Below the pieces are notes generated by a model that saw only the letters and a program-made list of their open reading frames with translations, was not told the DNA's origin and searched no databases. Source: Oscillospiraceae bacterium (lineage in GTDB: Bacteria; Bacillota; Clostridia; Oscillospirales; QAMX01). Taken from it: DNA of 53,939 nucleotides. The stretch spans positions 1 through 53,939 of the forward strand of contig SVLY01000013.1 in assembly GCA_015067715.1 (NCBI GenBank), read 5' to 3'. The translations under genes were made by a program, and so were the position numbers. Position 1 is the first letter of the stretch, and each line of letters starts with the position of its first letter. Below are positions 1 through 53,939 of the stretch, in pieces.

Positions 1-2022
1 ATAGCCAAAGCCGATCTGGGTGTCGCCGGAACGGAAAGCCTCGGCCCACTGGGCACCGGCGGAAGCGTCAAAGACGACGTCGATCTTGTCTTCAAGAGCG
101 GTGCCAACGGTCAGACCGTCGAGAACATCCTGGAGGTAGCTGGCGCGGAATCTCTGCTTATCGGTGTCGGAGGAGGAACCGTAGATAAGGGTGATGTTCT
201 TGCTGGGATCATAGCCATACTCTTCGGGGTTGGCGAGGAGGATGTCGATGGCTTCCTGCATCTTCTGCTTAGCAAGAGTGGGGTTGTAGCCGGTGAGGGC
301 GCTGTAAGCATCTTCGGTGGAGAGGTCAGCAAGATCGCCGCCGGACCACTTGCCGTCGGCGTTCTGCTCGAAGCCGTAGGCGCGGAGGATGCCTTCCTTG
401 GCGATGGTAGCGTTACGGTACTGGCCGCCATCTTCGAGCTCGGGGGAGTTCTCGATGTCGTAGTAGTAAGCAACGTTCAGGAGGCCGAAGCAGGGAACTG
501 CAGAGCCGGGCCAGATCTTTTCAACGATGTCGCTTCTGTTGAGAGCGAGGTTGAAAGCATGTCTGAATTCCTGGATGGCAAGGATGCCGTTGTTGTTTTC
601 GCTGTTCTTAAGAGTGGAGAGGTTGCTGTAGAGCTGCATGCCGAAGGTACCGGTGGAAGTAGAGGTGAAGTACACGTACTTGGAGTCGAGGTACTCGGCA
701 ACGTTCTCGGTCTGGAGGGAAGCGTCGTCGTAGGAGCCGTTGAGGAAGCCCATCCACTTGGTGGCGAACTCTTCAACCTTGCGGCAGTTGATAGCGGTGA
801 TGTTGTACTGGTTGGCGTACTGTTCCATGTTCCAGCCATACCAGTTCTCGTTCTTGACCAGCTTGTAGTGGGAGCCGGCTTCGAACTCGACGAGCTTGTA
901 GGGACCCCAGCTTGCGGTGGTCTCGAGGGAGGAGTTGTAGTTGGAGGTCCAGAGGGTAGCGCCGTCAGCGGGAGCGATCTTGGAAGCCTCGTACTTTTCC
1001 TTGTGAACAACGGGGAGGCTGGAGAAGTAGTAGGGAGCCCAGACGGAGAGGCTGCCGTCTTCCTTCAGGAAGGAGTAAGCCTTGTCAAGGCAGAGAACGA
1101 TGGCGTTCTCATCTTCGATGGCGTAGATACCAACGGAATCCCAAGCGACATCGCGGTTGGTGTTCTCAACGTAGATGCAGGCATCGTAGCCGGTGCCGGG
1201 CTCGAGGTAGGGACCATAGTTATCGGCAAGGAACTTACCGGAAGCGGCGTCGGAGCCGTCAGCGTTGGAGTAGACGGTCTCGTCGGTGAGGAGGACGTAC
1301 TCGGGGCACTCGTTGCCTTCGGCATCGAGGTAACCCTGGGTTCCCCACATGTTCCAGATGTTAACGTAAAGGGTCTCGCCTGCGTCAAGAGCGGCCTGGA
1401 CGGACTCATAGCCCATGGTGCCGATGGTCTCGTAGGTGCCTTCCTGGTTCTGGAAGAAGTATACCTTGGAGTTCTTGATCATCAGGGTGTCGTAGTAGGT
1501 GTTGGCGCGGAAGTTCATGAAGGCGGGGTCGAGGAGCTGCTTCATGGAATACTCGAAGTCAGCAGCGGTGATGGCGGTGCCATCGTCCCACTTAAGGTCG
1601 TCGCGAAGAGTGATCTTCCAGGCGTAGCCGCCTTCGGCCTTCTGCTCGTCGGTGTAGCCCCACTTTGCATCAACAGCAGAGGTAACGTCCTCAAGCTTGG
1701 TTGCTGCAGAGTAGTTGGTGGTGTAGGCGCCGGGAACAAGGGCTTCCTTGTTGATGGTGCCGTCGCGGTTGAACTTCTCATCGTTCTCGAACTTGTAGTC
1801 GTACTCGAAGAAAGAAGAACCAATGTAGCTCATGATCTGAGTATCATTGTTGTCCGCGTAGGTGAACTCGTTCCAGTTGCTGGGCATTACAGATGTGGTG
1901 GTGTTGTACTCGGCCTGCTTGAGATCAGCATCCTTGACAGTGCCGCCACAACCGGCGAAGGTGGTAGCGACGAGCACAAAACACAAAACCATCAAAAGAA
2001 TGGATCTGAGTTTCCTGTTCAT
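1..2022 (-). CDS. Extracytoplasmic solute-binding lipoprotein of an ABC importer (SBP family 5, oligopeptide type), 3' end cut by window
   Basis: The reverse strand is open from an ATG at 2022 to the window edge (674 codons, no stop). The N-terminus has two basic residues, a hydrophobic stretch and a lipobox ending in FAGC with Cys25, so the mature protein should be lipid-anchored outside the membrane. The body has the look of family 5 oligopeptide-binding proteins: a WKITLRDDLKWDDGTAITA segment (residues ~120-140), a SYIGSSFFEYD region near the N-terminus, and long aromatic- and Asn-rich stretches. GGAGG at 2032-2036 supports the start. Permease and ATPase genes would lie beyond the left edge. 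The neighbouring glycosidases suggest a glycan or glycopeptide ligand, but that is inference; peptide binding is the family norm. Confidence 0.85.
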   Translation of the reverse strand, partial: MNRKLRSILLMVLCFVLVATTFAGCGGTVKDADLKQAEYNTTTSVMPSNWNEFTYADNNDTQIMSYIGSSFFEYDYKFENDEKFNRDGTINKEALVPGAYTTNYSAATKLEDVTSAVDAKWGYTDEQKAEGGYAWKITLRDDLKWDDGTAITAADFEYSMKQLLDPAFMNFRANTYYDTLMIKNSKVYFFQNQEGTYETIGTMGYESVQAALDAGETLYVNIWNMWGTQGYLDAEGNECPEYVLLTDETVYSNADGSDAASGKFLADNYGPYLEPGTGYDACIYVENTNRDVAWDSVGIYAIEDENAIVLCLDKAYSFLKEDGSLSVWAPYYFSSLPVVHKEKYEASKIAPADGATLWTSNYNSSLETTASWGPYKLVEFEAGSHYKLVKNENWYGWNMEQYANQYNITAINCRKVEEFATKWMGFLNGSYDDASLQTENVAEYLDSKYVYFTSTSTGTFGMQLYSNLSTLKNSENNNGILAIQEFRHAFNLALNRSDIVEKIWPGSAVPCFGLLNVAYYYDIENSPELEDGGQYRNATIAKEGILRAYGFEQNADGKWSGGDLADLSTEDAYSALTGYNPTLAKQKMQEAIDILLANPEEYGYDPSKNITLIYGSSSDTDKQRFRASYLQDVLDGLTVGTALEDKIDVVFDASAGAQWAEAFRSGDTQIGFGY

Positions 2023-2149
2023 TTTTGTTTTCCTCCATTATAATGTGATATAATCTGTATTCGTTACCCGTGAAGCATTTTAGTGCAATTTCCGCGCCAG
2101 AACCCACGTGATTGCACAGATACCCCATGGAAACATACACATATATGAT

Positions 2150-2178
2150 ATTGTAGCACATGCCTTTTCGTTTGTCAA
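2150..2178 (-). promoter_or_regulatory. Sigma-A promoter of the solute-binding protein gene
   Basis: On the reverse strand TTGACA (2173-2178) is followed by a 17-base spacer and TACAAT (2150-2155). The binding-protein start lies about 120 bases downstream, leaving a long leader. Confidence 0.8.
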
Positions 2179-2632
2179 CCATAGCTTGACATTATTTGGT
2201 GAATTTATGTCGAATAATCACAGCGGAGTATAGCAGAAACAGTGTATATACATAGCAAAAAATCAACTATAGTTAAGGTGGATAATTCCTGTCTGTGAGT
2301 GGGAAAGCAAAGGAAATACCGGGATAAATCCGGAATAAATAGGTTTATATTATGTGGAATTACGGTTAAATTGTGCGAAGGTATTAAGTGCGGGGAACAG
2401 ATATGACGAAAAAAATACTTTTTCAGGGTAAATTACACTTCTTTTTTTCCGGGGCTTAACCCCGGGGAGACCTTAAGGGTACGGTTGTTTTATAATGGGG
2501 AAGAGCCTCTGACTTCCGGGCGGGGGAGCGGAAAAAAGGGAACACAGACTTATCTTCCTATTTATATATATTAATATTGCATTGCAGGAGCGGAAAGATG
2601 TTTGGCTCCCGAAAGACAAAGTGGGGCGAAGT
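2179..2632. other. Non-coding spacer between divergent genes, AT-rich, with one hairpin
   Basis: I see no gene here. It contains a CCGGGG/CCCCGG hairpin (2449-2465), an isolated TATAAT (2491-2496) without a convincing -35 box, and a 14-base word TATACATAGCAAAA (2247-2260) that recurs just before the GCGAGGTG hairpins at 11070 and 18320. It may be a remnant of the same repeat family. Confidence 0.5.
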
Positions 2633-2661
2633 TTGACAAGACAGGATGATAAGGGTATAAT
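2633..2661 (+). promoter_or_regulatory. Consensus sigma-A promoter of the sialidase-like gene
   Basis: A perfect TTGACA (2633-2638), 17-base spacer and perfect TATAAT (2656-2661). Transcription would start near 2668. This promoter lies inside the longest open frame, which could begin at a TTG at 2582, so it shows that the protein starts downstream at 2705. Confidence 0.85.
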
Positions 2662-2704
2662 TGAGCTGACATTCCAGGTTTATACTGCTTTTTCGGAGGT
2701 TCTT

Positions 2705-4009
2705 ATGAGGCTCACTTTGGACGACCCGGTTCTTGTTTATGCGCCGGAGATGAACGGGGAGCTTGCCCGTTGGGGCGTTTATTCAATTCCTCGCATGTGG
2801 CGTGCACCCGGGGGCGAGCTTGTGGTGCGCTTTAACGGTGAGGAAGATTCTTCGGATATGGAGAACATGCAGAGAGCGCCCAATTTGTATTTTACATCTC
2901 GGGATAACGGGCAGACCTGGGTACCCTGTGAAAACGGTGAGGCGCTTTACAGTATCTCGGTGCTTACGGGGATAGATCCGCCTTATAAAAAACTGAGAAA
3001 CGGAGACATTGTTTACGTCAAAGCCGTGTCCGGCCTGCCGCCGTTGAAAAACACGGTCTTTCAAAAGGAATTTTTCTCAACAAACAGGGCTGAGATCCTC
3101 CGGACTTACCGGTTTGGTGATATCCCCCGGGAATGCCGATGCGTGATGTTTGGCAGGATAAACCGTGCAGAGGGCACCTGTGAGGAGACGGAGGCCGAAA
3201 TGGATTTTCCGGAAAGGGAGATCTACGTGGTCTCACAGGCTCTCTCGGAAGGGGCTTACGTTAAGGTGGAGGAATACGTTCAGCCGTTTATTTTCAGGCT
3301 CCCGTATTTTTCTTCCCTGTGTGAACTGAACAACGGCCATCTTGCGGCTGTGTGCTGTGGCCAGGATCCGGACGTGTCGGACCGATATTGCGGAGAGGTC
3401 TACCTTGTTGTTTCGGAGGACGGGGGAAGGACCTGGAAAAAGCGTTCCGCGGTTGCCCGCAGCGGCGATTCACTGCCCTTTGGATACGGCGGTGACGGCT
3501 GTGAGGTGTCACTTGCGGCAGACGCCAACGGCGACCTGTACTGCGCCATGCGCATGGACGGGAGCATAGTCGAGCCTCATCCCACCGATACCATGCTTTG
3601 TATTTCCCGTGACGGGGGCTACACCTGGTCAAAACCCAGGGCAGTTGCCGATTCCAGCGTGACACCTCATATCATCGCCCTTGGAGAGGTGCTTGTTCTG
3701 ATCTACGGCAGGCCGGGAGTCCATATAAAATACAGTACGGATCACGGAGAGACCTGGAGTCAATCTATCCCGATAATCGGCAAAACTCTTTCCCGGGAGC
3801 GTGCAGAGGGCAGAAGCGATTACGAAAGCAAATACGGACATCCGTACAGCTATGCAAATACCTTCTGGGAACGAATCTCAGATAATGAGATCATTCTTCT
3901 CTACAATGATCTTAAATATCCTGACAAAAACGGTGTGCCCACCAAGGCGGCGTTTGTAAGAAGGATCAGACTGACCGATGAAACAGATGAAATAATAACA
4001 GCGGAGTGA
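2705..4009 (+). CDS. Sialidase-like BNR/Asp-box repeat protein (GH33-type fold)
   Basis: The 434-residue protein carries at least four Asp-box motifs (S/T-x-D-x-G-x-T-W): TSRDNGQTW near residue 70, VSEDGGRTW near 235, ISRDGGYTW near 300 and YSTDHGETW near 345. These mark the six-bladed propeller of sialidases. A basic N-terminal RMWRAPGGELVVRFNG segment could supply the first carboxylate-binding arginine. There is no signal peptide, so it should act in the cytoplasm on imported sialylated or related sugars. Start: ATG 2705 has GGAGG at 2695-2699 and a consensus promoter just upstream; the frame is open further 5' but those codons precede the transcription start. True exo-sialidase activity is unproven, since Asp-boxes also occur in other propeller hydrolases. 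Confidence 0.75.
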   Translation: MRLTLDDPVLVYAPEMNGELARWGVYSIPRMWRAPGGELVVRFNGEEDSSDMENMQRAPNLYFTSRDNGQTWVPCENGEALYSISVLTGIDPPYKKLRNGDIVYVKAVSGLPPLKNTVFQKEFFSTNRAEILRTYRFGDIPRECRCVMFGRINRAEGTCEETEAEMDFPEREIYVVSQALSEGAYVKVEEYVQPFIFRLPYFSSLCELNNGHLAAVCCGQDPDVSDRYCGEVYLVVSEDGGRTWKKRSAVARSGDSLPFGYGGDGCEVSLAADANGDLYCAMRMDGSIVEPHPTDTMLCISRDGGYTWSKPRAVADSSVTPHIIALGEVLVLIYGRPGVHIKYSTDHGETWSQSIPIIGKTLSRERAEGRSDYESKYGHPYSYANTFWERISDNEIILLYNDLKYPDKNGVPTKAAFVRRIRLTDETDEIITAE

Positions 4010-4026
4010 GATCCACCCCGCTGTTT
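3997..4026 (+). terminator. Hairpin at the end of the sialidase-like gene
   Basis: AACAGCGG (3997-4004) pairs with CCGCTGTT (4018-4025), with the stop codon in the loop. There is only a short T run, so termination strength is uncertain. Confidence 0.5.
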
Positions 4027-4063
4027 CTGTGCGTATACGCTATTGCTCTGAACCGGCGTATGA

Positions 4064-5410
4064 TCAAAAGTCTATCTGTTGCTTTGACCAGCCGCAGTTG
4101 GAATAGGAGTTTCCTTCAAAGCTCACTCTTCGCAGAAGAGTTGCCGTTTCCTCCTGAAGGCCGCTGTAGTCACTCCACGTAAAGAATTTTGCGCCGAGCT
4201 TTTTGGCGCATCCGGGGATGGAGGGCATATGCTCCTTCAGAGTGTGCCACGTGGTGAGCATGATGCCGTACATGGCATTGTCTCTGACCGTCTGAACGTG
4301 TGCGCTGTAGTTCTGTTCGTTGTACCACGGAGCGCCTATCACGTCTCTTCCGCAGTTTTTTAGGGACACCAGAGAGGGGATCGGGGTCTCAACGCATTCG
4401 TACTGCCAATCCACGAAGACCGTGGAGCCTGCCATGGAGTTGCGAAGCAGGGCGACCTCGTCCTTTTCTCCAACGGTGTAGCAGTTGGGGAAAGCCCCTC
4501 TTTCAAGAAGCATATCCATCCAGAGCATGGGCCGTCTGCCCTCTGCCTGGGCTTCCCGTGTGAGCTTGCCAAGGTAGAGGGCAAGATTTTTTCTGAGCTC
4601 ACCGTTCCGGGTGATAAAGTATGCCTCGTCACAGCCCAGATGGACGTACTCGCCGGGGCCGAAGAGCTCGTATAGCTCCGTTCTCACCTGTTTTAACAGG
4701 GAAAAGACCTCCGGTGAGTTGATGTCCCACGCCCAGCCGTCGGGAGTGAAAAGCCGCTGAAGCCCGGGATCCTGATCCAGCACCACGTGTTTGCCGTAAC
4801 ACAAACGGGAACCCGTGGCGTGACCAAGCTGGTTGTACATGGGTATGGGCTCCATTCCCAGCTCTCTGCACTCATCTATAAGCTCTTTTGCCTGTGCTTT
4901 TGTAAAGGCGTGGGGCCAGGAAAGCTCCTTCAGGCAGTCGTACCTCAGCATTCCCCAGAATTCGATGACCACGTGGGTATACTGGCAAAGTGCGGAAAGG
5001 CGGATCAGCTTTTTGATGAAGTACAGGTCGTTTTCGGGGAAAACACAGATATGTATCATGCGGTTCGATATGGCGTAACCGCTCTCCTCGTAAACGGACA
5101 TGATTCTGAAGCCGTCTCCGTTTTGCTCGATTTTCATCAGCAGAGACATAAAACCGTGCATCAGTCCGCCGTAATCCCGGCCGACGATGGCGATGCCGTT
5201 TTCGCTGACGGACAAAACGTATTCTTTTCCTTGGGGAAGGGTTGGCAAAAGGACAAGCCCGGAGCGGAAGGTGAACTCTTCGCCCTTTTCAAAGCAGATC
5301 TCGCCCTTTGTAAGGGTGAAGCTGTTCCAAAGTCTTTTGACGGTTTTGTTATTCATCCTCTGATCCGCAACCGCGGAAAAGCTCTTGTCCGGAAGCAGAA
5401 AATATTCCAT
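4064..5410 (-). CDS. GH20-like beta-N-acetylhexosaminidase
   Basis: A 448-residue protein with a small N-terminal alpha/beta domain (about residues 1-105) and a TIM-barrel of GH20 type. The hallmark Asp-Glu pair lies in HLGCDEAYF near residue 256; classical enzymes have HIGGDE, so one glycine is cysteine here. Other barrel features include SGYAISNRMIHI, EPIPMYNQLGH and MLWMDM. Family 20 enzymes release terminal GlcNAc or GalNAc by substrate-assisted catalysis using this Asp-Glu pair. There is no signal peptide. It is translated from ATG 5410 with GAGGTG upstream, and lies 19 bases after the GH106-like gene, so the two form an operon. GlcNAc trimming after sialic acid removal would fit, but the substrate is inferred. 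Confidence 0.72.
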   Translation of the reverse strand: MEYFLLPDKSFSAVADQRMNNKTVKRLWNSFTLTKGEICFEKGEEFTFRSGLVLLPTLPQGKEYVLSVSENGIAIVGRDYGGLMHGFMSLLMKIEQNGDGFRIMSVYEESGYAISNRMIHICVFPENDLYFIKKLIRLSALCQYTHVVIEFWGMLRYDCLKELSWPHAFTKAQAKELIDECRELGMEPIPMYNQLGHATGSRLCYGKHVVLDQDPGLQRLFTPDGWAWDINSPEVFSLLKQVRTELYELFGPGEYVHLGCDEAYFITRNGELRKNLALYLGKLTREAQAEGRRPMLWMDMLLERGAFPNCYTVGEKDEVALLRNSMAGSTVFVDWQYECVETPIPSLVSLKNCGRDVIGAPWYNEQNYSAHVQTVRDNAMYGIMLTTWHTLKEHMPSIPGCAKKLGAKFFTWSDYSGLQEETATLLRRVSFEGNSYSNCGWSKQQIDF

Positions 5411-5429
5411 TTCAGTTCACCTCAGATCC

Positions 5430-7493
5430 TTACTCAAGAATAAACAGGGCGCGCATTGCGGGGACTCTCACCGTTTCGCCCGGGGAAAGGGACTTTACTG
5501 TGCCGTCGGAAGGATCCCATATCTCGGCCTCTGCCTTGCCGCAGTAGGGGAGTGCGGCGTCTGTTCGGGATTTGTTTGCCAGCATATACAGCGTTCTGCC
5601 GTCGTTTGCGGTGAATTTGCCCCTCAGGACAGTTCCGCCCTCTGCACTTCCTCTGAAAGCATCGGTATTTTGACTGTCCAGCGCGGAGATGATCTCGGAC
5701 AGGGCGGAAACAGGCAGGGCATTGGGGGCGAGCGCTTTTCCGGTCTGCGCATCGAAGCGGGGCTTTTCTCCGCAGAAGATCACGTTGACGCCTGCCTTTG
5801 ACAGGGTCTCAAGTGCTGCGTAGGCGTCGCCGTACATAACGTCCACACCGGGCAGGAGCAGGTTTTTCACGGGACAGCCGGAGATCATCGCCGTACCCGT
5901 TTCTTCTGCCGTGCGTGCGGCGGAGAGAATATCCTCCCGGTCGACGTAATAGTAGTCGTGGCCGCCTTCGTACACGGCCCGTGCCAGCGCGGAGGTCGCT
6001 TCGTCTGCCTTGTGGTCACAGGTCTGCCAGCTTCCGCAGTAGGCGGGCTTCATCTTGGCCTGTGCATCCTCGAGGGGGTAGTAAATGAAGGTATCGCAGA
6101 GGTTGTGAAGTCCGTCCAGCACAGTGCCAAGACGCCCCACGTACTCGTTGAACCAGACCGTTTCCCCCTGATTTGTGTAGCCCTTGGCGTTGGGAAAGAT
6201 GCCGCCGCGCCAGGAAGAAAAGTCAGCGCCGAAATAGGAATTCGTGTGCCGTACACCTGCGAGGTACAAAAGTCCCATAACTGCGGTCATGTTGTCAAGG
6301 GGGGCTTCTTTGAAGGTCTCTACGTTTGCAAAGGGACAGATCTCCACCATCATTCCGTTGGTCTGTTTTTTGCGCACCGCCATCTGGGCGTACTTAGCGG
6401 TGTTGTAATCGTAAATCTCGGGGTAACAGCCGAGCACGTCTATGCCGGGGTAGCTTGCCGCAGACAGAACACGCACGTAGTTTCCGTATTGCATAACGTG
6501 CTGGCTGACAGATTCCTCGCAGACGTAGTGGCCGGAAAAGCCGCAGCCGTGGGCTTCGCACCACCGGGCGATCTGGCCGGAATAAGCCTCGGAGATCAGC
6601 TTGCCCACAAGCTCGTAAAACTTAACGCGGATGGGGTATGCGTCCGTGCCGCCCTCGAAGAGCAGGGGAAGGTTTGGGAGTATGGACTGGCCGTATTCCG
6701 CCTCGTAGGCCTCAAAAAGCCCGTCCACCCATGGGGCGAGGGCGTAGTTCCAGGTCTCGTAATCCCGGGCGTAGGAGGTGTGGAGGCTGGGCTCGTCGGT
6801 AAAGACGTTTGCGGCGCGGCGGTAGGCGTCGGGGATGGCCGCGGCTATGGGCTCAAAGCACAGATCGAGAAAGCGCCTGACCGCGCGGCGGTCCATGACG
6901 TTGATATTGTTCTTAAAGGAGGAGACGTTGTGTGTGGCGTGGGAGCCCTCGTGGGCGTCCTTTACGCAGAAGATAAACAGGATCTCCCGCTGAGCCAGGT
7001 CGCAGACGACCTCGGTATCGGTGAAGGGCACAGCCTCCATTTTGTCGAACTGAACGAAGGTGTCGTCCAGCCGGGGAATGTACAGGGGATACTTTGCCGC
7101 CCAGATGATTTTGTCGGAGACGTCGTCCAGATGGTAGTGGACGTGTTTGGGCTCGTAGGCTATGCGGCGGACCATATAAAAGCCCTTGGCGCGAAGCTCG
7201 GGATGGCCGTCCAGCACAAGACCGCCGCCCTGTCCGCTGGGGTAACCGTCCTCGTCGTATATCCAGATGCCAAGTTCATGAGCCTCCATGGCATCCATCA
7301 GCGTTGCAAACTTGCGGAGATTATCTTCGGAAGAGGTAAAGCCGCCTGCAAACGGAACGTTTGTGACGGCGCCGCCGTAGCCGTATTCGCGGTAGGCATC
7401 CATATGGGCGTTGTGGTCACCCATCCAATGGTGGGTCATGGGAAAGACCCGATAGCGCAGAGCCGGGTTTTTAAACTCATTATGATCGGTCAT
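5430..7493 (-). CDS. Glycosyl hydrolase, GH106-like (PF17132 type)
   Basis: A 687-residue cytoplasmic protein. The N-terminal third has GYGGAVTNVPFAGGF and WIYDEDGYPSGQGGG (about residues 35-115), resembling the YDE-PSG region of GH106 rhamnosidase-like proteins. A central TIM-barrel-like part contains FTDEPSLHTSY (near residue 240) and HGCGFSGHYVCEES (near 315), which offer acidic residues. The C-terminal ~180 residues contain a Rossmann-like segment (ISGCPVKNLLLPGVDV) as in related enzymes and end in a beta domain. Start ATG 7493 has AAAGGA upstream and a consensus promoter at 7529-7557. It heads a two-gene operon with the GH20-like gene. The sugar released cannot be read from sequence; rhamnosidase activity is only the nearest family precedent. 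Confidence 0.65.
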   Translation of the reverse strand: MTDHNEFKNPALRYRVFPMTHHWMGDHNAHMDAYREYGYGGAVTNVPFAGGFTSSEDNLRKFATLMDAMEAHELGIWIYDEDGYPSGQGGGLVLDGHPELRAKGFYMVRRIAYEPKHVHYHLDDVSDKIIWAAKYPLYIPRLDDTFVQFDKMEAVPFTDTEVVCDLAQREILFIFCVKDAHEGSHATHNVSSFKNNINVMDRRAVRRFLDLCFEPIAAAIPDAYRRAANVFTDEPSLHTSYARDYETWNYALAPWVDGLFEAYEAEYGQSILPNLPLLFEGGTDAYPIRVKFYELVGKLISEAYSGQIARWCEAHGCGFSGHYVCEESVSQHVMQYGNYVRVLSAASYPGIDVLGCYPEIYDYNTAKYAQMAVRKKQTNGMMVEICPFANVETFKEAPLDNMTAVMGLLYLAGVRHTNSYFGADFSSWRGGIFPNAKGYTNQGETVWFNEYVGRLGTVLDGLHNLCDTFIYYPLEDAQAKMKPAYCGSWQTCDHKADEATSALARAVYEGGHDYYYVDREDILSAARTAEETGTAMISGCPVKNLLLPGVDVMYGDAYAALETLSKAGVNVIFCGEKPRFDAQTGKALAPNALPVSALSEIISALDSQNTDAFRGSAEGGTVLRGKFTANDGRTLYMLANKSRTDAALPYCGKAEAEIWDPSDGTVKSLSPGETVRVPAMRALFILE

Positions 7494-7528
7494 GGCGAGA
7501 TTCCTTTCTGACGTTTTTTCCTGAGTTC

Positions 7529-7557
7529 AGTATATAGAATTGCAGAGGCTTTGTCAA
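7529..7557 (-). promoter_or_regulatory. Sigma-A promoter for the GH106-like/GH20-like operon
   Basis: On the reverse strand TTGACA (7552-7557), 17-base spacer, TATACT (7529-7534). It is back to back with the promoter at 7567-7595; only 9 bases separate the two -35 boxes, so one bound protein could control both sides. Confidence 0.8.
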
Positions 7558-7566
7558 GCATGGCGG

Positions 7567-7595
7567 TTGAATTACCGGGAACACGGTGGTATACT
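7567..7595 (+). promoter_or_regulatory. Sigma-A promoter for the SGNH hydrolase gene
   Basis: TTGAAT (7567-7572), 17-base spacer, TATACT (7590-7595), followed by GGGAGG and ATG 7625. Confidence 0.75.
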
Positions 7596-7624
7596 AATGG
7601 TACTCGGCATGGGGAGGCTATATT

Positions 7625-8338
7625 ATGGTTCGTGATAAAGACATATACTCTCAGATGGAAAAGAATACGGTTGACTCTAAAGACCAGCTTAAGGACAGCG
7701 CCTGTGTACGCTTTATAAATCCGGACGGAAAAGGCAGGCGCGTCATGTTCGTGGGAAACTCCATTACCCTTCACGGAATACTGCCGTCCATCGGGTGGTA
7801 TAACGAGTGGGGCATGGCGGCGTCCAAAAAAGAAAACGACTACGTTCATATCCTTATGGACCGGATCAACGGGATCACGCCGGATTCACGGTTTTGCATT
7901 TGCCAGGTTGCTGAGTGGGAAAGAAATTACAAAGCCGGGGAGACGGTGTATTCTCTCTATGAAAATGCACGACATTTCAATGCGGACATGATCGTGGTGA
8001 GATTAATTGAAAACTGCCCGAAGGATGGTTTCGATCCGGAAGTTTTCAAAAAAGAATTTGATGCCCTTCTCGGTTTTCTGAACAAGTCTCGGAAAGCGGA
8101 GTTGATCCTCACGACCGGCTTCTGGAGGCATCCCGGGGACAGCACGATCGTCGAATACGCAAATGAGAGGGGTCTGCCCTGTGTTGAGCTTGGCGATCTG
8201 GGCGAGTCGGACGAGATGAAAGCTGTGGGGCTCTTTGAACACAGCGGTGTTGCCGCCCATCCGGGCGATACGGGAATGAAAACTATCGCAGAGAGGATCT
8301 TCGGCGCAATAGCAGGAATAACTGCAGAGCGCAGATAA
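7625..8338 (+). CDS. SGNH/GDSL-family hydrolase (carbohydrate esterase-like)
   Basis: A 237-residue protein with the block I motif FVGNSITLHG (nucleophile Ser46), a glycine in EWGMAASKKENDYVH (block II region), an asparagine in RLIENCPKDGF (block III region) and the catalytic His in a C-terminal HPGDTGMK. These are the four SGNH residues. The family removes acetyl or other acyl groups, and bacterial members beside glycosidases usually deacetylate sugars; removal of O-acetyl groups from sialic acids or HexNAc is a plausible role here. There is no signal peptide. GGGAGG at 7612-7617 supports ATG 7625. It is divergent from the glycosidase operon with a shared promoter region, which suggests joint control. 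Confidence 0.8.
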   Translation: MVRDKDIYSQMEKNTVDSKDQLKDSACVRFINPDGKGRRVMFVGNSITLHGILPSIGWYNEWGMAASKKENDYVHILMDRINGITPDSRFCICQVAEWERNYKAGETVYSLYENARHFNADMIVVRLIENCPKDGFDPEVFKKEFDALLGFLNKSRKAELILTTGFWRHPGDSTIVEYANERGLPCVELGDLGESDEMKAVGLFEHSGVAAHPGDTGMKTIAERIFGAIAGITAERR

Positions 8339-8413
8339 GTTCCCTGTGCCGGGGGGAGCAAACAAATAATGATCCTCGGTGAAAAAATGGCACATATTGA
8401 CCTGTGAACAGCT

Positions 8414-8440
8414 AAAGCGAGGTGGATTTCACCTCGCTTT
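8414..8440. terminator. GCGAGGTG-family hairpin after the SGNH gene
   Basis: AAAGCGAGGTG (8414-8424), a 5-base loop and CACCTCGCTTT (8430-8440). The same stem recurs at 11081 and 18331. The stem is symmetric, so it could stop transcription from either side. Confidence 0.7.
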
Positions 8441-8471
8441 GATAATAAATGGCAGATACGTTCCCTGTTGA

Positions 8472-8785
8472 GTAGGGCGGGGGTTTACTCCCGCCGCAAT
8501 GAAGGATGCACCATACTTTGCTGATGAATAATGAATAATTGGTAGGGGCGATTTGAAAATCGCCCTATATTGCCGGGAGGGCGAGCGGGATATAACGCCG
8601 GGAGCCCTCTCAGTCTCGCTTCGCGATCCAACTCCCCCGAGTGGGGGAGCCAAGTGGGTTGCGTACTGTATTTTTAACTTCTGCTAATCTTTACAGGCAC
8701 AAATCAAAAACCTCCCCCATCGGGGGAGATGCCCCAAAGGGGCGAAGGGGGCACGGGAGCCGAATGAATAATAAAATCGCGAAAG
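8472..8785 (+). repeat. Long intergenic mosaic repeat, copy A
   Basis: About 314 bases nearly identical to copy B (10619-10901), in the same orientation. It is built from several palindromes: GGCGGGGGTTTACTCCCGCC, GGGGCGATTTGAAAATCGCCC, CTCCCCCGAGTGGGGGAG and CTCCCCCATCGGGGGAG. Copy A carries ~26 extra bases in the middle, near 8575-8602. It has no coding capacity. It resembles MITE-like intergenic repeats common in Clostridia; no transposase is nearby. Confidence 0.8.
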
Positions 8786-8872
8786 TTCGGTGTGCCTTCG
8801 TCGGAATCGGAATAAAGCAGGATCTGCCGATATCTCACTGTTGGGGGCAAAGTAATATTCTGTAAAAAACTT

Positions 8873-8896
8873 TGCAACTTTTTTCGGAAGTGCAAC
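8873..8896 (+). promoter_or_regulatory. Possible ECF-type promoter or operator upstream of the sigma-factor gene
   Basis: TGCAAC occurs at 8873-8878, followed by a T run, and again at 8891-8896 (18 bases apart). TGCAAC followed by T residues resembles -35 elements of Firmicute ECF sigma factors, which often activate their own genes. The -10 element is not clear, so this is tentative. Confidence 0.3.
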
Positions 8897-8924
8897 ACTG
8901 TTTTAGTGAAAGGTGGATTTAAAA

Positions 8925-10535
8925 ATGGCAATAGAGAAATCGGTGAAAGAGGAATACCTCAATTTGCTGACTCAAAAGTATATGGATATGCTGTTTTATT
9001 TCAGTCTTAAAAAGACGGGAGACAGTTTTGAGGCAGAAAACCTGGCTCAGGATATTTTGCTTAATATTATTACCTCGCTTGAGAAAGGTAATGAGCCGAT
9101 AAATTTTGAGGCGTGGGTTTGGGGAATCGCCCGTAACCGTTACAGTGTATGGGCGAAGGTTAAGCATAATCGAAATGAATTTTTCGTAAGCCCGGATCCT
9201 GGAGATCATGGGATTTCAGATGAAACAGCAAATACAGAAAACAAGGTTATTGATAGTGAAGACTTAAATTTGCTCAGAAGAGAGCTTGCCTTTGTTTCAT
9301 CGGAATATCGCAATATTGTAGTTGCCTATTACATAGAGGACAGAAAAATAAGAGATATTGCTGTTTCCTTGGGGCTTCCTGAAAGCACGGTAAAGTCTAA
9401 GCTGTTTCGTGCCAGAAAAATTTTGAAAGAAGGTATGAATATGTCAAGAGAATTTGGTTTAAGAAGCTACAAACCCGGAGACGTTGTTTTTGCCGCAAGC
9501 GGTTCTCAGCCGAGCGGTTTGCCATGGAAAGCAGTTCGAAGAAGTTTGCCGAAAAATATATTGCTTGAATTAGATAACAATCCCCTTACGATAGAGCAAT
9601 TGGCTATCGAATGTGGCGTTGCTATGCCCTATATCGAAGATGAAGTTGAATTGCTTTTGGATGCAACACTACTTAAAAAGGTCGGCAACAAATATGTAAC
9701 AAACATTTTTATTGCCGGCAAAGAATGTCAGTATGAGATTTGGATGGCACAGAGAGAACGTTCGAAAGAGCGAAGCCAAATGATAGATACTGTTGTTACT
9801 GATTCAATTGCCGGTTTCCGCGAAGCAGGAATCGTTAAAAACAATATGAGTGATAACGACCTGAAATGGTGGGCGGTGATTTTTGCGGTAGATTGCTTTG
9901 TGAAGAGTCTTGATGGGTATGATATTTATTATCCCGAAAAACGTTCAAATGGAGAAGCGTGGGGATTTATAGGGTATGAATTATATGATGAGCCCGAAAA
10001 AACTTCAATGGGGCACAACGGTTCCGGTGATGGCACAGCAATGTTTTGGACGTATAAAATCGGGGATGACTCTTTGAATCTTTGGGACAGGGCAGGTGAA
10101 ATGGGGTATACTCACGCGCGCTTCTTCGCAGATGTTCTTAAGAACAACCGAAATTATTCTGAGTTTTCGGAAAACGAAAGAGCGGCTTGGAAAGATATTG
10201 AAAACCGGTTTGCGCATTTGGATGAGGACGGAAACATTGTTTCTGATATTCTTGTTTTAGCCGGTGACGCAAAGCAGAAGTGTGTAGAAATCTTACAATC
10301 ACATCCACTGGCAACAGAACTGAAAGCGAACTTCAAATCCGCTTATGATGATACTGTTAAGATCCTTAAAAGGTACAGTCATCCTGTTTTGGAAAAACAG
10401 CTTACATACTGTGCATCAATGATTATACTGAATACACGAATGATGACAGTGCATGATGAGATTTTGGCGAATAGACTTACTGTCCCCGAAAAGCCTGATG
10501 AGAGCACGATTGCAATGTGGATAGAATACAAATAA
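8925..10535 (+). CDS. ECF-type sigma-70 factor with a winged-helix-like and a large unknown C-terminal region
   Basis: 536 residues, nearly three times a normal ECF factor. Residues 1-80 look like sigma region 2 (FEAENLAQDILLNIIT, FEAWVWGIARNRY). Residues ~115-175 look like region 4, with the helix-turn-helix IRDIAVSLGLPESTVKSK. A segment near 205-260 (TIEQLAIECGVAMPYIEDEV, then a beta wing ending GNKYVTNIF) resembles a winged helix. The remaining ~275 residues are Trp- and acid-rich and I do not recognise them; they may sense a ligand or partner. I chose ATG 8925 because AAAGGTGG (8909-8916) is well spaced for it; a GTG at 8913 lies within that site. No anti-sigma gene is adjacent. The gene is AT-rich and sits alone between direct repeats A and B, which suggests transfer. 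Confidence 0.75.
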   Translation: MAIEKSVKEEYLNLLTQKYMDMLFYFSLKKTGDSFEAENLAQDILLNIITSLEKGNEPINFEAWVWGIARNRYSVWAKVKHNRNEFFVSPDPGDHGISDETANTENKVIDSEDLNLLRRELAFVSSEYRNIVVAYYIEDRKIRDIAVSLGLPESTVKSKLFRARKILKEGMNMSREFGLRSYKPGDVVFAASGSQPSGLPWKAVRRSLPKNILLELDNNPLTIEQLAIECGVAMPYIEDEVELLLDATLLKKVGNKYVTNIFIAGKECQYEIWMAQRERSKERSQMIDTVVTDSIAGFREAGIVKNNMSDNDLKWWAVIFAVDCFVKSLDGYDIYYPEKRSNGEAWGFIGYELYDEPEKTSMGHNGSGDGTAMFWTYKIGDDSLNLWDRAGEMGYTHARFFADVLKNNRNYSEFSENERAAWKDIENRFAHLDEDGNIVSDILVLAGDAKQKCVEILQSHPLATELKANFKSAYDDTVKILKRYSHPVLEKQLTYCASMIILNTRMMTVHDEILANRLTVPEKPDESTIAMWIEYK

Positions 10536-10618
10536 GCTTTTTAGTTAGCGAAGGGTGCAAATGAATAATTGATCCGTAGGGACGCCCCTCCCGGGGCGTC
10601 CGAAAAGTATTCCGGCGG
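10536..10618. repeat. Short palindromic repeat after the sigma-factor gene
   Basis: A GTAGGGACG-type palindrome at 10579-10601 (GGACGCCCC pairs with GGGGCGTCC). A degenerate second copy follows at 10919-10945, after the same lead-in words (AATGAATAATTGATCC). No gene is seen. The stem could serve as the terminator of the sigma-factor gene. Confidence 0.6.
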
Positions 10619-10901
10619 GTAGGGCGGGGGTTTACTCCCGCCGCAATGAAGAATGCACCAAACTTTGCGAATGGATAATGAACAATTGGTAGGGGCGATT
10701 TGAAAATCGCCCCATAATGCCGGGAGCCCTCTCAGTCTCGCTTCGCGATCCAGCTCCCCCGAGCGGGGGAGCCAAGTGGGTTGCGTATTATATTTTTAAC
10801 TTCTGCTAATCTTTACAGGCACAAATCAAAAACCTCCCCCCATCGGGGGAGGTGCCCCAAAGGGGCGAAGGGGGCACGGGCGCCGAATGAGATCGCGAAA
10901 G
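10619..10901 (+). repeat. Long intergenic mosaic repeat, copy B
   Basis: About 283 bases nearly identical to copy A (8472-8785) in the same orientation, so A and B bracket the sigma-factor gene as direct repeats. Differences are scattered single bases plus the ~26-base segment present only in A. The last shared word is ATCGCGAAAG. Confidence 0.8.
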
Positions 10902-10947
10902 CAAATGAATAATTGATCCGTAGGGACGCCCTGGGAGGGGCGTCTGA

Positions 10948-11080
10948 AATAGTCCGCCGGATCGAGGCTCGTGTTACAATAGGGCAAACCGTTGGAAGCC
11001 CGCATAAACACTGGGTTTTTTGTTAGTTTGCCCTATTGAACACAAGGGTGACGGAGTTTTGGCGGTTTTTATACATAGCA
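10948..11080 (+). repeat. Promoterless fragment of the spoVT-5'-end repeat family (copy 0)
   Basis: Begins with AATAGTCCGCCGGATCGA, identical to codons ~6-10 of spoVT (19582-19599), but the upstream promoter and start codon are replaced by a GGGACG palindrome. It continues with the family tail GTTACAATAGGGCAAACC. A perfect 12-base inverted repeat, AATAGGGCAAAC (10978-10989) and GTTTGCCCTATT (11026-11037), could form a long hairpin. The same tail follows copies 1 and 2. Confidence 0.7.
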
Positions 11081-11107
11081 AAAGCGAGGTGAAATTCACC
11101 TCGCCGT
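11081..11107. terminator. GCGAGGTG-family hairpin, probably two-way terminator
   Basis: GCGAGGTG (11084-11091) and CACCTCGC (11097-11104) around a 5-base loop. The stop codon of the reverse-strand gene (11096-11098) lies within it. Upstream A residues give a T run on the reverse strand. Confidence 0.65.
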
Positions 11108-11662
11108 CTTTTCACAAATCAATTTTCCGTTGAAATCTATTTCATAGTAGTTTTTTTCAAAATCAAATAACTTTATTCTATCATTACATAGCTCAAAGGC
11201 TTTTGTGTTATCGAGAGTAACAAAAATATCTCTTGCTGAAAACTTCCACTTAACCTTAAAATCAAAATCAAGCATAATAATTTCTATTTCACCATAAATG
11301 ATATATCCGCTTTCGACTTGATAGATAGAAAAATTGACACCAAGGGTATCAATGCTCTTAAAACACATGAGTTGTCCTGTTGAAACGTCGATTTTCAATA
11401 TAGTATCGTTTTGTAATATGGTCAAGTTGTTGTCAACCAATATGGCACAATCTTCAATACTGGAATAAAAATCTCCTATAATGGCAACTCTTATTTTCTG
11501 TAAGTTAGAATTTATTGTTAGTGAAAATATTTTTACAAAACTATTATCTGTTAAATCGTTTGGATTATATGTGTAATCATACTTTTTGTTGTCAGCAGAA
11601 TTGATAGTATATGTATTATCTTCTTCAATGCAAATATCATATAAACCATTTTTAATATGCAC
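11096..11662 (-). CDS. Hypothetical protein, beta-rich, unknown function
   Basis: 188 residues, read from a GTG at 11662 with AAAGGCGG upstream. A TATAAT at 11688-11693 (reverse strand) has a weak TTTACT -35 box 17 bases before it. The protein is rich in short beta-strand-like segments alternating with Asp/Asn turns (for example AILVDNNLTILQNDTILKID and IMLDFDFKVKWKFS), suggesting a small all-beta or WD-like fold. There is no signal peptide or membrane segment. I do not recognise the family. It is strongly AT-rich compared with the flanking core genes and lies between two repeat copies, so it was probably acquired. An immunity-type or orphan protein is possible, but nothing visible shows it. 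Confidence 0.6.
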   Translation of the reverse strand: MHIKNGLYDICIEEDNTYTINSADNKKYDYTYNPNDLTDNSFVKIFSLTINSNLQKIRVAIIGDFYSSIEDCAILVDNNLTILQNDTILKIDVSTGQLMCFKSIDTLGVNFSIYQVESGYIIYGEIEIIMLDFDFKVKWKFSARDIFVTLDNTKAFELCNDRIKLFDFEKNYYEIDFNGKLICEKTAR

Positions 11663-11718
11663 AGAATCACCGCCTTTGTTTAATTATAGCACATTCCGTT
11701 TTAAAAGTAAATCTTGCA

Positions 11719-11747
11719 GTATAATTTCCCACGAGTTACAAATAATA
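11719..11747 (+). promoter_or_regulatory. Sigma-G-like (forespore) promoter of the copy 1 mini-unit
   Basis: GTATA (11719-11723), 17-base spacer, AATAATA (11741-11747). This fits the forespore pattern of a GHATR-like -35 and CATNNTA-like -10 with one mismatch. The same boxes with the same spacing stand before copy 2 and before the real spoVT, while the spacer bases differ. Confidence 0.55.
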
Positions 11748-11781
11748 GTATCACGATTTGAATTATAAGGAGTTTATATAT

Positions 11782-11844
11782 ATGAAGGCAACCGGAATAG
11801 TCCGCCGGATCGAGGAATGCGTTATAATAGGGCAAACCGCCTGA
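11782..11844 (+). pseudogene. Truncated spoVT 5' end: 20-codon mini-ORF (copy 1)
   Basis: Reads MKATGIVRRIEECVIIGQTA and then stops. The first ten residues equal the SpoVT N-terminus; the rest is new. It has its own ribosome binding site (AAGGAG, 11767-11772), so it could be translated. A terminator-like hairpin lies at 12004-12038. It is either a broken gene remnant or a short peptide/leader gene. Confidence 0.6.
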
Positions 11845-12003
11845 AACCCGCATAAAAACTATGGTTTTTGCTGGTTTGCCCCACCCGACGTATTGGTGTC
11901 AAAAACGGGTTTTGGCGATTTTAGAAAGGAGCGAAAATCATTCTAAATATGCGTCAGAGATCCATACTCTGTTGCAGCCAAAACTAAAGCTTCAAACTGT
12001 CAC

Positions 12004-12038
12004 AAAGCCGGATGAGATTTATGCCTCGTCCGGCTTTT
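12004..12038 (+). terminator. Terminator-like hairpin before the TetR gene
   Basis: AAAGCCGGATGAG (12004-12016) pairs with CTCGTCCGGCTTT (12025-12037), giving a strong stem that ends in TTTT. The only forward-strand transcript it could end is one from the copy 1 promoter, predicted at about 290 bases. Confidence 0.65.
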
Positions 12039-12070
12039 CTAAATAAATATAAAGAAGTTTCTAAAACCTA

Positions 12071-12099
12071 TTGCAATTTCGTAGTATGTGTACTATAAT
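12071..12099 (+). promoter_or_regulatory. Sigma-A promoter of the TetR/S23/surface-protein operon
   Basis: TTGCAA (12071-12076), 17-base spacer, TATAAT (12094-12099). The TetR start lies 66 bases downstream. Confidence 0.75.
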
Positions 12100-12164
12100 A
12101 GTGATGATGTTTTTTAGAGTAATGAACTTTTGACGTGCCAAAGACGACATGAGGTAATATAAGC

Positions 12165-12866
12165 GTGATACGAGTAGACAGAAAAGAACTTACTCGCAGT
12201 GAGATTGTTCGGGTTGCGGCTAACTGTTTTTTGAATGACGGTTACACCAAAACGACAGTAAACTCTATGTGCAAGAAATTGAATATGAGTCCCGGTAATA
12301 TGACCTTTCATTTTCCGACCAAAGAGCATATGCTATCAGAGCTGGTTGAAATACTTTGCAAGTATCAGTGGAAGATGATGGAGGATGAAGCCAAGGACGG
12401 ACACAGCTCCATCATGGCGAAATGTCTGGAGCTGCTGACCATTGCTTCTGCCTGCGAGCAGGATGAAGTGGCAAAGGATTTCTTTCTGTCCACCTATCGA
12501 AGTGAGCTGTGTATGGAGTTGATCCGCAAGAGCGATACAGATCGAGCCAAAGAGGTGTTTAAGAAATACTGTCCCGACTGGTCAGATGAGAATTTCTCGC
12601 AAGCGGAAACCTTGGTTTCAGGCATTGAGTATGCTGTGTTTTTCACCACTTCCGACTCCGCACCGTTAGACGTTCGGGTAGCAGGAGCGCTCCGAACGAT
12701 CCTTTCGATCTATAATGTACCCAGGGAAATTCGGGAGCAAAAAATCAAGAAGGTGCTTTCGATGAATTATCAAAAGCTGGGTATTGATACCTTAACGAAG
12801 TTCCGGGAGTACGTAGATCAAACAACCGAACAGGCTTTGTTTGACCTGCTGAAACGAAAGAATTAA
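12165..12866 (+). CDS. TetR/AcrR-family transcriptional regulator
   Basis: 233 residues. The N-terminal ~60 residues form a TetR helix-turn-helix: TRSEIVRVAANCFLNDGYTK, then MCKKLNMSPGNMTFHFPTKE. The all-helical C-terminal part would bind an unknown ligand and dimerise. Start: GTG 12165, with GAGGT at 12151-12155. It is first in a probable operon with the S23 gene and the large surface protein, which it may control. Its stop codon (12864-12866) lies inside the left inverted repeat of the S23 insertion, so that insertion happened exactly at the gene's end and left it intact. Confidence 0.85.
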   Translation: MIRVDRKELTRSEIVRVAANCFLNDGYTKTTVNSMCKKLNMSPGNMTFHFPTKEHMLSELVEILCKYQWKMMEDEAKDGHSSIMAKCLELLTIASACEQDEVAKDFFLSTYRSELCMELIRKSDTDRAKEVFKKYCPDWSDENFSQAETLVSGIEYAVFFTTSDSAPLDVRVAGALRTILSIYNVPREIREQKIKKVLSMNYQKLGIDTLTKFREYVDQTTEQALFDLLKRKN

Positions 12867-12896
12867 ATGCAGAATGCAGAGTGCAGAATGCAGAAT
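12864..12896 (+). repeat. Left terminal inverted repeat of the S23 element
   Basis: TAAATGCAGAATGCAGAGTG and onward: iterations of TGCAGAATGCAGA. It is complementary, with few mismatches, to 13253-13285. Together they bracket the S23 gene. Confidence 0.75.
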
Positions 12897-12908
12897 GAGG
12901 AACGGGTA

Positions 12909-13253
12909 ATGGATAATATTATTGAAACGAAGAGTTTTGATTTTGCAGTAAGAATTGTAAAACTCTATAAGCTTTTATGTGAAGAAAAACATGAGTTTGT
13001 ACTATCGAAACAGCTGCTTCGAAGTGGAACAAGCATCGGTGCCAATGTTGCGGAAGCGCAAAAGGCACAAACAAAACCTGATTTCAACGCAAAGATGAAC
13101 ATTGCATTGAAAGAGGCAAACGAAACGCATTATTGGTTGAAATTGTTACATAAGACAGAATATTTAACAAACAAAGAATTCACAAGCATTGAAGCCGATA
13201 TCGACGAAATCATCGCTATATTGGTATCCATATGCAAAAAAAACAACAACTAA
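12909..13253 (+). CDS. Four-helix-bundle protein (S23 rRNA intervening-sequence type, PF05635/TIGR02436)
   Basis: 114 residues from ATG 12909; an upstream in-frame ATG at 12867 lies in the inverted repeat and only adds repeat-encoded residues. Family features are SFDFAVRIVKLYKLL, LSKQLLRSGTSIGANVAEAQ, FNAKMNIALKEANETHYWLK and a C-terminal IDEIIAILVSI helix. The family was first seen in 23S rRNA intervening sequences and is also found as free-standing genes and as Avd of diversity-generating retroelements; the free-standing form has no settled function. Here it is alone, with no reverse transcriptase. It is framed by TGCAGAATGCAGA inverted repeats, which suggests the gene moved as a unit into the TetR/surface-protein operon. 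Confidence 0.85.
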   Translation: MDNIIETKSFDFAVRIVKLYKLLCEEKHEFVLSKQLLRSGTSIGANVAEAQKAQTKPDFNAKMNIALKEANETHYWLKLLHKTEYLTNKEFTSIEADIDEIIAILVSICKKNNN

Positions 13254-13285
13254 TTCTGCATTTTGCATTCTGCACTCTGCATTTA
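13253..13285 (-). repeat. Right terminal inverted repeat of the S23 element
   Basis: Reverse complement reads TAAATGCAGAGTGCAGAATG and onward, matching the left arm at 12864-12896. It ends 15 bases before the surface-protein start. Confidence 0.75.
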
Positions 13286-13300
13286 CTTGGAGGAAACGAT

Positions 13301-16300
13301 ATGAAAACGAAAAAACAATTTACAAACCGCATACTTAGTCTTGTGCTGGCACTTGTGATGGTGGCAGGGTTACTGCCGATGAATGTGCTTAAAGCGAGTG
13401 CGGCGGATTCTTCAACTGAATCCGTAACGATTGATTTGGCTACTTTAACGCAAGACATTCTTTTGGGAGAGAATCACACCTATTCGCTCGACGGCGGTGC
13501 AACCTATACAGAATATGTCGGAAACCTGATTTTTACCGGAACGACCGCATATTCCATTATGGTCAACGACGGTGCAGGCACCCACGACATAATTTTAGAT
13601 AATGTAAGCATGAGCAACAAAAATAAGAATGGAAACATCAAGATTGATGCGGGCGAAGTTCTGAATCTTACGCTCAAGGGAACAAACACGCTTTCGCAAA
13701 CCGGAGGCAACCTCTCTAATTGTGCTCCGGCTATCAACCTTGGCGTAGGAGCAACACTTACGGTCACAGAAGCAAGCACCGGTGTCCTGAATGCACGAGG
13801 CGGGTATGCTTCTCCTGCAATTGGCGGAAGATGGTATTTCACGGTTAACATTTACGGTGGCACAGTCAATGTAAGTCCCAACAAAATTACCGGTGGAGGA
13901 ATTGGATTTATATACAACGCGGCCAATACGAGCCCAACGAACATTCATATAAAGAATGCGGTTGTCAATGCGTCGGGTGAAGGTGGCTATGCTGCAATTG
14001 GTGGCGGCAAAGCGGTTTACACCGATGGATCTGACGTCAATATTACAATAACAAACTCTACCGTTACCGCCAAAGTACCATACGATGGCGTTGCGGCGAT
14101 CGGAGGCGGAGTAGACGATAAGAATACATACCATGTCAAAATTGAAAATTCTGTTGTGAGTGCAACAGCAGGTATGTACTACGGAGCAGCGATTGGTGTT
14201 TCCCATACCGGAACCGTAGGAAATATTGAAATTATCAATTCCGTTGTAACAGCAAAAGGAGGTAATCAAGCAGCCGGTATCGGCGGAGGTCCGAAGACCA
14301 ATATAGGAAATATTCTGATTCAAAATTCCACGGTAACCGCAACCGGAGGTGATGGTGCCGCCGGCATCGGCGGAGGTGCCGAAAACAAGGTTTCGGAAAA
14401 TGATAAGGTAACGATTATCGGAAGTAATGTTCATGCCAGCGGAGGCACCGGAACAGTTCATTACGGACGACAAGGCACGGCATTCCCGATCCGGAATCAT
14501 AACGGGGACGATGTCGCATTGACAAAAATTACCCTGCAAGGTGTAAGCCGGGATGTGAAGGTAACAAAAATTTCAACAGCAACCGGTTATGAAGATATTG
14601 ACATTATGACCATCGGAGGTGTTCTGTATATCTACTTGCCGGAGGGTGAAAGTCCTACGAAAGTGATCGCCAACGGTCAGGAATATGTTGGAACCGTAAC
14701 GGATAAGGTCGGCACCTTTGTTTTTGAGCACACCTGTGAGGTCGGAGAAAAAGGTACGCCTGCATCTTGTGGGAAGTATGCGGTTTGTGGACTTTGCAAT
14801 CAGGACTTTGGCGGGATGCTTTCACACGACTATGTGTATTCGGCCAGCGGAAATGTGCTTACGGAAAGCTGCTCAAATTGTGGACACAACGAAACAGCAA
14901 CACTGAACGCTGACCAAGCATATGTCTATACAGGAGCGGCAATTACCAACGCTGTTGTGAAATATTCTGACGGATGGCAGGGAGAGAGACCTACCGAAAT
15001 TAGCTACGAGGGCAACATTTCGGTGGGAACAGCCACTGCCAAAATTGAGATAGAAGGCAAACAAATCAGCACCACATTTGAAATCAAGACAGTAGATATC
15101 AACGGTGCAACGGTTACGCTCGATCCCGAAAATGGAACTTACAACGGCAACGCTTTTGTTCCAAACATTATAGTTACATTAAACGGTGTAACCCTTATAA
15201 AAGACACCGATTATACCCTTTCCTGGGATAAAACAGGCTTTATAAACGCAGACAACTACATTGCTACCATTACCGGTAAGGGCAATTTCACCGGTACCCA
15301 AACCGCGACGTTCACCATTGACCCAATAGAACTGGATGAGACCAATACAGTTGTTACGCTTGATCAGGACACCTTTGTTTACGACGGCACGGAGCATAAG
15401 CCTACCGTAGCAGTAACCTTTAATGGCGCTACGCTGACGGAGGGCGTTGATTATCGGGTATTCTATTCCCAACCAATGAAGATGGTGAACGGCAAGGTTG
15501 ATAAATGGTTCGGTGATCATATTACCAGCATGGAATGTGTGGATGTGGACGGCGATTATTACGCGGTAGTGATCGGCCTTGGCAACTTCCGTACAAAGGA
15601 TGCCTTTACTCTGTATGCTAACTTTGTGATCGAGAAAGCCACCGTCACCGAGCCCACCATTGCCGGCAAACCCTACACCGGTGCTGTGCAGACAGCGGAT
15701 ATCACAGATACAGAACTCTACACAGTCGTTAAAAATGACGGCGGTACGGGCGTAAAGCAGAACGGTACTTACGATGTTGTTCTGGAATTGAAGGACCCCG
15801 CGAACTATAAGTGGAGCACCACAGACAATGCACAGGTTACTCTACAATTTGCGATTACACAAGGGACAAATGAATGGACGGTCGACCCGTCTATCAGCGG
15901 CTGGACTTACGGTGAAGCTGCAAATACGCCTGTGGGTGAAGCGAAATTCGGTGATGTTTCCGTGGAATATTCCGGCACGACGAACGGCGGAGCAGCTTAT
16001 AACAGTACAACTGCACCGACCGAAGCGGGCAATTATAAAGCCACCTTTATCGTACAGGGAACGGAAGACTACAAGGGCCTTGAAACATCGGTTGATTTCA
16101 CCATCGCAAAGAAAGCCGTTACTGTGACCGCAAATGATGCAAGCAAGACCTACGGCGAAAGCGATCCTGCACTGACCTATACCCATACGGAATTGGTCGG
16201 ACAAGATGCATTGGATATTACCGTATCCCGTGCAAGCGGTGAAAACGCAAACACCTATACCATCACCGTAAGTCAGGCAGAAGGTGCAAACCCGAACTAC

Positions 16301-18049
16301 GAGATCACCTTCAAGACTGGAACGTTCACCATTCACAAGGCACCGCTAACGATAACGGCAGAGGACAAAACGGCCACCTACGGCGACGCTGTTCCGACCT
16401 ATACTGTGAAGTATGAGGGCTTTAAAAACGGCGACGACAAGGACGATCTCGGCGGAGAGCTTGCATTCTACCAAACCTACAACCGGTTTGACGATGCGGG
16501 CGAGTATGATATCATGCCTCACGGCTTGACCTCCGATAATTATGTGATCGCCTACAACTTTGGCAAACTGACCGTATCCCCGAAGCCGATTACCGTTACT
16601 ATTGAGGATGCATCAAGCCCCTACGGCGAAGCCCTTACCGAGCTGAAAGCGACCGATAACGGCATCGTGAACAACGATAAGGACGTTTACAGCCTTGCCA
16701 CTACCGCAACAGGCGCAAGCAACGTCGGCAAGTATGCGATCACCGGTACTTCTCTTGACAGCAATTACGATGTTACCTTTGTAAACGGTGAATACGAGAT
16801 CACCAGGCGTGAGATCACGATTACCGTTGATGCAAAGAACACCGTTGTCAACACGACACTTCCGACCTACACCTACATGGTAGAAGGTCTGGTGGGCGTT
16901 GATATGCTCGTAACAGAGCCTACTCTTACCTGCAATGCGAACATTGCACTTATTGGTGAGTATGACATTACGGCAACCGGCGCAGATGCAGGCGGTAACT
17001 ATTCCATTAAGTATGTACCTGCCAAGCTGACTGTTCTGGCTGATAACGCAGTGGATGCGGCGGCAGGTTACACCGAGGAACTGAAGGATTATGATCCTGC
17101 AACCGTAACCAGCGAGGACAAGGCGGCGCTGGAAGAAATGCTTTCCGAGATCAACACCATCCTTGCTGACGAAACGACCACCGACAACGGTAAGAAGGCG
17201 TTGGAGGAAGTTAAGGAACAGGTTGAAAAGCTGATCAAGGAAATCACCGATGCAGCCAAAGCAACCGACACCGAGAATACGGTCAAGGTCGAGAATGTCA
17301 CACCGGAGAACGTAACCCCGGAAAACAAGAACGATCTGGAAGGTGCAAAGGCAGATCTCGAAAAGGCTCTTGAGGACAACGGCGGCAACTACACCGAGGA
17401 CGAAAAGAAAGCCATCGAGGACGAAATCAAGCGTATCGATGATGCTCTCGAAGTGATCGGCAATGTAGAAGCAGTCGAGGAAGTCATCTCCAAGCTGCCT
17501 GCGGTCGATACCGTGAAGCCTGACGATGAAGAAGCAATCAAGGCGATTACCGATGCACAGACTGCCTACAACGCTTTGTCCGACTACGAGAAGTCCCTTG
17601 TGGATGAAGCTGCCAAGGCAAATCTGGATAAGCTGGTGGCCGCTCTTGTGGCCTACGACATCGTAGAGGGCGACGGCAGCTCCTGGACGGAGGACAGCGA
17701 CCATGGCATCACCTTCGTCGTCAACGGAAAGTTTGGCAAGTTCGTTGGTATCAAGGTTGATGGTAAGGATGTTGACAAGGCTAACTACGAGGTAAAGGCC
17801 GGCAGCACCATCATCACTCTGAAGGCATCCTATTTGGATACCCTCGCAGTAGGTGAACACACCATTACCGTGGTCTACACTGACGGTAGCACCGATGGTA
17901 CTTTCAATATCCACGCAAAGGCAAATTCTCCTGCAACCGGAGATAACAGCCATGTGTTCCTCTGGATCGCACTTCTCTTCATCAGCGGCGGCGCAGTTAT
18001 CACATTGACCGTTGTTGAGATAAAGAAAAGAATGGCAAGCAAAAGATAA
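13301..18049 (+). CDS. Large cell-wall surface protein: beta-helix, MBG repeats, SPATG sorting signal
   Basis: 1582 residues from ATG 13301 with TTGGAGG upstream. Residues 1-35 are a signal peptide (basic start, hydrophobic core, ASAA cleavage region). Residues ~40-410 form a glycine-rich right-handed beta-helix with repeated turns of AAIGGG/AGIGGG type. A Cys-rich segment (~475-525; CGLCNQDFGG, CSNCGH) may bind metal. Residues ~550-1240 hold bacterial-Ig/MBG-type repeats (for example AEDKTATYGDAVPTYTV). A helical, Glu/Lys-rich stalk spans ~1250-1450. The end is SPATGD near 1543, a membrane helix and KKRMASKR, a sortase signal of the SPxTG type. It should be covalently fixed to peptidoglycan and act as an adhesin or matrix protein. 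The 3' half is visibly richer in GC than the 5' third. No sortase gene is in the window. Confidence 0.85.
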   Translation: MKTKKQFTNRILSLVLALVMVAGLLPMNVLKASAADSSTESVTIDLATLTQDILLGENHTYSLDGGATYTEYVGNLIFTGTTAYSIMVNDGAGTHDIILDNVSMSNKNKNGNIKIDAGEVLNLTLKGTNTLSQTGGNLSNCAPAINLGVGATLTVTEASTGVLNARGGYASPAIGGRWYFTVNIYGGTVNVSPNKITGGGIGFIYNAANTSPTNIHIKNAVVNASGEGGYAAIGGGKAVYTDGSDVNITITNSTVTAKVPYDGVAAIGGGVDDKNTYHVKIENSVVSATAGMYYGAAIGVSHTGTVGNIEIINSVVTAKGGNQAAGIGGGPKTNIGNILIQNSTVTATGGDGAAGIGGGAENKVSENDKVTIIGSNVHASGGTGTVHYGRQGTAFPIRNHNGDDVALTKITLQGVSRDVKVTKISTATGYEDIDIMTIGGVLYIYLPEGESPTKVIANGQEYVGTVTDKVGTFVFEHTCEVGEKGTPASCGKYAVCGLCNQDFGGMLSHDYVYSASGNVLTESCSNCGHNETATLNADQAYVYTGAAITNAVVKYSDGWQGERPTEISYEGNISVGTATAKIEIEGKQISTTFEIKTVDINGATVTLDPENGTYNGNAFVPNIIVTLNGVTLIKDTDYTLSWDKTGFINADNYIATITGKGNFTGTQTATFTIDPIELDETNTVVTLDQDTFVYDGTEHKPTVAVTFNGATLTEGVDYRVFYSQPMKMVNGKVDKWFGDHITSMECVDVDGDYYAVVIGLGNFRTKDAFTLYANFVIEKATVTEPTIAGKPYTGAVQTADITDTELYTVVKNDGGTGVKQNGTYDVVLELKDPANYKWSTTDNAQVTLQFAITQGTNEWTVDPSISGWTYGEAANTPVGEAKFGDVSVEYSGTTNGGAAYNSTTAPTEAGNYKATFIVQGTEDYKGLETSVDFTIAKKAVTVTANDASKTYGESDPALTYTHTELVGQDALDITVSRASGENANTYTITVSQAEGANPNYEITFKTGTFTIHKAPLTITAEDKTATYGDAVPTYTVKYEGFKNGDDKDDLGGELAFYQTYNRFDDAGEYDIMPHGLTSDNYVIAYNFGKLTVSPKPITVTIEDASSPYGEALTELKATDNGIVNNDKDVYSLATTATGASNVGKYAITGTSLDSNYDVTFVNGEYEITRREITITVDAKNTVVNTTLPTYTYMVEGLVGVDMLVTEPTLTCNANIALIGEYDITATGADAGGNYSIKYVPAKLTVLADNAVDAAAGYTEELKDYDPATVTSEDKAALEEMLSEINTILADETTTDNGKKALEEVKEQVEKLIKEITDAAKATDTENTVKVENVTPENVTPENKNDLEGAKADLEKALEDNGGNYTEDEKKAIEDEIKRIDDALEVIGNVEAVEEVISKLPAVDTVKPDDEEAIKAITDAQTAYNALSDYEKSLVDEAAKANLDKLVAALVAYDIVEGDGSSWTEDSDHGITFVVNGKFGKFVGIKVDGKDVDKANYEVKAGSTIITLKASYLDTLAVGEHTITVVYTDGSTDGTFNIHAKANSPATGDNSHVFLWIALLFISGGAVITLTVVEIKKRMASKR

Positions 18050-18061
18050 ATAGAGATTAAC

Positions 18062-18100
18062 CCAAAAGGGCGATGACAGAATCCGTCATCGCCCTTTTGG
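18062..18100 (+). terminator. Strong hairpin after the surface-protein gene
   Basis: CCAAAAGGGCGATGAC (18062-18077) pairs perfectly with GTCATCGCCCTTTTGG (18085-18100). The T run is within the stem. Confidence 0.8.
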
Positions 18101-18124
18101 CATTCACAAAAAGTAAATCAGCCA

Positions 18125-18153
18125 GTATAACTCCACTTTGTTTGCAGATACTA
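18125..18153 (+). promoter_or_regulatory. Sigma-G-like promoter of the copy 2 mini-unit
   Basis: GTATA (18125-18129), 17-base spacer, GATACTA (18147-18153). Spacing equals that at 11719 and 19407. Confidence 0.55.
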
Positions 18154-18202
18154 ACAGCGTAATTTGTAAAATTATTGTAGGGTGCAGGAAAGGAGTAAAT
18201 AT

Positions 18203-18277
18203 ATGAAAGCAACCGGTATTGTACGCTGTATAGAGACTCATGTTATAATAACACGAAAATCGCTTAAAGCCCCATAA
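18203..18277 (+). pseudogene. Truncated, diverged spoVT 5' end: 24-codon mini-ORF (copy 2)
   Basis: Reads MKATGIVRCIETHVIITRKS and four more residues, then stops. Against the first ten spoVT codons, six differ, and five of those changes are silent third-position changes; only one alters a residue (Arg9 to Cys). That pattern suggests descent from a coding sequence under selection. AAAGGAG at 18189-18195 is a good ribosome binding site. The predicted transcript runs from ~18160 to the terminator at 18357. Confidence 0.6.
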
Positions 18278-18330
18278 ACACTGGACTTTTGAGTTTGTTT
18301 TTGAAGAAAATTTTTAACATATACATAGCA

Positions 18331-18357
18331 AAAGCGAGGTGAGCCACCTCGCTTTTT
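18331..18357 (+). terminator. GCGAGGTG-family intrinsic terminator of copy 2
   Basis: AAAGCGAGGTG, a 3-base loop, CACCTCGC and TTTTT (18353-18357): a textbook intrinsic terminator on the forward strand. It may also serve the convergent MBL gene. Confidence 0.8.
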
Positions 18358-18393
18358 GTTCGGCACGCAGAACCATCCCCCCTGTGCCGGCTA

Positions 18394-19263
18394 TCAAATC
18401 ATAAGTTCCACTGTACCTTCGAAGGCTTTGTAAACTATGTTGGCTTTCGACTCAACACACAAATTTGCTATGCAACCCTCGTGCCTCTCGTAAAGTTTTG
18501 AATGCATGGCGCGATATCCTGCCGCAGAAATGGGCATAAGGACAACTTGTGGGTCTGTATATCTATAAAAATCGACACAATATGAATCGCACAGAGCGTG
18601 ATGCGGCATCTGTAAAATATCACATTTTAGTTTGTTTGCGTAGCGCCAAGCAGTAATCTGCATACTGCGTTCGTAGGCATCTCCGGTAACCATGGCTTTC
18701 TTATCTTTGCCCTTAACGGTAAAAATAAGGGAACAGAAGTTGGAATTTCCTCCCGCAGTGTTTAGTATTGAACAATCATCCGGAACATACAGAAATTCAA
18801 GGTCTATATCATCCAATGCAAGAATTTCATTTCGTTTTGGCTGGTGGTACTCTGCACCAAGCAGTTCGCACACTTTTAACATTTCGTGGTTCTCTTTTGC
18901 CAGACTGTTTGCTTCGCCGTTTCCACCGCAAAAATCGTCAGGAAACCAATAGACAAGTTTATTAACCGTAATACGTTTTTTTAGCTCGGAATCTTCGCTG
19001 ATTCCTTTTATTGCACCGTAATGGTCAAGATGTGGATGGGAAATTATCCAATAATCTATTTTAGGTGTTTTGGTATTTGTCTGCGCCTCCAATAGTTTAA
19101 CAAAGTCCTCAGCATCATTAGGAAACCCGCCGTCAATGACAATCAGTCTTCCGTTTTCTGTGACAATGATATTTCCCATTCCGGCTGCCGTCCAACCTGC
19201 ATCAGCATCAAAAGGACCGTCATATAAAGAGGCGTGTGTCATATACTGAATAAATTTTGCCAT
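18394..19263 (-). CDS. MBL-fold metallo-hydrolase
   Basis: 289 residues. The metal-binding motif HPHLDH lies in WIISHPHLDHYG (near residue 75). Further typical positions are IDGGFPND, TGDAYERS and PHHALCDSY, supplying the remaining metal ligands. The overall look is of ComEC-like or general MBL hydrolases; the substrate is unknown. There is no signal peptide. Start ATG 19263 has AGGAG closely upstream. It stands alone between copy 2 and the genuine spoVT leader, is more AT-rich than the core genes, and is part of the accessory region. Confidence 0.75.
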   Translation of the reverse strand: MAKFIQYMTHASLYDGPFDADAGWTAAGMGNIIVTENGRLIVIDGGFPNDAEDFVKLLEAQTNTKTPKIDYWIISHPHLDHYGAIKGISEDSELKKRITVNKLVYWFPDDFCGGNGEANSLAKENHEMLKVCELLGAEYHQPKRNEILALDDIDLEFLYVPDDCSILNTAGGNSNFCSLIFTVKGKDKKAMVTGDAYERSMQITAWRYANKLKCDILQMPHHALCDSYCVDFYRYTDPQVVLMPISAAGYRAMHSKLYERHEGCIANLCVESKANIVYKAFEGTVELMI

Positions 19264-19406
19264 AGCAGTTTCTCCTGAAAAGAATATGAAATAAAAAACA
19301 AATAATACTATTAAGATGCTCTTGATCTAACTATAGCGTACTGCTTGTAACAATTTTTGCCATAACGATATTATATTGTATTTGATTCAAAAAGTAAATA
19401 GCAACA

Positions 19407-19435
19407 GTATAAATTCCCTTTATTCACAAATACTA
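19407..19435 (+). promoter_or_regulatory. Sigma-G-like promoter of spoVT
   Basis: GTATA (19407-19411), 17-base spacer, AATACTA (19429-19435). In Bacillus subtilis spoVT is transcribed by forespore sigma-G, so a promoter of this type is expected. The motif is repeated at 11719 and 18125. Confidence 0.6.
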
Positions 19436-19457
19436 ACATCACGATTTGAGATTATAT

Positions 19458-19530
19458 GTAGGGCGGGGGCTTGCTCCTGCTGCCGAATTCCGCACAAAAA
19501 CAAAACGGCGGCACCAAGTCACCGCCCTAC
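19458..19530. repeat. 73-base palindromic element inside the spoVT leader
   Basis: Ends in inverted repeats GTAGGGCGG (19458-19466) and CCGCCCTAC (19522-19530). Copy 1 lacks it (its leader runs from CACGATTTGAATTAT directly to AAGGAG), so it is an insertion between promoter and ribosome binding site. It would form a hairpin in the mRNA leader. Confidence 0.75.
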
Positions 19531-19567
19531 AAAGGTATCTGTAATTAGGCAAAGGAGTTAATATATT

Positions 19568-20104
19568 ATGAAGGCAACCGGAATAGTCCGCCGGATCGAT
19601 GATCTGGGCAGGATCGTGATACCGAAAGAGATAAGAAGAACGCTGAAGATACGTGACGGGGATCCGCTGGAGATATACACCGACAGGGAGGGCGAGGTGA
19701 TTTTTAAAAAGTACTCTCCCGTGGGGGAGATGGGGGCTTTTGCGGCACAGCTTTGCGAGTCGGTTGCAAAGGTGGCTGACTGCACCGTTGCCGTCACCGA
19801 CAGGGATACGGTCATTGCCGTTTCCGGGCCGGACAAAAAGCTGCTTTCCGACAAGCCCCTTTCCGAAGAGGTGGAGAACATCATTGAATCCCGCAAGCCC
19901 TATTTCGATACGGACGGGGGAAGGGGCGTGAAAATGACCCGCGCAGGGGAGAAGACCGCCTTTGCGGCTGTGCCCATCGTTGTCATGGGCGACACGACGG
20001 GGTGTGTGCTGATGGCGGGGGACGAGAACGCCTTCTGCACGGAAAGCGAAAAAAAGCTTGCTTCAAGCGTTGCGGGCTTTCTTGGCAGACAGATAGATTC
20101 CTGA
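19568..20104 (+). CDS. spoVT: Stage V sporulation protein T, AbrB-family forespore regulator
   Basis: 178 residues, the normal SpoVT length. Residues 1-50 are the AbrB swapped-hairpin DNA-binding domain, nearly identical to the B. subtilis protein (MKATGIVRRIDDLGRIVIPK, then EIRRTLKIRDGDPLEIY). Residues ~55-178 are the GAF-like domain. SpoVT tunes sigma-G-dependent genes late in sporulation, in the forespore. AAAGGAG precedes ATG 19568. The leader contains a sigma-G-like promoter and a 73-base palindrome. Two truncated copies of its 5' end lie upstream at 11.7 and 18.1 kb. Confidence 0.95.
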   Translation: MKATGIVRRIDDLGRIVIPKEIRRTLKIRDGDPLEIYTDREGEVIFKKYSPVGEMGAFAAQLCESVAKVADCTVAVTDRDTVIAVSGPDKKLLSDKPLSEEVENIIESRKPYFDTDGGRGVKMTRAGEKTAFAAVPIVVMGDTTGCVLMAGDENAFCTESEKKLASSVAGFLGRQIDS

Positions 20105-20105
20105 C

Positions 20106-20159
20106 AACAAACACCGTTTTGCCTCTTTGGAAACCCGGGAGGTCAAAACGGTGTTTGTT
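20106..20159. terminator. Two-way terminator between spoVT and the YwlG-like gene
   Basis: AACAAACACCGTTTTG pairs with CAAAACGGTGTTTGTT around a loop; A and T runs on both sides suit both convergent genes. Confidence 0.8.
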
Positions 20160-20169
20160 ATTTGGAAAA

Positions 20170-20715
20170 TCAGAGCAGGTCTTCGTTGTACTTTGCGCGG
20201 ATGCCGCCGATAAACTTCGGGCGGACACGGGCGGCAAGCACGGTGGCCTCGCCGATGCGGTTGTGCTCAAGGCGCACGGGCACGGCGACCTTTTTGAGGT
20301 GCATACCGATAAGGGTAAAGCCGATGTCAAGTCCGGCGTCTGCCTTTATCTCCTCAAGGGCGACGGGCTGGGAAAAGGCGGCGTAGGCGGCGGTGGCGAA
20401 AGAGCCGCCTGCCTTGGGCTGGGGAACGACGTTTACGAATTCCCCTGCCGGAACGGCGGCGCGCTCGGTGATTATGGCGCGGTTGAGGTGCTCACAGCAC
20501 TGGGCGGCAAGGAAAATGCCCTTTGCCTTCAGAGTATCGTAAATGCCGCTGAAAACGGCATTTGCGGCATCGGGAGAGGAGTTGGAACCGATGCGGCTGC
20601 CGAGGATCTCGCTGGTGGAACAGCCGACTACGAGTATCTGTCCGGCGGTAAGGTGAGCCTTTTCGATTATCTCTTCTGCGGCAAGAGCCGCTTCGTTGTA
20701 GAGAGTGTTGAGCAT
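20170..20715 (-). CDS. TIGR01440/DUF436 family protein, YwlG-like
   Basis: 181 residues, full family length. Family features: QILVVGCSTSEILGSRIG (near residue 25), FLAAQCCEHLNRAI (near 70), GGSFATAAY (near 105) and the ending GGIRAKYNEDLL. The conserved Cys/Glu/His positions suggest an enzyme, but no biochemical role is firmly known. AGGAGG precedes ATG 20715. It is monocistronic and convergent with spoVT. Confidence 0.9.
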   Translation of the reverse strand: MLNTLYNEAALAAEEIIEKAHLTAGQILVVGCSTSEILGSRIGSNSSPDAANAVFSGIYDTLKAKGIFLAAQCCEHLNRAIITERAAVPAGEFVNVVPQPKAGGSFATAAYAAFSQPVALEEIKADAGLDIGFTLIGMHLKKVAVPVRLEHNRIGEATVLAARVRPKFIGGIRAKYNEDLL

Positions 20716-20753
20716 ATTTTTGCCTCCTGTTTATGGACTCTGCAATGGACGTG

Positions 20754-20788
20754 AAAAAAACGACTTGCTGTTCGGGCAAGTCGTTTTT
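20754..20788 (-). terminator. Intrinsic terminator of the tRNA-Pro gene
   Basis: Reverse strand: ACGACTTGC, loop, GCAAGTCGT followed by seven T. Confidence 0.85.
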
Positions 20789-20799
20789 CGGTGCAAATA

Positions 20800-20873
20800 T
20801 CGGAGTGGCGGGACTTGAACCCGCGGCCTCTTGGTCCCGAACCAAGCACTCTACCAAACTGAGCCACACCCCG
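20800..20873 (-). tRNA. tRNA-Pro (anticodon CGG)
   Basis: 74 bases with a full cloverleaf: acceptor CGGGGTG pairing with CACTCCG (one G-U), D arm with TTTGGTAGA, anticodon stem CTTGG/CCAAG with loop TTCGGGA, and T arm GCGGGTTCAAGTCCCGC. The discriminator is A. CCA is not encoded. It has its own promoter and terminator. Confidence 0.95.
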
Positions 20874-20890
20874 TTTCAAAACGCTAATAT

Positions 20891-20919
20891 ATTGTACTAC
20901 TTTTGCAAGGGGATGTCAA
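20891..20919 (-). promoter_or_regulatory. Sigma-A promoter of tRNA-Pro
   Basis: Reverse strand TTGACA (20914-20919), 17-base spacer, TACAAT (20891-20896). Confidence 0.85.
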
Positions 20920-20936
20920 GGGTTTTGAAATGGATT

Positions 20937-21929
20937 TCAGTGGAGACGGTTATAAAAATCGCCGGGAAGCATGGCGGAAAGGTGGATGAGCTGATAGGGA
21001 AGGCCGATGACCGGAAGAGTGGGGGGCTCGCAGAGAAGAGAATCCTCGCTCACCGGGAGAAAAGCCAGGTAAAAGGCAGTTCCGTTTTCTGTGTTTGAGG
21101 TGAAAAAAGTGCCGTTCATAAGGCGGAGGTTCTTGTTGATGAGCTCCCGGGTGAGGATATAGTCCGCCTCGGAAGGTGGATCGGGCCAGTCTGTGCCGGT
21201 CCTGGTTACCTCAAAGGCGATCATGGCACGCTCGTCCCTGTAAGAGGTGCTCACCCTGACACAGCCTCCGACCTTTGCCTTGTGGGCGCATAGGGCCAGA
21301 AGACCTGCCAGCGCGCCGGATATGGCAAGCTTGTCCACCGAGGCAAAAGCAAATCGGGGCATTGGCCCCTTTTCAAGCTCAAGACCCAGCCCCTTGCAAT
21401 AGACCTGACTCTCGTCAACGAACTCCGAGGCCTCGACGGAAAGGTCGGCGGTGTAGAGCATGGGATAGTCCGGGGCTTTTGAATTAAGCAGCGCGGCCTT
21501 GAAAAGACGGCAGCAGCCCCGGTAAAGCTCGCCGCAGAGAAGCTTTTCATTGGGACAGCGCTTTTGCATAAGGTTGACCCTGGCCATGAGCATATTCAGC
21601 TCAAGTCTTGTCTGATCTGCGATAAGGCGGTCGCTCTCCTCTCCGCCGGAGGGAAAGGTGAGCTGCCACAGGCGGAATTCCCCCAGAGGGGACACGTTTA
21701 TCCTGACTGTGCCCTCGTCGCTCATGACTTCAAAGTCCAGCTCAGGAACGTCGCAAAGCGGGATCATCTCGGGGAAAAGGGTGTAGGCCGACTCACCCAC
21801 GGCGGCAACGGAAAAATGGCTCAGAGCAAGGTCGTTTGTGGCAACGATGGTCTCGCCGCGGGTGCAAAATGCGGGAACCACAAGCTTTTCCACAAGCTCG
21901 CGGCACAGCATTTCTGAAATACCGTTCAT
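20937..21929 (-). CDS. Histidine-kinase-like ATPase domain protein, apparently lacking the phospho-acceptor histidine
   Basis: 330 residues, cytoplasmic. The N-terminal ~100 residues look like a PAS-type sensor (ALSHFSVAAVGESAYTLFPE). A helical middle follows (QTRLELNMLMARVNLMQK), where a dimerisation/phospho-acceptor helix would be, but I see no H-E/N pair there. The C-terminal part resembles a worn HATPase: LAISGALAGLLALCAHKA in place of the N box, and LINKNLRLMNGTFFTSNTEN with GTAFYLAFLP in the G2/F region. It may be a non-catalytic sensor or scaffold. GGAGG precedes ATG 21929. No response regulator is adjacent; gap is divergent. Confidence 0.5.
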   Translation of the reverse strand: MNGISEMLCRELVEKLVVPAFCTRGETIVATNDLALSHFSVAAVGESAYTLFPEMIPLCDVPELDFEVMSDEGTVRINVSPLGEFRLWQLTFPSGGEESDRLIADQTRLELNMLMARVNLMQKRCPNEKLLCGELYRGCCRLFKAALLNSKAPDYPMLYTADLSVEASEFVDESQVYCKGLGLELEKGPMPRFAFASVDKLAISGALAGLLALCAHKAKVGGCVRVSTSYRDERAMIAFEVTRTGTDWPDPPSEADYILTRELINKNLRLMNGTFFTSNTENGTAFYLAFLPVSEDSLLCEPPTLPVIGLPYQLIHLSAMLPGDFYNRLH

Positions 21930-21977
21930 TTACCTCCGACCCCTTTCCCTTGGTATTTACCCGTTTCGGTCTACTTG

Positions 21978-22006
21978 ATTATATCATATCCTGTCGAATT
22001 TTGCAA
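21978..22006 (-). promoter_or_regulatory. Sigma-A promoter of the kinase-like gene
   Basis: Reverse strand TTGCAA (22001-22006), 17-base spacer, TATAAT (21978-21983). Confidence 0.7.
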
Positions 22007-22189
22007 AGAATTGTTTCAAAACGGCAAAAAAACTTTTCAGCCTCCGGGGCGGTGTTATATACTGCCGGGCGTGAGGAAAACGGCTCGGACAACTTTGGGC
22101 AAAACGACGAAGGGGAGTGGAAAGTTTTGGCCCAAAATCATATCTGTATACAAAAAATGGGGAGCCCTCCGATTTTTGGAAAATAAAGC

Positions 22190-22218
22190 TTGTAAAATCC
22201 GGAAAAGAGAGCTATAAT
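22190..22218 (+). promoter_or_regulatory. Sigma-A promoter of gap
   Basis: TTGTAA (22190-22195), 17-base spacer, TATAAT (22213-22218); GGAGG and ATG 22250 follow closely. Confidence 0.8.
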
Positions 22219-22249
22219 ATAAGCATAAAAAAATGGAGGTACAATACCC

Positions 22250-23266
22250 ATGTCCGTTAAAGTTGCAATCAATGGTTTTGGCCGCATCGGCCGTCTCGCT
22301 TTCAGACAGATGTTCAACGCTGAGGGTTACGAAGTCGTCGCCATCAACGACCTCACCAGCCCCAAGATGCTCGCCCATCTGCTCAAGTATGATACCGCTC
22401 AGGGCAAGTATGCTCTGGCCGACAAGGTTTCATTCACTGACGACAGCATCGTTGTCGACGGCAAGGAAATCAAGATCTTCGCTGAGAAGAACGCTGCCGA
22501 TTGCCCCTGGGCAAAGTACGACGTTGACGTCGTTCTCGAGTGCACCGGTTTCTACACCAGCAAGGAAAAGGCCTCTGCCCACCTCGCCGCTGGCGCCAAG
22601 AAGGTCGTCATCTCCGCTCCCGCCGGCAACGATCTTCCCACCATCGTTTTCTCCGTCAACGAGAAGACCCTGACCGCAGAAGACAAGATCATCTCCGCCG
22701 CTTCCTGCACCACCAACTGCCTCGCCCCCATGGCCAAGGCCCTCAATGATTACGCTCCCATCCAGAGCGGCATCATGACCACCGTTCACGCTTACACCGG
22801 CGACCAGATGATCCTCGACGGTCCCCAGCGCAAGGGTGACCTCCGCCGCTCCAGAGCCGGCGCCGTCAACATCGTTCCCAACAGCACCGGCGCTGCCAAG
22901 GCCATCGGTCTTGTCATCCCCGAGCTGAACGGCAAGCTCATCGGCTCCGCCCAGCGTGTTCCCGTTCCCACCGGCTCCAGCACCATCCTTGTCGCAGTTG
23001 TCAAGGGCGCTGACGTTTCCAAGGAAGGCATCAACGCCGCCATGGAAGCTGCTGCTTCTGCCTCCTTCGGTTACAACACCGACGAGATCGTCTCCTCCGA
23101 CATCATCGGCAGCACCTACGGCTCCATCTTTGACGCTACCCAGACCATGGTCGCCAAGATCGACGACGATACCTATCAGGTTCAGGTCGTTTCCTGGTAC
23201 GACAATGAGAACTCCTACGTCAGCCAGATGGTCCGCACCATCAAGTACTTCGCCGAGCTCAACTAA
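22250..23266 (+). CDS. gap: Glyceraldehyde-3-phosphate dehydrogenase, type I
   Basis: 338 residues, normal length. The NAD-binding [12 protein letters not shown] is at the N-terminus, the active-site Cys lies in [12 protein letters not shown] near residue 152, and [11 protein letters not shown] and [12 protein letters not shown] are typical of the catalytic domain. It catalyses the NAD-dependent oxidation of glyceraldehyde 3-phosphate to 1,3-bisphosphoglycerate in cytoplasmic glycolysis. Codon use is strongly biased to C-ending codons (GCC, AAC, ATC), more so than in neighbours, as expected for a highly expressed gene. It is monocistronic between its own promoter and terminator, rather than part of a pgk-tpi operon. 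Confidence 0.97.
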
Positions 23267-23296
23267 GTTTGATCTCATAAGAGTATAAAAGCTTTT

Positions 23297-23332
23297 AACG
23301 CCCCCGGGATTCACCTCCCGGGGGCGTTTTTT
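23297..23332 (+). terminator. Intrinsic terminator of gap
   Basis: AACGCCCCCGGG, loop, CCCGGGGGCGTTTTTT: long GC stem with six T. Confidence 0.9.
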
Positions 23333-23337
23333 GTGCG

Positions 23338-25167
23338 TTAAACGTAATACTGTGCCTGCGCCGACCAAAGCTCGGCATATTTTCCGGGCTTTGATACCAG
23401 CTCTTCGTGGGTGCCCTGCTGACACACCGAGCCACGGTCAAAGACCACGATACCGTCGCAGAAGCGGCATGATGACAGGCGGTGGGAAATGAATATGGCG
23501 GTCTTGTCGTCCACGATGCTGTTAAAGCGGCTGTAGATCTCTGCCTCGGCAATGGGGTCAAGGGCGGCTGTGGGCTCGTCCAGAATAATAAAGGGTGCGT
23601 TTTTGTAAAGCGCACGGGCAATGGCGATCTTCTGGGCTTCGCCGCCGGAAAGGTTTATGCCCTCTTCCCCAAAGTCGCTGTAGAGCATGGTGTCAAGTCC
23701 CCGGGGGAGTGTGGCAAGGCGCTCTCCAAAGCCTGCATCAGAGAGACATTTTGTCACACGGGCGGCGTCGTATTCTGCCGAGCCTGCAACGTTTGCCCCG
23801 AGAGGCTGGCTTATGAGCTGGAAATCCTGGAACACAACGGAAAACACGTTGAGATAATCCCGGTAGTCGTATTTTCTCACGTCGATGCCGTTGAGCAGTA
23901 TCTGTCCCTCGGTGGGGTCGTAGAGACGGCAGAGGAGCTTTATGAAGGTGGTCTTTCCGCTTCCGTTTTCGCCCACAACGGCCAGACGCTTACCAACGCG
24001 GAATTTCACGTTGACGTGGCGCAGAGCCCAGATATCGCTTGAGGGGTATTTGAACGAAACGTCCCGGAACTCTATCTCATATTCCCTGTCCATGCGCTTT
24101 TCCGTTGGGATTGTGCCGCGGTACATGACGTTTGGGATATCCAGAAACTCAAAGGATTTCCTGAGAAACGCCGCGTTACTTCGGATATCGCCAACAGCTT
24201 CTAAAAATTCGTTCACCCCGGAGGAAAGCGCGGCTATTGCGCTGATATACTGTGTCACCGCGCCGATACCGAATGCTCCCGCCCAGGCCTTAAGGCAGAC
24301 GAAAAGATAGATAAGCCCGGTGGATACCGTTCCGCAGCCCTTTGCAAAGCCCCCCAGCCAGCCCATAGGTCCCAGTACCTCTGCGTTGAAAAACCGTGTG
24401 CTCCGCTCGTAGTGGTGGACGAATTTTTCCTGACCGTAGGTTCGCACGTCCATCTGCTTTGACTGATCACGGGAGAGCTCAAGGAAAAAATCCCACACCC
24501 GGTTTGCCATTTTTCCCCTCTCGGCAATGCCTGTGTAATAGCTGTTTATCTTTCCGATAAATACAGGCCCCATTGCGGCTGAGAGGGCAAGAAGCGCCAC
24601 GAAGACGATGGCAGTCAACGGTGAATTCAGAAATCCGGCTGAGGTGTTTTCTACGGGGAGAGTAAACAGGCTTACCGACAGGATAAGCGCGCCCAGAATC
24701 CGGAATGCACCCCGGAAGAGCCCGTCTGTTGCCATGGATGCTCTGATAAAGGAGCAGGCGACAAATTCCCGGTTCTGGTCTATCTGAGTGAGCAGGTCGG
24801 CGGTCTCCCGGCGGTCGAACACGCAAAAGTCCATGCTGAGCGCCTTGTGGGTGTAGATGGGAAAATCCTGCTCGTAGAGCATATACTCGTGAAGCGTGCG
24901 CCACCGCCGGACGAAGATCGAAACAACGCCGAGAACGGCTTCGGTGCAGACGGTGAGTATCACCCAGAAAAGAAGGCTTTTTGGTTCACGGTCGGTGGAG
25001 AGTACGTCGATTATTCTTGCGGAAAAATAGATCGCGGAGTAGGGCAGAGCCGCATTCAGGCCGTTGTTTATAAATGAAGATGCGATATAGCCCGGCTGGT
25101 ATTTCCGTATGACGGGGATCGCCCGTGCGTGAAGCTTCAGGGCTTCTTTTATTTCAGACAGCTTCAT
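23338..25167 (-). CDS. ABC exporter half-transporter (membrane plus ATPase domains), partner of the next gene
   Basis: 609 residues. An N-terminal membrane domain with several hydrophobic spans (~1-330) is followed by an ATPase: Walker A GENGSGKTT (near residue 400), signature LSGGEAQKIAIARAL and Walker B IILDEPTAALDP. Both the catalytic Glu and a normal signature are present. Its ATG overlaps the stop of the upstream transporter gene by four bases (ATGA at 25164-25167), so the two are translationally coupled and likely form a heterodimer. DEPTAALDP resembles lipid/peptide exporters of clostridial signalling loci. Cargo is unknown; the nearby LytTR/GHKL genes make a peptide possible. Confidence 0.85.
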   Translation of the reverse strand: MKLSEIKEALKLHARAIPVIRKYQPGYIASSFINNGLNAALPYSAIYFSARIIDVLSTDREPKSLLFWVILTVCTEAVLGVVSIFVRRWRTLHEYMLYEQDFPIYTHKALSMDFCVFDRRETADLLTQIDQNREFVACSFIRASMATDGLFRGAFRILGALILSVSLFTLPVENTSAGFLNSPLTAIVFVALLALSAAMGPVFIGKINSYYTGIAERGKMANRVWDFFLELSRDQSKQMDVRTYGQEKFVHHYERSTRFFNAEVLGPMGWLGGFAKGCGTVSTGLIYLFVCLKAWAGAFGIGAVTQYISAIAALSSGVNEFLEAVGDIRSNAAFLRKSFEFLDIPNVMYRGTIPTEKRMDREYEIEFRDVSFKYPSSDIWALRHVNVKFRVGKRLAVVGENGSGKTTFIKLLCRLYDPTEGQILLNGIDVRKYDYRDYLNVFSVVFQDFQLISQPLGANVAGSAEYDAARVTKCLSDAGFGERLATLPRGLDTMLYSDFGEEGINLSGGEAQKIAIARALYKNAPFIILDEPTAALDPIAEAEIYSRFNSIVDDKTAIFISHRLSSCRFCDGIVVFDRGSVCQQGTHEELVSKPGKYAELWSAQAQYYV

Positions 25168-26966
25168 ATTTTTGTCCCCTCCCTGTAATATTGACTTTGC
25201 ACCTCAAAAAGCCTCGCGTACTGCCCGTTTTTGCTCATAAGCTCGTCGTGGGTGCCCTCTTCGGCGATGATTCCGTCGGAGAGGAAGATTATCCTGTCGC
25301 AGAAGCGGGTGGAGGCCAGCCTGTGAGATATGAAAAGAGAAGTCTTATCCCGGGTCATGTCCCGGTATTTCATATAGATGCTGTTTTCTGCGATGGGATC
25401 CAAAGCGGCTGTGGGCTCGTCAAGAATAAGGATGGGGCCGTTTTTGTACAGAGCCCGGGCGAGCATAAGCCGCTGGGTCTGACCTCCGGAAAAGAGAACT
25501 CCGTCCGGGAAAACGTTCCGCCCCACGTGAGTGTGGATTCCGTCGGGAAGGTCGTTTACCGCCTCGGTCAGCCCGGCGGAATCCAACGCGGCGTTGATCC
25601 GCCCGGTATCGGCGCCGTGGGTCTGTTGGGATACGTTTTCTCCCACGGTGACGTCCAGCAGGGAATAGTCCTGGAAAACGGCGGAAAAGAGCCTGTAATA
25701 CTCCCGGCGGTCAAAATCGCGGATATCTCTTCCGTTGAGCAGAACTCTTCCCCGGTCCGGGTCGTAAAAACCGCAGAGCAGGCGCACGAGTGTGGTCTTT
25801 CCCGCCCCGTTTAGTCCGACCAGAGCCAGCTTTTCTCCGGCGCGGAGGGTGAGGTTCATGTCGCTTATAACGGGCTTGTCTGAGCCGGGGTAGGAGAAGG
25901 TGACGTTTTCAAGCCTCAGCTCGTACGAGTCGCTTGGGGGAACGGGCTCGCCGGAGTCGAACCTGAAGGGCTCCCCGAGGTCGATATACTCCCTGACGTT
26001 TGAAATCTCAAAGCAGCAACGGCGAAGATCAGTGACCTTGCCGAGAATTCCCGTTATCCACGTTGCAAAGCCCGTCACGGCAGAGAAATAGAGCAGAAAT
26101 TCCGCCGCAGACAGCCCGTTTTCCAGCGTCAGCCACACGAGATAAGCGTAAGCCGCGGAATTGCGGAGAAGGGAAAAGACCAGATCCGAGAACCTTGCCT
26201 TCAGAAAATGCTTTTCTCTTTTTCGGACGTATTGCCTGTCCTTGTCTATGGCGCGGTCGAAAATGCCGATCAGCCAGTTTTTCAGGCCGAAAACATGAAT
26301 GTCCTTTGCCATGGCGGGAGACTCGCATTTTGCGCGGATGTACTGCTGTTCAGTCCAGCTCTTTGCCTCCTCGTGGCGGTGGGAGTTCACCCAGGCGTAT
26401 ATCCTGTTGTTCAGAAAGAAGCATATCAGCGAGGTGGCAAGCACGAGTACGATCATCAGCCAGTGGAGGTTGGAAAGCAGAGCAAGATAAATGCAGAAGC
26501 ATATCAGGTTTGTCAATAGCTCTGCCCCCGAGCGCCACACCTGTTCCGTTGCCCGGCTGGAGCCTGCGGTTGCCTCGTGGGCCAGATTTCTCAAATTTAC
26601 GGCGTGGGGGTCGGTGGTGTTGGGGTAGGAGGTGGTCATGGCCTTAAAGCGGATATCGTCCGCTATCTCACAGCGCAAGGCGGTGTAGAGATAGAAGGCC
26701 TGTTTTTCAAAATAGCCTCCCAGCCAGTTCAGAACGTAGAGCCCTCCCAAAAACAGCCCGAGGGTGAGCAAAAGACTGCCCAGAGGTGCACCGGTCTCGA
26801 TGCGGTCAAGAACTGCGGGGCTTATAAAGAGCTCAAGAAGATAGATCCCTGCAGACGTCACGGAAATGCCAAGGCAGAGAAATGGGATCACTCTGTGGTG
26901 AGCACGGGCTTTTTTCAGCATAAAGCCAAGGCTTTGCGCCATATTGTATTTCGGTTTTTCTTTCAT
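25164..26966 (-). CDS. ABC exporter half-transporter (membrane plus ATPase domains), first of the pair
   Basis: 600 residues with the same layout as its partner: hydrophobic spans up to ~310, then Walker A GLNGAGKTT (near residue 385), signature FSGGQTQRLMLARAL and Walker B LILDEPTAALDP. Both proteins keep the catalytic Glu, so this pair appears to have two working ATP sites, unlike the pair at 30417/32181. It starts at ATG 26966 with AAGGAAGG upstream and a TATAAT-type -10 near 27022-27027; the -35 is unclear. It is separated from the kinase gene by a terminator, so control by the two-component genes is possible but would act through its own promoter. Confidence 0.85.
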   Translation of the reverse strand: MKEKPKYNMAQSLGFMLKKARAHHRVIPFLCLGISVTSAGIYLLELFISPAVLDRIETGAPLGSLLLTLGLFLGGLYVLNWLGGYFEKQAFYLYTALRCEIADDIRFKAMTTSYPNTTDPHAVNLRNLAHEATAGSSRATEQVWRSGAELLTNLICFCIYLALLSNLHWLMIVLVLATSLICFFLNNRIYAWVNSHRHEEAKSWTEQQYIRAKCESPAMAKDIHVFGLKNWLIGIFDRAIDKDRQYVRKREKHFLKARFSDLVFSLLRNSAAYAYLVWLTLENGLSAAEFLLYFSAVTGFATWITGILGKVTDLRRCCFEISNVREYIDLGEPFRFDSGEPVPPSDSYELRLENVTFSYPGSDKPVISDMNLTLRAGEKLALVGLNGAGKTTLVRLLCGFYDPDRGRVLLNGRDIRDFDRREYYRLFSAVFQDYSLLDVTVGENVSQQTHGADTGRINAALDSAGLTEAVNDLPDGIHTHVGRNVFPDGVLFSGGQTQRLMLARALYKNGPILILDEPTAALDPIAENSIYMKYRDMTRDKTSLFISHRLASTRFCDRIIFLSDGIIAEEGTHDELMSKNGQYARLFEVQSQYYREGTKI

Positions 26967-27031
26967 TTTATCCCTTCCTTTACTTTAAGGGGAATGATGA
27001 AGGCGGCCTTTCTGAGGGATATTATACTCCA

Positions 27032-27078
27032 AAAAAAACCGACCGTCCTGCGTTTTGCGCGAACGGTCGGTTTTTATG
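27032..27078 (-). terminator. Strong terminator after the GHKL kinase gene
   Basis: AACCGACCGT and ACGGTCGGTT form a perfect stem with eight A upstream (T run on the reverse strand). The stop codon of the kinase gene is at its edge. The forward strand also ends in TTTTT. Confidence 0.85.
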
Positions 27079-27760
27079 CGTGAATTGCAGTTTCCAGGGG
27101 GAGCATTACCTCTGTTGCAAAGACGCCGTCCTCGCTCTGGCGGTTTACGTAGCCTCCGTTTTTCTCTGCAAGGCGGTCTATCTGCCCCAGCCCCAGCCCG
27201 TGGCCGGGAGCGGATTTTGCCGAGGGGTAGCTCTTTCCGGATCTCCGGGGTCTTCCGGGAACGGAATTGGTAACGGAGATGTAGAGCTGGGATTTCAACG
27301 TGCCGATGTAGACCCGGATAAAGCTTTCGCTGACATCGTCAAAGCGGCAGCAGGCCTCCAGGGCGTTGTCCAGAAGGTTTCCGATGATTATGCAAAGGTC
27401 AATCTCCGAAAAGGGGAGTTTTTCAGGTACTACGGCTTTGGCGTTTACGGAGATCTTTCTTGAATTAATGAGTGAGAGCTTGCTGTTTAATATGGCGTCC
27501 ACCATAACGTTGCCGGTTTTGAGCACCGTGTCCACGGTGGTGAGATCTCCGTCAAGCTTGATGAGGTATTCCCTCAGGTTTTCCGGGTCGTCGGAAAGGG
27601 CGAGCATGGTTTGAATGTGGTTGTGATAGGCGTGGCGCCAGGCGCGCATCTGGGAATAGGAGTTGTTAACCTCTTCGCAGTGCACCTTCAAAACGTCGCT
27701 CTGAAAAGCGGCGATGCGGCGGTCTATCATTGGTCCGAAGATCCGGTCAAAAAGCTTCAC
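27074..27760 (-). CDS. GHKL-domain sensor histidine kinase without membrane segments
   Basis: 228 residues. The likely phospho-acceptor is His43 in RAWRHAYHNHIQTM, like the RHDYHNH motif of AgrC-type kinases. The ATPase part follows with IIGNLLDNALEAC (N box, near residue 120) and GHGLGLGQIDRLAEKNGG (G box, near 190). AgrC-type kinases normally have an N-terminal membrane sensor of ~200 residues; here only ~30 residues precede the histidine helix, so the protein should be cytoplasmic. The start is GTG 27760 with AAAGGGAG upstream. Four bases separate it from the LytTR regulator, its obvious partner. Confidence 0.8.
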   Translation of the reverse strand: MKLFDRIFGPMIDRRIAAFQSDVLKVHCEEVNNSYSQMRAWRHAYHNHIQTMLALSDDPENLREYLIKLDGDLTTVDTVLKTGNVMVDAILNSKLSLINSRKISVNAKAVVPEKLPFSEIDLCIIIGNLLDNALEACCRFDDVSESFIRVYIGTLKSQLYISVTNSVPGRPRRSGKSYPSAKSAPGHGLGLGQIDRLAEKNGGYVNRQSEDGVFATEVMLPLETAIHA

Positions 27761-27763
27761 GGC

Positions 27764-28477
27764 CTATTCTCCCTTTCTGTAGTGATCAACAAAGGCTCTG
27801 TGCACCGTGGCGGCACAGCTTCTGGACAGGGGAATTACCTTTCCGCTGTCCAGATACACCTCCGTTTTGGAGAGCCTTGCGATATGGTCAAGACCCACGA
27901 GGTACGACCTGTGACACCGCACAAAGCCGGGGCCAAGCTCTGCTTCCAGCTCGGACAGGGGCTTTGAGACCTCAAACTCTCCCTCGGCGGCCGAGATGTG
28001 AATGCTGTGGGAAAAAGCCTCCGCATAGGCGATGCCGGAAAGGTCCAGACGGAAATTTCCGCCCTCTGTCCGGATGGGGAGGAAACGGGCGGGTCGCCCA
28101 AGTGCGGCAACGGCGCGGTCAAGCACGGGGAAAAGCTTTTCCCGTGTGGCGGGTTTTATGAGATAATGCAGGGCGGAAACGTCGTAACCCCGGGCGATAA
28201 ACTCCGGATAGCCGGTTATGAAGACGAGCTTCAGCTCACTGTCGGTTTGCCTGATGTTTTGGGCAAGGTCAATGCCGTTCATATTGCCCATTTCGATGTC
28301 CAAAAGCAAAATGTCAAAGCTTCTGTCTCCGTCGTGGCGGAAGAGAAAGCTTTCGGCAGAAGGAAAGCTCACCGCGGTCAGAATATGCCCCTTTTCAGCC
28401 GCCCAGGCGGCGGCAAGGTCGGTGAGGTATTTTGTGTCGGCGGGGGAATCGTCGCAGATGGCAAGGTTGATCTTCAT
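27764..28477 (-). CDS. LytTR-family response regulator (AgrA/LytR type)
   Basis: 237 residues. The receiver domain (1-~120) has the acidic pair Asp9-Asp10, phospho-acceptor Asp60 in LLLDIEMGNM, Thr in FITGY and Lys in YLIKP. The LytTR DNA-binding domain (~135-237) shows FEVSKPLSELEAELG, GFVRCHRSYLVGLDHI and IPLSRS. It would bind direct repeats upstream of target promoters when phosphorylated by the neighbouring kinase. The start is ATG 28477, which overlaps the stop of lplA by ATGA (28474-28477); a longer frame beginning inside lplA is less likely since GAGG is placed for 28477. Confidence 0.85.
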   Translation of the reverse strand: MKINLAICDDSPADTKYLTDLAAAWAAEKGHILTAVSFPSAESFLFRHDGDRSFDILLLDIEMGNMNGIDLAQNIRQTDSELKLVFITGYPEFIARGYDVSALHYLIKPATREKLFPVLDRAVAALGRPARFLPIRTEGGNFRLDLSGIAYAEAFSHSIHISAAEGEFEVSKPLSELEAELGPGFVRCHRSYLVGLDHIARLSKTEVYLDSGKVIPLSRSCAATVHRAFVDHYRKGE

Positions 28478-29403
28478 AGCTCTGTCCTCGCAGTGCACTG
28501 CTCGGCTGATTTACGTACAAGGTCGGGGGAGTAGGGCTTGCCAATGAGCATGGCGCTGAGCATACCGGGCAGGGCAGTGTCAAGGGAGTCCGTCCACACG
28601 TGACAGTCGGTGACGATCCCTTTTTCAACGGTGAGCCCAACGTTGATCCCGGCTCCGGGAAGGCGGAAGCTCAGGTTTTCCGAAAATGCGGGAGTCCGAC
28701 CGTATCGGAAGCCGTGGGAGGCGTAGAACTCACTCAGGTCGGAAACGTCGAAACCGTCGGAGGAGAGCGTTTCGACATGCCCCATTTTCTCTGTAAAGGC
28801 GGCTTCGAGGGCTTTTCTTAGCACTTCGACGGTGACGTCCGGCGCAAAATCGGAGAGGTTTGCAACTCTTGCTTCCACGGAGCGTACGCCCTTTGCGTTT
28901 AGCTTTTGGCTGTCCGGGGTGAGAAGCTTTGGGAAAAGCGAAAGCTCGCTGTTGACAAGCAGCGTGCCGTGGTGAAGGGAAAAATCTCCGCTGTGACGGA
29001 AAGCGCTTCCGGAGATCTTTTTGTCGGAAACACAAATATCGTTTCTGCCGGAGGCCTCGGCATTTATTCCCAAAGTCCTGAGCGCGGAAAGGACAATGGC
29101 GTTGCCCTTTTGAGTGTCGAAACTGCCCTTTGGGGCGCAGAAGCTGAAGTTCAGATTGCCCAGGTCGTGGCACACGGCGCCGCCTCCGGTCCTTCTGCGC
29201 ACAAGAAGAGCCCCGGCTTTGTCCATTGCTTCAACGTCACATTCCAGCCAGGGATTTTGATTTATTCCGATAACACAGCACAGGCGATTTTGCCAAAGAA
29301 ACATGACCGTCTCGCCCTTTTCGGCGGCGTAGGAGCAGAGGGTCTCCTCGAGGGCAAGGTTGACAAAGGGGTCGCAGGAGCTATTTTGTATCACAAAGGG
29401 CAT
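28474..29403 (-). CDS. lplA: Lipoate-protein ligase A
   Basis: 309 residues with both catalytic and C-terminal accessory domains. Family motifs: RRTGGGAVCHDLGNLNFSF (near residue 70), GRNDICVSDKKISGSAFR (near 120) with the adenylate-binding lysine, and HHGTLLVN (near 145). It activates free lipoate with ATP and attaches it to lysines of acceptor proteins such as glycine cleavage GcvH or 2-oxoacid dehydrogenase E2. None of these is in the window, so lipoate is probably scavenged. It is first in an operon with a LytTR regulator and a GHKL kinase, joined by a four-base overlap, which is an unusual partnership. Confidence 0.93.
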   Translation of the reverse strand: MPFVIQNSSCDPFVNLALEETLCSYAAEKGETVMFLWQNRLCCVIGINQNPWLECDVEAMDKAGALLVRRRTGGGAVCHDLGNLNFSFCAPKGSFDTQKGNAIVLSALRTLGINAEASGRNDICVSDKKISGSAFRHSGDFSLHHGTLLVNSELSLFPKLLTPDSQKLNAKGVRSVEARVANLSDFAPDVTVEVLRKALEAAFTEKMGHVETLSSDGFDVSDLSEFYASHGFRYGRTPAFSENLSFRLPGAGINVGLTVEKGIVTDCHVWTDSLDTALPGMLSAMLIGKPYSPDLVRKSAEQCTARTEL

Positions 29404-29436
29404 ATATGACCTCCGAAAATGCCTTGTTTCAAGGAT

Positions 29437-29466
29437 AGTATAATACTATAAGGGCGGTTTTGTCAA
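29437..29466 (-). promoter_or_regulatory. Sigma-A promoter of the lplA operon
   Basis: Reverse strand TTGACA (29461-29466), 18-base spacer, TATACT (29437-29442). Confidence 0.7.
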
Positions 29467-29673
29467 CCGGTTTGGTCTTGTAAACGATTTGTGCAAAATG
29501 ACGAAAAAATATTTTGCTCATTGCGCCTTCCCGGCAAAGAGTCAAAGCTTGTTTTGTTTTGGGTTTCCCGAAAATTACAAACGGGGGATTTTGGCGGATG
29601 TTTATGCAGGCTAACATGTTGTGTAAACCTTATTATCCGGGGGGATATCGTGGGTTTTGCGGTGGTAAACGTG
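29467..29673. other. Non-coding spacer between divergent promoters
   Basis: About 200 bases between the lplA promoter and the next forward promoter. I see no gene, repeat or strong hairpin in it. Confidence 0.5.
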
Positions 29674-29702
29674 TTGACTTTTGGGTTAAAATGGAGTAAA
29701 AT
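29674..29702 (+). promoter_or_regulatory. Sigma-A promoter of the phosphatase/ABC exporter operon
   Basis: TTGACT (29674-29679), 17-base spacer, TAAAAT (29697-29702). Confidence 0.7.
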
Positions 29703-29738
29703 CACTTTGTAAAAGCGAAAAAGGAGGAGGTAGCGAGT

Positions 29739-30395
29739 ATGTTACTGTATATTGTCCGTCACGGCCAGTCCAACGGCAACACCGGTGCAGACGACACTCT
29801 TGATCCCCTGCTTTCGCCGGTGGGCGAAAGACAGGCCGCACTCCTTGGAGAAAGTCTATCCGATGTCAAATTTGACGCCATTTTTGCAAGCACTCTGGTC
29901 CGCTCAATTCAGACCGCCTCTGCGGTTGCCCTTCGCCAGCCCGGCGGGCCGGCGCCCGTTGAAGTTTTGGCAGAGCTTGTGGAGTGCGGAACCACTCCCG
30001 GTTGGAAGGGAAGGTCGAGGGAGGCGCTTCTTGAGATATATCCCCACCTGATCCTCACGGAAGAAAGCGTTCCTCCGGATCCCGTGCCCTGGGAGGATGA
30101 GCGGGAGGAGTTTGAGCATATTGCCAGGGGCTACCGGGCGATATCCTATTTAAAGCACCGTTTCGATCCCTATTCCGATAAAAAGATACTCGTTGTTGCC
30201 CACGGGGGCTTTAATCAGAAGCTTCTTGCCGGAGCAATGGGCTGGGGCAATTCCGCAAAGGTGATCTATTCCCAGCGAAATACCTGTGTTAACCTCATCG
30301 AATATTTCCGGGAAAAGAACGGCGAGCCCAGAGTCCGCCTTTGCTACACTAACGACGTTACACATCTTCTTAACAAAGACTGTCCCATAACCTAA
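29739..30395 (+). CDS. Histidine phosphatase superfamily protein (phosphoglycerate mutase-like)
   Basis: 218 residues. The catalytic histidine lies in YIVRHGQSNGN at the N-terminus, supporting residues in FASTLVRSIQTA, and the second histidine in VVAHGGF (near residue 153). This fold removes phosphate from sugars, nucleotides or proteins through a phospho-histidine. The exact substrate is unknown. GGAGG lies upstream of ATG 29739. Twenty-one bases separate it from the ABC exporter genes, so it is likely in the same transcript. Confidence 0.85.
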   Translation: MLLYIVRHGQSNGNTGADDTLDPLLSPVGERQAALLGESLSDVKFDAIFASTLVRSIQTASAVALRQPGGPAPVEVLAELVECGTTPGWKGRSREALLEIYPHLILTEESVPPDPVPWEDEREEFEHIARGYRAISYLKHRFDPYSDKKILVVAHGGFNQKLLAGAMGWGNSAKVIYSQRNTCVNLIEYFREKNGEPRVRLCYTNDVTHLLNKDCPIT

Positions 30396-30416
30396 AGAGA
30401 GAAGAAGGGAGGATTT

Positions 30417-32177
30417 ATGAAAACAAAGACAAGATTTCCCGGTTGCAAGCGGAAATTGCTGGGATATTTCGGCAAATACTGGCCGAGATATACCGTTGGC
30501 ATCGTTTTCGTAATTGTGACCACCATTCTCAATTCCACCATCCCCGACCTTTTGGGCAAGGCCATTGACGTTGCCGAAAGTGAAAACGGCCAGCTTGCGG
30601 AAATGATGCGCTACGTCTGGCTTATGGCGGGGTGCGCCATCGTGGCTTTTGCCTGCCGTCTTACGTGGCGCCAGCTCATAATGGGCTTTACCCGTGCCGT
30701 TGAGATGAATATTCGCAACGACCTTTTCGAGCATCTGCAAAAGCTTCCGCCGGAGTATTACGTTAAAAACAACACCGGCGACCTTATTACCAAGTGCATT
30801 CAGGATACCACCACCATCCGTCAGATGCTTGGCATGGGTCTTGTGGGTCTCATCGACGTGCTCACCACCAACGTGGTCACCATTCTCTACATGGTAAAGA
30901 CCACCGACGTGCGTCTTACACTTCTTGCGGTCATCCCCATTCCCTTTTTGCTCTTTGCCCTTATCAAGCTCAGAAGCGAAATGCGCCGCCGCTTTTCCAT
31001 TGTCCGCCTTAAGGTCTCCGACATTGCGGGCAAGGTTCAGGAAAACATCACCGGCATCCGCGTTATAAAGGCCTTTGCCCAGGAGGAGAGCGAGAACCGT
31101 ATTTTCTCTGACATGAGCCGGGATAAGTGGAAGGCTGAAATGTCCCTTGTGAGGGTGTTCGGCCTTATCAACCCTCTGACCAGCCTTGTTTTCGGCGCAG
31201 TGTTTGCCCTGTTCCTCTATTTCGGCGCGAAAATGGTCATCGCGGGCACGCTTACCATCGGTGCGTTCGTGGCCTTTAACACCTATATCGGCTATCTAAT
31301 GAACCCCGTTGCCCGCCTTTCCCGTATTATCCAGGTATGGCAGAGAGGTTTGGTCTCGATGCAGAGAATGGACACCATCCTCACCGCCGAGCCCACCGTC
31401 AACGACGACAGAGCCGATATGTCCATAAAGGCTCTTTCCGAGATCAGCATCGAGGTCTCCGACCTCACGTTCCGCTATCCCGGCACCGACGTTGACGTTC
31501 TGAAGAACATCAGCTTCTCCCTGCCCTCTGGCGGTATTCTCGCCGTTATGGGACCCACGGGCTGCGGTAAGTCCACCCTGCTTGCCCTTCTGATGAAGAT
31601 GTGGAACGCGCCGGACGAGAGCATTTACGTTTCCGGTCACCCGATTGAAAAGCTTCCCATCAACACCCTTCGCTCCAACGTGGGCTACGTTCCCCAGGAT
31701 ACCTTCCTGTTCTCAGACTCTATAATGGACAATATCCGCTTCTACGACGACAGCGTCTCTGAAGAGGACGCAATTAACGCCGCAAAGGCCGCCGTTATCC
31801 ACAACAATATCTCTGAGTTTGAAAAGGGATACGGTACCGTTGTTGGGGAGAGGGGCATGACCCTCTCCGGCGGTCAGAAGCAGAGGGTTTCCATCGCCCG
31901 CGCTTTGGCCCGTCACCCCTCGCTTTTGCTGCTGGATGACTGTCTTTCCGCGGTGGATGCCGAGACCGAGCACGAGATAATCAACAATCTTAAGGACGTT
32001 CTCGCCGGAAGCACCACGGTCATCGTCACCCACAGAATCAACGCCGCAAGTCTTGCGGACAGAATTCTGCTGATGAACGAGGAGGGTGGAATTGCCGCCA
32101 TCGGCACTCACGAAGAGCTTGTTGCCACCTCGCCTGAATACAACCGGCTGCTCGAGATCACGGAAGGAGGTGTGTGA
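30417..32177 (+). CDS. Heterodimeric ABC exporter subunit with a degenerate ATP site
   Basis: 586 residues: six-span membrane domain (~1-320), then ATPase with Walker A MGPTGCGKSTL (near residue 385), signature LSGGQKQRVSIARAL and Walker B LLLLDDCLSAVD. The residue after the Walker B aspartate is Asp rather than the catalytic Glu. In pairs such as TM287/288 this marks the subunit forming the inactive composite site. GGGAGG precedes ATG 30417. The next gene follows after three bases. Such pairs export drugs or lipids; the cargo here is unknown. Confidence 0.9.
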   Translation: MKTKTRFPGCKRKLLGYFGKYWPRYTVGIVFVIVTTILNSTIPDLLGKAIDVAESENGQLAEMMRYVWLMAGCAIVAFACRLTWRQLIMGFTRAVEMNIRNDLFEHLQKLPPEYYVKNNTGDLITKCIQDTTTIRQMLGMGLVGLIDVLTTNVVTILYMVKTTDVRLTLLAVIPIPFLLFALIKLRSEMRRRFSIVRLKVSDIAGKVQENITGIRVIKAFAQEESENRIFSDMSRDKWKAEMSLVRVFGLINPLTSLVFGAVFALFLYFGAKMVIAGTLTIGAFVAFNTYIGYLMNPVARLSRIIQVWQRGLVSMQRMDTILTAEPTVNDDRADMSIKALSEISIEVSDLTFRYPGTDVDVLKNISFSLPSGGILAVMGPTGCGKSTLLALLMKMWNAPDESIYVSGHPIEKLPINTLRSNVGYVPQDTFLFSDSIMDNIRFYDDSVSEEDAINAAKAAVIHNNISEFEKGYGTVVGERGMTLSGGQKQRVSIARALARHPSLLLLDDCLSAVDAETEHEIINNLKDVLAGSTTVIVTHRINAASLADRILLMNEEGGIAAIGTHEELVATSPEYNRLLEITEGGV

Positions 32178-32180
32178 TAA

Positions 32181-34010
32181 GTGAAAAACAGAGATAAAAA
32201 GCCCGCCGAAAAGCCCGTTATTGAGGGCCGTCTCAGCGAATACGAAGGCAAAAAGAGCCGTACTCTCTGGCGTTTGCTCTCAAACGTTCGCTATCAGATA
32301 CCCCTGACCTGTCTTGCCATTGTGCTGACGGTGCTTTCAAGCCTTGTTCCCGTTGTTAAGCCCTATATCCTCAAGATGGTCATAGACCAGAATCTTGAGA
32401 CCGATTTTCCCAATATCGACCAGATCGCATGGCTTTCGGTGCTGTATTTCATCGTCGTTATCGCCGGCGTGCTGTGCGACTATTTCCAGCAGATAACCCT
32501 TGCGGCTCTCGGTCAGCGTATCATGCACCGTATGCGCACGAACCTCTTTGCCCACATACAGAGCATGAACATGACCTTCTTCGACCAGAACTCTTCGGGC
32601 AGACTTCTCACCCGAATCAACAGCGACGTTGAATCGCTCAGCGACCTGTTCTCCGGAATTATCGTTCAGTTCGTAAAGGACATTTTGCTCATCGTTGAGC
32701 TTATGGCCGCCATGCTGATACTGGACGTTGAGATCGCGCTCTGGAGCTTTTTGTGCATTCCCGTTGTTGCGGGCATCACCTTCCTTTACCGCTTTTTGTC
32801 AAGGCGTAACTTCATCAAGCTCAAGGCTCAGCTCTCCCATCTGAACGGCTTCCTTGCGGAGAATATTACGGGCATGAAAATGGTCCAGATATACTGCCGG
32901 GAAAACAAGAAGAACGAGGAGTATCAGACCCTTGGCAAGGAGTATTACAGGCTCGGCCTTGTTGAGCTCACCCTCAACAGCCTTTCCCACCCCCTTCTCA
33001 ATATGCTCTCCCGTCTGTCCATTGCCTACGTGCTCATGATCTTCGGGCCCAAGGTCTTTGGAGGAAGCGTTGAGATAGGTACCCTCTACGCCTTCGTTGA
33101 GTACATTCAGCAGCTCTTCAACCCCATTGCCAACCTGGCAGAGCAGTTCACCTCGATCCAGTCCGCACTTATCTCCGGCGACCGTATTTACGATATCATG
33201 GACAAAAAGGACACTCTTGAGGATCTTGAAAGCGGAAAAGAGCTTGTTGACTTCAACGGACGCATCGAGTTCAAAAACGTCTGGTTTGCCTACGTGGGCG
33301 AAAACTGGGTGCTCAAGGACGTGAGCTTCACCGTTGAACCCGGAGAAAGAGTAGCCTTCGTTGGATCTACGGGCTCCGGAAAGTCCACAATAATCTCCCT
33401 TTTGGCACGTTTTTACGAGATACAAAAGGGTCAGATACTGCTGGACGGAGTGGACATCAAAGAGTATAACCTCACCTCTCTCCGCCGGGCGATATCTGTT
33501 GTTCAGCAGGACGTGTTTATGTTCACAGGAGACATAAACTACAACATCCGTTTGAACGAAGAGAGCATAACCGACGAGGATATTGCAGCTGCCATAAAGA
33601 CTGTCAACGCCGAGGGCTTTATCAACAGCCTTCCCGACGGCCTCAATACCCACGTTGCGGAGCGCGGCACGGAGTTTTCCGCCGGTCAGCGCCAGCTTGT
33701 GGCATTTGCCAGAGCAGTTGCCGTTAAGCCCGCCGTGCTGGTCCTGGACGAAGCAACCGCCAGCATAGACACGGAGACCGAAGCCGCCCTTTCAAAGGCC
33801 ATGGAGACCGTCTCCGGGGAAAACACCACCATAACCATTGCCCACCGTCTTGCCACTATCGTTGGCTACGACAAGATCAACGTGCTCGACCACGGAAGGA
33901 TCATCGAGCGCGGCCGCCACGAGGAGCTTGTTGCTCTGGGTGGCAGATACGCCGAGCTTTACGAAATGTCCCTCACAAGCGAGATGGAGCGCAAAAACGA
34001 AACCAAGTGA
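32181..34010 (+). CDS. Heterodimeric ABC exporter subunit with the catalytic Glu
   Basis: 609 residues. Six-span membrane domain, then Walker A VGSTGSGKSTI (near residue 395), signature FSAGQRQLVAFARAV (altered from LSGGQ) and Walker B VLVLDEATASID with a normal Glu. Its altered signature would face the degenerate Walker site of the partner, while its intact Walker site would face the partner's LSGGQ, giving one working and one silent ATP site. Start: GTG 32181 with GGAGG in the end of the upstream gene. The next gene is a PadR regulator with its own promoter. Confidence 0.9.
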   Translation: MKNRDKKPAEKPVIEGRLSEYEGKKSRTLWRLLSNVRYQIPLTCLAIVLTVLSSLVPVVKPYILKMVIDQNLETDFPNIDQIAWLSVLYFIVVIAGVLCDYFQQITLAALGQRIMHRMRTNLFAHIQSMNMTFFDQNSSGRLLTRINSDVESLSDLFSGIIVQFVKDILLIVELMAAMLILDVEIALWSFLCIPVVAGITFLYRFLSRRNFIKLKAQLSHLNGFLAENITGMKMVQIYCRENKKNEEYQTLGKEYYRLGLVELTLNSLSHPLLNMLSRLSIAYVLMIFGPKVFGGSVEIGTLYAFVEYIQQLFNPIANLAEQFTSIQSALISGDRIYDIMDKKDTLEDLESGKELVDFNGRIEFKNVWFAYVGENWVLKDVSFTVEPGERVAFVGSTGSGKSTIISLLARFYEIQKGQILLDGVDIKEYNLTSLRRAISVVQQDVFMFTGDINYNIRLNEESITDEDIAAAIKTVNAEGFINSLPDGLNTHVAERGTEFSAGQRQLVAFARAVAVKPAVLVLDEATASIDTETEAALSKAMETVSGENTTITIAHRLATIVGYDKINVLDHGRIIERGRHEELVALGGRYAELYEMSLTSEMERKNETK

Positions 34011-34025
34011 CCTAAGGTTGCCTTG

Positions 34026-34069
34026 CGGGTCAGAGCGGAGATTCCGGCTCTGACCCGTGATTTTTTTTT
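34026..34069 (+). terminator. Intrinsic terminator of the ABC exporter operon
   Basis: CGGGTCAGAGC, loop, GCTCTGACCCG followed by a run of nine T. Confidence 0.9.
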
Positions 34070-34092
34070 GTGTTTTCTGCTTAGTATTGCGA

Positions 34093-34172
34093 AATAGCTG
34101 TTGACAGGGGAGGGCAGAGGGTGTATAATACAGTTACTACATAGCAATGCTAAATAGCTATGCAGAATAGCT
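34093..34172 (+). promoter_or_regulatory. Possible PadR operator sites around the promoter
   Basis: The word AATAGCT occurs three times, near 34093, 34153 and 34166, and CATAGC (34140-34145) with GCTATG (34157-34162) forms an inverted repeat downstream of the -10 box. A repressor bound there would block the promoter. Autoregulation by the PadR gene below is inferred. Confidence 0.45.
34101..34129 (+). promoter_or_regulatory. Consensus sigma-A promoter of the PadR/HAAS/lipoprotein operon
   Basis: TTGACA (34101-34106), 17-base spacer, TATAAT (34124-34129): both boxes are perfect. Confidence 0.9.
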
Positions 34173-34553
34173 TTGAAAGGGGAGCTTGATCTGAACGGAG
34201 CCAAATATGTTCAGCAGTTTAAAAAGGGGTCACTTGAGATGATCCTTCTCTGCATCATCGGCAAAAAGGAGACCTACGGCTACGAGATCATCTCTGAGCT
34301 GAACAAAAGCTCGGAGGTTCTGGGCTTTGCCCGGGAGGGAACGGTCTATCCCATTCTCTACCGCCTCACCGAAGCCGGGCTTTTGCAGACGAGGCTTGCG
34401 CCCTCTGCGGCAAACGGGGGATCTAAAAAGTTTTATTCATTAACGTCCGAGGGCAGGCTTTGTCTTGAAGAACAGCTCTGCTTCTGGCGGCAGTTTGCGG
34501 ACTGTGTGGACGGGTATATTTCCGGTTACCGGGAAACGGAGGAAGAAAAATGA
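34173..34553 (+). CDS. PadR-family transcriptional regulator
   Basis: About 120-126 residues. The winged helix shows KKGSLEMILLCIIGKKETYGYEI, EGTVYPILYRLTEAGLL and GSKKFYSLTSEG, all typical of PadR. The frame has no ATG or GTG near its 5' end. A TTG at 34173 lacks a ribosome binding site, whereas AAAGGGGAG (34176-34184) is ideally placed for a CTG at 34191, so the true start may be non-canonical. It overlaps the next gene by ATGA (34550-34553). It probably represses its own operon through sites near 34093-34172. Confidence 0.85.
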   Translation: MKGELDLNGAKYVQQFKKGSLEMILLCIIGKKETYGYEIISELNKSSEVLGFAREGTVYPILYRLTEAGLLQTRLAPSAANGGSKKFYSLTSEGRLCLEEQLCFWRQFADCVDGYISGYRETEEEK

Positions 34554-35020
34554 AACAGGCATATATCAACGCTGTCAAAAACTCAAAGGCCATATCCAAA
34601 GCAAAAAAAGCAGAAATAATCCGCGATCTTGAGGAGATCTTTGCAGAAAGCCTTGCCCACGGCGAAAATGAGGCATCGCTCGAAGCCCGTCTTGGCGAGC
34701 CGGAACAGTTTGCCTCGGGCTTTGAGGGGGAGGCGCCGAAAGGCAAAAAGGGTCTGCTGATTGCCCTGGCCGCGGTGTTTTCCGGCACGTTTCTGGGGGC
34801 TTTGGGGTATTATATCGTCATGCTTTTGCGCTCGACCTTTATCCTGGGGCTGGACGAGTCCATGGCAATAATCGGCGGGGCGGACGGCCCCACGATGATC
34901 TTTGTTCAGGGCTCCATGAACGGGGTCATCTGGACGTATATCCTCTTTGGCGCGCTTGTTCTTGCTCTGGGTGCTCTGGCGGTGTTCTTCTGGGTGAAGC
35001 TCTTCCGCAGAATGAGGTAG
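34550..35020 (+). CDS. HAAS-domain membrane protein with a GGADGPT motif
   Basis: 156 residues. The N-terminal ~65 residues are a helical, charged HAAS/DUF1700-type module (KAKKAEIIRDLEEIFAESLA) that commonly accompanies PadR regulators. Two or three membrane helices follow (LLIALAAVFSGTFLGALGYY; VIWTYILFGALVLALGALAV). Between them sits IIGGADGPTMIFV, a motif otherwise typical of the beta subunit of sodium-pumping decarboxylases. Its function in such a small protein is unknown. It is translationally coupled to the PadR gene and is two bases from the lipoprotein gene. Confidence 0.75.
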   Translation: MKQAYINAVKNSKAISKAKKAEIIRDLEEIFAESLAHGENEASLEARLGEPEQFASGFEGEAPKGKKGLLIALAAVFSGTFLGALGYYIVMLLRSTFILGLDESMAIIGGADGPTMIFVQGSMNGVIWTYILFGALVLALGALAVFFWVKLFRRMR

Positions 35021-35022
35021 AT

Positions 35023-35418
35023 ATGAGACGGTTTTACATAGTAATAGCGGTTTTTGCCCTTGTGCTCCTGTGCGGGTGCTCTGTTCCGTCGAAAAACCAG
35101 CCTGTTTCCGGGGAGATAGTCTACGTTTCGCCGGACTTCTGGCCGGAGGATCGCATTGTCTCCGACCTGCCCCGGCCGGATGGCGAAACCTATTGGGTGC
35201 TGGACGAGAGCCATATCGGCAGATACTCAATGGCATTTACCGACGTGACCGAGGCGGAGAGTGAGGCTTATATCGACACGCTCAAAAAAGACGGTTTCAG
35301 GGAATATTCAAGTGAGGGAAACGAGGTCTCCGTGGGACTCATACTTTTCAGGGACGGGCTCTATCTCAGCGTTGCTTATTCAGACGGGACTCTCGGGTTT
35401 ACGGCAGTTACGGAATAA
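35023..35418 (+). CDS. Small lipoprotein of unknown function
   Basis: 131 residues. A signal peptide ends in a lipobox LCGC with Cys19, so the mature part is lipid-anchored outside. The mature domain has a short acidic beta-rich pattern (YSMAFTDVTEAESEAYIDTL, KDGFREYSSEGNEVSVGLIL) resembling small clostridial lipoproteins that often accompany PadR/HAAS modules. I recognise no catalytic motif. Third gene of the PadR operon. Confidence 0.7.
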   Translation: MRRFYIVIAVFALVLLCGCSVPSKNQPVSGEIVYVSPDFWPEDRIVSDLPRPDGETYWVLDESHIGRYSMAFTDVTEAESEAYIDTLKKDGFREYSSEGNEVSVGLILFRDGLYLSVAYSDGTLGFTAVTE

Positions 35419-35428
35419 ATAAAGAGAA

Positions 35429-35458
35429 AAGCTCCGTTTGGTTTGCCAAACGGAGCTT
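35429..35458 (+). terminator. Terminator between the lipoprotein and the convergent oxidoreductase
   Basis: AAGCTCCGTTTGG and CCAAACGGAGCTT around a four-base loop; A residues upstream serve as a T run for the reverse strand. Confidence 0.8.
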
Positions 35459-35474
35459 ATTGGTGTCAGAAGCT

Positions 35475-36824
35475 TTATTCTTTGAAATTCGGAAGATAAG
35501 CGCCCATGGCCTTCAGACGCTTTTGTATCTCGCGGACGGGGGCAGAGTGGACGTTGTTGTCCTTTCCCTCGCAGACGACGCTTGCGGCAATTCCTGCGGC
35601 CTGGCCGGTTATGTAACAGCCGGGCATGACACGTACGGAGGACTGCATATGCCTGTCCGTGCCGATACAGCGCCCGGCGCAGAGCAGGTTTTTAATTCCC
35701 GAGACCGCAAGGGCGCGGTAGGGAATTCCGTAGCTCTCTCCCGGGCCGTAGCGCAGGCCGGTGTGCTCAGAGATGAACTTTTCGTAGCCCGCCTTGTCGT
35801 TTGTGGGGGAGTGGATATCAACGGGGTAGCAATAGCGGCCGATCTCGTCCCCGAAAACGGCGCGGTCGAAAAAGTCCTGAAGCACGAGCCTGTAATCACA
35901 GACCAGCCTGCGGCTCTCCCTTATGCCAAGGTAAGACGCCGACCACACGAGCTCCATGTTCTCGTAGCCTGTGAGGTATTCCCGGAAGTATTTCCGGTAT
36001 TCAAGAAGCTGTTTTCTGCCCTTCATGATGCCCTCGGTGAGGGATGCGGCGTCCCTTGCGTCCACGTCGTAAACGTGACCGGCGTTTGAACCGCCAACGC
36101 CCGTGGGCAGACGGCGGCCGTTTTCGTCGGTTATCTGGTCTGCAATTTGCCAGATGCCGGGCAGATGGCGGTCCTCGTTGGTGAAGACCTTGTCCGCAAA
36201 GGCGCGGTCAAGCTCTCTGGTGGGGGGCCAGACGACCCTGTCCCAATCGATGTTGGTCCAGATGCCGCAGAGGGTGGTGGCCATGGTGCGGCCGTTTTCG
36301 TCGCCGTATTCGGTTTGCGCTCCGGCCAAGTCAGCGAGGTCGCCGTCCCCGGTGCAGTCGATAAACACCTTTGCCTTCACCGCAAAAACAGAGCCCTTTG
36401 CGGCGCAGACGACGTATTTTATAGCTCCGTTTTCAACCACGGCGTCTATGACGTTGGTGTGGAACATAAACTTCGCCCCGGAATCGGCTACCATACTGTC
36501 GTAGATCAGCTTGAGAGTCTCCACGGGGATGGACGAGGGACAGTATCTTTGGAAAACGGGGAAGCTCTCTGCGCCGATGCGGTCGTAGACCTCACGGCCG
36601 ATACCCTCTGCAAGGAAGTTCACGCCGTCCCCAAAGCACATGAACGCGGGGACCAGCATTGTGACCGCCGCACCTCCGAATGCGGAAAAGGATTCTGCAA
36701 TGAAAACGCTTTTTCCCTGTCTTGCGGCGCAGACTCCGGCGGCAATGCCTGCAGGGCCGCCTCCAGCGACGAAGACGTCAACGTCGTATCTGACGGGAAG
36801 GGCTTTTGTGTAGGTCAGTTCCAT
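35475..36824 (-). CDS. FAD-dependent oxidoreductase (PF12831 type)
   Basis: 449 residues. The N-terminal dinucleotide fold is VDVFVAGGGPAGIAAGVCAARQG with a second FAD contact in FIAESFSAFGGAAV. VFIDCTGDGDLADLAG (near residue 165) and NLLCAGRCIGTDRHM with MPGCYITGQAAGIAAS near the C-terminus are characteristic of the family. Relatives occur with carbohydrate or uronate genes, but the substrate is not known. There is no signal peptide. It follows the HAD gene by 15 bases and is probably cotranscribed. Confidence 0.85.
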   Translation of the reverse strand: MELTYTKALPVRYDVDVFVAGGGPAGIAAGVCAARQGKSVFIAESFSAFGGAAVTMLVPAFMCFGDGVNFLAEGIGREVYDRIGAESFPVFQRYCPSSIPVETLKLIYDSMVADSGAKFMFHTNVIDAVVENGAIKYVVCAAKGSVFAVKAKVFIDCTGDGDLADLAGAQTEYGDENGRTMATTLCGIWTNIDWDRVVWPPTRELDRAFADKVFTNEDRHLPGIWQIADQITDENGRRLPTGVGGSNAGHVYDVDARDAASLTEGIMKGRKQLLEYRKYFREYLTGYENMELVWSASYLGIRESRRLVCDYRLVLQDFFDRAVFGDEIGRYCYPVDIHSPTNDKAGYEKFISEHTGLRYGPGESYGIPYRALAVSGIKNLLCAGRCIGTDRHMQSSVRVMPGCYITGQAAGIAASVVCEGKDNNVHSAPVREIQKRLKAMGAYLPNFKE

Positions 36825-36839
36825 GGGTCCTGCCTCCGT

Positions 36840-37478
36840 TTATTTACATATAAGGTCGAAAAGCTCTTCGGTGGTGTTTGCGATGGCAATTGCGCCGGCC
36901 TGTTCCATTTCGCTGACCTTTCCGTATCCCCAGCTTACCCCAAGGGTGGATATCCCGTGGGCGGCGGCGCCGATAACGTCAAAGGCGGTGTCGCCAACCA
37001 TGATAACGCGGCCAAGGTCGGAAACGTCCTTTAACAGCCATGCGATGACGGATTCCTTTGAATCCCGGCTTCCGTCCATTGTGGCGCCGCAGATGACCTC
37101 AAAATAAGTGTCCAGCTCAAAGTGGGCGAGTATCTCTTTTGCGGTGGCCTCGGGCTTTGAGGTGGTTATGAAAAGCCGTTTTCCGGCGGCGCGGAGTTTT
37201 TTTAACATCTCCACAACGCCGGGGTAGGGGGAGTTTTCGAATTTACCCACGGTGAGATATCTGCTTCGGAAGACCTTGACCGCCTCTTCCACCCGGTCTT
37301 CGGGAACGCCGAATTTGGGAAACATCTCTCTCAGCGGCGGGCCGACGAAAACTCTCAGCGAGTCGAGCCCGTCGTAGGCAATGCCAAAGTGCTCAAGGGC
37401 AAGAGCGGCGCATTTCGTAATGCCCTCTCCGGAGTCGGTAAGCGTGCCGTCAAGATCGAAAAAAACTGAGTCTGCCAC
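36840..37478 (-). CDS. HAD-superfamily hydrolase (phosphoglycolate phosphatase-like)
   Basis: 212 residues from GTG 37478, chosen because AAGGGGGA sits eight bases upstream; the frame is open further 5', but that would run into the promoter. HAD motif I is FFDLDGTLTDS, motif II is FITTSKP, and motifs III/IV are KESVIAWLL and IMVGDTAFDVIGA. A helical cap lies between I and II. Such enzymes remove phosphate from small metabolites (phosphoglycolate, pyrophosphate or sugar phosphates). First gene of a two-gene operon with the FAD oxidoreductase. Confidence 0.88.
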   Translation of the reverse strand: MADSVFFDLDGTLTDSGEGITKCAALALEHFGIAYDGLDSLRVFVGPPLREMFPKFGVPEDRVEEAVKVFRSRYLTVGKFENSPYPGVVEMLKKLRAAGKRLFITTSKPEATAKEILAHFELDTYFEVICGATMDGSRDSKESVIAWLLKDVSDLGRVIMVGDTAFDVIGAAAHGISTLGVSWGYGKVSEMEQAGAIAIANTTEELFDLICK

Positions 37479-37519
37479 GGTTGAAGTCCCCCTTGAAATA
37501 AGTCGTTCGGTACGTGAAA

Positions 37520-37549
37520 AGTATACCACATACAGGGGGATTTTGGCAA
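37520..37549 (-). promoter_or_regulatory. Sigma-A promoter of the HAD/FAD operon
   Basis: Reverse strand TTGCCA (37544-37549), 18-base spacer, TATACT (37520-37525). Confidence 0.65.
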
Positions 37550-37585
37550 GAGAAAAACGGGTATAATTAGCGTTTCAAAGCTTTA

Positions 37586-37614
37586 TTGCATTTCAGCATA
37601 AAATGGGTTATAAT
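37586..37614 (+). promoter_or_regulatory. Sigma-A promoter of tldD-pmbA
   Basis: TTGCAT (37586-37591), 17-base spacer, TATAAT (37609-37614). Confidence 0.75.
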
Positions 37615-37647
37615 AAGCTAAAGCGAAAAAGAAACAGGTGAATTTAT

Positions 37648-39036
37648 ATGCTTACAGACCACATTGAAAAATATGTCAAAGAACACGGCTTTGACGGATA
37701 TACCGAGATCCGCGCTCAGAGTAATTCCTCCAAAAGATTTGCTCTTTTGAAGGGGACTATGGTCTCAAACTCCGCCGCCACCTCCCGGGGTATTTCCGCA
37801 AGAGTCGTCCGGGGCGGAGCATACGGCTTTGCATCCGGCAACGACTACAGCCCCGAAGGGGTAGCTTCTACGGTTAAGGCCGCAAGAGATAATGCAGAGT
37901 TCCTTGAAAGCCGCGAAAAGCCCGGCAAGCCGGACTTTTCTCCTGTTGCGCCCGTGACCCGCTTCGACGGTCCACGGGTGGACGATGACCTTCCCCGAAA
38001 GTTCTACGCCGATTTTTCCGGCGAGCTTGACGCTTATATCGCAAAAAAATACCCCGGCCTTGTGAGCCGCTACGTCGGCGCCAGCGTTTTGAACATGGAA
38101 AAGCTTCTGTACACCTCCGACGGCACCGTTTCCCACTCTCTTGTGCCCAGGGCATCGGTCTACGTGGGTCTCACCGCCGAGGATAAGGACGGTCAGCCCG
38201 TTGAGCTATTTGACGCGCTGGGTGATTACGGCTATTTCACCGACGTTTTTACGGGCCCTGAGAGCATATTTCCCAAGGTGGACGAGCTCTTTGAGAAGCT
38301 CATGCAGAAGCGCGAGGGCGTATATGCCGAGCCCGGTCTGAAGACGGTCATTTTCCATCCCGACCTTGCGGGCATGCTTGCCCACGAGGCCGTGGGACAC
38401 ACCGTTGAGGCGGACTTCGTTCTCTCCGGCTCCGTTGGCGGCCCCTGCTTTGGAAAACAGGTTGCAAGCGAGCTTGTGACCATGGTGGACTTTGCAAACA
38501 CCGCATTTGGAAAGCGCTGCCCCGTGCCCGTCTACGTGGACGACGAGGGCGTTCTGGCCTGTGACGCCGTGCTTATCAAGGACGGTATTCTCACCGGCTA
38601 TATGCACAATCGGGAATCTGCCGCCCACTTCGGCCACGAGGCCTGCGGAAACGCCAGAGCCTATTCCTTCAGCGACGAGCCCCTTATCCGCATGAGAAAC
38701 ACCTGCATCCTCCCCGGCAAGGACAAGCTTGAGGACATGATCGCCTCCGTTGACGACGGTTATTATTTCGTAAGCACGGGCAACGGTCAGGCAGACGCCA
38801 CCGGCGAGTTTATGTTCGGCGTTGAGCTTGGCTACGAGATCAAAAAGGGCAAGCTTGGCAGAGCGGTTAAGAACACCACCATTTCCGGCGTTGCCTTTGA
38901 AATGCTCAAGACCGTGGATATGCTTTCCGACGACCTCTCCTGGGTCTGCACCGGCATGTGCGGCAAAAAACAGCCCATTCCCGTGGGTATGGGCGGACCG
39001 GCCATACGTTGCAAGGTCAACGTGGGCGGAAGGTAA
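37648..39036 (+). CDS. tldD: TldD metallopeptidase subunit
   Basis: 462 residues. The zinc-binding HEAVGHTVEAD (near residue 247) is the HExxxH motif of TldD. DGILTGYMHNRESAAHFG and GEFMFGVELGYEIKKGKLG are also family signatures. With TldE it forms a heterodimeric protease that digests unfolded peptides; known roles include maturing peptide natural products and degrading antitoxins. AACAGGTG precedes ATG 37648. It is followed after 33 bases by its partner. No RiPP precursor is evident beside it. Confidence 0.93.
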   Translation: MLTDHIEKYVKEHGFDGYTEIRAQSNSSKRFALLKGTMVSNSAATSRGISARVVRGGAYGFASGNDYSPEGVASTVKAARDNAEFLESREKPGKPDFSPVAPVTRFDGPRVDDDLPRKFYADFSGELDAYIAKKYPGLVSRYVGASVLNMEKLLYTSDGTVSHSLVPRASVYVGLTAEDKDGQPVELFDALGDYGYFTDVFTGPESIFPKVDELFEKLMQKREGVYAEPGLKTVIFHPDLAGMLAHEAVGHTVEADFVLSGSVGGPCFGKQVASELVTMVDFANTAFGKRCPVPVYVDDEGVLACDAVLIKDGILTGYMHNRESAAHFGHEACGNARAYSFSDEPLIRMRNTCILPGKDKLEDMIASVDDGYYFVSTGNGQADATGEFMFGVELGYEIKKGKLGRAVKNTTISGVAFEMLKTVDMLSDDLSWVCTGMCGKKQPIPVGMGGPAIRCKVNVGGR

Positions 39037-39069
39037 AAAGGGTTTAGAAAAGGATCGGAGAAAACGAAA

Positions 39070-40365
39070 ATGGATATAAAGAAAATTGCCGAATACACCC
39101 TTCAGAAGATCCGTGAGACCGGAGCCGACATGGGCAGATGCTCTGTGAAGTCCGGCGCCACCACGGAGATATACTACGAATCCGGAAAGATCAGCATGAT
39201 CCGCACCGTGTTTTCCGGCGCTGTGCGCATCGGCATAATCGACGGCCAGCGTGAGGGCACAGCCGCCCTCAACAGCTTCGACACCGCCGAGATAGACGCC
39301 GCAGTTGCCGAGGCTTACGAGGCTTCCAAGCACGCCGTTGCCGACGAGGCAGAGGGCATTTCCGAGCTTACCGAAAACCGTGACTTCGTCCGGGGTGTCC
39401 GTGAGCCGGACAGAGCCGCTCTTTACGGGCTTATGCGCGGCTTTATAGACGATACCGCCCGGGACTATCCCAAGATCAGCTTCGACAGCATCTCAGTCAA
39501 CCACGGCTGGAGCGAGACCTGCTATATGAACACCAACGGCGTTGAGCTCTACGAGAGCAACGGCCTTTCCGGCTTTGGCGCAATGTTCATGGGTCGGGAC
39601 GGCGAGGTGACCTCCTCCTTTAACTCCGTTGGGGGAAGCTTTGCGGACACCTCAGTACCCCTTATGGATCAGGGTCTTACCCGTCAGATCCTTGCCGAGA
39701 CCGAGCTCCAGACCGAGACCGTCTCTGTTGAGGGCAAATTCGAGGGCGAGATAATAATGCCTCCTCATTTCTTTGAGGACGTTATCTACCAGGTCTGCGG
39801 TCTGTTTATCACCGACAACGTTCTCATCGACGGCACAAGCCCCTGGAAGGATGCCCTTGGCACAGCCGTTGCCGCCCCCATTCTCAACGTTGTCTCCCGC
39901 GCCGCCTGCGACGAGCTGCCCGGAGCATCCGCTCTGGCCTCTGACGGCTATATTGCCGCCGATGCGGACGTTATCCGCTCCGGCGAGCTGAAGACCTTCC
40001 TGCTCTCCCGCTATGGCGCAAAGAAGCTGGGCAAAGAGCGTTGCCCCGGCTGGGACGGAAACCTTTGCGTTGAGCCCGGAACAAGCCGCCTTGAGGATAT
40101 GATCAAGGGCGTGAAAAAGGGTCTGCTTGTCAACCGCTTCTCCGGAGGCTCTCCTGCTCCCAACGGCGATTTTACCGGCGTTGCGAAGAACAGCTTCCTT
40201 ATCGAGGACGGAAAAATCACCCGTCCCGTAAGCGAGACCATGATCTCCGGCAATTTCAGCGATATTCTGAAAAATATAACCGAGATTTCCTGTGAGACCG
40301 TTAATAACGGAAGTTCTGTCTATCCCTGGGCAAAAACCTCCGGTGTTACCGTGTCTGGAAAGTGA
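39070..40365 (+). CDS. pmbA: TldE/PmbA subunit
   Basis: 431 residues, same fold as TldD but without HExxxH, as expected for TldE. Visible features are TEIYYESGKISMIRTVFSGA at the N-terminus, FEGEIIMPPHFFEDVIYQV mid-protein, and RFSGGSPAPNGDFTGVAKNS and ISGNFSDILKNI near the C-terminus. It pairs with TldD to form the closed proteolytic chamber. Both genes share one promoter and end at the terminator at 40375. Confidence 0.9.
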   Translation: MDIKKIAEYTLQKIRETGADMGRCSVKSGATTEIYYESGKISMIRTVFSGAVRIGIIDGQREGTAALNSFDTAEIDAAVAEAYEASKHAVADEAEGISELTENRDFVRGVREPDRAALYGLMRGFIDDTARDYPKISFDSISVNHGWSETCYMNTNGVELYESNGLSGFGAMFMGRDGEVTSSFNSVGGSFADTSVPLMDQGLTRQILAETELQTETVSVEGKFEGEIIMPPHFFEDVIYQVCGLFITDNVLIDGTSPWKDALGTAVAAPILNVVSRAACDELPGASALASDGYIAADADVIRSGELKTFLLSRYGAKKLGKERCPGWDGNLCVEPGTSRLEDMIKGVKKGLLVNRFSGGSPAPNGDFTGVAKNSFLIEDGKITRPVSETMISGNFSDILKNITEISCETVNNGSSVYPWAKTSGVTVSGK

Positions 40366-40374
40366 ACTTGCTTT

Positions 40375-40410
40375 ACAAATGCCTTGCTATGTGTAAGGCA
40401 TTTGTGTTTT
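40375..40410 (+). terminator. Terminator after pmbA
   Basis: ACAAATGCCTT, nine-base loop, AAGGCATTTGT followed by GTTTT. Confidence 0.8.
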
Positions 40411-40458
40411 ACAGCGGTTAATTATTTATTCTATATTTATAAAAACGGAGATATTACT

Positions 40459-41286
40459 GTGAAAATAACTTATTTCGGAACTGCCGCCGCAGAAGGCTGG
40501 CCTGGGCTGTTCTGCAGATGCGAGGCCTGTGAAAAGGCGCGTGCCCTTGGGGGAAGAAATATTCGAACGAGGTCCCAGGCGCTTATCGACGACGGGCTTT
40601 TGCTGGATCTTCCGCCGGACACCTATATGCACGTGCTGTACGGCGGGCTGGATCTCACCGCCGTACACAGCCTGCTGGTCACCCACACCCACTTCGACCA
40701 CTACGCTCCCCACGAGCTCTGGTGCCGCAGTCCCGGCATTGCCTACGGCCTCCGTGAGGACGTACCCGTGCTGAAGGTCTTTGGTTCGGAATTCGTATGC
40801 GAAAATTTCCTCAAGCGGCCCCGTCCCGAAAACGAAGAGAAACGGGTGGACTTTGAGGCGGTGAGCTCAGAGCAGACCTTCACCGCCGGGGACTACACCG
40901 TAACCGCCCTTCCCGCAGACCACGGCAGACCGGGAGATGCCTTTATCTACGCCATCGAAAAAGAGGGCAAGAGCCTTTTCTACTGCCACGACACCGGCTA
41001 TCTCACAGATATCGCATGGGGTTGGCTTGAAAAGACGGGGAAGCGCTTTGACCTGATCTCTCTGGACTGCACCAATATCGTTGGCGACGGACGGAGAGGG
41101 CATATGGGTGTTTCCGCCTGCAGAGAGGTCAAGGCAAGACTTCTTGAGCTGGGTTCCGCCGACGAAAACACGGTCTTCGTGCTCAACCACTTCTCCCACA
41201 ACGGCAAAACCGTCTACGACGACCTTGCCGCCGAGCTGGAAGGGGAGTTTACCGTCTCCTACGACGGGCTTGCAATTGAATTCTGA
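40459..41286 (+). CDS. MBL-fold phosphodiesterase, PhnP-like
   Basis: 275 residues from GTG 40459, supported by GGAG eight bases upstream; a longer frame from a TTG at 40384 would start within the terminator hairpin. The N-terminal FGTAAAEGWPGLFCRCEACEKA holds closely spaced cysteines resembling the structural zinc site of PhnP. The catalytic motif is VTHTHFDHYAP (near residue 80), with further ligands in PADHGRPGDAF, CHDTGYL and LNHFSHNG. PhnP-type enzymes split cyclic phosphodiesters, and the fold also includes lactonases, so the substrate is open. No phn genes are nearby. Confidence 0.8.
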   Translation: MKITYFGTAAAEGWPGLFCRCEACEKARALGGRNIRTRSQALIDDGLLLDLPPDTYMHVLYGGLDLTAVHSLLVTHTHFDHYAPHELWCRSPGIAYGLREDVPVLKVFGSEFVCENFLKRPRPENEEKRVDFEAVSSEQTFTAGDYTVTALPADHGRPGDAFIYAIEKEGKSLFYCHDTGYLTDIAWGWLEKTGKRFDLISLDCTNIVGDGRRGHMGVSACREVKARLLELGSADENTVFVLNHFSHNGKTVYDDLAAELEGEFTVSYDGLAIEF

Positions 41287-41311
41287 TCGCTAAAGGAACA
41301 AAAAAAGAGAT

Positions 41312-42700
41312 ATGCACAGTTTGTTTATTCGGGACAAGGGCTTTTACAAGCGCGTTGCGGGTATTGCCGTTCCCATAGCCCTGCAGGGGCTTATCACCAC
41401 CGGCGTTAACATGATGGACACCATCATGGTCGGTGCGGTGAGCGAGACTCATCTGTCTGCGGTGAGCCTTGCAAACCAGTTTATCAGCATTTTCCACATT
41501 TTCTGCATGGGCATCGGCATGGGAGCTTCGGTGCTCGTTGCAAGGTATTACGGCATGGGGGACAGATCCAGCCTTAAAAAGACCGTTGCAATAATGCTTC
41601 GGCTCTGTCTGGGGCTTTCGGTGCTGTTTGCCGTTGCCACCGCCCTTATTCCGCGGCTTATCATGCTTATCTACACCACGGAAGAGGCCATTATCGGCTA
41701 CGGCATAGAATATCTCAACTATTCCGTTGTGACCTATTTCTTCCTGGGGCTTTCACTCACCTGTACCATAGTTCTCCGGAACGTGGGAAAGGTGAAGATA
41801 CCGCTGTACACGTCCATTGCGGCGTTCTTCGTTAACGTGGGCGCAAACTACGTGTTCATCTTCGGCGTGGATTTCCTCCGTATTCCCGCGATGGATGCGG
41901 CAGGCGCCGCCGTGGGCACGCTTATTGCCCGTGTGTTTGAATTTGCGGTGATCTGCGGATATATGTTCTTCCGGGACAAAAACATCGGCTTCCGGATCCG
42001 GGATCTTTTTGCTCCCGTGGGAAAGCTTTGGAGAGAGTACATACGCATAAGCATTCCCGTTCTGATCAGCGACGGCATTCTTGCCCTTGGCAACAACTCC
42101 GTTGCAATGGTCATCGGCCGTCTGGGGGACAATTTCGTGGCGGCAAACGCCGTTACCGCAGTAACCCAACAGCTGAGCTCCGTTATGATCCAGGGCTTTT
42201 CCCAGGCGGGTGCCATCGTCACCGGCCACACCCTTGGGGAGGGCGACAGGGAAAAGGCCTTCGACCAGGGCTATGCCTTTCTCGGGCTTGGCATGGTGTT
42301 CGGTCTTTTGTCTGCGGGCATAGTAATGCTCATCAGCGAGCCCATGATCCGCGCCTACGACCTGACCCCCGAGACCCAGGCAATAACACGCCAGCTTATG
42401 CTCTCTATAAGCATTATAATCTTCTTCCAGGCCACCAACAGCATTATGACCAAGGGTGTTCTCCGTGGCGGAGGAGACACGAAAATGCTCATGCTGGCAG
42501 ACAATATCTTCCTCTGGGTGGCTTCCATTCCCCTCGGAGCTCTGGCGGGGCTGGTGTTCCACCTGCCTGCCTTCTGGATCTATTTTGCTCTGAAGATAGA
42601 CCAGGTGCTGAAGGCTGTGTGGTGCGTTATACGCCTTAGAAGCGGCAAATGGATAAAGAAGGTCCGCTCCGAAAAAGAGATTCAGGAGCCCGCAAAATAA
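41312..42700 (+). CDS. MATE-family multidrug/cation efflux transporter
   Basis: 462 residues with twelve predicted membrane helices in two similar halves. The N-half has VAGIAVPIALQGLITTGVNM, MDTIMVGAVSETHLSAVSLA and GMGASVLVARYYG; the C-half has ISIPVLISDGILALGNN, FSQAGAIVTGHTLGEGD and TKGVLRGGGDTKML, all typical. It exports organic cations or drugs in exchange for Na+ or H+. It follows the MBL gene by 25 bases, probably in one transcript, and ends at the terminator at 42711. Confidence 0.92.
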   Translation: MHSLFIRDKGFYKRVAGIAVPIALQGLITTGVNMMDTIMVGAVSETHLSAVSLANQFISIFHIFCMGIGMGASVLVARYYGMGDRSSLKKTVAIMLRLCLGLSVLFAVATALIPRLIMLIYTTEEAIIGYGIEYLNYSVVTYFFLGLSLTCTIVLRNVGKVKIPLYTSIAAFFVNVGANYVFIFGVDFLRIPAMDAAGAAVGTLIARVFEFAVICGYMFFRDKNIGFRIRDLFAPVGKLWREYIRISIPVLISDGILALGNNSVAMVIGRLGDNFVAANAVTAVTQQLSSVMIQGFSQAGAIVTGHTLGEGDREKAFDQGYAFLGLGMVFGLLSAGIVMLISEPMIRAYDLTPETQAITRQLMLSISIIIFFQATNSIMTKGVLRGGGDTKMLMLADNIFLWVASIPLGALAGLVFHLPAFWIYFALKIDQVLKAVWCVIRLRSGKWIKKVRSEKEIQEPAK

Positions 42701-42710
42701 AGTTCAAAAG

Positions 42711-42753
42711 AAAGATCCCGTTCACGCCGGGTTTGGCGGAACGGGATCTTTTT
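42711..42753. terminator. Two-way terminator between the MATE and DUF4097 genes
   Basis: AAAGATCCCGTTC and GAACGGGATCTTTTT form a 13-base stem around a loop. Confidence 0.85.
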
Positions 42754-42765
42754 GTTCTTCGGTAT

Positions 42766-43881
42766 TTACCTCGGCTCAAGGGAAAGGCGGATGCTGATGT
42801 CGCCGGAGGAGGTGGTAACGCGGCATGTGCCCTTGCCGCCGTAGACGTCGTGGTGAATGTTTATGCTTCCGGTGGAAGTCTCGGGAATGACGGTCATCTG
42901 CGACTGCAAAATCCCCGATACGTCTCCCGAGAAGGTCTTGATATCCATTTCCTCGGCGTAGAAGAAGTTCAGCTCAATATCGCCGGTGTCGGTTTCCATG
43001 CCGGTAAATGGGGCGTAGGTGTTTTCAAAGCTCACGTCGCCGGTATCGGTGGTGACATTCAGGCTGTTAACGTTCACTGTGTTTGCGGAAACGTCGCCGG
43101 TATCGGTGGTGACATTCAGGCTGTTAACGTTCACCGTGTTTGCGGAAACGTCGCCGGTATCGGTGGTTATTACGGTGCTGCCGGCGCCGGATACGGTAAG
43201 TCCGTTGATTCTGGTCCTTCCCGTATCGGTTTTAACATCCGCTCCGGAGAGCTCCAGCCCGGACAGGCTGATGTTTCCGGTGGATGTGACGATGCTGAGG
43301 GTCGGAGCCGTCTCTCCGCCGGAGATACCGCTGACGGTTGCGGAGCCCGTGGTGGTAGTGATATATACCGAGGAGAGAACGTTTGCATTCAGATCTATAT
43401 CGCCGGTACTTGCGCTTGCGGTTATTGCATTGAAGCAAAGTCCGGATTCAACGTAAAAGTCTCCGGTGCCCGTGGAGAGAAAGAGCTCGTTATAGTCCTT
43501 CCGGGGGAGGAGTATGAACAGGTACGTCTTTTCGGAACCGAAGGAAATATAGTCGTACCACGCTCTGGTGTTGTATTTTTGTACGGTAAGCACGCCGCCG
43601 TCGCAGATAAAGCTGTAAAACTCTTTTCTGCCGGCGACGTAGGTGACGGATACGGTCTCTCCGTCGTAGGGGGCAAGGGTGACGTCTGCGGTACTGTCCT
43701 CAATGCGGAGGGAGTGGATGTCCCCGGAAAATTCCTGGACGGTCTCCGTGGGGCTTTCGTTGGGAATGCTGAGATTGTCGAAATCAAATTTCATCATAAA
43801 CATGGCGGTTAGGAAGAGCAGGCTTCCCACAAGGGCAAGGGCTCCGCCCACAACCATGGCAATTGCCGCTGTTTTTTTCAT
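42766..43881 (-). CDS. DUF4097-family membrane-anchored beta-solenoid protein
   Basis: 371 residues. An N-terminal membrane helix (AIAMVVGGALALVGSLLFLT) anchors a long repetitive beta structure outside the membrane. The recurring unit is about 18-20 residues with TDTGDV or TSTGNI cores, typical of DUF4097/DUF4098 proteins. Two units are exact 19-residue duplicates encoded by the tandem repeat at 43035-43148. The family is often encoded with PadR and HAAS genes, as here, and is thought to act in envelope stress sensing; function is not established. The ribosome binding site GGAAGG lies in the end of the HAAS gene, six bases away. Confidence 0.85.
   Translation of the reverse strand: MKKTAAIAMVVGGALALVGSLLFLTAMFMMKFDFDNLSIPNESPTETVQEFSGDIHSLRIEDSTADVTLAPYDGETVSVTYVAGRKEFYSFICDGGVLTVQKYNTRAWYDYISFGSEKTYLFILLPRKDYNELFLSTGTGDFYVESGLCFNAITASASTGDIDLNANVLSSVYITTTTGSATVSGISGGETAPTLSIVTSTGNISLSGLELSGADVKTDTGRTRINGLTVSGAGSTVITTDTGDVSANTVNVNSLNVTTDTGDVSANTVNVNSLNVTTDTGDVSFENTYAPFTGMETDTGDIELNFFYAEEMDIKTFSGDVSGILQSQMTVIPETSTGSINIHHDVYGGKGTCRVTTSSGDISIRLSLEPR
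43035..43148 (-). repeat. Tandem 57-base repeat in the DUF4097 gene
   Basis: Two copies of 57 bases (43035-43091 and 43092-43148) differing at one visible position (TCACTGT versus TCACCGT), followed by the start of a third at 43149. Each encodes one 19-residue solenoid turn. Such recent repeats can expand or contract by slippage. Confidence 0.85.
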
Positions 43882-43887
43882 TTTGAT

Positions 43888-44463
43888 CTACTTCCTTCCT
43901 GTAAAAATACCCCTGATAAGCAGGGCGGTCTCTGCGGTGAGCCTGGCAACGCCCCTGGTTGCGATATGGCAGAGGAAAAACCAGAATACACCAAGACCTA
44001 CACAAATAAGGCCGCATCCGATAAGGAAAAGCCCCTGGGGAAAGTGGCCGTTAATGATAAGCAATGCACCCCCAACGAGCCCCGCAAGTCCGCAGGCGGG
44101 AAAACAGAGCTCAACTGCCCAGAGCACCACGTCCAAAGCCCACAGCACGATGAAAAACGCCAGCACCACGGCAAAAACCGCAATTCCAAGGCTGAGCCAG
44201 ACGGGCGAGCCCACAGCCAGCAAAACTATCTCCCAGGCCTTCAGCTCTCTTTTTTCGGAAAGGGGAAGACCAACCTCGCCGCAGATCTTTTTTGCCTCTT
44301 CCGTTGGCGTGCCAAAGGAGGCGACGGCCTCTTCCTCGGTTGCGCCCTCTTCAATGCGGTCGGCAATGCTTTCGCTGTAGAGGTCGATATACTTTTTTCT
44401 TTCGGCTCTGGGCAGGTTGCGAAGACCTTTTTTCAGCCCGGACAAAAACTTCTTTTTATTCAC
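43888..44463 (-). CDS. DUF1700/HAAS-domain membrane protein
   Basis: About 191 residues. The N-terminal ~75 residues are the HAAS signal module (FLSGLKKGLRNLPRAERKKY, ADRIEEGATEEEAVASFGTP). Four hydrophobic helices follow (for example VLLAVGSPVWLSLGIAVFAV; LIGCGLICVGLGVFWFFLCH). I place the start at GTG 44463, ten bases after AAGGGAG and overlapping the PadR stop by eight bases; GTG 44472 in the same frame is too close to that site. It is the middle gene of the PadR-HAAS-DUF4097 operon and likely links the membrane state to the other two. Confidence 0.85.
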   Translation of the reverse strand: MNKKKFLSGLKKGLRNLPRAERKKYIDLYSESIADRIEEGATEEEAVASFGTPTEEAKKICGEVGLPLSEKRELKAWEIVLLAVGSPVWLSLGIAVFAVVLAFFIVLWALDVVLWAVELCFPACGLAGLVGGALLIINGHFPQGLFLIGCGLICVGLGVFWFFLCHIATRGVARLTAETALLIRGIFTGRK

Positions 44464-44776
44464 CCTGTTCACTCTCCCTTGTGATAAATTCGTAGATCCC
44501 CATTATCTCTTTCCACTCACGCTTAAACTCTTCAATTCGCTCAAGGCCGGAGGGGGTTATGGTGTAGTATTTTCTAAGCCTTCCGTTGTGCTCGCATGAG
44601 CGCACGGTAAGGTGGCCTGCGGTCTCGAGCCGGCGGAGTATGGGGTAAAGCGTGGATTCCGAAATCGTAACGTAGGGGCTGATGTCCCTGATCATGCGGT
44701 AGCCGTAGGACTCTCCGTCTCTGATGGAGGACAAAACGCATATGTCAAGTAAGCCTCGTTTAAGTTGATGATCCAT
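44456..44776 (-). CDS. PadR-family transcriptional regulator
   Basis: 106 residues. The winged helix is MDHQLKRGLLDICVLSSIRD, ESYGYRMIRDIS, ESTLYPILRRLETAGHL and RKYYTITPSG, then a C-terminal dimer helix. AGGAGG stands five bases before ATG 44776. It heads the operon with HAAS and DUF4097 genes, the standard arrangement for this regulator type, and likely represses the operon through GAGGTATT repeats in the promoter. Confidence 0.92.
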   Translation of the reverse strand: MDHQLKRGLLDICVLSSIRDGESYGYRMIRDISPYVTISESTLYPILRRLETAGHLTVRSCEHNGRLRKYYTITPSGLERIEEFKREWKEIMGIYEFITRESEQGE

Positions 44777-44777
44777 G

Positions 44778-44834
44778 AATACCTCCTGTGCAGTAATACT
44801 ATACCATGCGAGGTATTACTTGTCAAGAGGTATT
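44778..44834 (-). promoter_or_regulatory. Promoter and probable operators of the PadR-HAAS-DUF4097 operon
   Basis: Reverse strand TTGACA (44821-44826), 17-base spacer, TATAGT (44798-44803). The word GAGGTATT occurs at 44810-44817 (in the spacer) and 44827-44834 (just upstream of -35), and its complement AATACCTC at 44778-44785 (over the ribosome binding site). PadR proteins bind inverted sites of this size, so tight self-repression is likely. Confidence 0.7.
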
Positions 44835-44840
44835 CCTGAA

Positions 44841-44880
44841 AAAATCCCCTGCCCGGGAAAAATTTCGGGCAGGGGATTAT
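44841..44880 (-). terminator. Terminator of the citrate synthase/CE15 transcript
   Basis: AATCCCCTGCCCG and CGGGCAGGGGATT form a 13-base stem; the A run at its left end gives T residues on the reverse strand. Confidence 0.8.
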
Positions 44881-44887
44881 TGTGCGG

Positions 44888-45988
44888 TCAGAGGTCTCTG
44901 TTCAGCTTTTTGTTCAGGGCGTCCATATAGGCATTCCAGTCCTGGCGGGAGAAGAAATGCCGATGAGGGCGAAGGTGGTAACAGGGGTTGCCGTCGTTAA
45001 GCTGTTCTCCGGGGAGGGGGAGCCTGTCGGGGGTGACGAGCCCCTTTTCCCCAAGGAGCTTCCATGCGGCAGAGGCGTGGAGAGTGGTGAGAAATTCCGA
45101 CAGGGGGTCGGCGCCTCTGTCCTTTTCGGCTGATCCCACCAACAGGAGCCTCGGTGCGATCAGCGCCAGCAGATATGCCTGATCGTAGGGCTTTGAGTCT
45201 TCCTTTTCCCCGCGGTAGAGCTTGAAGTTCTCGCAGTACCAGTCCCAGCTTCCGCAGCGTAAAAAATCGTCCACCCTTTCGCCGGTGCCGTGTTTTGAGG
45301 ATGCGGCTCCGCCGTAGCCGGAGTTGTTTGAACAGGCGCACCAGAAGCGCTCGTCCTGAGCCGCTGTCCAGAGGGCGGTCTTACCGAGACGGGAATGTCC
45401 CACAACGGCGGTGTGTTCTCCGTCAAGATCTTCCCTTGTGAGGATATAGTCAAGTGCTCTGGACGCGCCGTAGGCCCACATGCCGATCTTTCCCCATTCA
45501 TCGGGGGAGCGGGGATTGTCCGTGCCAAAGGCTTTTGCAAGACCGTCGGAAAAATTGCCGTGGAGACCGTCGTTTACTATGTCCTGGTAGCAGACCACTA
45601 AAAGTGCAAAGCCGCGATCGGTTATCTCTTCAACGGGGATGTATCTGTGCGGCACGGGACAGAAAGCCAAATTGAGAAAAACAGGGGGCTTATTTATTGA
45701 CTTGGGGATAAAAAGCTCGGCCATAAACGAAAAAACGCCGGAGGGGGTGGGAAAGCTGATCTTGATCTGCTGTTGCAGTACCTTTCCGGCATAGGCATAG
45801 ATGTCTTCGGAGACCACCTCACCCTTGCCGGGACCGGTACATTCGGGAGTGTAGCCGTAGGAATGACGGCAGAGAGCATCCAGCATTTCCGCCCTGCGCT
45901 CAGGCCAAAGCCCCAACGTGACGTCGCGGCCGTCGTTCATTTGGAGGATGGGCAGAAGCTCCCGTTGATCCAAAAGCTCTTTAAGCAT
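44888..45988 (-). CDS. CE15-like glucuronoyl esterase (alpha/beta hydrolase)
   Basis: 366 residues, no signal peptide. The nucleophile elbow GHSRLGKTALWTAAQDERF (Ser near residue 196) is the bacterial CE15 signature, and PCYHLRPHRHFFSRQDW near the C-terminus provides the catalytic histidine with its conserved surroundings. NSGYGGAASSK and WDWYCENF are also family-like. CE15 enzymes cut esters of 4-O-methyl-glucuronic acid in lignin-carbohydrate links; a cytoplasmic member would act on small esterified uronosyl compounds. It starts 48 bases after citrate synthase, with AAAGGGAG upstream of ATG 45988, and is likely in the same transcript, though the functional link is obscure. Confidence 0.75.
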   Translation of the reverse strand: MLKELLDQRELLPILQMNDGRDVTLGLWPERRAEMLDALCRHSYGYTPECTGPGKGEVVSEDIYAYAGKVLQQQIKISFPTPSGVFSFMAELFIPKSINKPPVFLNLAFCPVPHRYIPVEEITDRGFALLVVCYQDIVNDGLHGNFSDGLAKAFGTDNPRSPDEWGKIGMWAYGASRALDYILTREDLDGEHTAVVGHSRLGKTALWTAAQDERFWCACSNNSGYGGAASSKHGTGERVDDFLRCGSWDWYCENFKLYRGEKEDSKPYDQAYLLALIAPRLLLVGSAEKDRGADPLSEFLTTLHASAAWKLLGEKGLVTPDRLPLPGEQLNDGNPCYHLRPHRHFFSRQDWNAYMDALNKKLNRDL

Positions 45989-46036
45989 GGTTTTTTACAC
46001 TCCCTTTATGAATTGTTTTTTTCCGTGAAGGGGGGC

Positions 46037-47389
46037 TCAACGGAGGGAAAGGGGAACGTAGTTTTTGTCGGTGCCGATGCTTTTGTAGGAGGGGCGGATG
46101 ATCTTGTCCGCGTTCACAAGCTCCTCTAAGCGGTGGGCGCTCCAGCCGACGATGCGGGATATGGCGAAGATCGGCGTGTAGAGCTCAACGGGGATGCCCA
46201 GCATACTGTAGACAAAGCCGCTGTAAAAGTCCACGTTGGCGCTGACGCCCTTGTAGATGCGTCTCTTTTTCCCGATGACACGGGGGGCGGCGCTCTCAAC
46301 GGCGGAATAGAGGGCGAAATCCTCGCTTCTGCCCTTTTCGTGGGCCAGCTTTTCGACGAAGCTTTTGAAAATGCAGGCTCTCGGGTCGGAGAGGGAATAG
46401 ACTGCGTGACCCATTCCGTAGATCAGACCGCTCTTGTCAAAGGCCTCCCGGGCAAGGAGCTTTTCAAGGATGCTCTCGACCTCTTCCGTATCCGAGGGGT
46501 CGGAGACGGTGTCCCGGATGTAGTTCATCATTTCGACGGCCTTTATGTTTGCGCCGCCGTGCTTGGGTCCCTTGAGAGAGGAGAGGGCGGCGGCCATTAC
46601 GGAATAGGTGTCGGAGCCGGAGGAGGTGACCACGCGGGTGGTGAAGGTGGAGTTGTTTCCGCCGCCGTGCTCCATGTGGAGGACCAGCGCAAGGTCCAGA
46701 ACTCTTGCCTCCAGCTCGGTGTAGCTCATGTCCGGACGGAGCATCATGAGGACATTCTCCGCGGTGGAAAGGTTCTTTCCGGGTCGGTGGATGTGAAGGC
46801 TTCCGTCACAGAGATAGTGGCTGTAGGCGCTGTAGCCGTAAACGGAGAGCATGGGCAGAACGCTGATCAGCTCGATGCACTGTCTCAGGATGTTGGGAAG
46901 AGAGTTGTCGGAGATGTCCGCGTCATAGGAGGCCAGGGTGAGAACGCTTCGGGTGAGGGAGTTCATCAGGTCCCTGCTGGGTGCCTTCATTATGACGTCC
47001 CTTGTGAAGTTTCGGGGGAGGACGCGGCTCTCGCTCAAAAGTCCGGAGAATTTGGAAAGCTGTTCTTCGGTGGGAAGCTCACCGAAAAGCAGGAGATAGG
47101 CGGTCTCCTCAAAACCGTTATGTCTGCCGGAAAAGCCGTCAACGAGCCGGTTTATGTCATAGCCCCTGTAGAACAGCTTTCCGTCGCAGGGGATCTTTTC
47201 CCCGTTTTCCGTGCGGAAGGCCTCGATGGAGGATATGTTCGTGAGTCCGGTGAGCACGCCCGTGCCGTCGAGGTCACGGAGTCCGCGCTTTACACCCATT
47301 TCCCGGTAAAGCTCCGCAGGGATCCGGTCATTTTTGAGGCAGAGCTCGCTGTAGCTTGTGAACAGGCTGTTTTCGGTTTTGTTTGTCAA
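46037..47389 (-). CDS. gltA: Citrate synthase
   Basis: 450 residues. All three catalytic residues are visible: His in MEHGGGNNSTFT (near residue 230), His in YGMGHAVYSLSDPRACIF (near 315) and Asp in ANVDFYSGFVYSMLGIP (near 380). It condenses acetyl-CoA with oxaloacetate to citrate in the cytoplasm. The ~40-residue N-terminal extension is usual for this clostridial subtype; 2-methylcitrate synthase activity cannot be excluded. No aconitase or isocitrate dehydrogenase gene is adjacent, in contrast to the usual operon. A consensus-like promoter lies at 47455-47483, and the leader contains a CTCCCC/GGGGAG hairpin. Confidence 0.93.
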   Translation of the reverse strand: MTNKTENSLFTSYSELCLKNDRIPAELYREMGVKRGLRDLDGTGVLTGLTNISSIEAFRTENGEKIPCDGKLFYRGYDINRLVDGFSGRHNGFEETAYLLLFGELPTEEQLSKFSGLLSESRVLPRNFTRDVIMKAPSRDLMNSLTRSVLTLASYDADISDNSLPNILRQCIELISVLPMLSVYGYSAYSHYLCDGSLHIHRPGKNLSTAENVLMMLRPDMSYTELEARVLDLALVLHMEHGGGNNSTFTTRVVTSSGSDTYSVMAAALSSLKGPKHGGANIKAVEMMNYIRDTVSDPSDTEEVESILEKLLAREAFDKSGLIYGMGHAVYSLSDPRACIFKSFVEKLAHEKGRSEDFALYSAVESAAPRVIGKKRRIYKGVSANVDFYSGFVYSMLGIPVELYTPIFAISRIVGWSAHRLEELVNADKIIRPSYKSIGTDKNYVPLSLR

Positions 47390-47454
47390 TTTCGGTGTAC
47401 CGACCTTTCTAGAGAATATTGTGTGAGCTCCCCGAAAGGGGAGGACACAGTAGA

Positions 47455-47483
47455 ATTATACCAAAAACAGCACGCAGGGTCAA
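47455..47483 (-). promoter_or_regulatory. Sigma-A promoter of citrate synthase
   Basis: Reverse strand TTGACC (47478-47483), 17-base spacer, TATAAT (47455-47460). Confidence 0.8.
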
Positions 47484-47545
47484 TACAAACTGTAGTATGT
47501 TACAAAATGTTTACTATTTCGTCCGGAATCGACAGATGATCTTTT

Positions 47546-48013
47546 TCAGAGGGGTTTGCCGTTGAGATGGGCAGAGACAAGCTTTGAGCCGGCATAGCTC
47601 AGCTTCAGGGAGAAGAAGGGCTCGTTTCTGTCGATGAGCCCGAAAAATATCCGGTCGCCCTCCCACATGGGAAGCATAGAAAGCTCACTCTCCGGGATCC
47701 ATGCAAGCTCGCCCTCGTCGCAGGAGTCTGCAAGCCGGCCCTCGAAGCCGTCGGCAGTGAACAGGTGCATATATTCCGTCTCCCAGCCGTCGGAGGAAAA
47801 TGTGACGATGCCCCGGAATTTCCAGGAGGTGAGAGTGAGGTCGGTCTCCTCCCGAACCTCTCTCAGAAGACAGTCCTCGGGGCTTTCACCCTCCAAAAAG
47901 CCGCCGCCAATGCCTATCCATTTGCCCTTGTTGACGTCTTTTTCCTTTTTACAGCGGTAGAGCATGAGATATTTGCCGTTTTGTTTTACGTAGCAAAGAG
48001 TTGTGAGCCTCAT
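47546..48013 (-). CDS. Nudix hydrolase (MutT/8-oxo-dGTPase-like)
   Basis: 155 residues. The Nudix box is complete: GGGFLEGESPEDCLLREVRE and then ETDL (G-x5-E-x7-REUxEE; residues ~36-58). The pattern KGKWIGIGGG before it and the clostridial length suggest the 8-oxo-dGTP diphosphatase group, which cleans oxidised nucleotides, but other Nudix substrates are possible. It has its own promoter (48046-48074) and is divergent from recJ; shared genome-maintenance roles are suggestive only. Confidence 0.88.
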   Translation of the reverse strand: MRLTTLCYVKQNGKYLMLYRCKKEKDVNKGKWIGIGGGFLEGESPEDCLLREVREETDLTLTSWKFRGIVTFSSDGWETEYMHLFTADGFEGRLADSCDEGELAWIPESELSMLPMWEGDRIFFGLIDRNEPFFSLKLSYAGSKLVSAHLNGKPL

Positions 48014-48045
48014 GGGAGATAAGCCCTCCTTTTCGGTATGGGTCT

Positions 48046-48074
48046 ATTTTATCACGGGCAAAAAGCTCTGTCAA
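48046..48074 (-). promoter_or_regulatory. Sigma-A promoter of the Nudix gene
   Basis: Reverse strand TTGACA (48069-48074), 17-base spacer, TAAAAT (48046-48051). Confidence 0.8.
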
Positions 48075-48126
48075 CGTTATGGGCGCCGAAGGGGGGACAA
48101 AAGGCGCAGAATAATGCTGTGTCTAC

Positions 48127-48155
48127 TTGAAAAAAAGCTCGGTTTCTGATATAAT
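48127..48155 (+). promoter_or_regulatory. Sigma-A promoter of the recJ-relA operon
   Basis: TTGAAA (48127-48132), 17-base spacer, TATAAT (48150-48155). Confidence 0.8.
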
Positions 48156-48199
48156 TTACAGTAAGAACGTATTGCTGAAAATAGCATTGAGGTAAATCA

Positions 48200-50239
48200 G
48201 TGTCTGATAAAAATGTGAAATGGTCCGTGCCTGTGGGAGCTTCCCGTCTTCGGGACAATATTCGCACGGAGTTTAATATAGGCCCCCTTGTGGAGCGCGT
48301 GCTGGTCTCCCGGGGGATCACCGAAAGAGAAGACGTTGCCCTTGCCCTTGGCATAGGTCTTCCTGCCTACGACCCCTTTCTGATGAAGGATATGGACAGG
48401 GCAGTTGCACGTATCCGCCGAGAGATCGAAGCCGGGGGGAGTATTACCGTTTTCGGAGATTACGACGTTGACGGGCTCACCTCTGCCTACATACTCTCGG
48501 ACTGGCTCGAGAGCCGCGGCGTGACCTGTTCGGTCTACATTCCCGAGAGGGAGGGCGAGGGCTACGGCATGAACCGCGACGCCCTTGAAAGGATAGCCGC
48601 CGGGGGTACGAAGCTTATCGTAAGCGTGGACAACGGCATAAACGCCGTCGAAGAGGCAAAGGCCGCTCTTGAGCTTGGCATGGAAATGGTCGTTACAGAC
48701 CACCACACCCCCGGAGAGGTGCTTCCGGACTGCTGTGCCGTCGTCGACCCCCACAGAGCGGATTGCCCCTATCCCAACAAGCACCTTGCCGGCGTCGGCG
48801 TTGCCTTCAAGCTTCTCTGCGCCCTTGAAAACGGGGACGAGGCATCCCTTATGTCCCGCTACGGCGATATGCTGGCGCTGGGAACGATCGCGGACGTGTG
48901 CGAGGTCACAGGGGAAAACCGCCGCCTTCTCACCGCCGCCGAGCCCGTTCTGAAGGCCACGAAAAACTACGGTCTTCGGGCGCTGGGCGCAAAATGCAGC
49001 TGTCCCGAGCCGGGGCTTGGGGATATCGGCTTCCGCCTTGCCCCAAGACTCAACGCCGCGGGCAGAATGGGCTCTGCCGCGGACGCTCTGAAGCTGTTGA
49101 AGTCCCCCGACCCAGCCCAGGCAGAGGCCAATGCCGAGCTTCTCTGCCACGCAAACAGCCGCCGTCAGTCCGTTGAAACCAAGATCCTCTCCGAAGCCGC
49201 AGATATGGCCGCAGAGGAGAGCGTTGACATAAACCGGGGTCTGGTGCTCTATTCCGAAAACTGGAAGCTGGGAGTTCTGGGCATCGTTTCTGCAAAGCTT
49301 GCGGAAAAGCACGGTGTGCCGGTGATCATGCTGGCAAACGAGAACGGCATGCTCAAGGGCTCTGCCAGAAGCGGCGGAGACTACGATATCTTCAGCGCCA
49401 TGAGCCGCGCCGCCGAGGGCATTGCCCATTGCGGAGGTCACCGCGCCGCCGCGGGAATTAAACTTGCCCCGGAGAATTTCAGCGAGTTCAAAAAGCGCTT
49501 CTACGCCATAACCTCTTCTGAGATACCCTTTGGCGGACTTTGCGCCTGCATCGAGGCAGACGCCGAGGTCGAGCCCTCTGACATAAACTTCCGCTCGGTG
49601 ACCGAGCTTGAGCGCCTTGCCCCCTTTGGCCAGGGCAATCGCCAGCCCGTTTTCTGCATCCGGGACGCCAAAATTTCGTCCCTTGCCTCCATGGGCGAGG
49701 GAAAACATTCCCGGCTTACCCTTGACAAGGGAGCGGGAAGGCTCAGCGCCGTGTGGTTCGGAAGTTCCGCAGAAAAGCTGGGCTTCAGAGAAAACGACTT
49801 TGCGGATATTATTTTCACCGCCGACATAAACGAGTTCCGGGGAGTGAAAAACGTCCGCCTCACCTTAAAGGATATGGCCTTTTCCTTCGACAGGGCGGCA
49901 GAGGAGTATTGCAGACTTCTCTCGGGAGAGGGGAGCTGCCGCTGTGCCCCCTGCAGGGATGTTTGCGGCGTTATTTGGAACGCCGTTAAGTCAGCGCCCG
50001 ATGGCGTGACTCCCCAGGCGCTTATGCGCCGGGTGTGCGCCGTGCGGCCGGTGGGCTATCTTGAGCTTTTGGCCGCCCTCGAGGCCTTTCGCGAGGCCGG
50101 GCTGATCACAGGAACCAGGATCGACCCGAAAACTTCGGACGAGGTCATCACCCTCGTTCCCGCTCCCCCCACGGGGCAAAAAGCCGCCCTTTGGGATACG
50201 GAGATATTCAGAGCATTTGGAAAGGAGCAGGCGATATGA
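48200..50239 (+). CDS. recJ: Single-stranded-DNA-specific exonuclease RecJ
   Basis: 679 residues. DHH phosphoesterase motifs: VFGDYDVDGLTSAYIL (near residue 85), SVDNGINAVEEA, VVTDHHTPGEVLPD (near 165) and the DHHA1 glycine-rich HCGGHRAAAGIKL (near 415), followed by an OB-type domain (KISSLASMGEGKHSRLTL). It degrades single-stranded DNA 5' to 3' with Mn2+/Mg2+ in recombination and mismatch repair. The start is GTG 48200 with GAGG upstream. About 110 extra C-terminal residues beyond the OB domain occur in many Firmicute RecJ proteins. It overlaps relA by ATGA. Confidence 0.93.
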   Translation: MSDKNVKWSVPVGASRLRDNIRTEFNIGPLVERVLVSRGITEREDVALALGIGLPAYDPFLMKDMDRAVARIRREIEAGGSITVFGDYDVDGLTSAYILSDWLESRGVTCSVYIPEREGEGYGMNRDALERIAAGGTKLIVSVDNGINAVEEAKAALELGMEMVVTDHHTPGEVLPDCCAVVDPHRADCPYPNKHLAGVGVAFKLLCALENGDEASLMSRYGDMLALGTIADVCEVTGENRRLLTAAEPVLKATKNYGLRALGAKCSCPEPGLGDIGFRLAPRLNAAGRMGSAADALKLLKSPDPAQAEANAELLCHANSRRQSVETKILSEAADMAAEESVDINRGLVLYSENWKLGVLGIVSAKLAEKHGVPVIMLANENGMLKGSARSGGDYDIFSAMSRAAEGIAHCGGHRAAAGIKLAPENFSEFKKRFYAITSSEIPFGGLCACIEADAEVEPSDINFRSVTELERLAPFGQGNRQPVFCIRDAKISSLASMGEGKHSRLTLDKGAGRLSAVWFGSSAEKLGFRENDFADIIFTADINEFRGVKNVRLTLKDMAFSFDRAAEEYCRLLSGEGSCRCAPCRDVCGVIWNAVKSAPDGVTPQALMRRVCAVRPVGYLELLAALEAFREAGLITGTRIDPKTSDEVITLVPAPPTGQKAALWDTEIFRAFGKEQAI

Positions 50240-52422
50240 ATCTGGAAAAAAGAGCATCCGCCCTGGCGGAAAAATATGCGGCTTACGGACGCGCTTCCGA
50301 GGTGCCCCGTATTCTCGAGGCCTTCGCATTTGCGGCGGAGGCCCACAAAGACCAGTTCCGGCAGAGCGGTGAGCCCTACGTGACCCATCCTCTTGCCGTT
50401 GCAGAGATCGTTGCGGACATGGAACTGGACAGCGACTCCATCTGCGCCGCCCTGCTCCACGACACCGTGGAGGATACCCCGACCACCACGGATGAGATCG
50501 CAGGCCGCTTTGGCGCCCACGTTGCCGAGATCGTGGACGGTCTTACAAAGCTGGACCGTATCCCCTACAGCAGTAAGGAAGAGCAGGAGGTTGAAAACCT
50601 TCGCAAAATGCTTCTGGCAATGTCCAAGGACATCCGGGTCATCCTCATCAAGCTGGCGGACCGCCTGCACAATATCCGCACTCTGGACGCAAAGCCGGAC
50701 ATAAAGCGCCGGGAGACCGCCCTTGAGACCATGGACGTTTACAGCCCCATTGCCCACCGCCTTGGTGTTACCACCATCAAGCAGGAGCTTGAGGACCGCT
50801 CTCTGCGCTATCTCGACCCCATCGGCTACGACGAGATAGTTTCCGCCCTTGAAAACACAAGCGAATTCCGGGAAGGGCTTATAAACACCATCAAGGCCAC
50901 CATTCAGGAGGGTCTTGAGCCTTTGGGCATCGAAAATCTCTGCATTGAGGGCAGAGTGAAGCAAATCTACAGCATCTACCGCAAAATGTTCATGCAGAAC
51001 AAGACCATCGACGAGGTCTACGACCTGTACGCCATCCGGGTTATCGTGAACACCAAAGAGGAGTGTTACAACGTTCTCGGTCTTATCCACGATATGTACC
51101 GCCCCATGCCCCGGCGCTTCAAGGACTATATCAGCACCCCCAAGCCCAATATGTACCAGTCCCTCCACACCACTCTTATCGGCCGCGAGGGAACGCCCTT
51201 TGAGGTGCAGATAAGAACCTGGGATATGCACCACGTTGCGGAGTACGGCGTTGCCGCCCACTGGAAATACAAGGAGGGCGGAAACGATCTTGGCAACAGC
51301 TACGAGCAGAAGCTGGGGTGGATAAGAAGTATGCTTGAGACCCAGCAGGACACCGACGCCGAGGACTTTATCTCAAGCTTCAAGACCGACATGTTCGACG
51401 ACGAGGTCTACGTGTTCACCCCAAAGGGCGACGTTATAAGCCTTCCCTCCGGGGCAACGACCATCGACTTTGCCTACGCCATTCACTCCGGCGTTGGCAA
51501 CCGCATGGTGGGCGCAAAGGTGAACAACCGCATGGTGCCCATCGACACCGTGCTCACCAACGGCGATATCGTTGAGGTGCTCACCTCAAAGGTCTCCCGC
51601 GGACCGGGACGGGACTGGATAAAGATAGTCAAGACCAGCGAAGCCCGTACCAAGATAAAGCAGTGGTACAAAAAGGAAAAGCGTGAAGAAAACATCGTCC
51701 AGGGCAGAGAAATGCTGGACGCAGAGCTGAAAAAAGAGGGAATGCTTCTTTCCGAGCTGGAAAAGAGCGAGACCATGCTCACGGCCTGTAAAAAGCTCTC
51801 CTTCAACACCTTTGAGGATATGCTTGCCGGCATCGGCTACGGCGGCGTTACCACCCAGCGTGTTGTAAACCGCATTCGGGAGGAATTTGCAAAGATTCAG
51901 AAGACCCGTGACGAGGGCGAGCCCGTTGCCACCGTGCCGGTCATACGCCGGTCGGAAAGCGGCGTTATCGTTGAGGGGTCGGATTCGTGCCTTGTTAAGT
52001 TTGCCCGTTGCTGTACCCCCGTTCCCGGGGACAGGATACGGGGCTTTGTCACCAGGGGCTACGGCGTTTCCGTTCACCGCTGTGAGTGTTTGAACATCAC
52101 CGGAATGCAGAAGACCCAGGCGGACAGATTCGTTGACGTCTGCTGGGCGGACATTATCGAAGGCAGCTTCTCTGCCTCCATCGAGATTTCCGCCCGGGAC
52201 AGAGTCACCCTTATCGCGGACATCACAATGGCTCTGGCGAATATGCATATCCCCATCCACGGAATTCAGACCAAGCACGCCGAAAGCGGCGAGATAGTTT
52301 TGCTCATGGACATTTCCGTGAGCGGAGTTCCACATCTGAACACGGTCTGCAGCCGGGTTCACGGCGTCAGGGGTGTCACCTCTGTGACCCGTGTAGGCGT
52401 AGCGGAGGACTGTGTCAAATGA
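50236..52422 (+). CDS. relA: Bifunctional (p)ppGpp synthetase/hydrolase (Rel)
   Basis: 728 residues from ATG 50236, which overlaps the recJ stop by four bases and has AAAGGAG upstream. Domains in order: HD hydrolase (AHKDQFRQSGEPYVTHP, LLHDTVEDTP; residues ~30-190), synthetase (~220-350; RRFKDYISTPKPNMYQSLHT, FEVQIRTWDMHHVAEYGVAAH), TGS (~385-450; VYVFTPKGDVISLPSGATT), zinc-finger-like region (KFARCCTPVPGD, HRCEC) and ACT (RVTLIADITMALAN). RFKD is the RxKD form typical of bifunctional Rel enzymes, and HDxxED shows an intact hydrolase. It sets the stringent response on stalled ribosomes. Confidence 0.96.
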   Translation: MNLEKRASALAEKYAAYGRASEVPRILEAFAFAAEAHKDQFRQSGEPYVTHPLAVAEIVADMELDSDSICAALLHDTVEDTPTTTDEIAGRFGAHVAEIVDGLTKLDRIPYSSKEEQEVENLRKMLLAMSKDIRVILIKLADRLHNIRTLDAKPDIKRRETALETMDVYSPIAHRLGVTTIKQELEDRSLRYLDPIGYDEIVSALENTSEFREGLINTIKATIQEGLEPLGIENLCIEGRVKQIYSIYRKMFMQNKTIDEVYDLYAIRVIVNTKEECYNVLGLIHDMYRPMPRRFKDYISTPKPNMYQSLHTTLIGREGTPFEVQIRTWDMHHVAEYGVAAHWKYKEGGNDLGNSYEQKLGWIRSMLETQQDTDAEDFISSFKTDMFDDEVYVFTPKGDVISLPSGATTIDFAYAIHSGVGNRMVGAKVNNRMVPIDTVLTNGDIVEVLTSKVSRGPGRDWIKIVKTSEARTKIKQWYKKEKREENIVQGREMLDAELKKEGMLLSELEKSETMLTACKKLSFNTFEDMLAGIGYGGVTTQRVVNRIREEFAKIQKTRDEGEPVATVPVIRRSESGVIVEGSDSCLVKFARCCTPVPGDRIRGFVTRGYGVSVHRCECLNITGMQKTQADRFVDVCWADIIEGSFSASIEISARDRVTLIADITMALANMHIPIHGIQTKHAESGEIVLLMDISVSGVPHLNTVCSRVHGVRGVTSVTRVGVAEDCVK

Positions 52423-52439
52423 AAGGCAGATAATATAAA

Positions 52440-52898
52440 ATGATCGCATGTATTCAGCGTGCCGCCGGAGCGCAGGTCGTTGCCGACGGCGAGCTTACCG
52501 GAAAGATAGAAAAGGGGCTTGTTATACTTCTGGGCGTCCGCTCGGGAGATACCGAGGCTGACGCAGTGTGGCTGGCTAAAAAGTGCGCCGCCCTTCGGAT
52601 CTTCGAGGACGACGGCGGAAAAATGAACCTCTCCCTGGCAGATGTTGGGGGAAGCGCCCTTGTGGTCACCAATTTCACCCTTTGCGGAAACTGCGTGAAA
52701 GGCCGCAGACCGTCTTTTGACGGCGCCGAGCGTCCGGAAAAGGCAAGGCCTTTGGCAGATTATTTCGTCCGGGTTCTCCGCGACGAGGGTATTCCCGTTG
52801 AAACGGGACGCTTCGGGGCGGACATGAAGCTGAGTCTTGTGAACGACGGCCCCGTTACCGTCCTTGTGGACACCGCCGAGGCCGCTGTAAAGCGCTGA
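52440..52898 (+). CDS. dtd: D-aminoacyl-tRNA deacylase
   Basis: 152 residues, full length. The C-terminal VNDGPVTVLVD contains the Gly-cisPro motif that reads chirality, and KMNLSLADVGGSALVV and KGRRPSFDGAERPEKA are family-typical. It frees tRNA from D-amino acids (and glycine from tRNA-Ala). One oddity: the usual SQFTL motif reads TNFTL here, so both the Ser and Gln are replaced by similar residues. It follows relA by 17 bases, the common clostridial order. Confidence 0.92.
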   Translation: MIACIQRAAGAQVVADGELTGKIEKGLVILLGVRSGDTEADAVWLAKKCAALRIFEDDGGKMNLSLADVGGSALVVTNFTLCGNCVKGRRPSFDGAERPEKARPLADYFVRVLRDEGIPVETGRFGADMKLSLVNDGPVTVLVDTAEAAVKR

Positions 52899-52935
52899 AA
52901 AGAAATTTTTTGCCGAAAGGAGATCGGAATACAAA

Positions 52936-53577
52936 GTGGAGATCAAAACTCTTAACGTAGGCTGGAACGGCACGAACTGCTATATTATTTACGATATCGG
53001 CTCCGGCGAGGCGTCCGTCATAGATCCCGGCGGCGAGGCCGAGCGTATTATCGCATTTATCAACGAAAAGAAGCTGAAGGTAAAGAACATTTTCCTCACC
53101 CACGGTCATTTTGACCATATACTTGGAGTTCAGCAGCTCAAAGAGGCCACCGGTGCGCGGCTTGTCGTCCACGAGGCGGACGCTGTGTGCCTGCGGGACA
53201 CCCATGCGGCGCTCTATAACTCCCTTATGCCCGAGCCCTTCCGGGTGGCAAAGCCGGACATTCTGTTAAAAGGCGGGGAGCGAACCCTTGTTAACGGAGT
53301 GGAGATGCTCTTCGTGCACACTCCGGGACATTCTCCCGGGTCGATGTGCCTGTTTATGTCCAACGTGCTCTTCTCCGGAGACACCCTCTTTGCGGACACC
53401 ATCGGCAGATCCGATTTTCCCACCAGCGATCCTGCCGCGCTGGCAGAGTCGCTCCGGAATCTCTACGCCCTTAACCGGGACTTTGTTGTCTATCCCGGCC
53501 ACGGCGAGCCCACCAGCCTGTTTTACGAAAAGGAACACAACCGGGATTTCCGTGCGTGGGCGGCAAAACGTTATTGA
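52936..53577 (+). CDS. MBL-fold hydrolase (glyoxalase II-like)
   Basis: 213 residues from GTG 52936, with AAAGGAG 15 bases upstream. The metal site is LTHGHFDHILG (near residue 55), further ligands in HTPGHSPGSM (near 130), SGDTLF (near 150) and YPGHGEPT (near 195). The length and layout match the hydroxyacylglutathione-hydrolase-like proteins that sit between dtd and hemZ in many Clostridia. The physiological substrate is not known. Confidence 0.88.
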   Translation: MEIKTLNVGWNGTNCYIIYDIGSGEASVIDPGGEAERIIAFINEKKLKVKNIFLTHGHFDHILGVQQLKEATGARLVVHEADAVCLRDTHAALYNSLMPEPFRVAKPDILLKGGERTLVNGVEMLFVHTPGHSPGSMCLFMSNVLFSGDTLFADTIGRSDFPTSDPAALAESLRNLYALNRDFVVYPGHGEPTSLFYEKEHNRDFRAWAAKRY

Positions 53578-53610
53578 TCTGAGTTGATTACGAAAGGGGT
53601 CCGGACTAAA

Positions 53611-53925
53611 ATGCACATATATCTTTCCGATAATCCGTATCTTTATGATGTGGAGCAAACGGCAATGACACTTATGCCGGATCGCCTTCCACGGGCAACG
53701 GCAGAAATTCCGGAGGTCATCGACCGCACGAAGGACTATGCCGTTTCAAAGCTCACAAGGACGAAAAAAGGCGTCGTTGCGGCGTTCACCCTCTGTCTCG
53801 ACGGCGAGACCGTCACGGAGACCTGTCGGGAGCTTATCGGCGACGTTTCTGCGGACGAGGCCGACTCCATCGCCCGTCACGCTGTGCGCCGATCGGTCTT
53901 CAAGGCCTATTCAACCCTCACCGGC
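53611..53925 (+). CDS. hemZ: N-terminal part of HemZ-type coproporphyrinogen dehydrogenase, cut by contig end
   Basis: 105 codons from ATG 53611 with AAAGGGG upstream; no stop before the end. The segment HAVRRSVFKAYSTLTG near its end matches the region just before the radical-SAM core of HemZ (which continues ...PWGTLTGIRP), and the gene order relA-dtd-MBL-hemZ is common in Clostridia. HemZ is an oxygen-independent radical-SAM enzyme of the heme/tetrapyrrole pathway family. The catalytic Cys cluster lies beyond the edge. The true sequence stops at about 53925; the remaining bases are adapter. Confidence 0.7.
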
Positions 53926-53939
53926 AGATCGGAAGAGCA
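53926..53939 (+). other. Illumina TruSeq adapter sequence at contig end (artefact)
   Basis: The last 14 bases are AGATCGGAAGAGCA, identical to the start of the Illumina TruSeq adapter. The hemZ frame breaks from its family pattern exactly here. It is not genomic. Confidence 0.9.

Follow-up and report, generated by a model that had tools for sequence, protein, structure and literature searches.

A displaced spoVT front end in a clostridial cassette array as the probable scar of site-specific integration

In the window (the whole 53,939-nucleotide stretch of Oscillospiraceae DNA that we analysed), the sequence starting at position 11704, here called unit 1, is an old spoVT front end, comprising the promoter and the first ten codons, that was pushed upstream by an insertion of foreign DNA. 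We are confident that unit 1 is an attL-type junction, a scar left when foreign DNA integrated site-specifically at the spoVT 5' end, and that it belongs to an array of cassettes; our confidence in how such arrays are shuffled is moderate. The 20-codon open reading frame (ORF) in unit 1 is incidental and not a gene. The parts involved are of known kinds: ICEs with triplet serine integrases, circle-junction promoters and SCC-like arrays.

Unit 1 and its surroundings in the window

The initial annotation had described unit 1 as a self-contained mini-unit with a sigma-G-like promoter, an RBS, a short ORF and a terminator. The individual features were all confirmed (Table 1): the promoter boxes (GTATA at 11719-11723, a 17-base spacer and AATAATA at 11741-11747), AAGGAG, the ORF (ATG at 11782, 20 codons, TGA at 11842-11844), the strong hairpin and the 32-base identity with spoVT. 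This identity is exact between 11782-11813 and 19568-19599; for a 20-mer, zero matches were expected in 100 shuffles. Rather than standing alone, however, the unit forms one end of an integrated cassette.

The window contains three units and an intact spoVT, and a comparison of the whole assembly placed all strong copies of the unit sequence on the window's contig. The leader of intact spoVT (19405-19456) was 81% homologous to that of unit 1, with an additional 75-bp insertion. This insertion (19457-19531) is a MITE-like TGTAGGGCGG..CCGCCCTACA inverted repeat between the promoter and the RBS of intact spoVT. The three copies other than spoVT (10946-11033, the 11704 unit and a second complete one at 18203) have approximately 70-100 downstream bases in common that are absent from spoVT. 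In unit 1, the P' arm spans 11814-11881; its GGGCAAACC..GGTTTGCCC inverted repeat is not common to all P' types. The terminator-like hairpin of unit 1 was also found in G030 and L135. Another terminator-like hairpin, TACATAGCAAAAGCGAGGTGAA..TTCACCTCGCTTTT, is conserved approximately 140 nt past the unit start at 10980-11105, 18240-18360, L085, L096, L121 and other loci, and TACATAG from this hairpin region occurred in 54 of 117 units, compared with approximately three expected. The 1605-aa MBG-repeat surface protein among the cassette cargo (13232-18049) ends in an LPXTG-like C-terminal anchor (SPATGD plus a membrane segment).

Table 1. Positions of unit 1 and of the other array features in the window
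Feature	Position	Strand	Basis or remark
Older unit without leader and ATG, truncated	10946-11033	+	Sequence comparison
Single-gene cargo of the cassette preceding unit 1, 188 aa, no Pfam match	11096-11662	-	
Divergent sigma-A-type promoter TTTACT-17-TATAAT of the opposite-strand cargo gene	11683-11711	-	Consensus match only
Displaced spoVT leader	11704-11781	+	Homologous to 19405-19456 and to unit leaders in other genomes
Sigma-F/G-type promoter boxes GTATA-N17-AATAATA	11719-11747	+	Conserved in unit leaders
RBS AAGGAG	11767-11772	+	Window sequence
spoVT codons 1-10 (MKATGIVRRI), left half of the integration target	11782-11811	+	Identical to 19568-19597
GA crossover dinucleotide	11812-11813	+	Boundary of host- and element-specific DNA in groups A, B, C and Y; also at attR
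GTTATAATA, P' arm of the element attachment site	11821-11829	+	GA-N7-GKTATAATA in all selected units
Inverted repeat of the window's P' type (GGGCAAACC..GGTTTGCCC)	11830-11881	+	Fold z = -3.4
Terminator-like hairpin closing unit 1	12004-12036	+	-22.1 kcal/mol, z = -6.4
Cargo of the unit 1 cassette: TetR-type regulator, 23S_rRNA_IVP-type protein, 1605-aa MBG-repeat surface protein	12165-18049	+	
Third unit (MKATGIVRCIETHVIITRKSLKAP, then stop), 24-codon ORF at 18203	18105-18300	+	
Cargo MBL-fold hydrolase	18394-19263	-	
Leader of intact spoVT, 75-bp inverted-repeat insertion at 19457-19531	19405-19567	+	
Intact spoVT, array anchor	19568-20104	+	

Complete elements split spoVT at codons 10/11

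Comparison between genomes located the boundary between host and element DNA. In four groups of elements (A, B, C and Y) recurring in different hosts, the element end was constant while the leader and codons 1-10 varied by host. Host variation at synonymous positions reached the third base of codon 10, and the switch fell at GA (ATH/GA, codons 10/11). Both ends of complete elements were recovered in 11 genomes. These elements carry large serine recombinases, usually three in tandem, and split spoVT at codons 10/11. Their left end consists of the host promoter and codons 1-10 followed by GA-N7-GTTATAATA, as in the window; their right end is TTGACA-N6-GA followed by spoVT codon 11.

At locus L101, a large serine recombinase (PF00239 plus PF07508) lies between the unit junction and spoVT. 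Eleven further genomes or records with units encode relatives of it at 43-78% identity, in most cases as the final member of a tandem of three. At 11 of the 12 loci, spoVT codon 11 begins 67-207 bp past the recombinase, with no spoVT start; a pattern search yielded the same attR at the twelfth. Exactly one attR was present per genome or record (12/12), and zero in controls. In plasmid and phage collections, searches with the spoVT-site recombinase returned distant relatives only (at most 43% identity). For the GGGCAAACC-type P' of the window, no exactly matching P arm was found. Co-variation between the P and P' half-sites was weak, with 50 out of 2000 re-pairings being equally good.

The G081 contig contains both ends; the approximately 62.7 kb that separate them include conjugation genes and three recombinases. 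Three tandem recombinases at the end by the target gene, as in triplet-serine-integrase ICEs, characterize the complete elements in most genomes with a close relative, and the conjugation module (VirD4-type, TrbL_2 and CD1107-like) was present in G081, the one element examined end to end. Triplet serine integrases that disrupt genes are known from streptococcal ICEs at mutT, traG and hsdM (PMC4701971). Like these ICEs, the spoVT elements have a trio of tandem large serine recombinases at one end together with Tn1549/CD1107-like conjugation genes, disrupt their target gene and use a very short overlap; unlike them, they target codons 10/11 of spoVT and reside in gut Clostridia. We did not find spoVT described as an integration site in the literature searched.

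At the attR loci (L206-L217), complete elements leave spoVT without a start, and excision would restore it; spoVT could thus be under a developmental switch of the kind known from other elements that interrupt sporulation genes. One would expect such ICEs to turn off a sporulation regulator and perhaps, by excision, to turn it on again.

A putative promoter divided between the element ends

When the right and left ends were joined in silico, TTGACA-N17-TATAAT resulted in 11 out of 11 elements, the counterpart of GTTATAATA providing the -10 half. The search pattern had largely dictated TATAAT. The -35 box, by contrast, was free to vary, since the right ends had been located by their nearness to the recombinase. 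The two arms of an excised circle would form a consensus sigma-A promoter, split by integration and presumably active. It points into the left-end genes, and a promoter split in this way would be a simple rule for when the genes of the element are on. A precedent is TnpX of Tn4451/Tn4453, where, as far as the title of Lyras and Rood (2000) cited in PMC13023037 tells, excision likewise joins the ends and creates a promoter; the spoVT-element promoter differs from the one indicated there in reading into left-end genes and not into a right-end recombinase.

Units form cassette arrays upstream of spoVT

We searched for a pattern with spoVT codons 1-10 fixed and GA-N7-GKTAYAATA directly behind them; at least 118 genomic stretches from gut and rumen Clostridia fitted it, as did one contig of a viral collection. 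The pattern was present in 25 of 394 sampled species of the order, and the reversed control pattern had zero matches. A unit profile gave 235 matches in the fetched loci, counting intact spoVT starts and partial motifs. In the 27 loci with an intact spoVT in the fetched stretch, every unit lay upstream of spoVT on the same strand.

Units in relatives often formed head-to-tail arrays, tandem on one strand. The 80 unit-to-unit or unit-to-spoVT intervals measured 659-6421 bp and mostly held one gene each; ORFs of at least 100 aa in these intervals were on the opposite strand in 69 cases and on the same strand in 50. The cargo was diverse, with 117 Pfam families matched among 121 proteins, and included methylases, specificity subunits, Fic, AlbA-type proteins, and HTH and AraC regulators. 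The arrays are easily recognised and constitute a source of defence and accessory genes (restriction-modification, Fic, regulators and surface proteins) in uncultured gut bacteria. An age gradient along the arrays was unconvincing (14 degenerate units distal and 8 proximal). The unit leaders of L168, L200 and L202 contain inverted repeats, for example TCTCCTTGTTTTACA..TGTAAAGCAAGGAGA, which could mask the RBS of read-through transcripts while leaving it free in those started at the forespore promoter.

SCC arrays at rlmH are tandem islands of the serine-recombinase type that carry diverse cargo and rebuild the end of a host gene. The spoVT arrays are alike in all three respects: elements stand in tandem at one gene end, and the gene is restored. 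They differ in occupying the 5' end with its promoter, where SCC occupies the 3' end, and in having cassettes without a recombinase; tblastn of all unit loci detected recombinases at L101 and in the flank upstream of L193 only, whereas an SCC-type array would have a ccr-type recombinase in at least some members. Integron arrays are ordered arrays of mostly single-gene cassettes, each with a recombination site. The spoVT arrays share the single-gene format, the recombination site and the order, but their fixed anchor is spoVT. Neither an integron integrase nor an attC-like site was recognised in them, the targeted searches having covered large serine recombinases.

How cassettes may move between hosts

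Comparison shows that elements with large serine recombinases cross over at the GA of codons 10/11. Integration strands the host spoVT promoter, RBS and codons 1-10 beside the P' arm (GA-N7-GTTATAATA...), leaving spoVT from codon 11 on beside the P arm (...TTGACA). Such junctions are arranged in tandem in the window and in many relatives, where they delimit small cassettes, most of them with a single gene. A cassette carries a fresh spoVT promoter and start at its spoVT-proximal end; the last copy therefore keeps spoVT intact, unlike in complete elements, and earlier copies of the leader and start are displaced upstream with a terminator behind them. Cassettes may be gained, lost and exchanged mainly when the repeated leader/start sequences recombine with one another or when recombinases act on them in trans.

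Several hosts have cassette DNA in common. Identity was 86-89% for L085/L116, L105/L155 and L123/L172 (for the last pair, over the first 585 bp), and the leader end of a cassette was 90% identical in L164/L185. By contrast with the 86-90% for cassette and leader, spoVT from codon 11 on was only 62-66% identical between these hosts. Between the sister species L085 and L096, whose SpoVT proteins are 96% identical, L085 has two extra cassettes between the shared cassette and spoVT, and the left homology breaks at GA. On the right side, codons 4-10 were host-like in two comparisons, and the common cassette DNA seems to stop close to ORF nucleotide 11 instead of at GA. Array exchange may therefore use homology in the leader/ATG region.

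No large serine recombinase was found within the window, and no PF07508 match in its genome (92% completeness); the window's cassette thus lacks the recombinase, together with the conjugation genes, that an ICE has inside it. The cassettes are therefore either resident or mobilised, in trans or through homologous recombination. Among 25 array genomes, none had a close relative of the spoVT-site recombinase.

A variant of the integration reading, differing in how cassettes move, is dedicated gene capture: cassette circles would be inserted at spoVT by a recombinase in trans, as in integrons or SCC, and not shuffled by homology. The regular cassette format, each cassette having its own promoter and terminator, speaks for it, as do the whole cassettes common to distant hosts and the homology of P' with the P' of serine-recombinase elements. 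Since array genomes lack a cognate recombinase and exchange points do not fall consistently at GA, we consider this variant possible but unlikely. Somewhat less doubtful, and offered tentatively, is a wider reading in which the 5' end of spoVT is a gene-cassette platform of gut Clostridia. Single-gene cassettes, each with a new forespore promoter and spoVT start, would be captured and exchanged across families, seeded and perhaps trans-mobilised by serine-recombinase ICEs of the same site, tying genome innovation to sporulation.

The mini-ORF is incidental

The initial annotation had proposed a forespore-timed RNA of about 290 nt that carries a SpoVT N-terminal peptide and could act as a decoy leader, a peptide or a small RNA, or be an inert remnant. 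Unit 1 retains intact boxes, an RBS, a start codon and a terminator-like hairpin. Moreover, the boxes are those of spoVT and are conserved across units: GNATA-N15-18-NNATAMTA occurred in 78 out of 117 unit leaders, compared with 0.9 expected from shuffles. With its boxes intact, the unit may plausibly be transcribed in the forespore as far as the hairpin; this part of the proposal is supported, and a peptide or small RNA function found no support.

Neither the frame nor the peptide was conserved in other genomes. Indeed, 27 of 120 related units stop directly after codon 11 or 12, and the free positions beyond codon 11 lacked codon periodicity. The conserved stretch of units extends beyond the ORF, whose stop is due to chance. 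The closest homologue of the unit 1 cassette, in L135, where unit 1 and TetR also form a cassette, is approximately 85% identical in DNA over 1 kb, but its short peptide reads MKATEIVRRIDVRSIIIQKP where that of unit 1 reads MKATGIVRRIEECVIIGQTA (each followed by a stop), which marks the mini-ORF as incidental. An Rfam scan returned one tRNA only and no match for the unit. Pairing was weak and type-specific: P' showed a slight excess of pairing, with no structure common to the P' types. The units thus have neither the conserved frame nor the covarying structure of a leader-peptide or small RNA gene, and the attachment site accounts for the conserved P'. We therefore regard a functional small RNA or leader peptide, with the SpoVT N-terminal peptide as decoy or regulator, as very improbable. 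The unit is a recombination junction; of the options originally listed, an inert remnant came nearest to the truth.

An alternative history, in which the spoVT 5' end was merely duplicated locally in tandem and then decayed, would fit copies that are local, on one strand and upstream of spoVT, but it is scarcely credible: the 70-100 bases common to all non-spoVT copies recur in complete elements of other genera, element-specific ends common to several genera already contradict it, and the unrelated genes between copies are found in other species as whole cassettes.

A second site in spoVT

Integration into spoVT also occurs elsewhere in the gene. In L269 (6273-8456), a different large serine recombinase is fused in frame to SpoVT residues 28-177, giving a 727-aa ORF; this fusion marks a second integration site at codon 33/34, with a mirrored arm sequence present. 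Thus, integration recurs at two positions of spoVT, codons 10/11 and codons 33/34, making the gene an integration hotspot. Other array units have a short tail (xLTxxEKF...) joined to codons 1-33 of spoVT. Since the L269 recombinase reads into spoVT with a mirrored arm sequence, these tails are probably the displaced C-terminus of that recombinase. Reciprocal spoVT(1-33)-tail ORFs were present in L066, L075, L076, L098, L146, L159, L189 and L198. Serine-integrase ICEs at rumA exchange the 3' ends of target and integrase (PMC4701971), and the second spoVT site makes the same kind of exchange, as in the L269 fusion, but with spoVT as the target and with short chimeric ORFs inside arrays.

Elsewhere in the window, direct repeats at 8472-8751 and 10619-10873 (segments of 160 and 108 nt, 87-93% identity), approximately 2.1 kb apart, flank a sigma-factor-like gene at 8913-10535.
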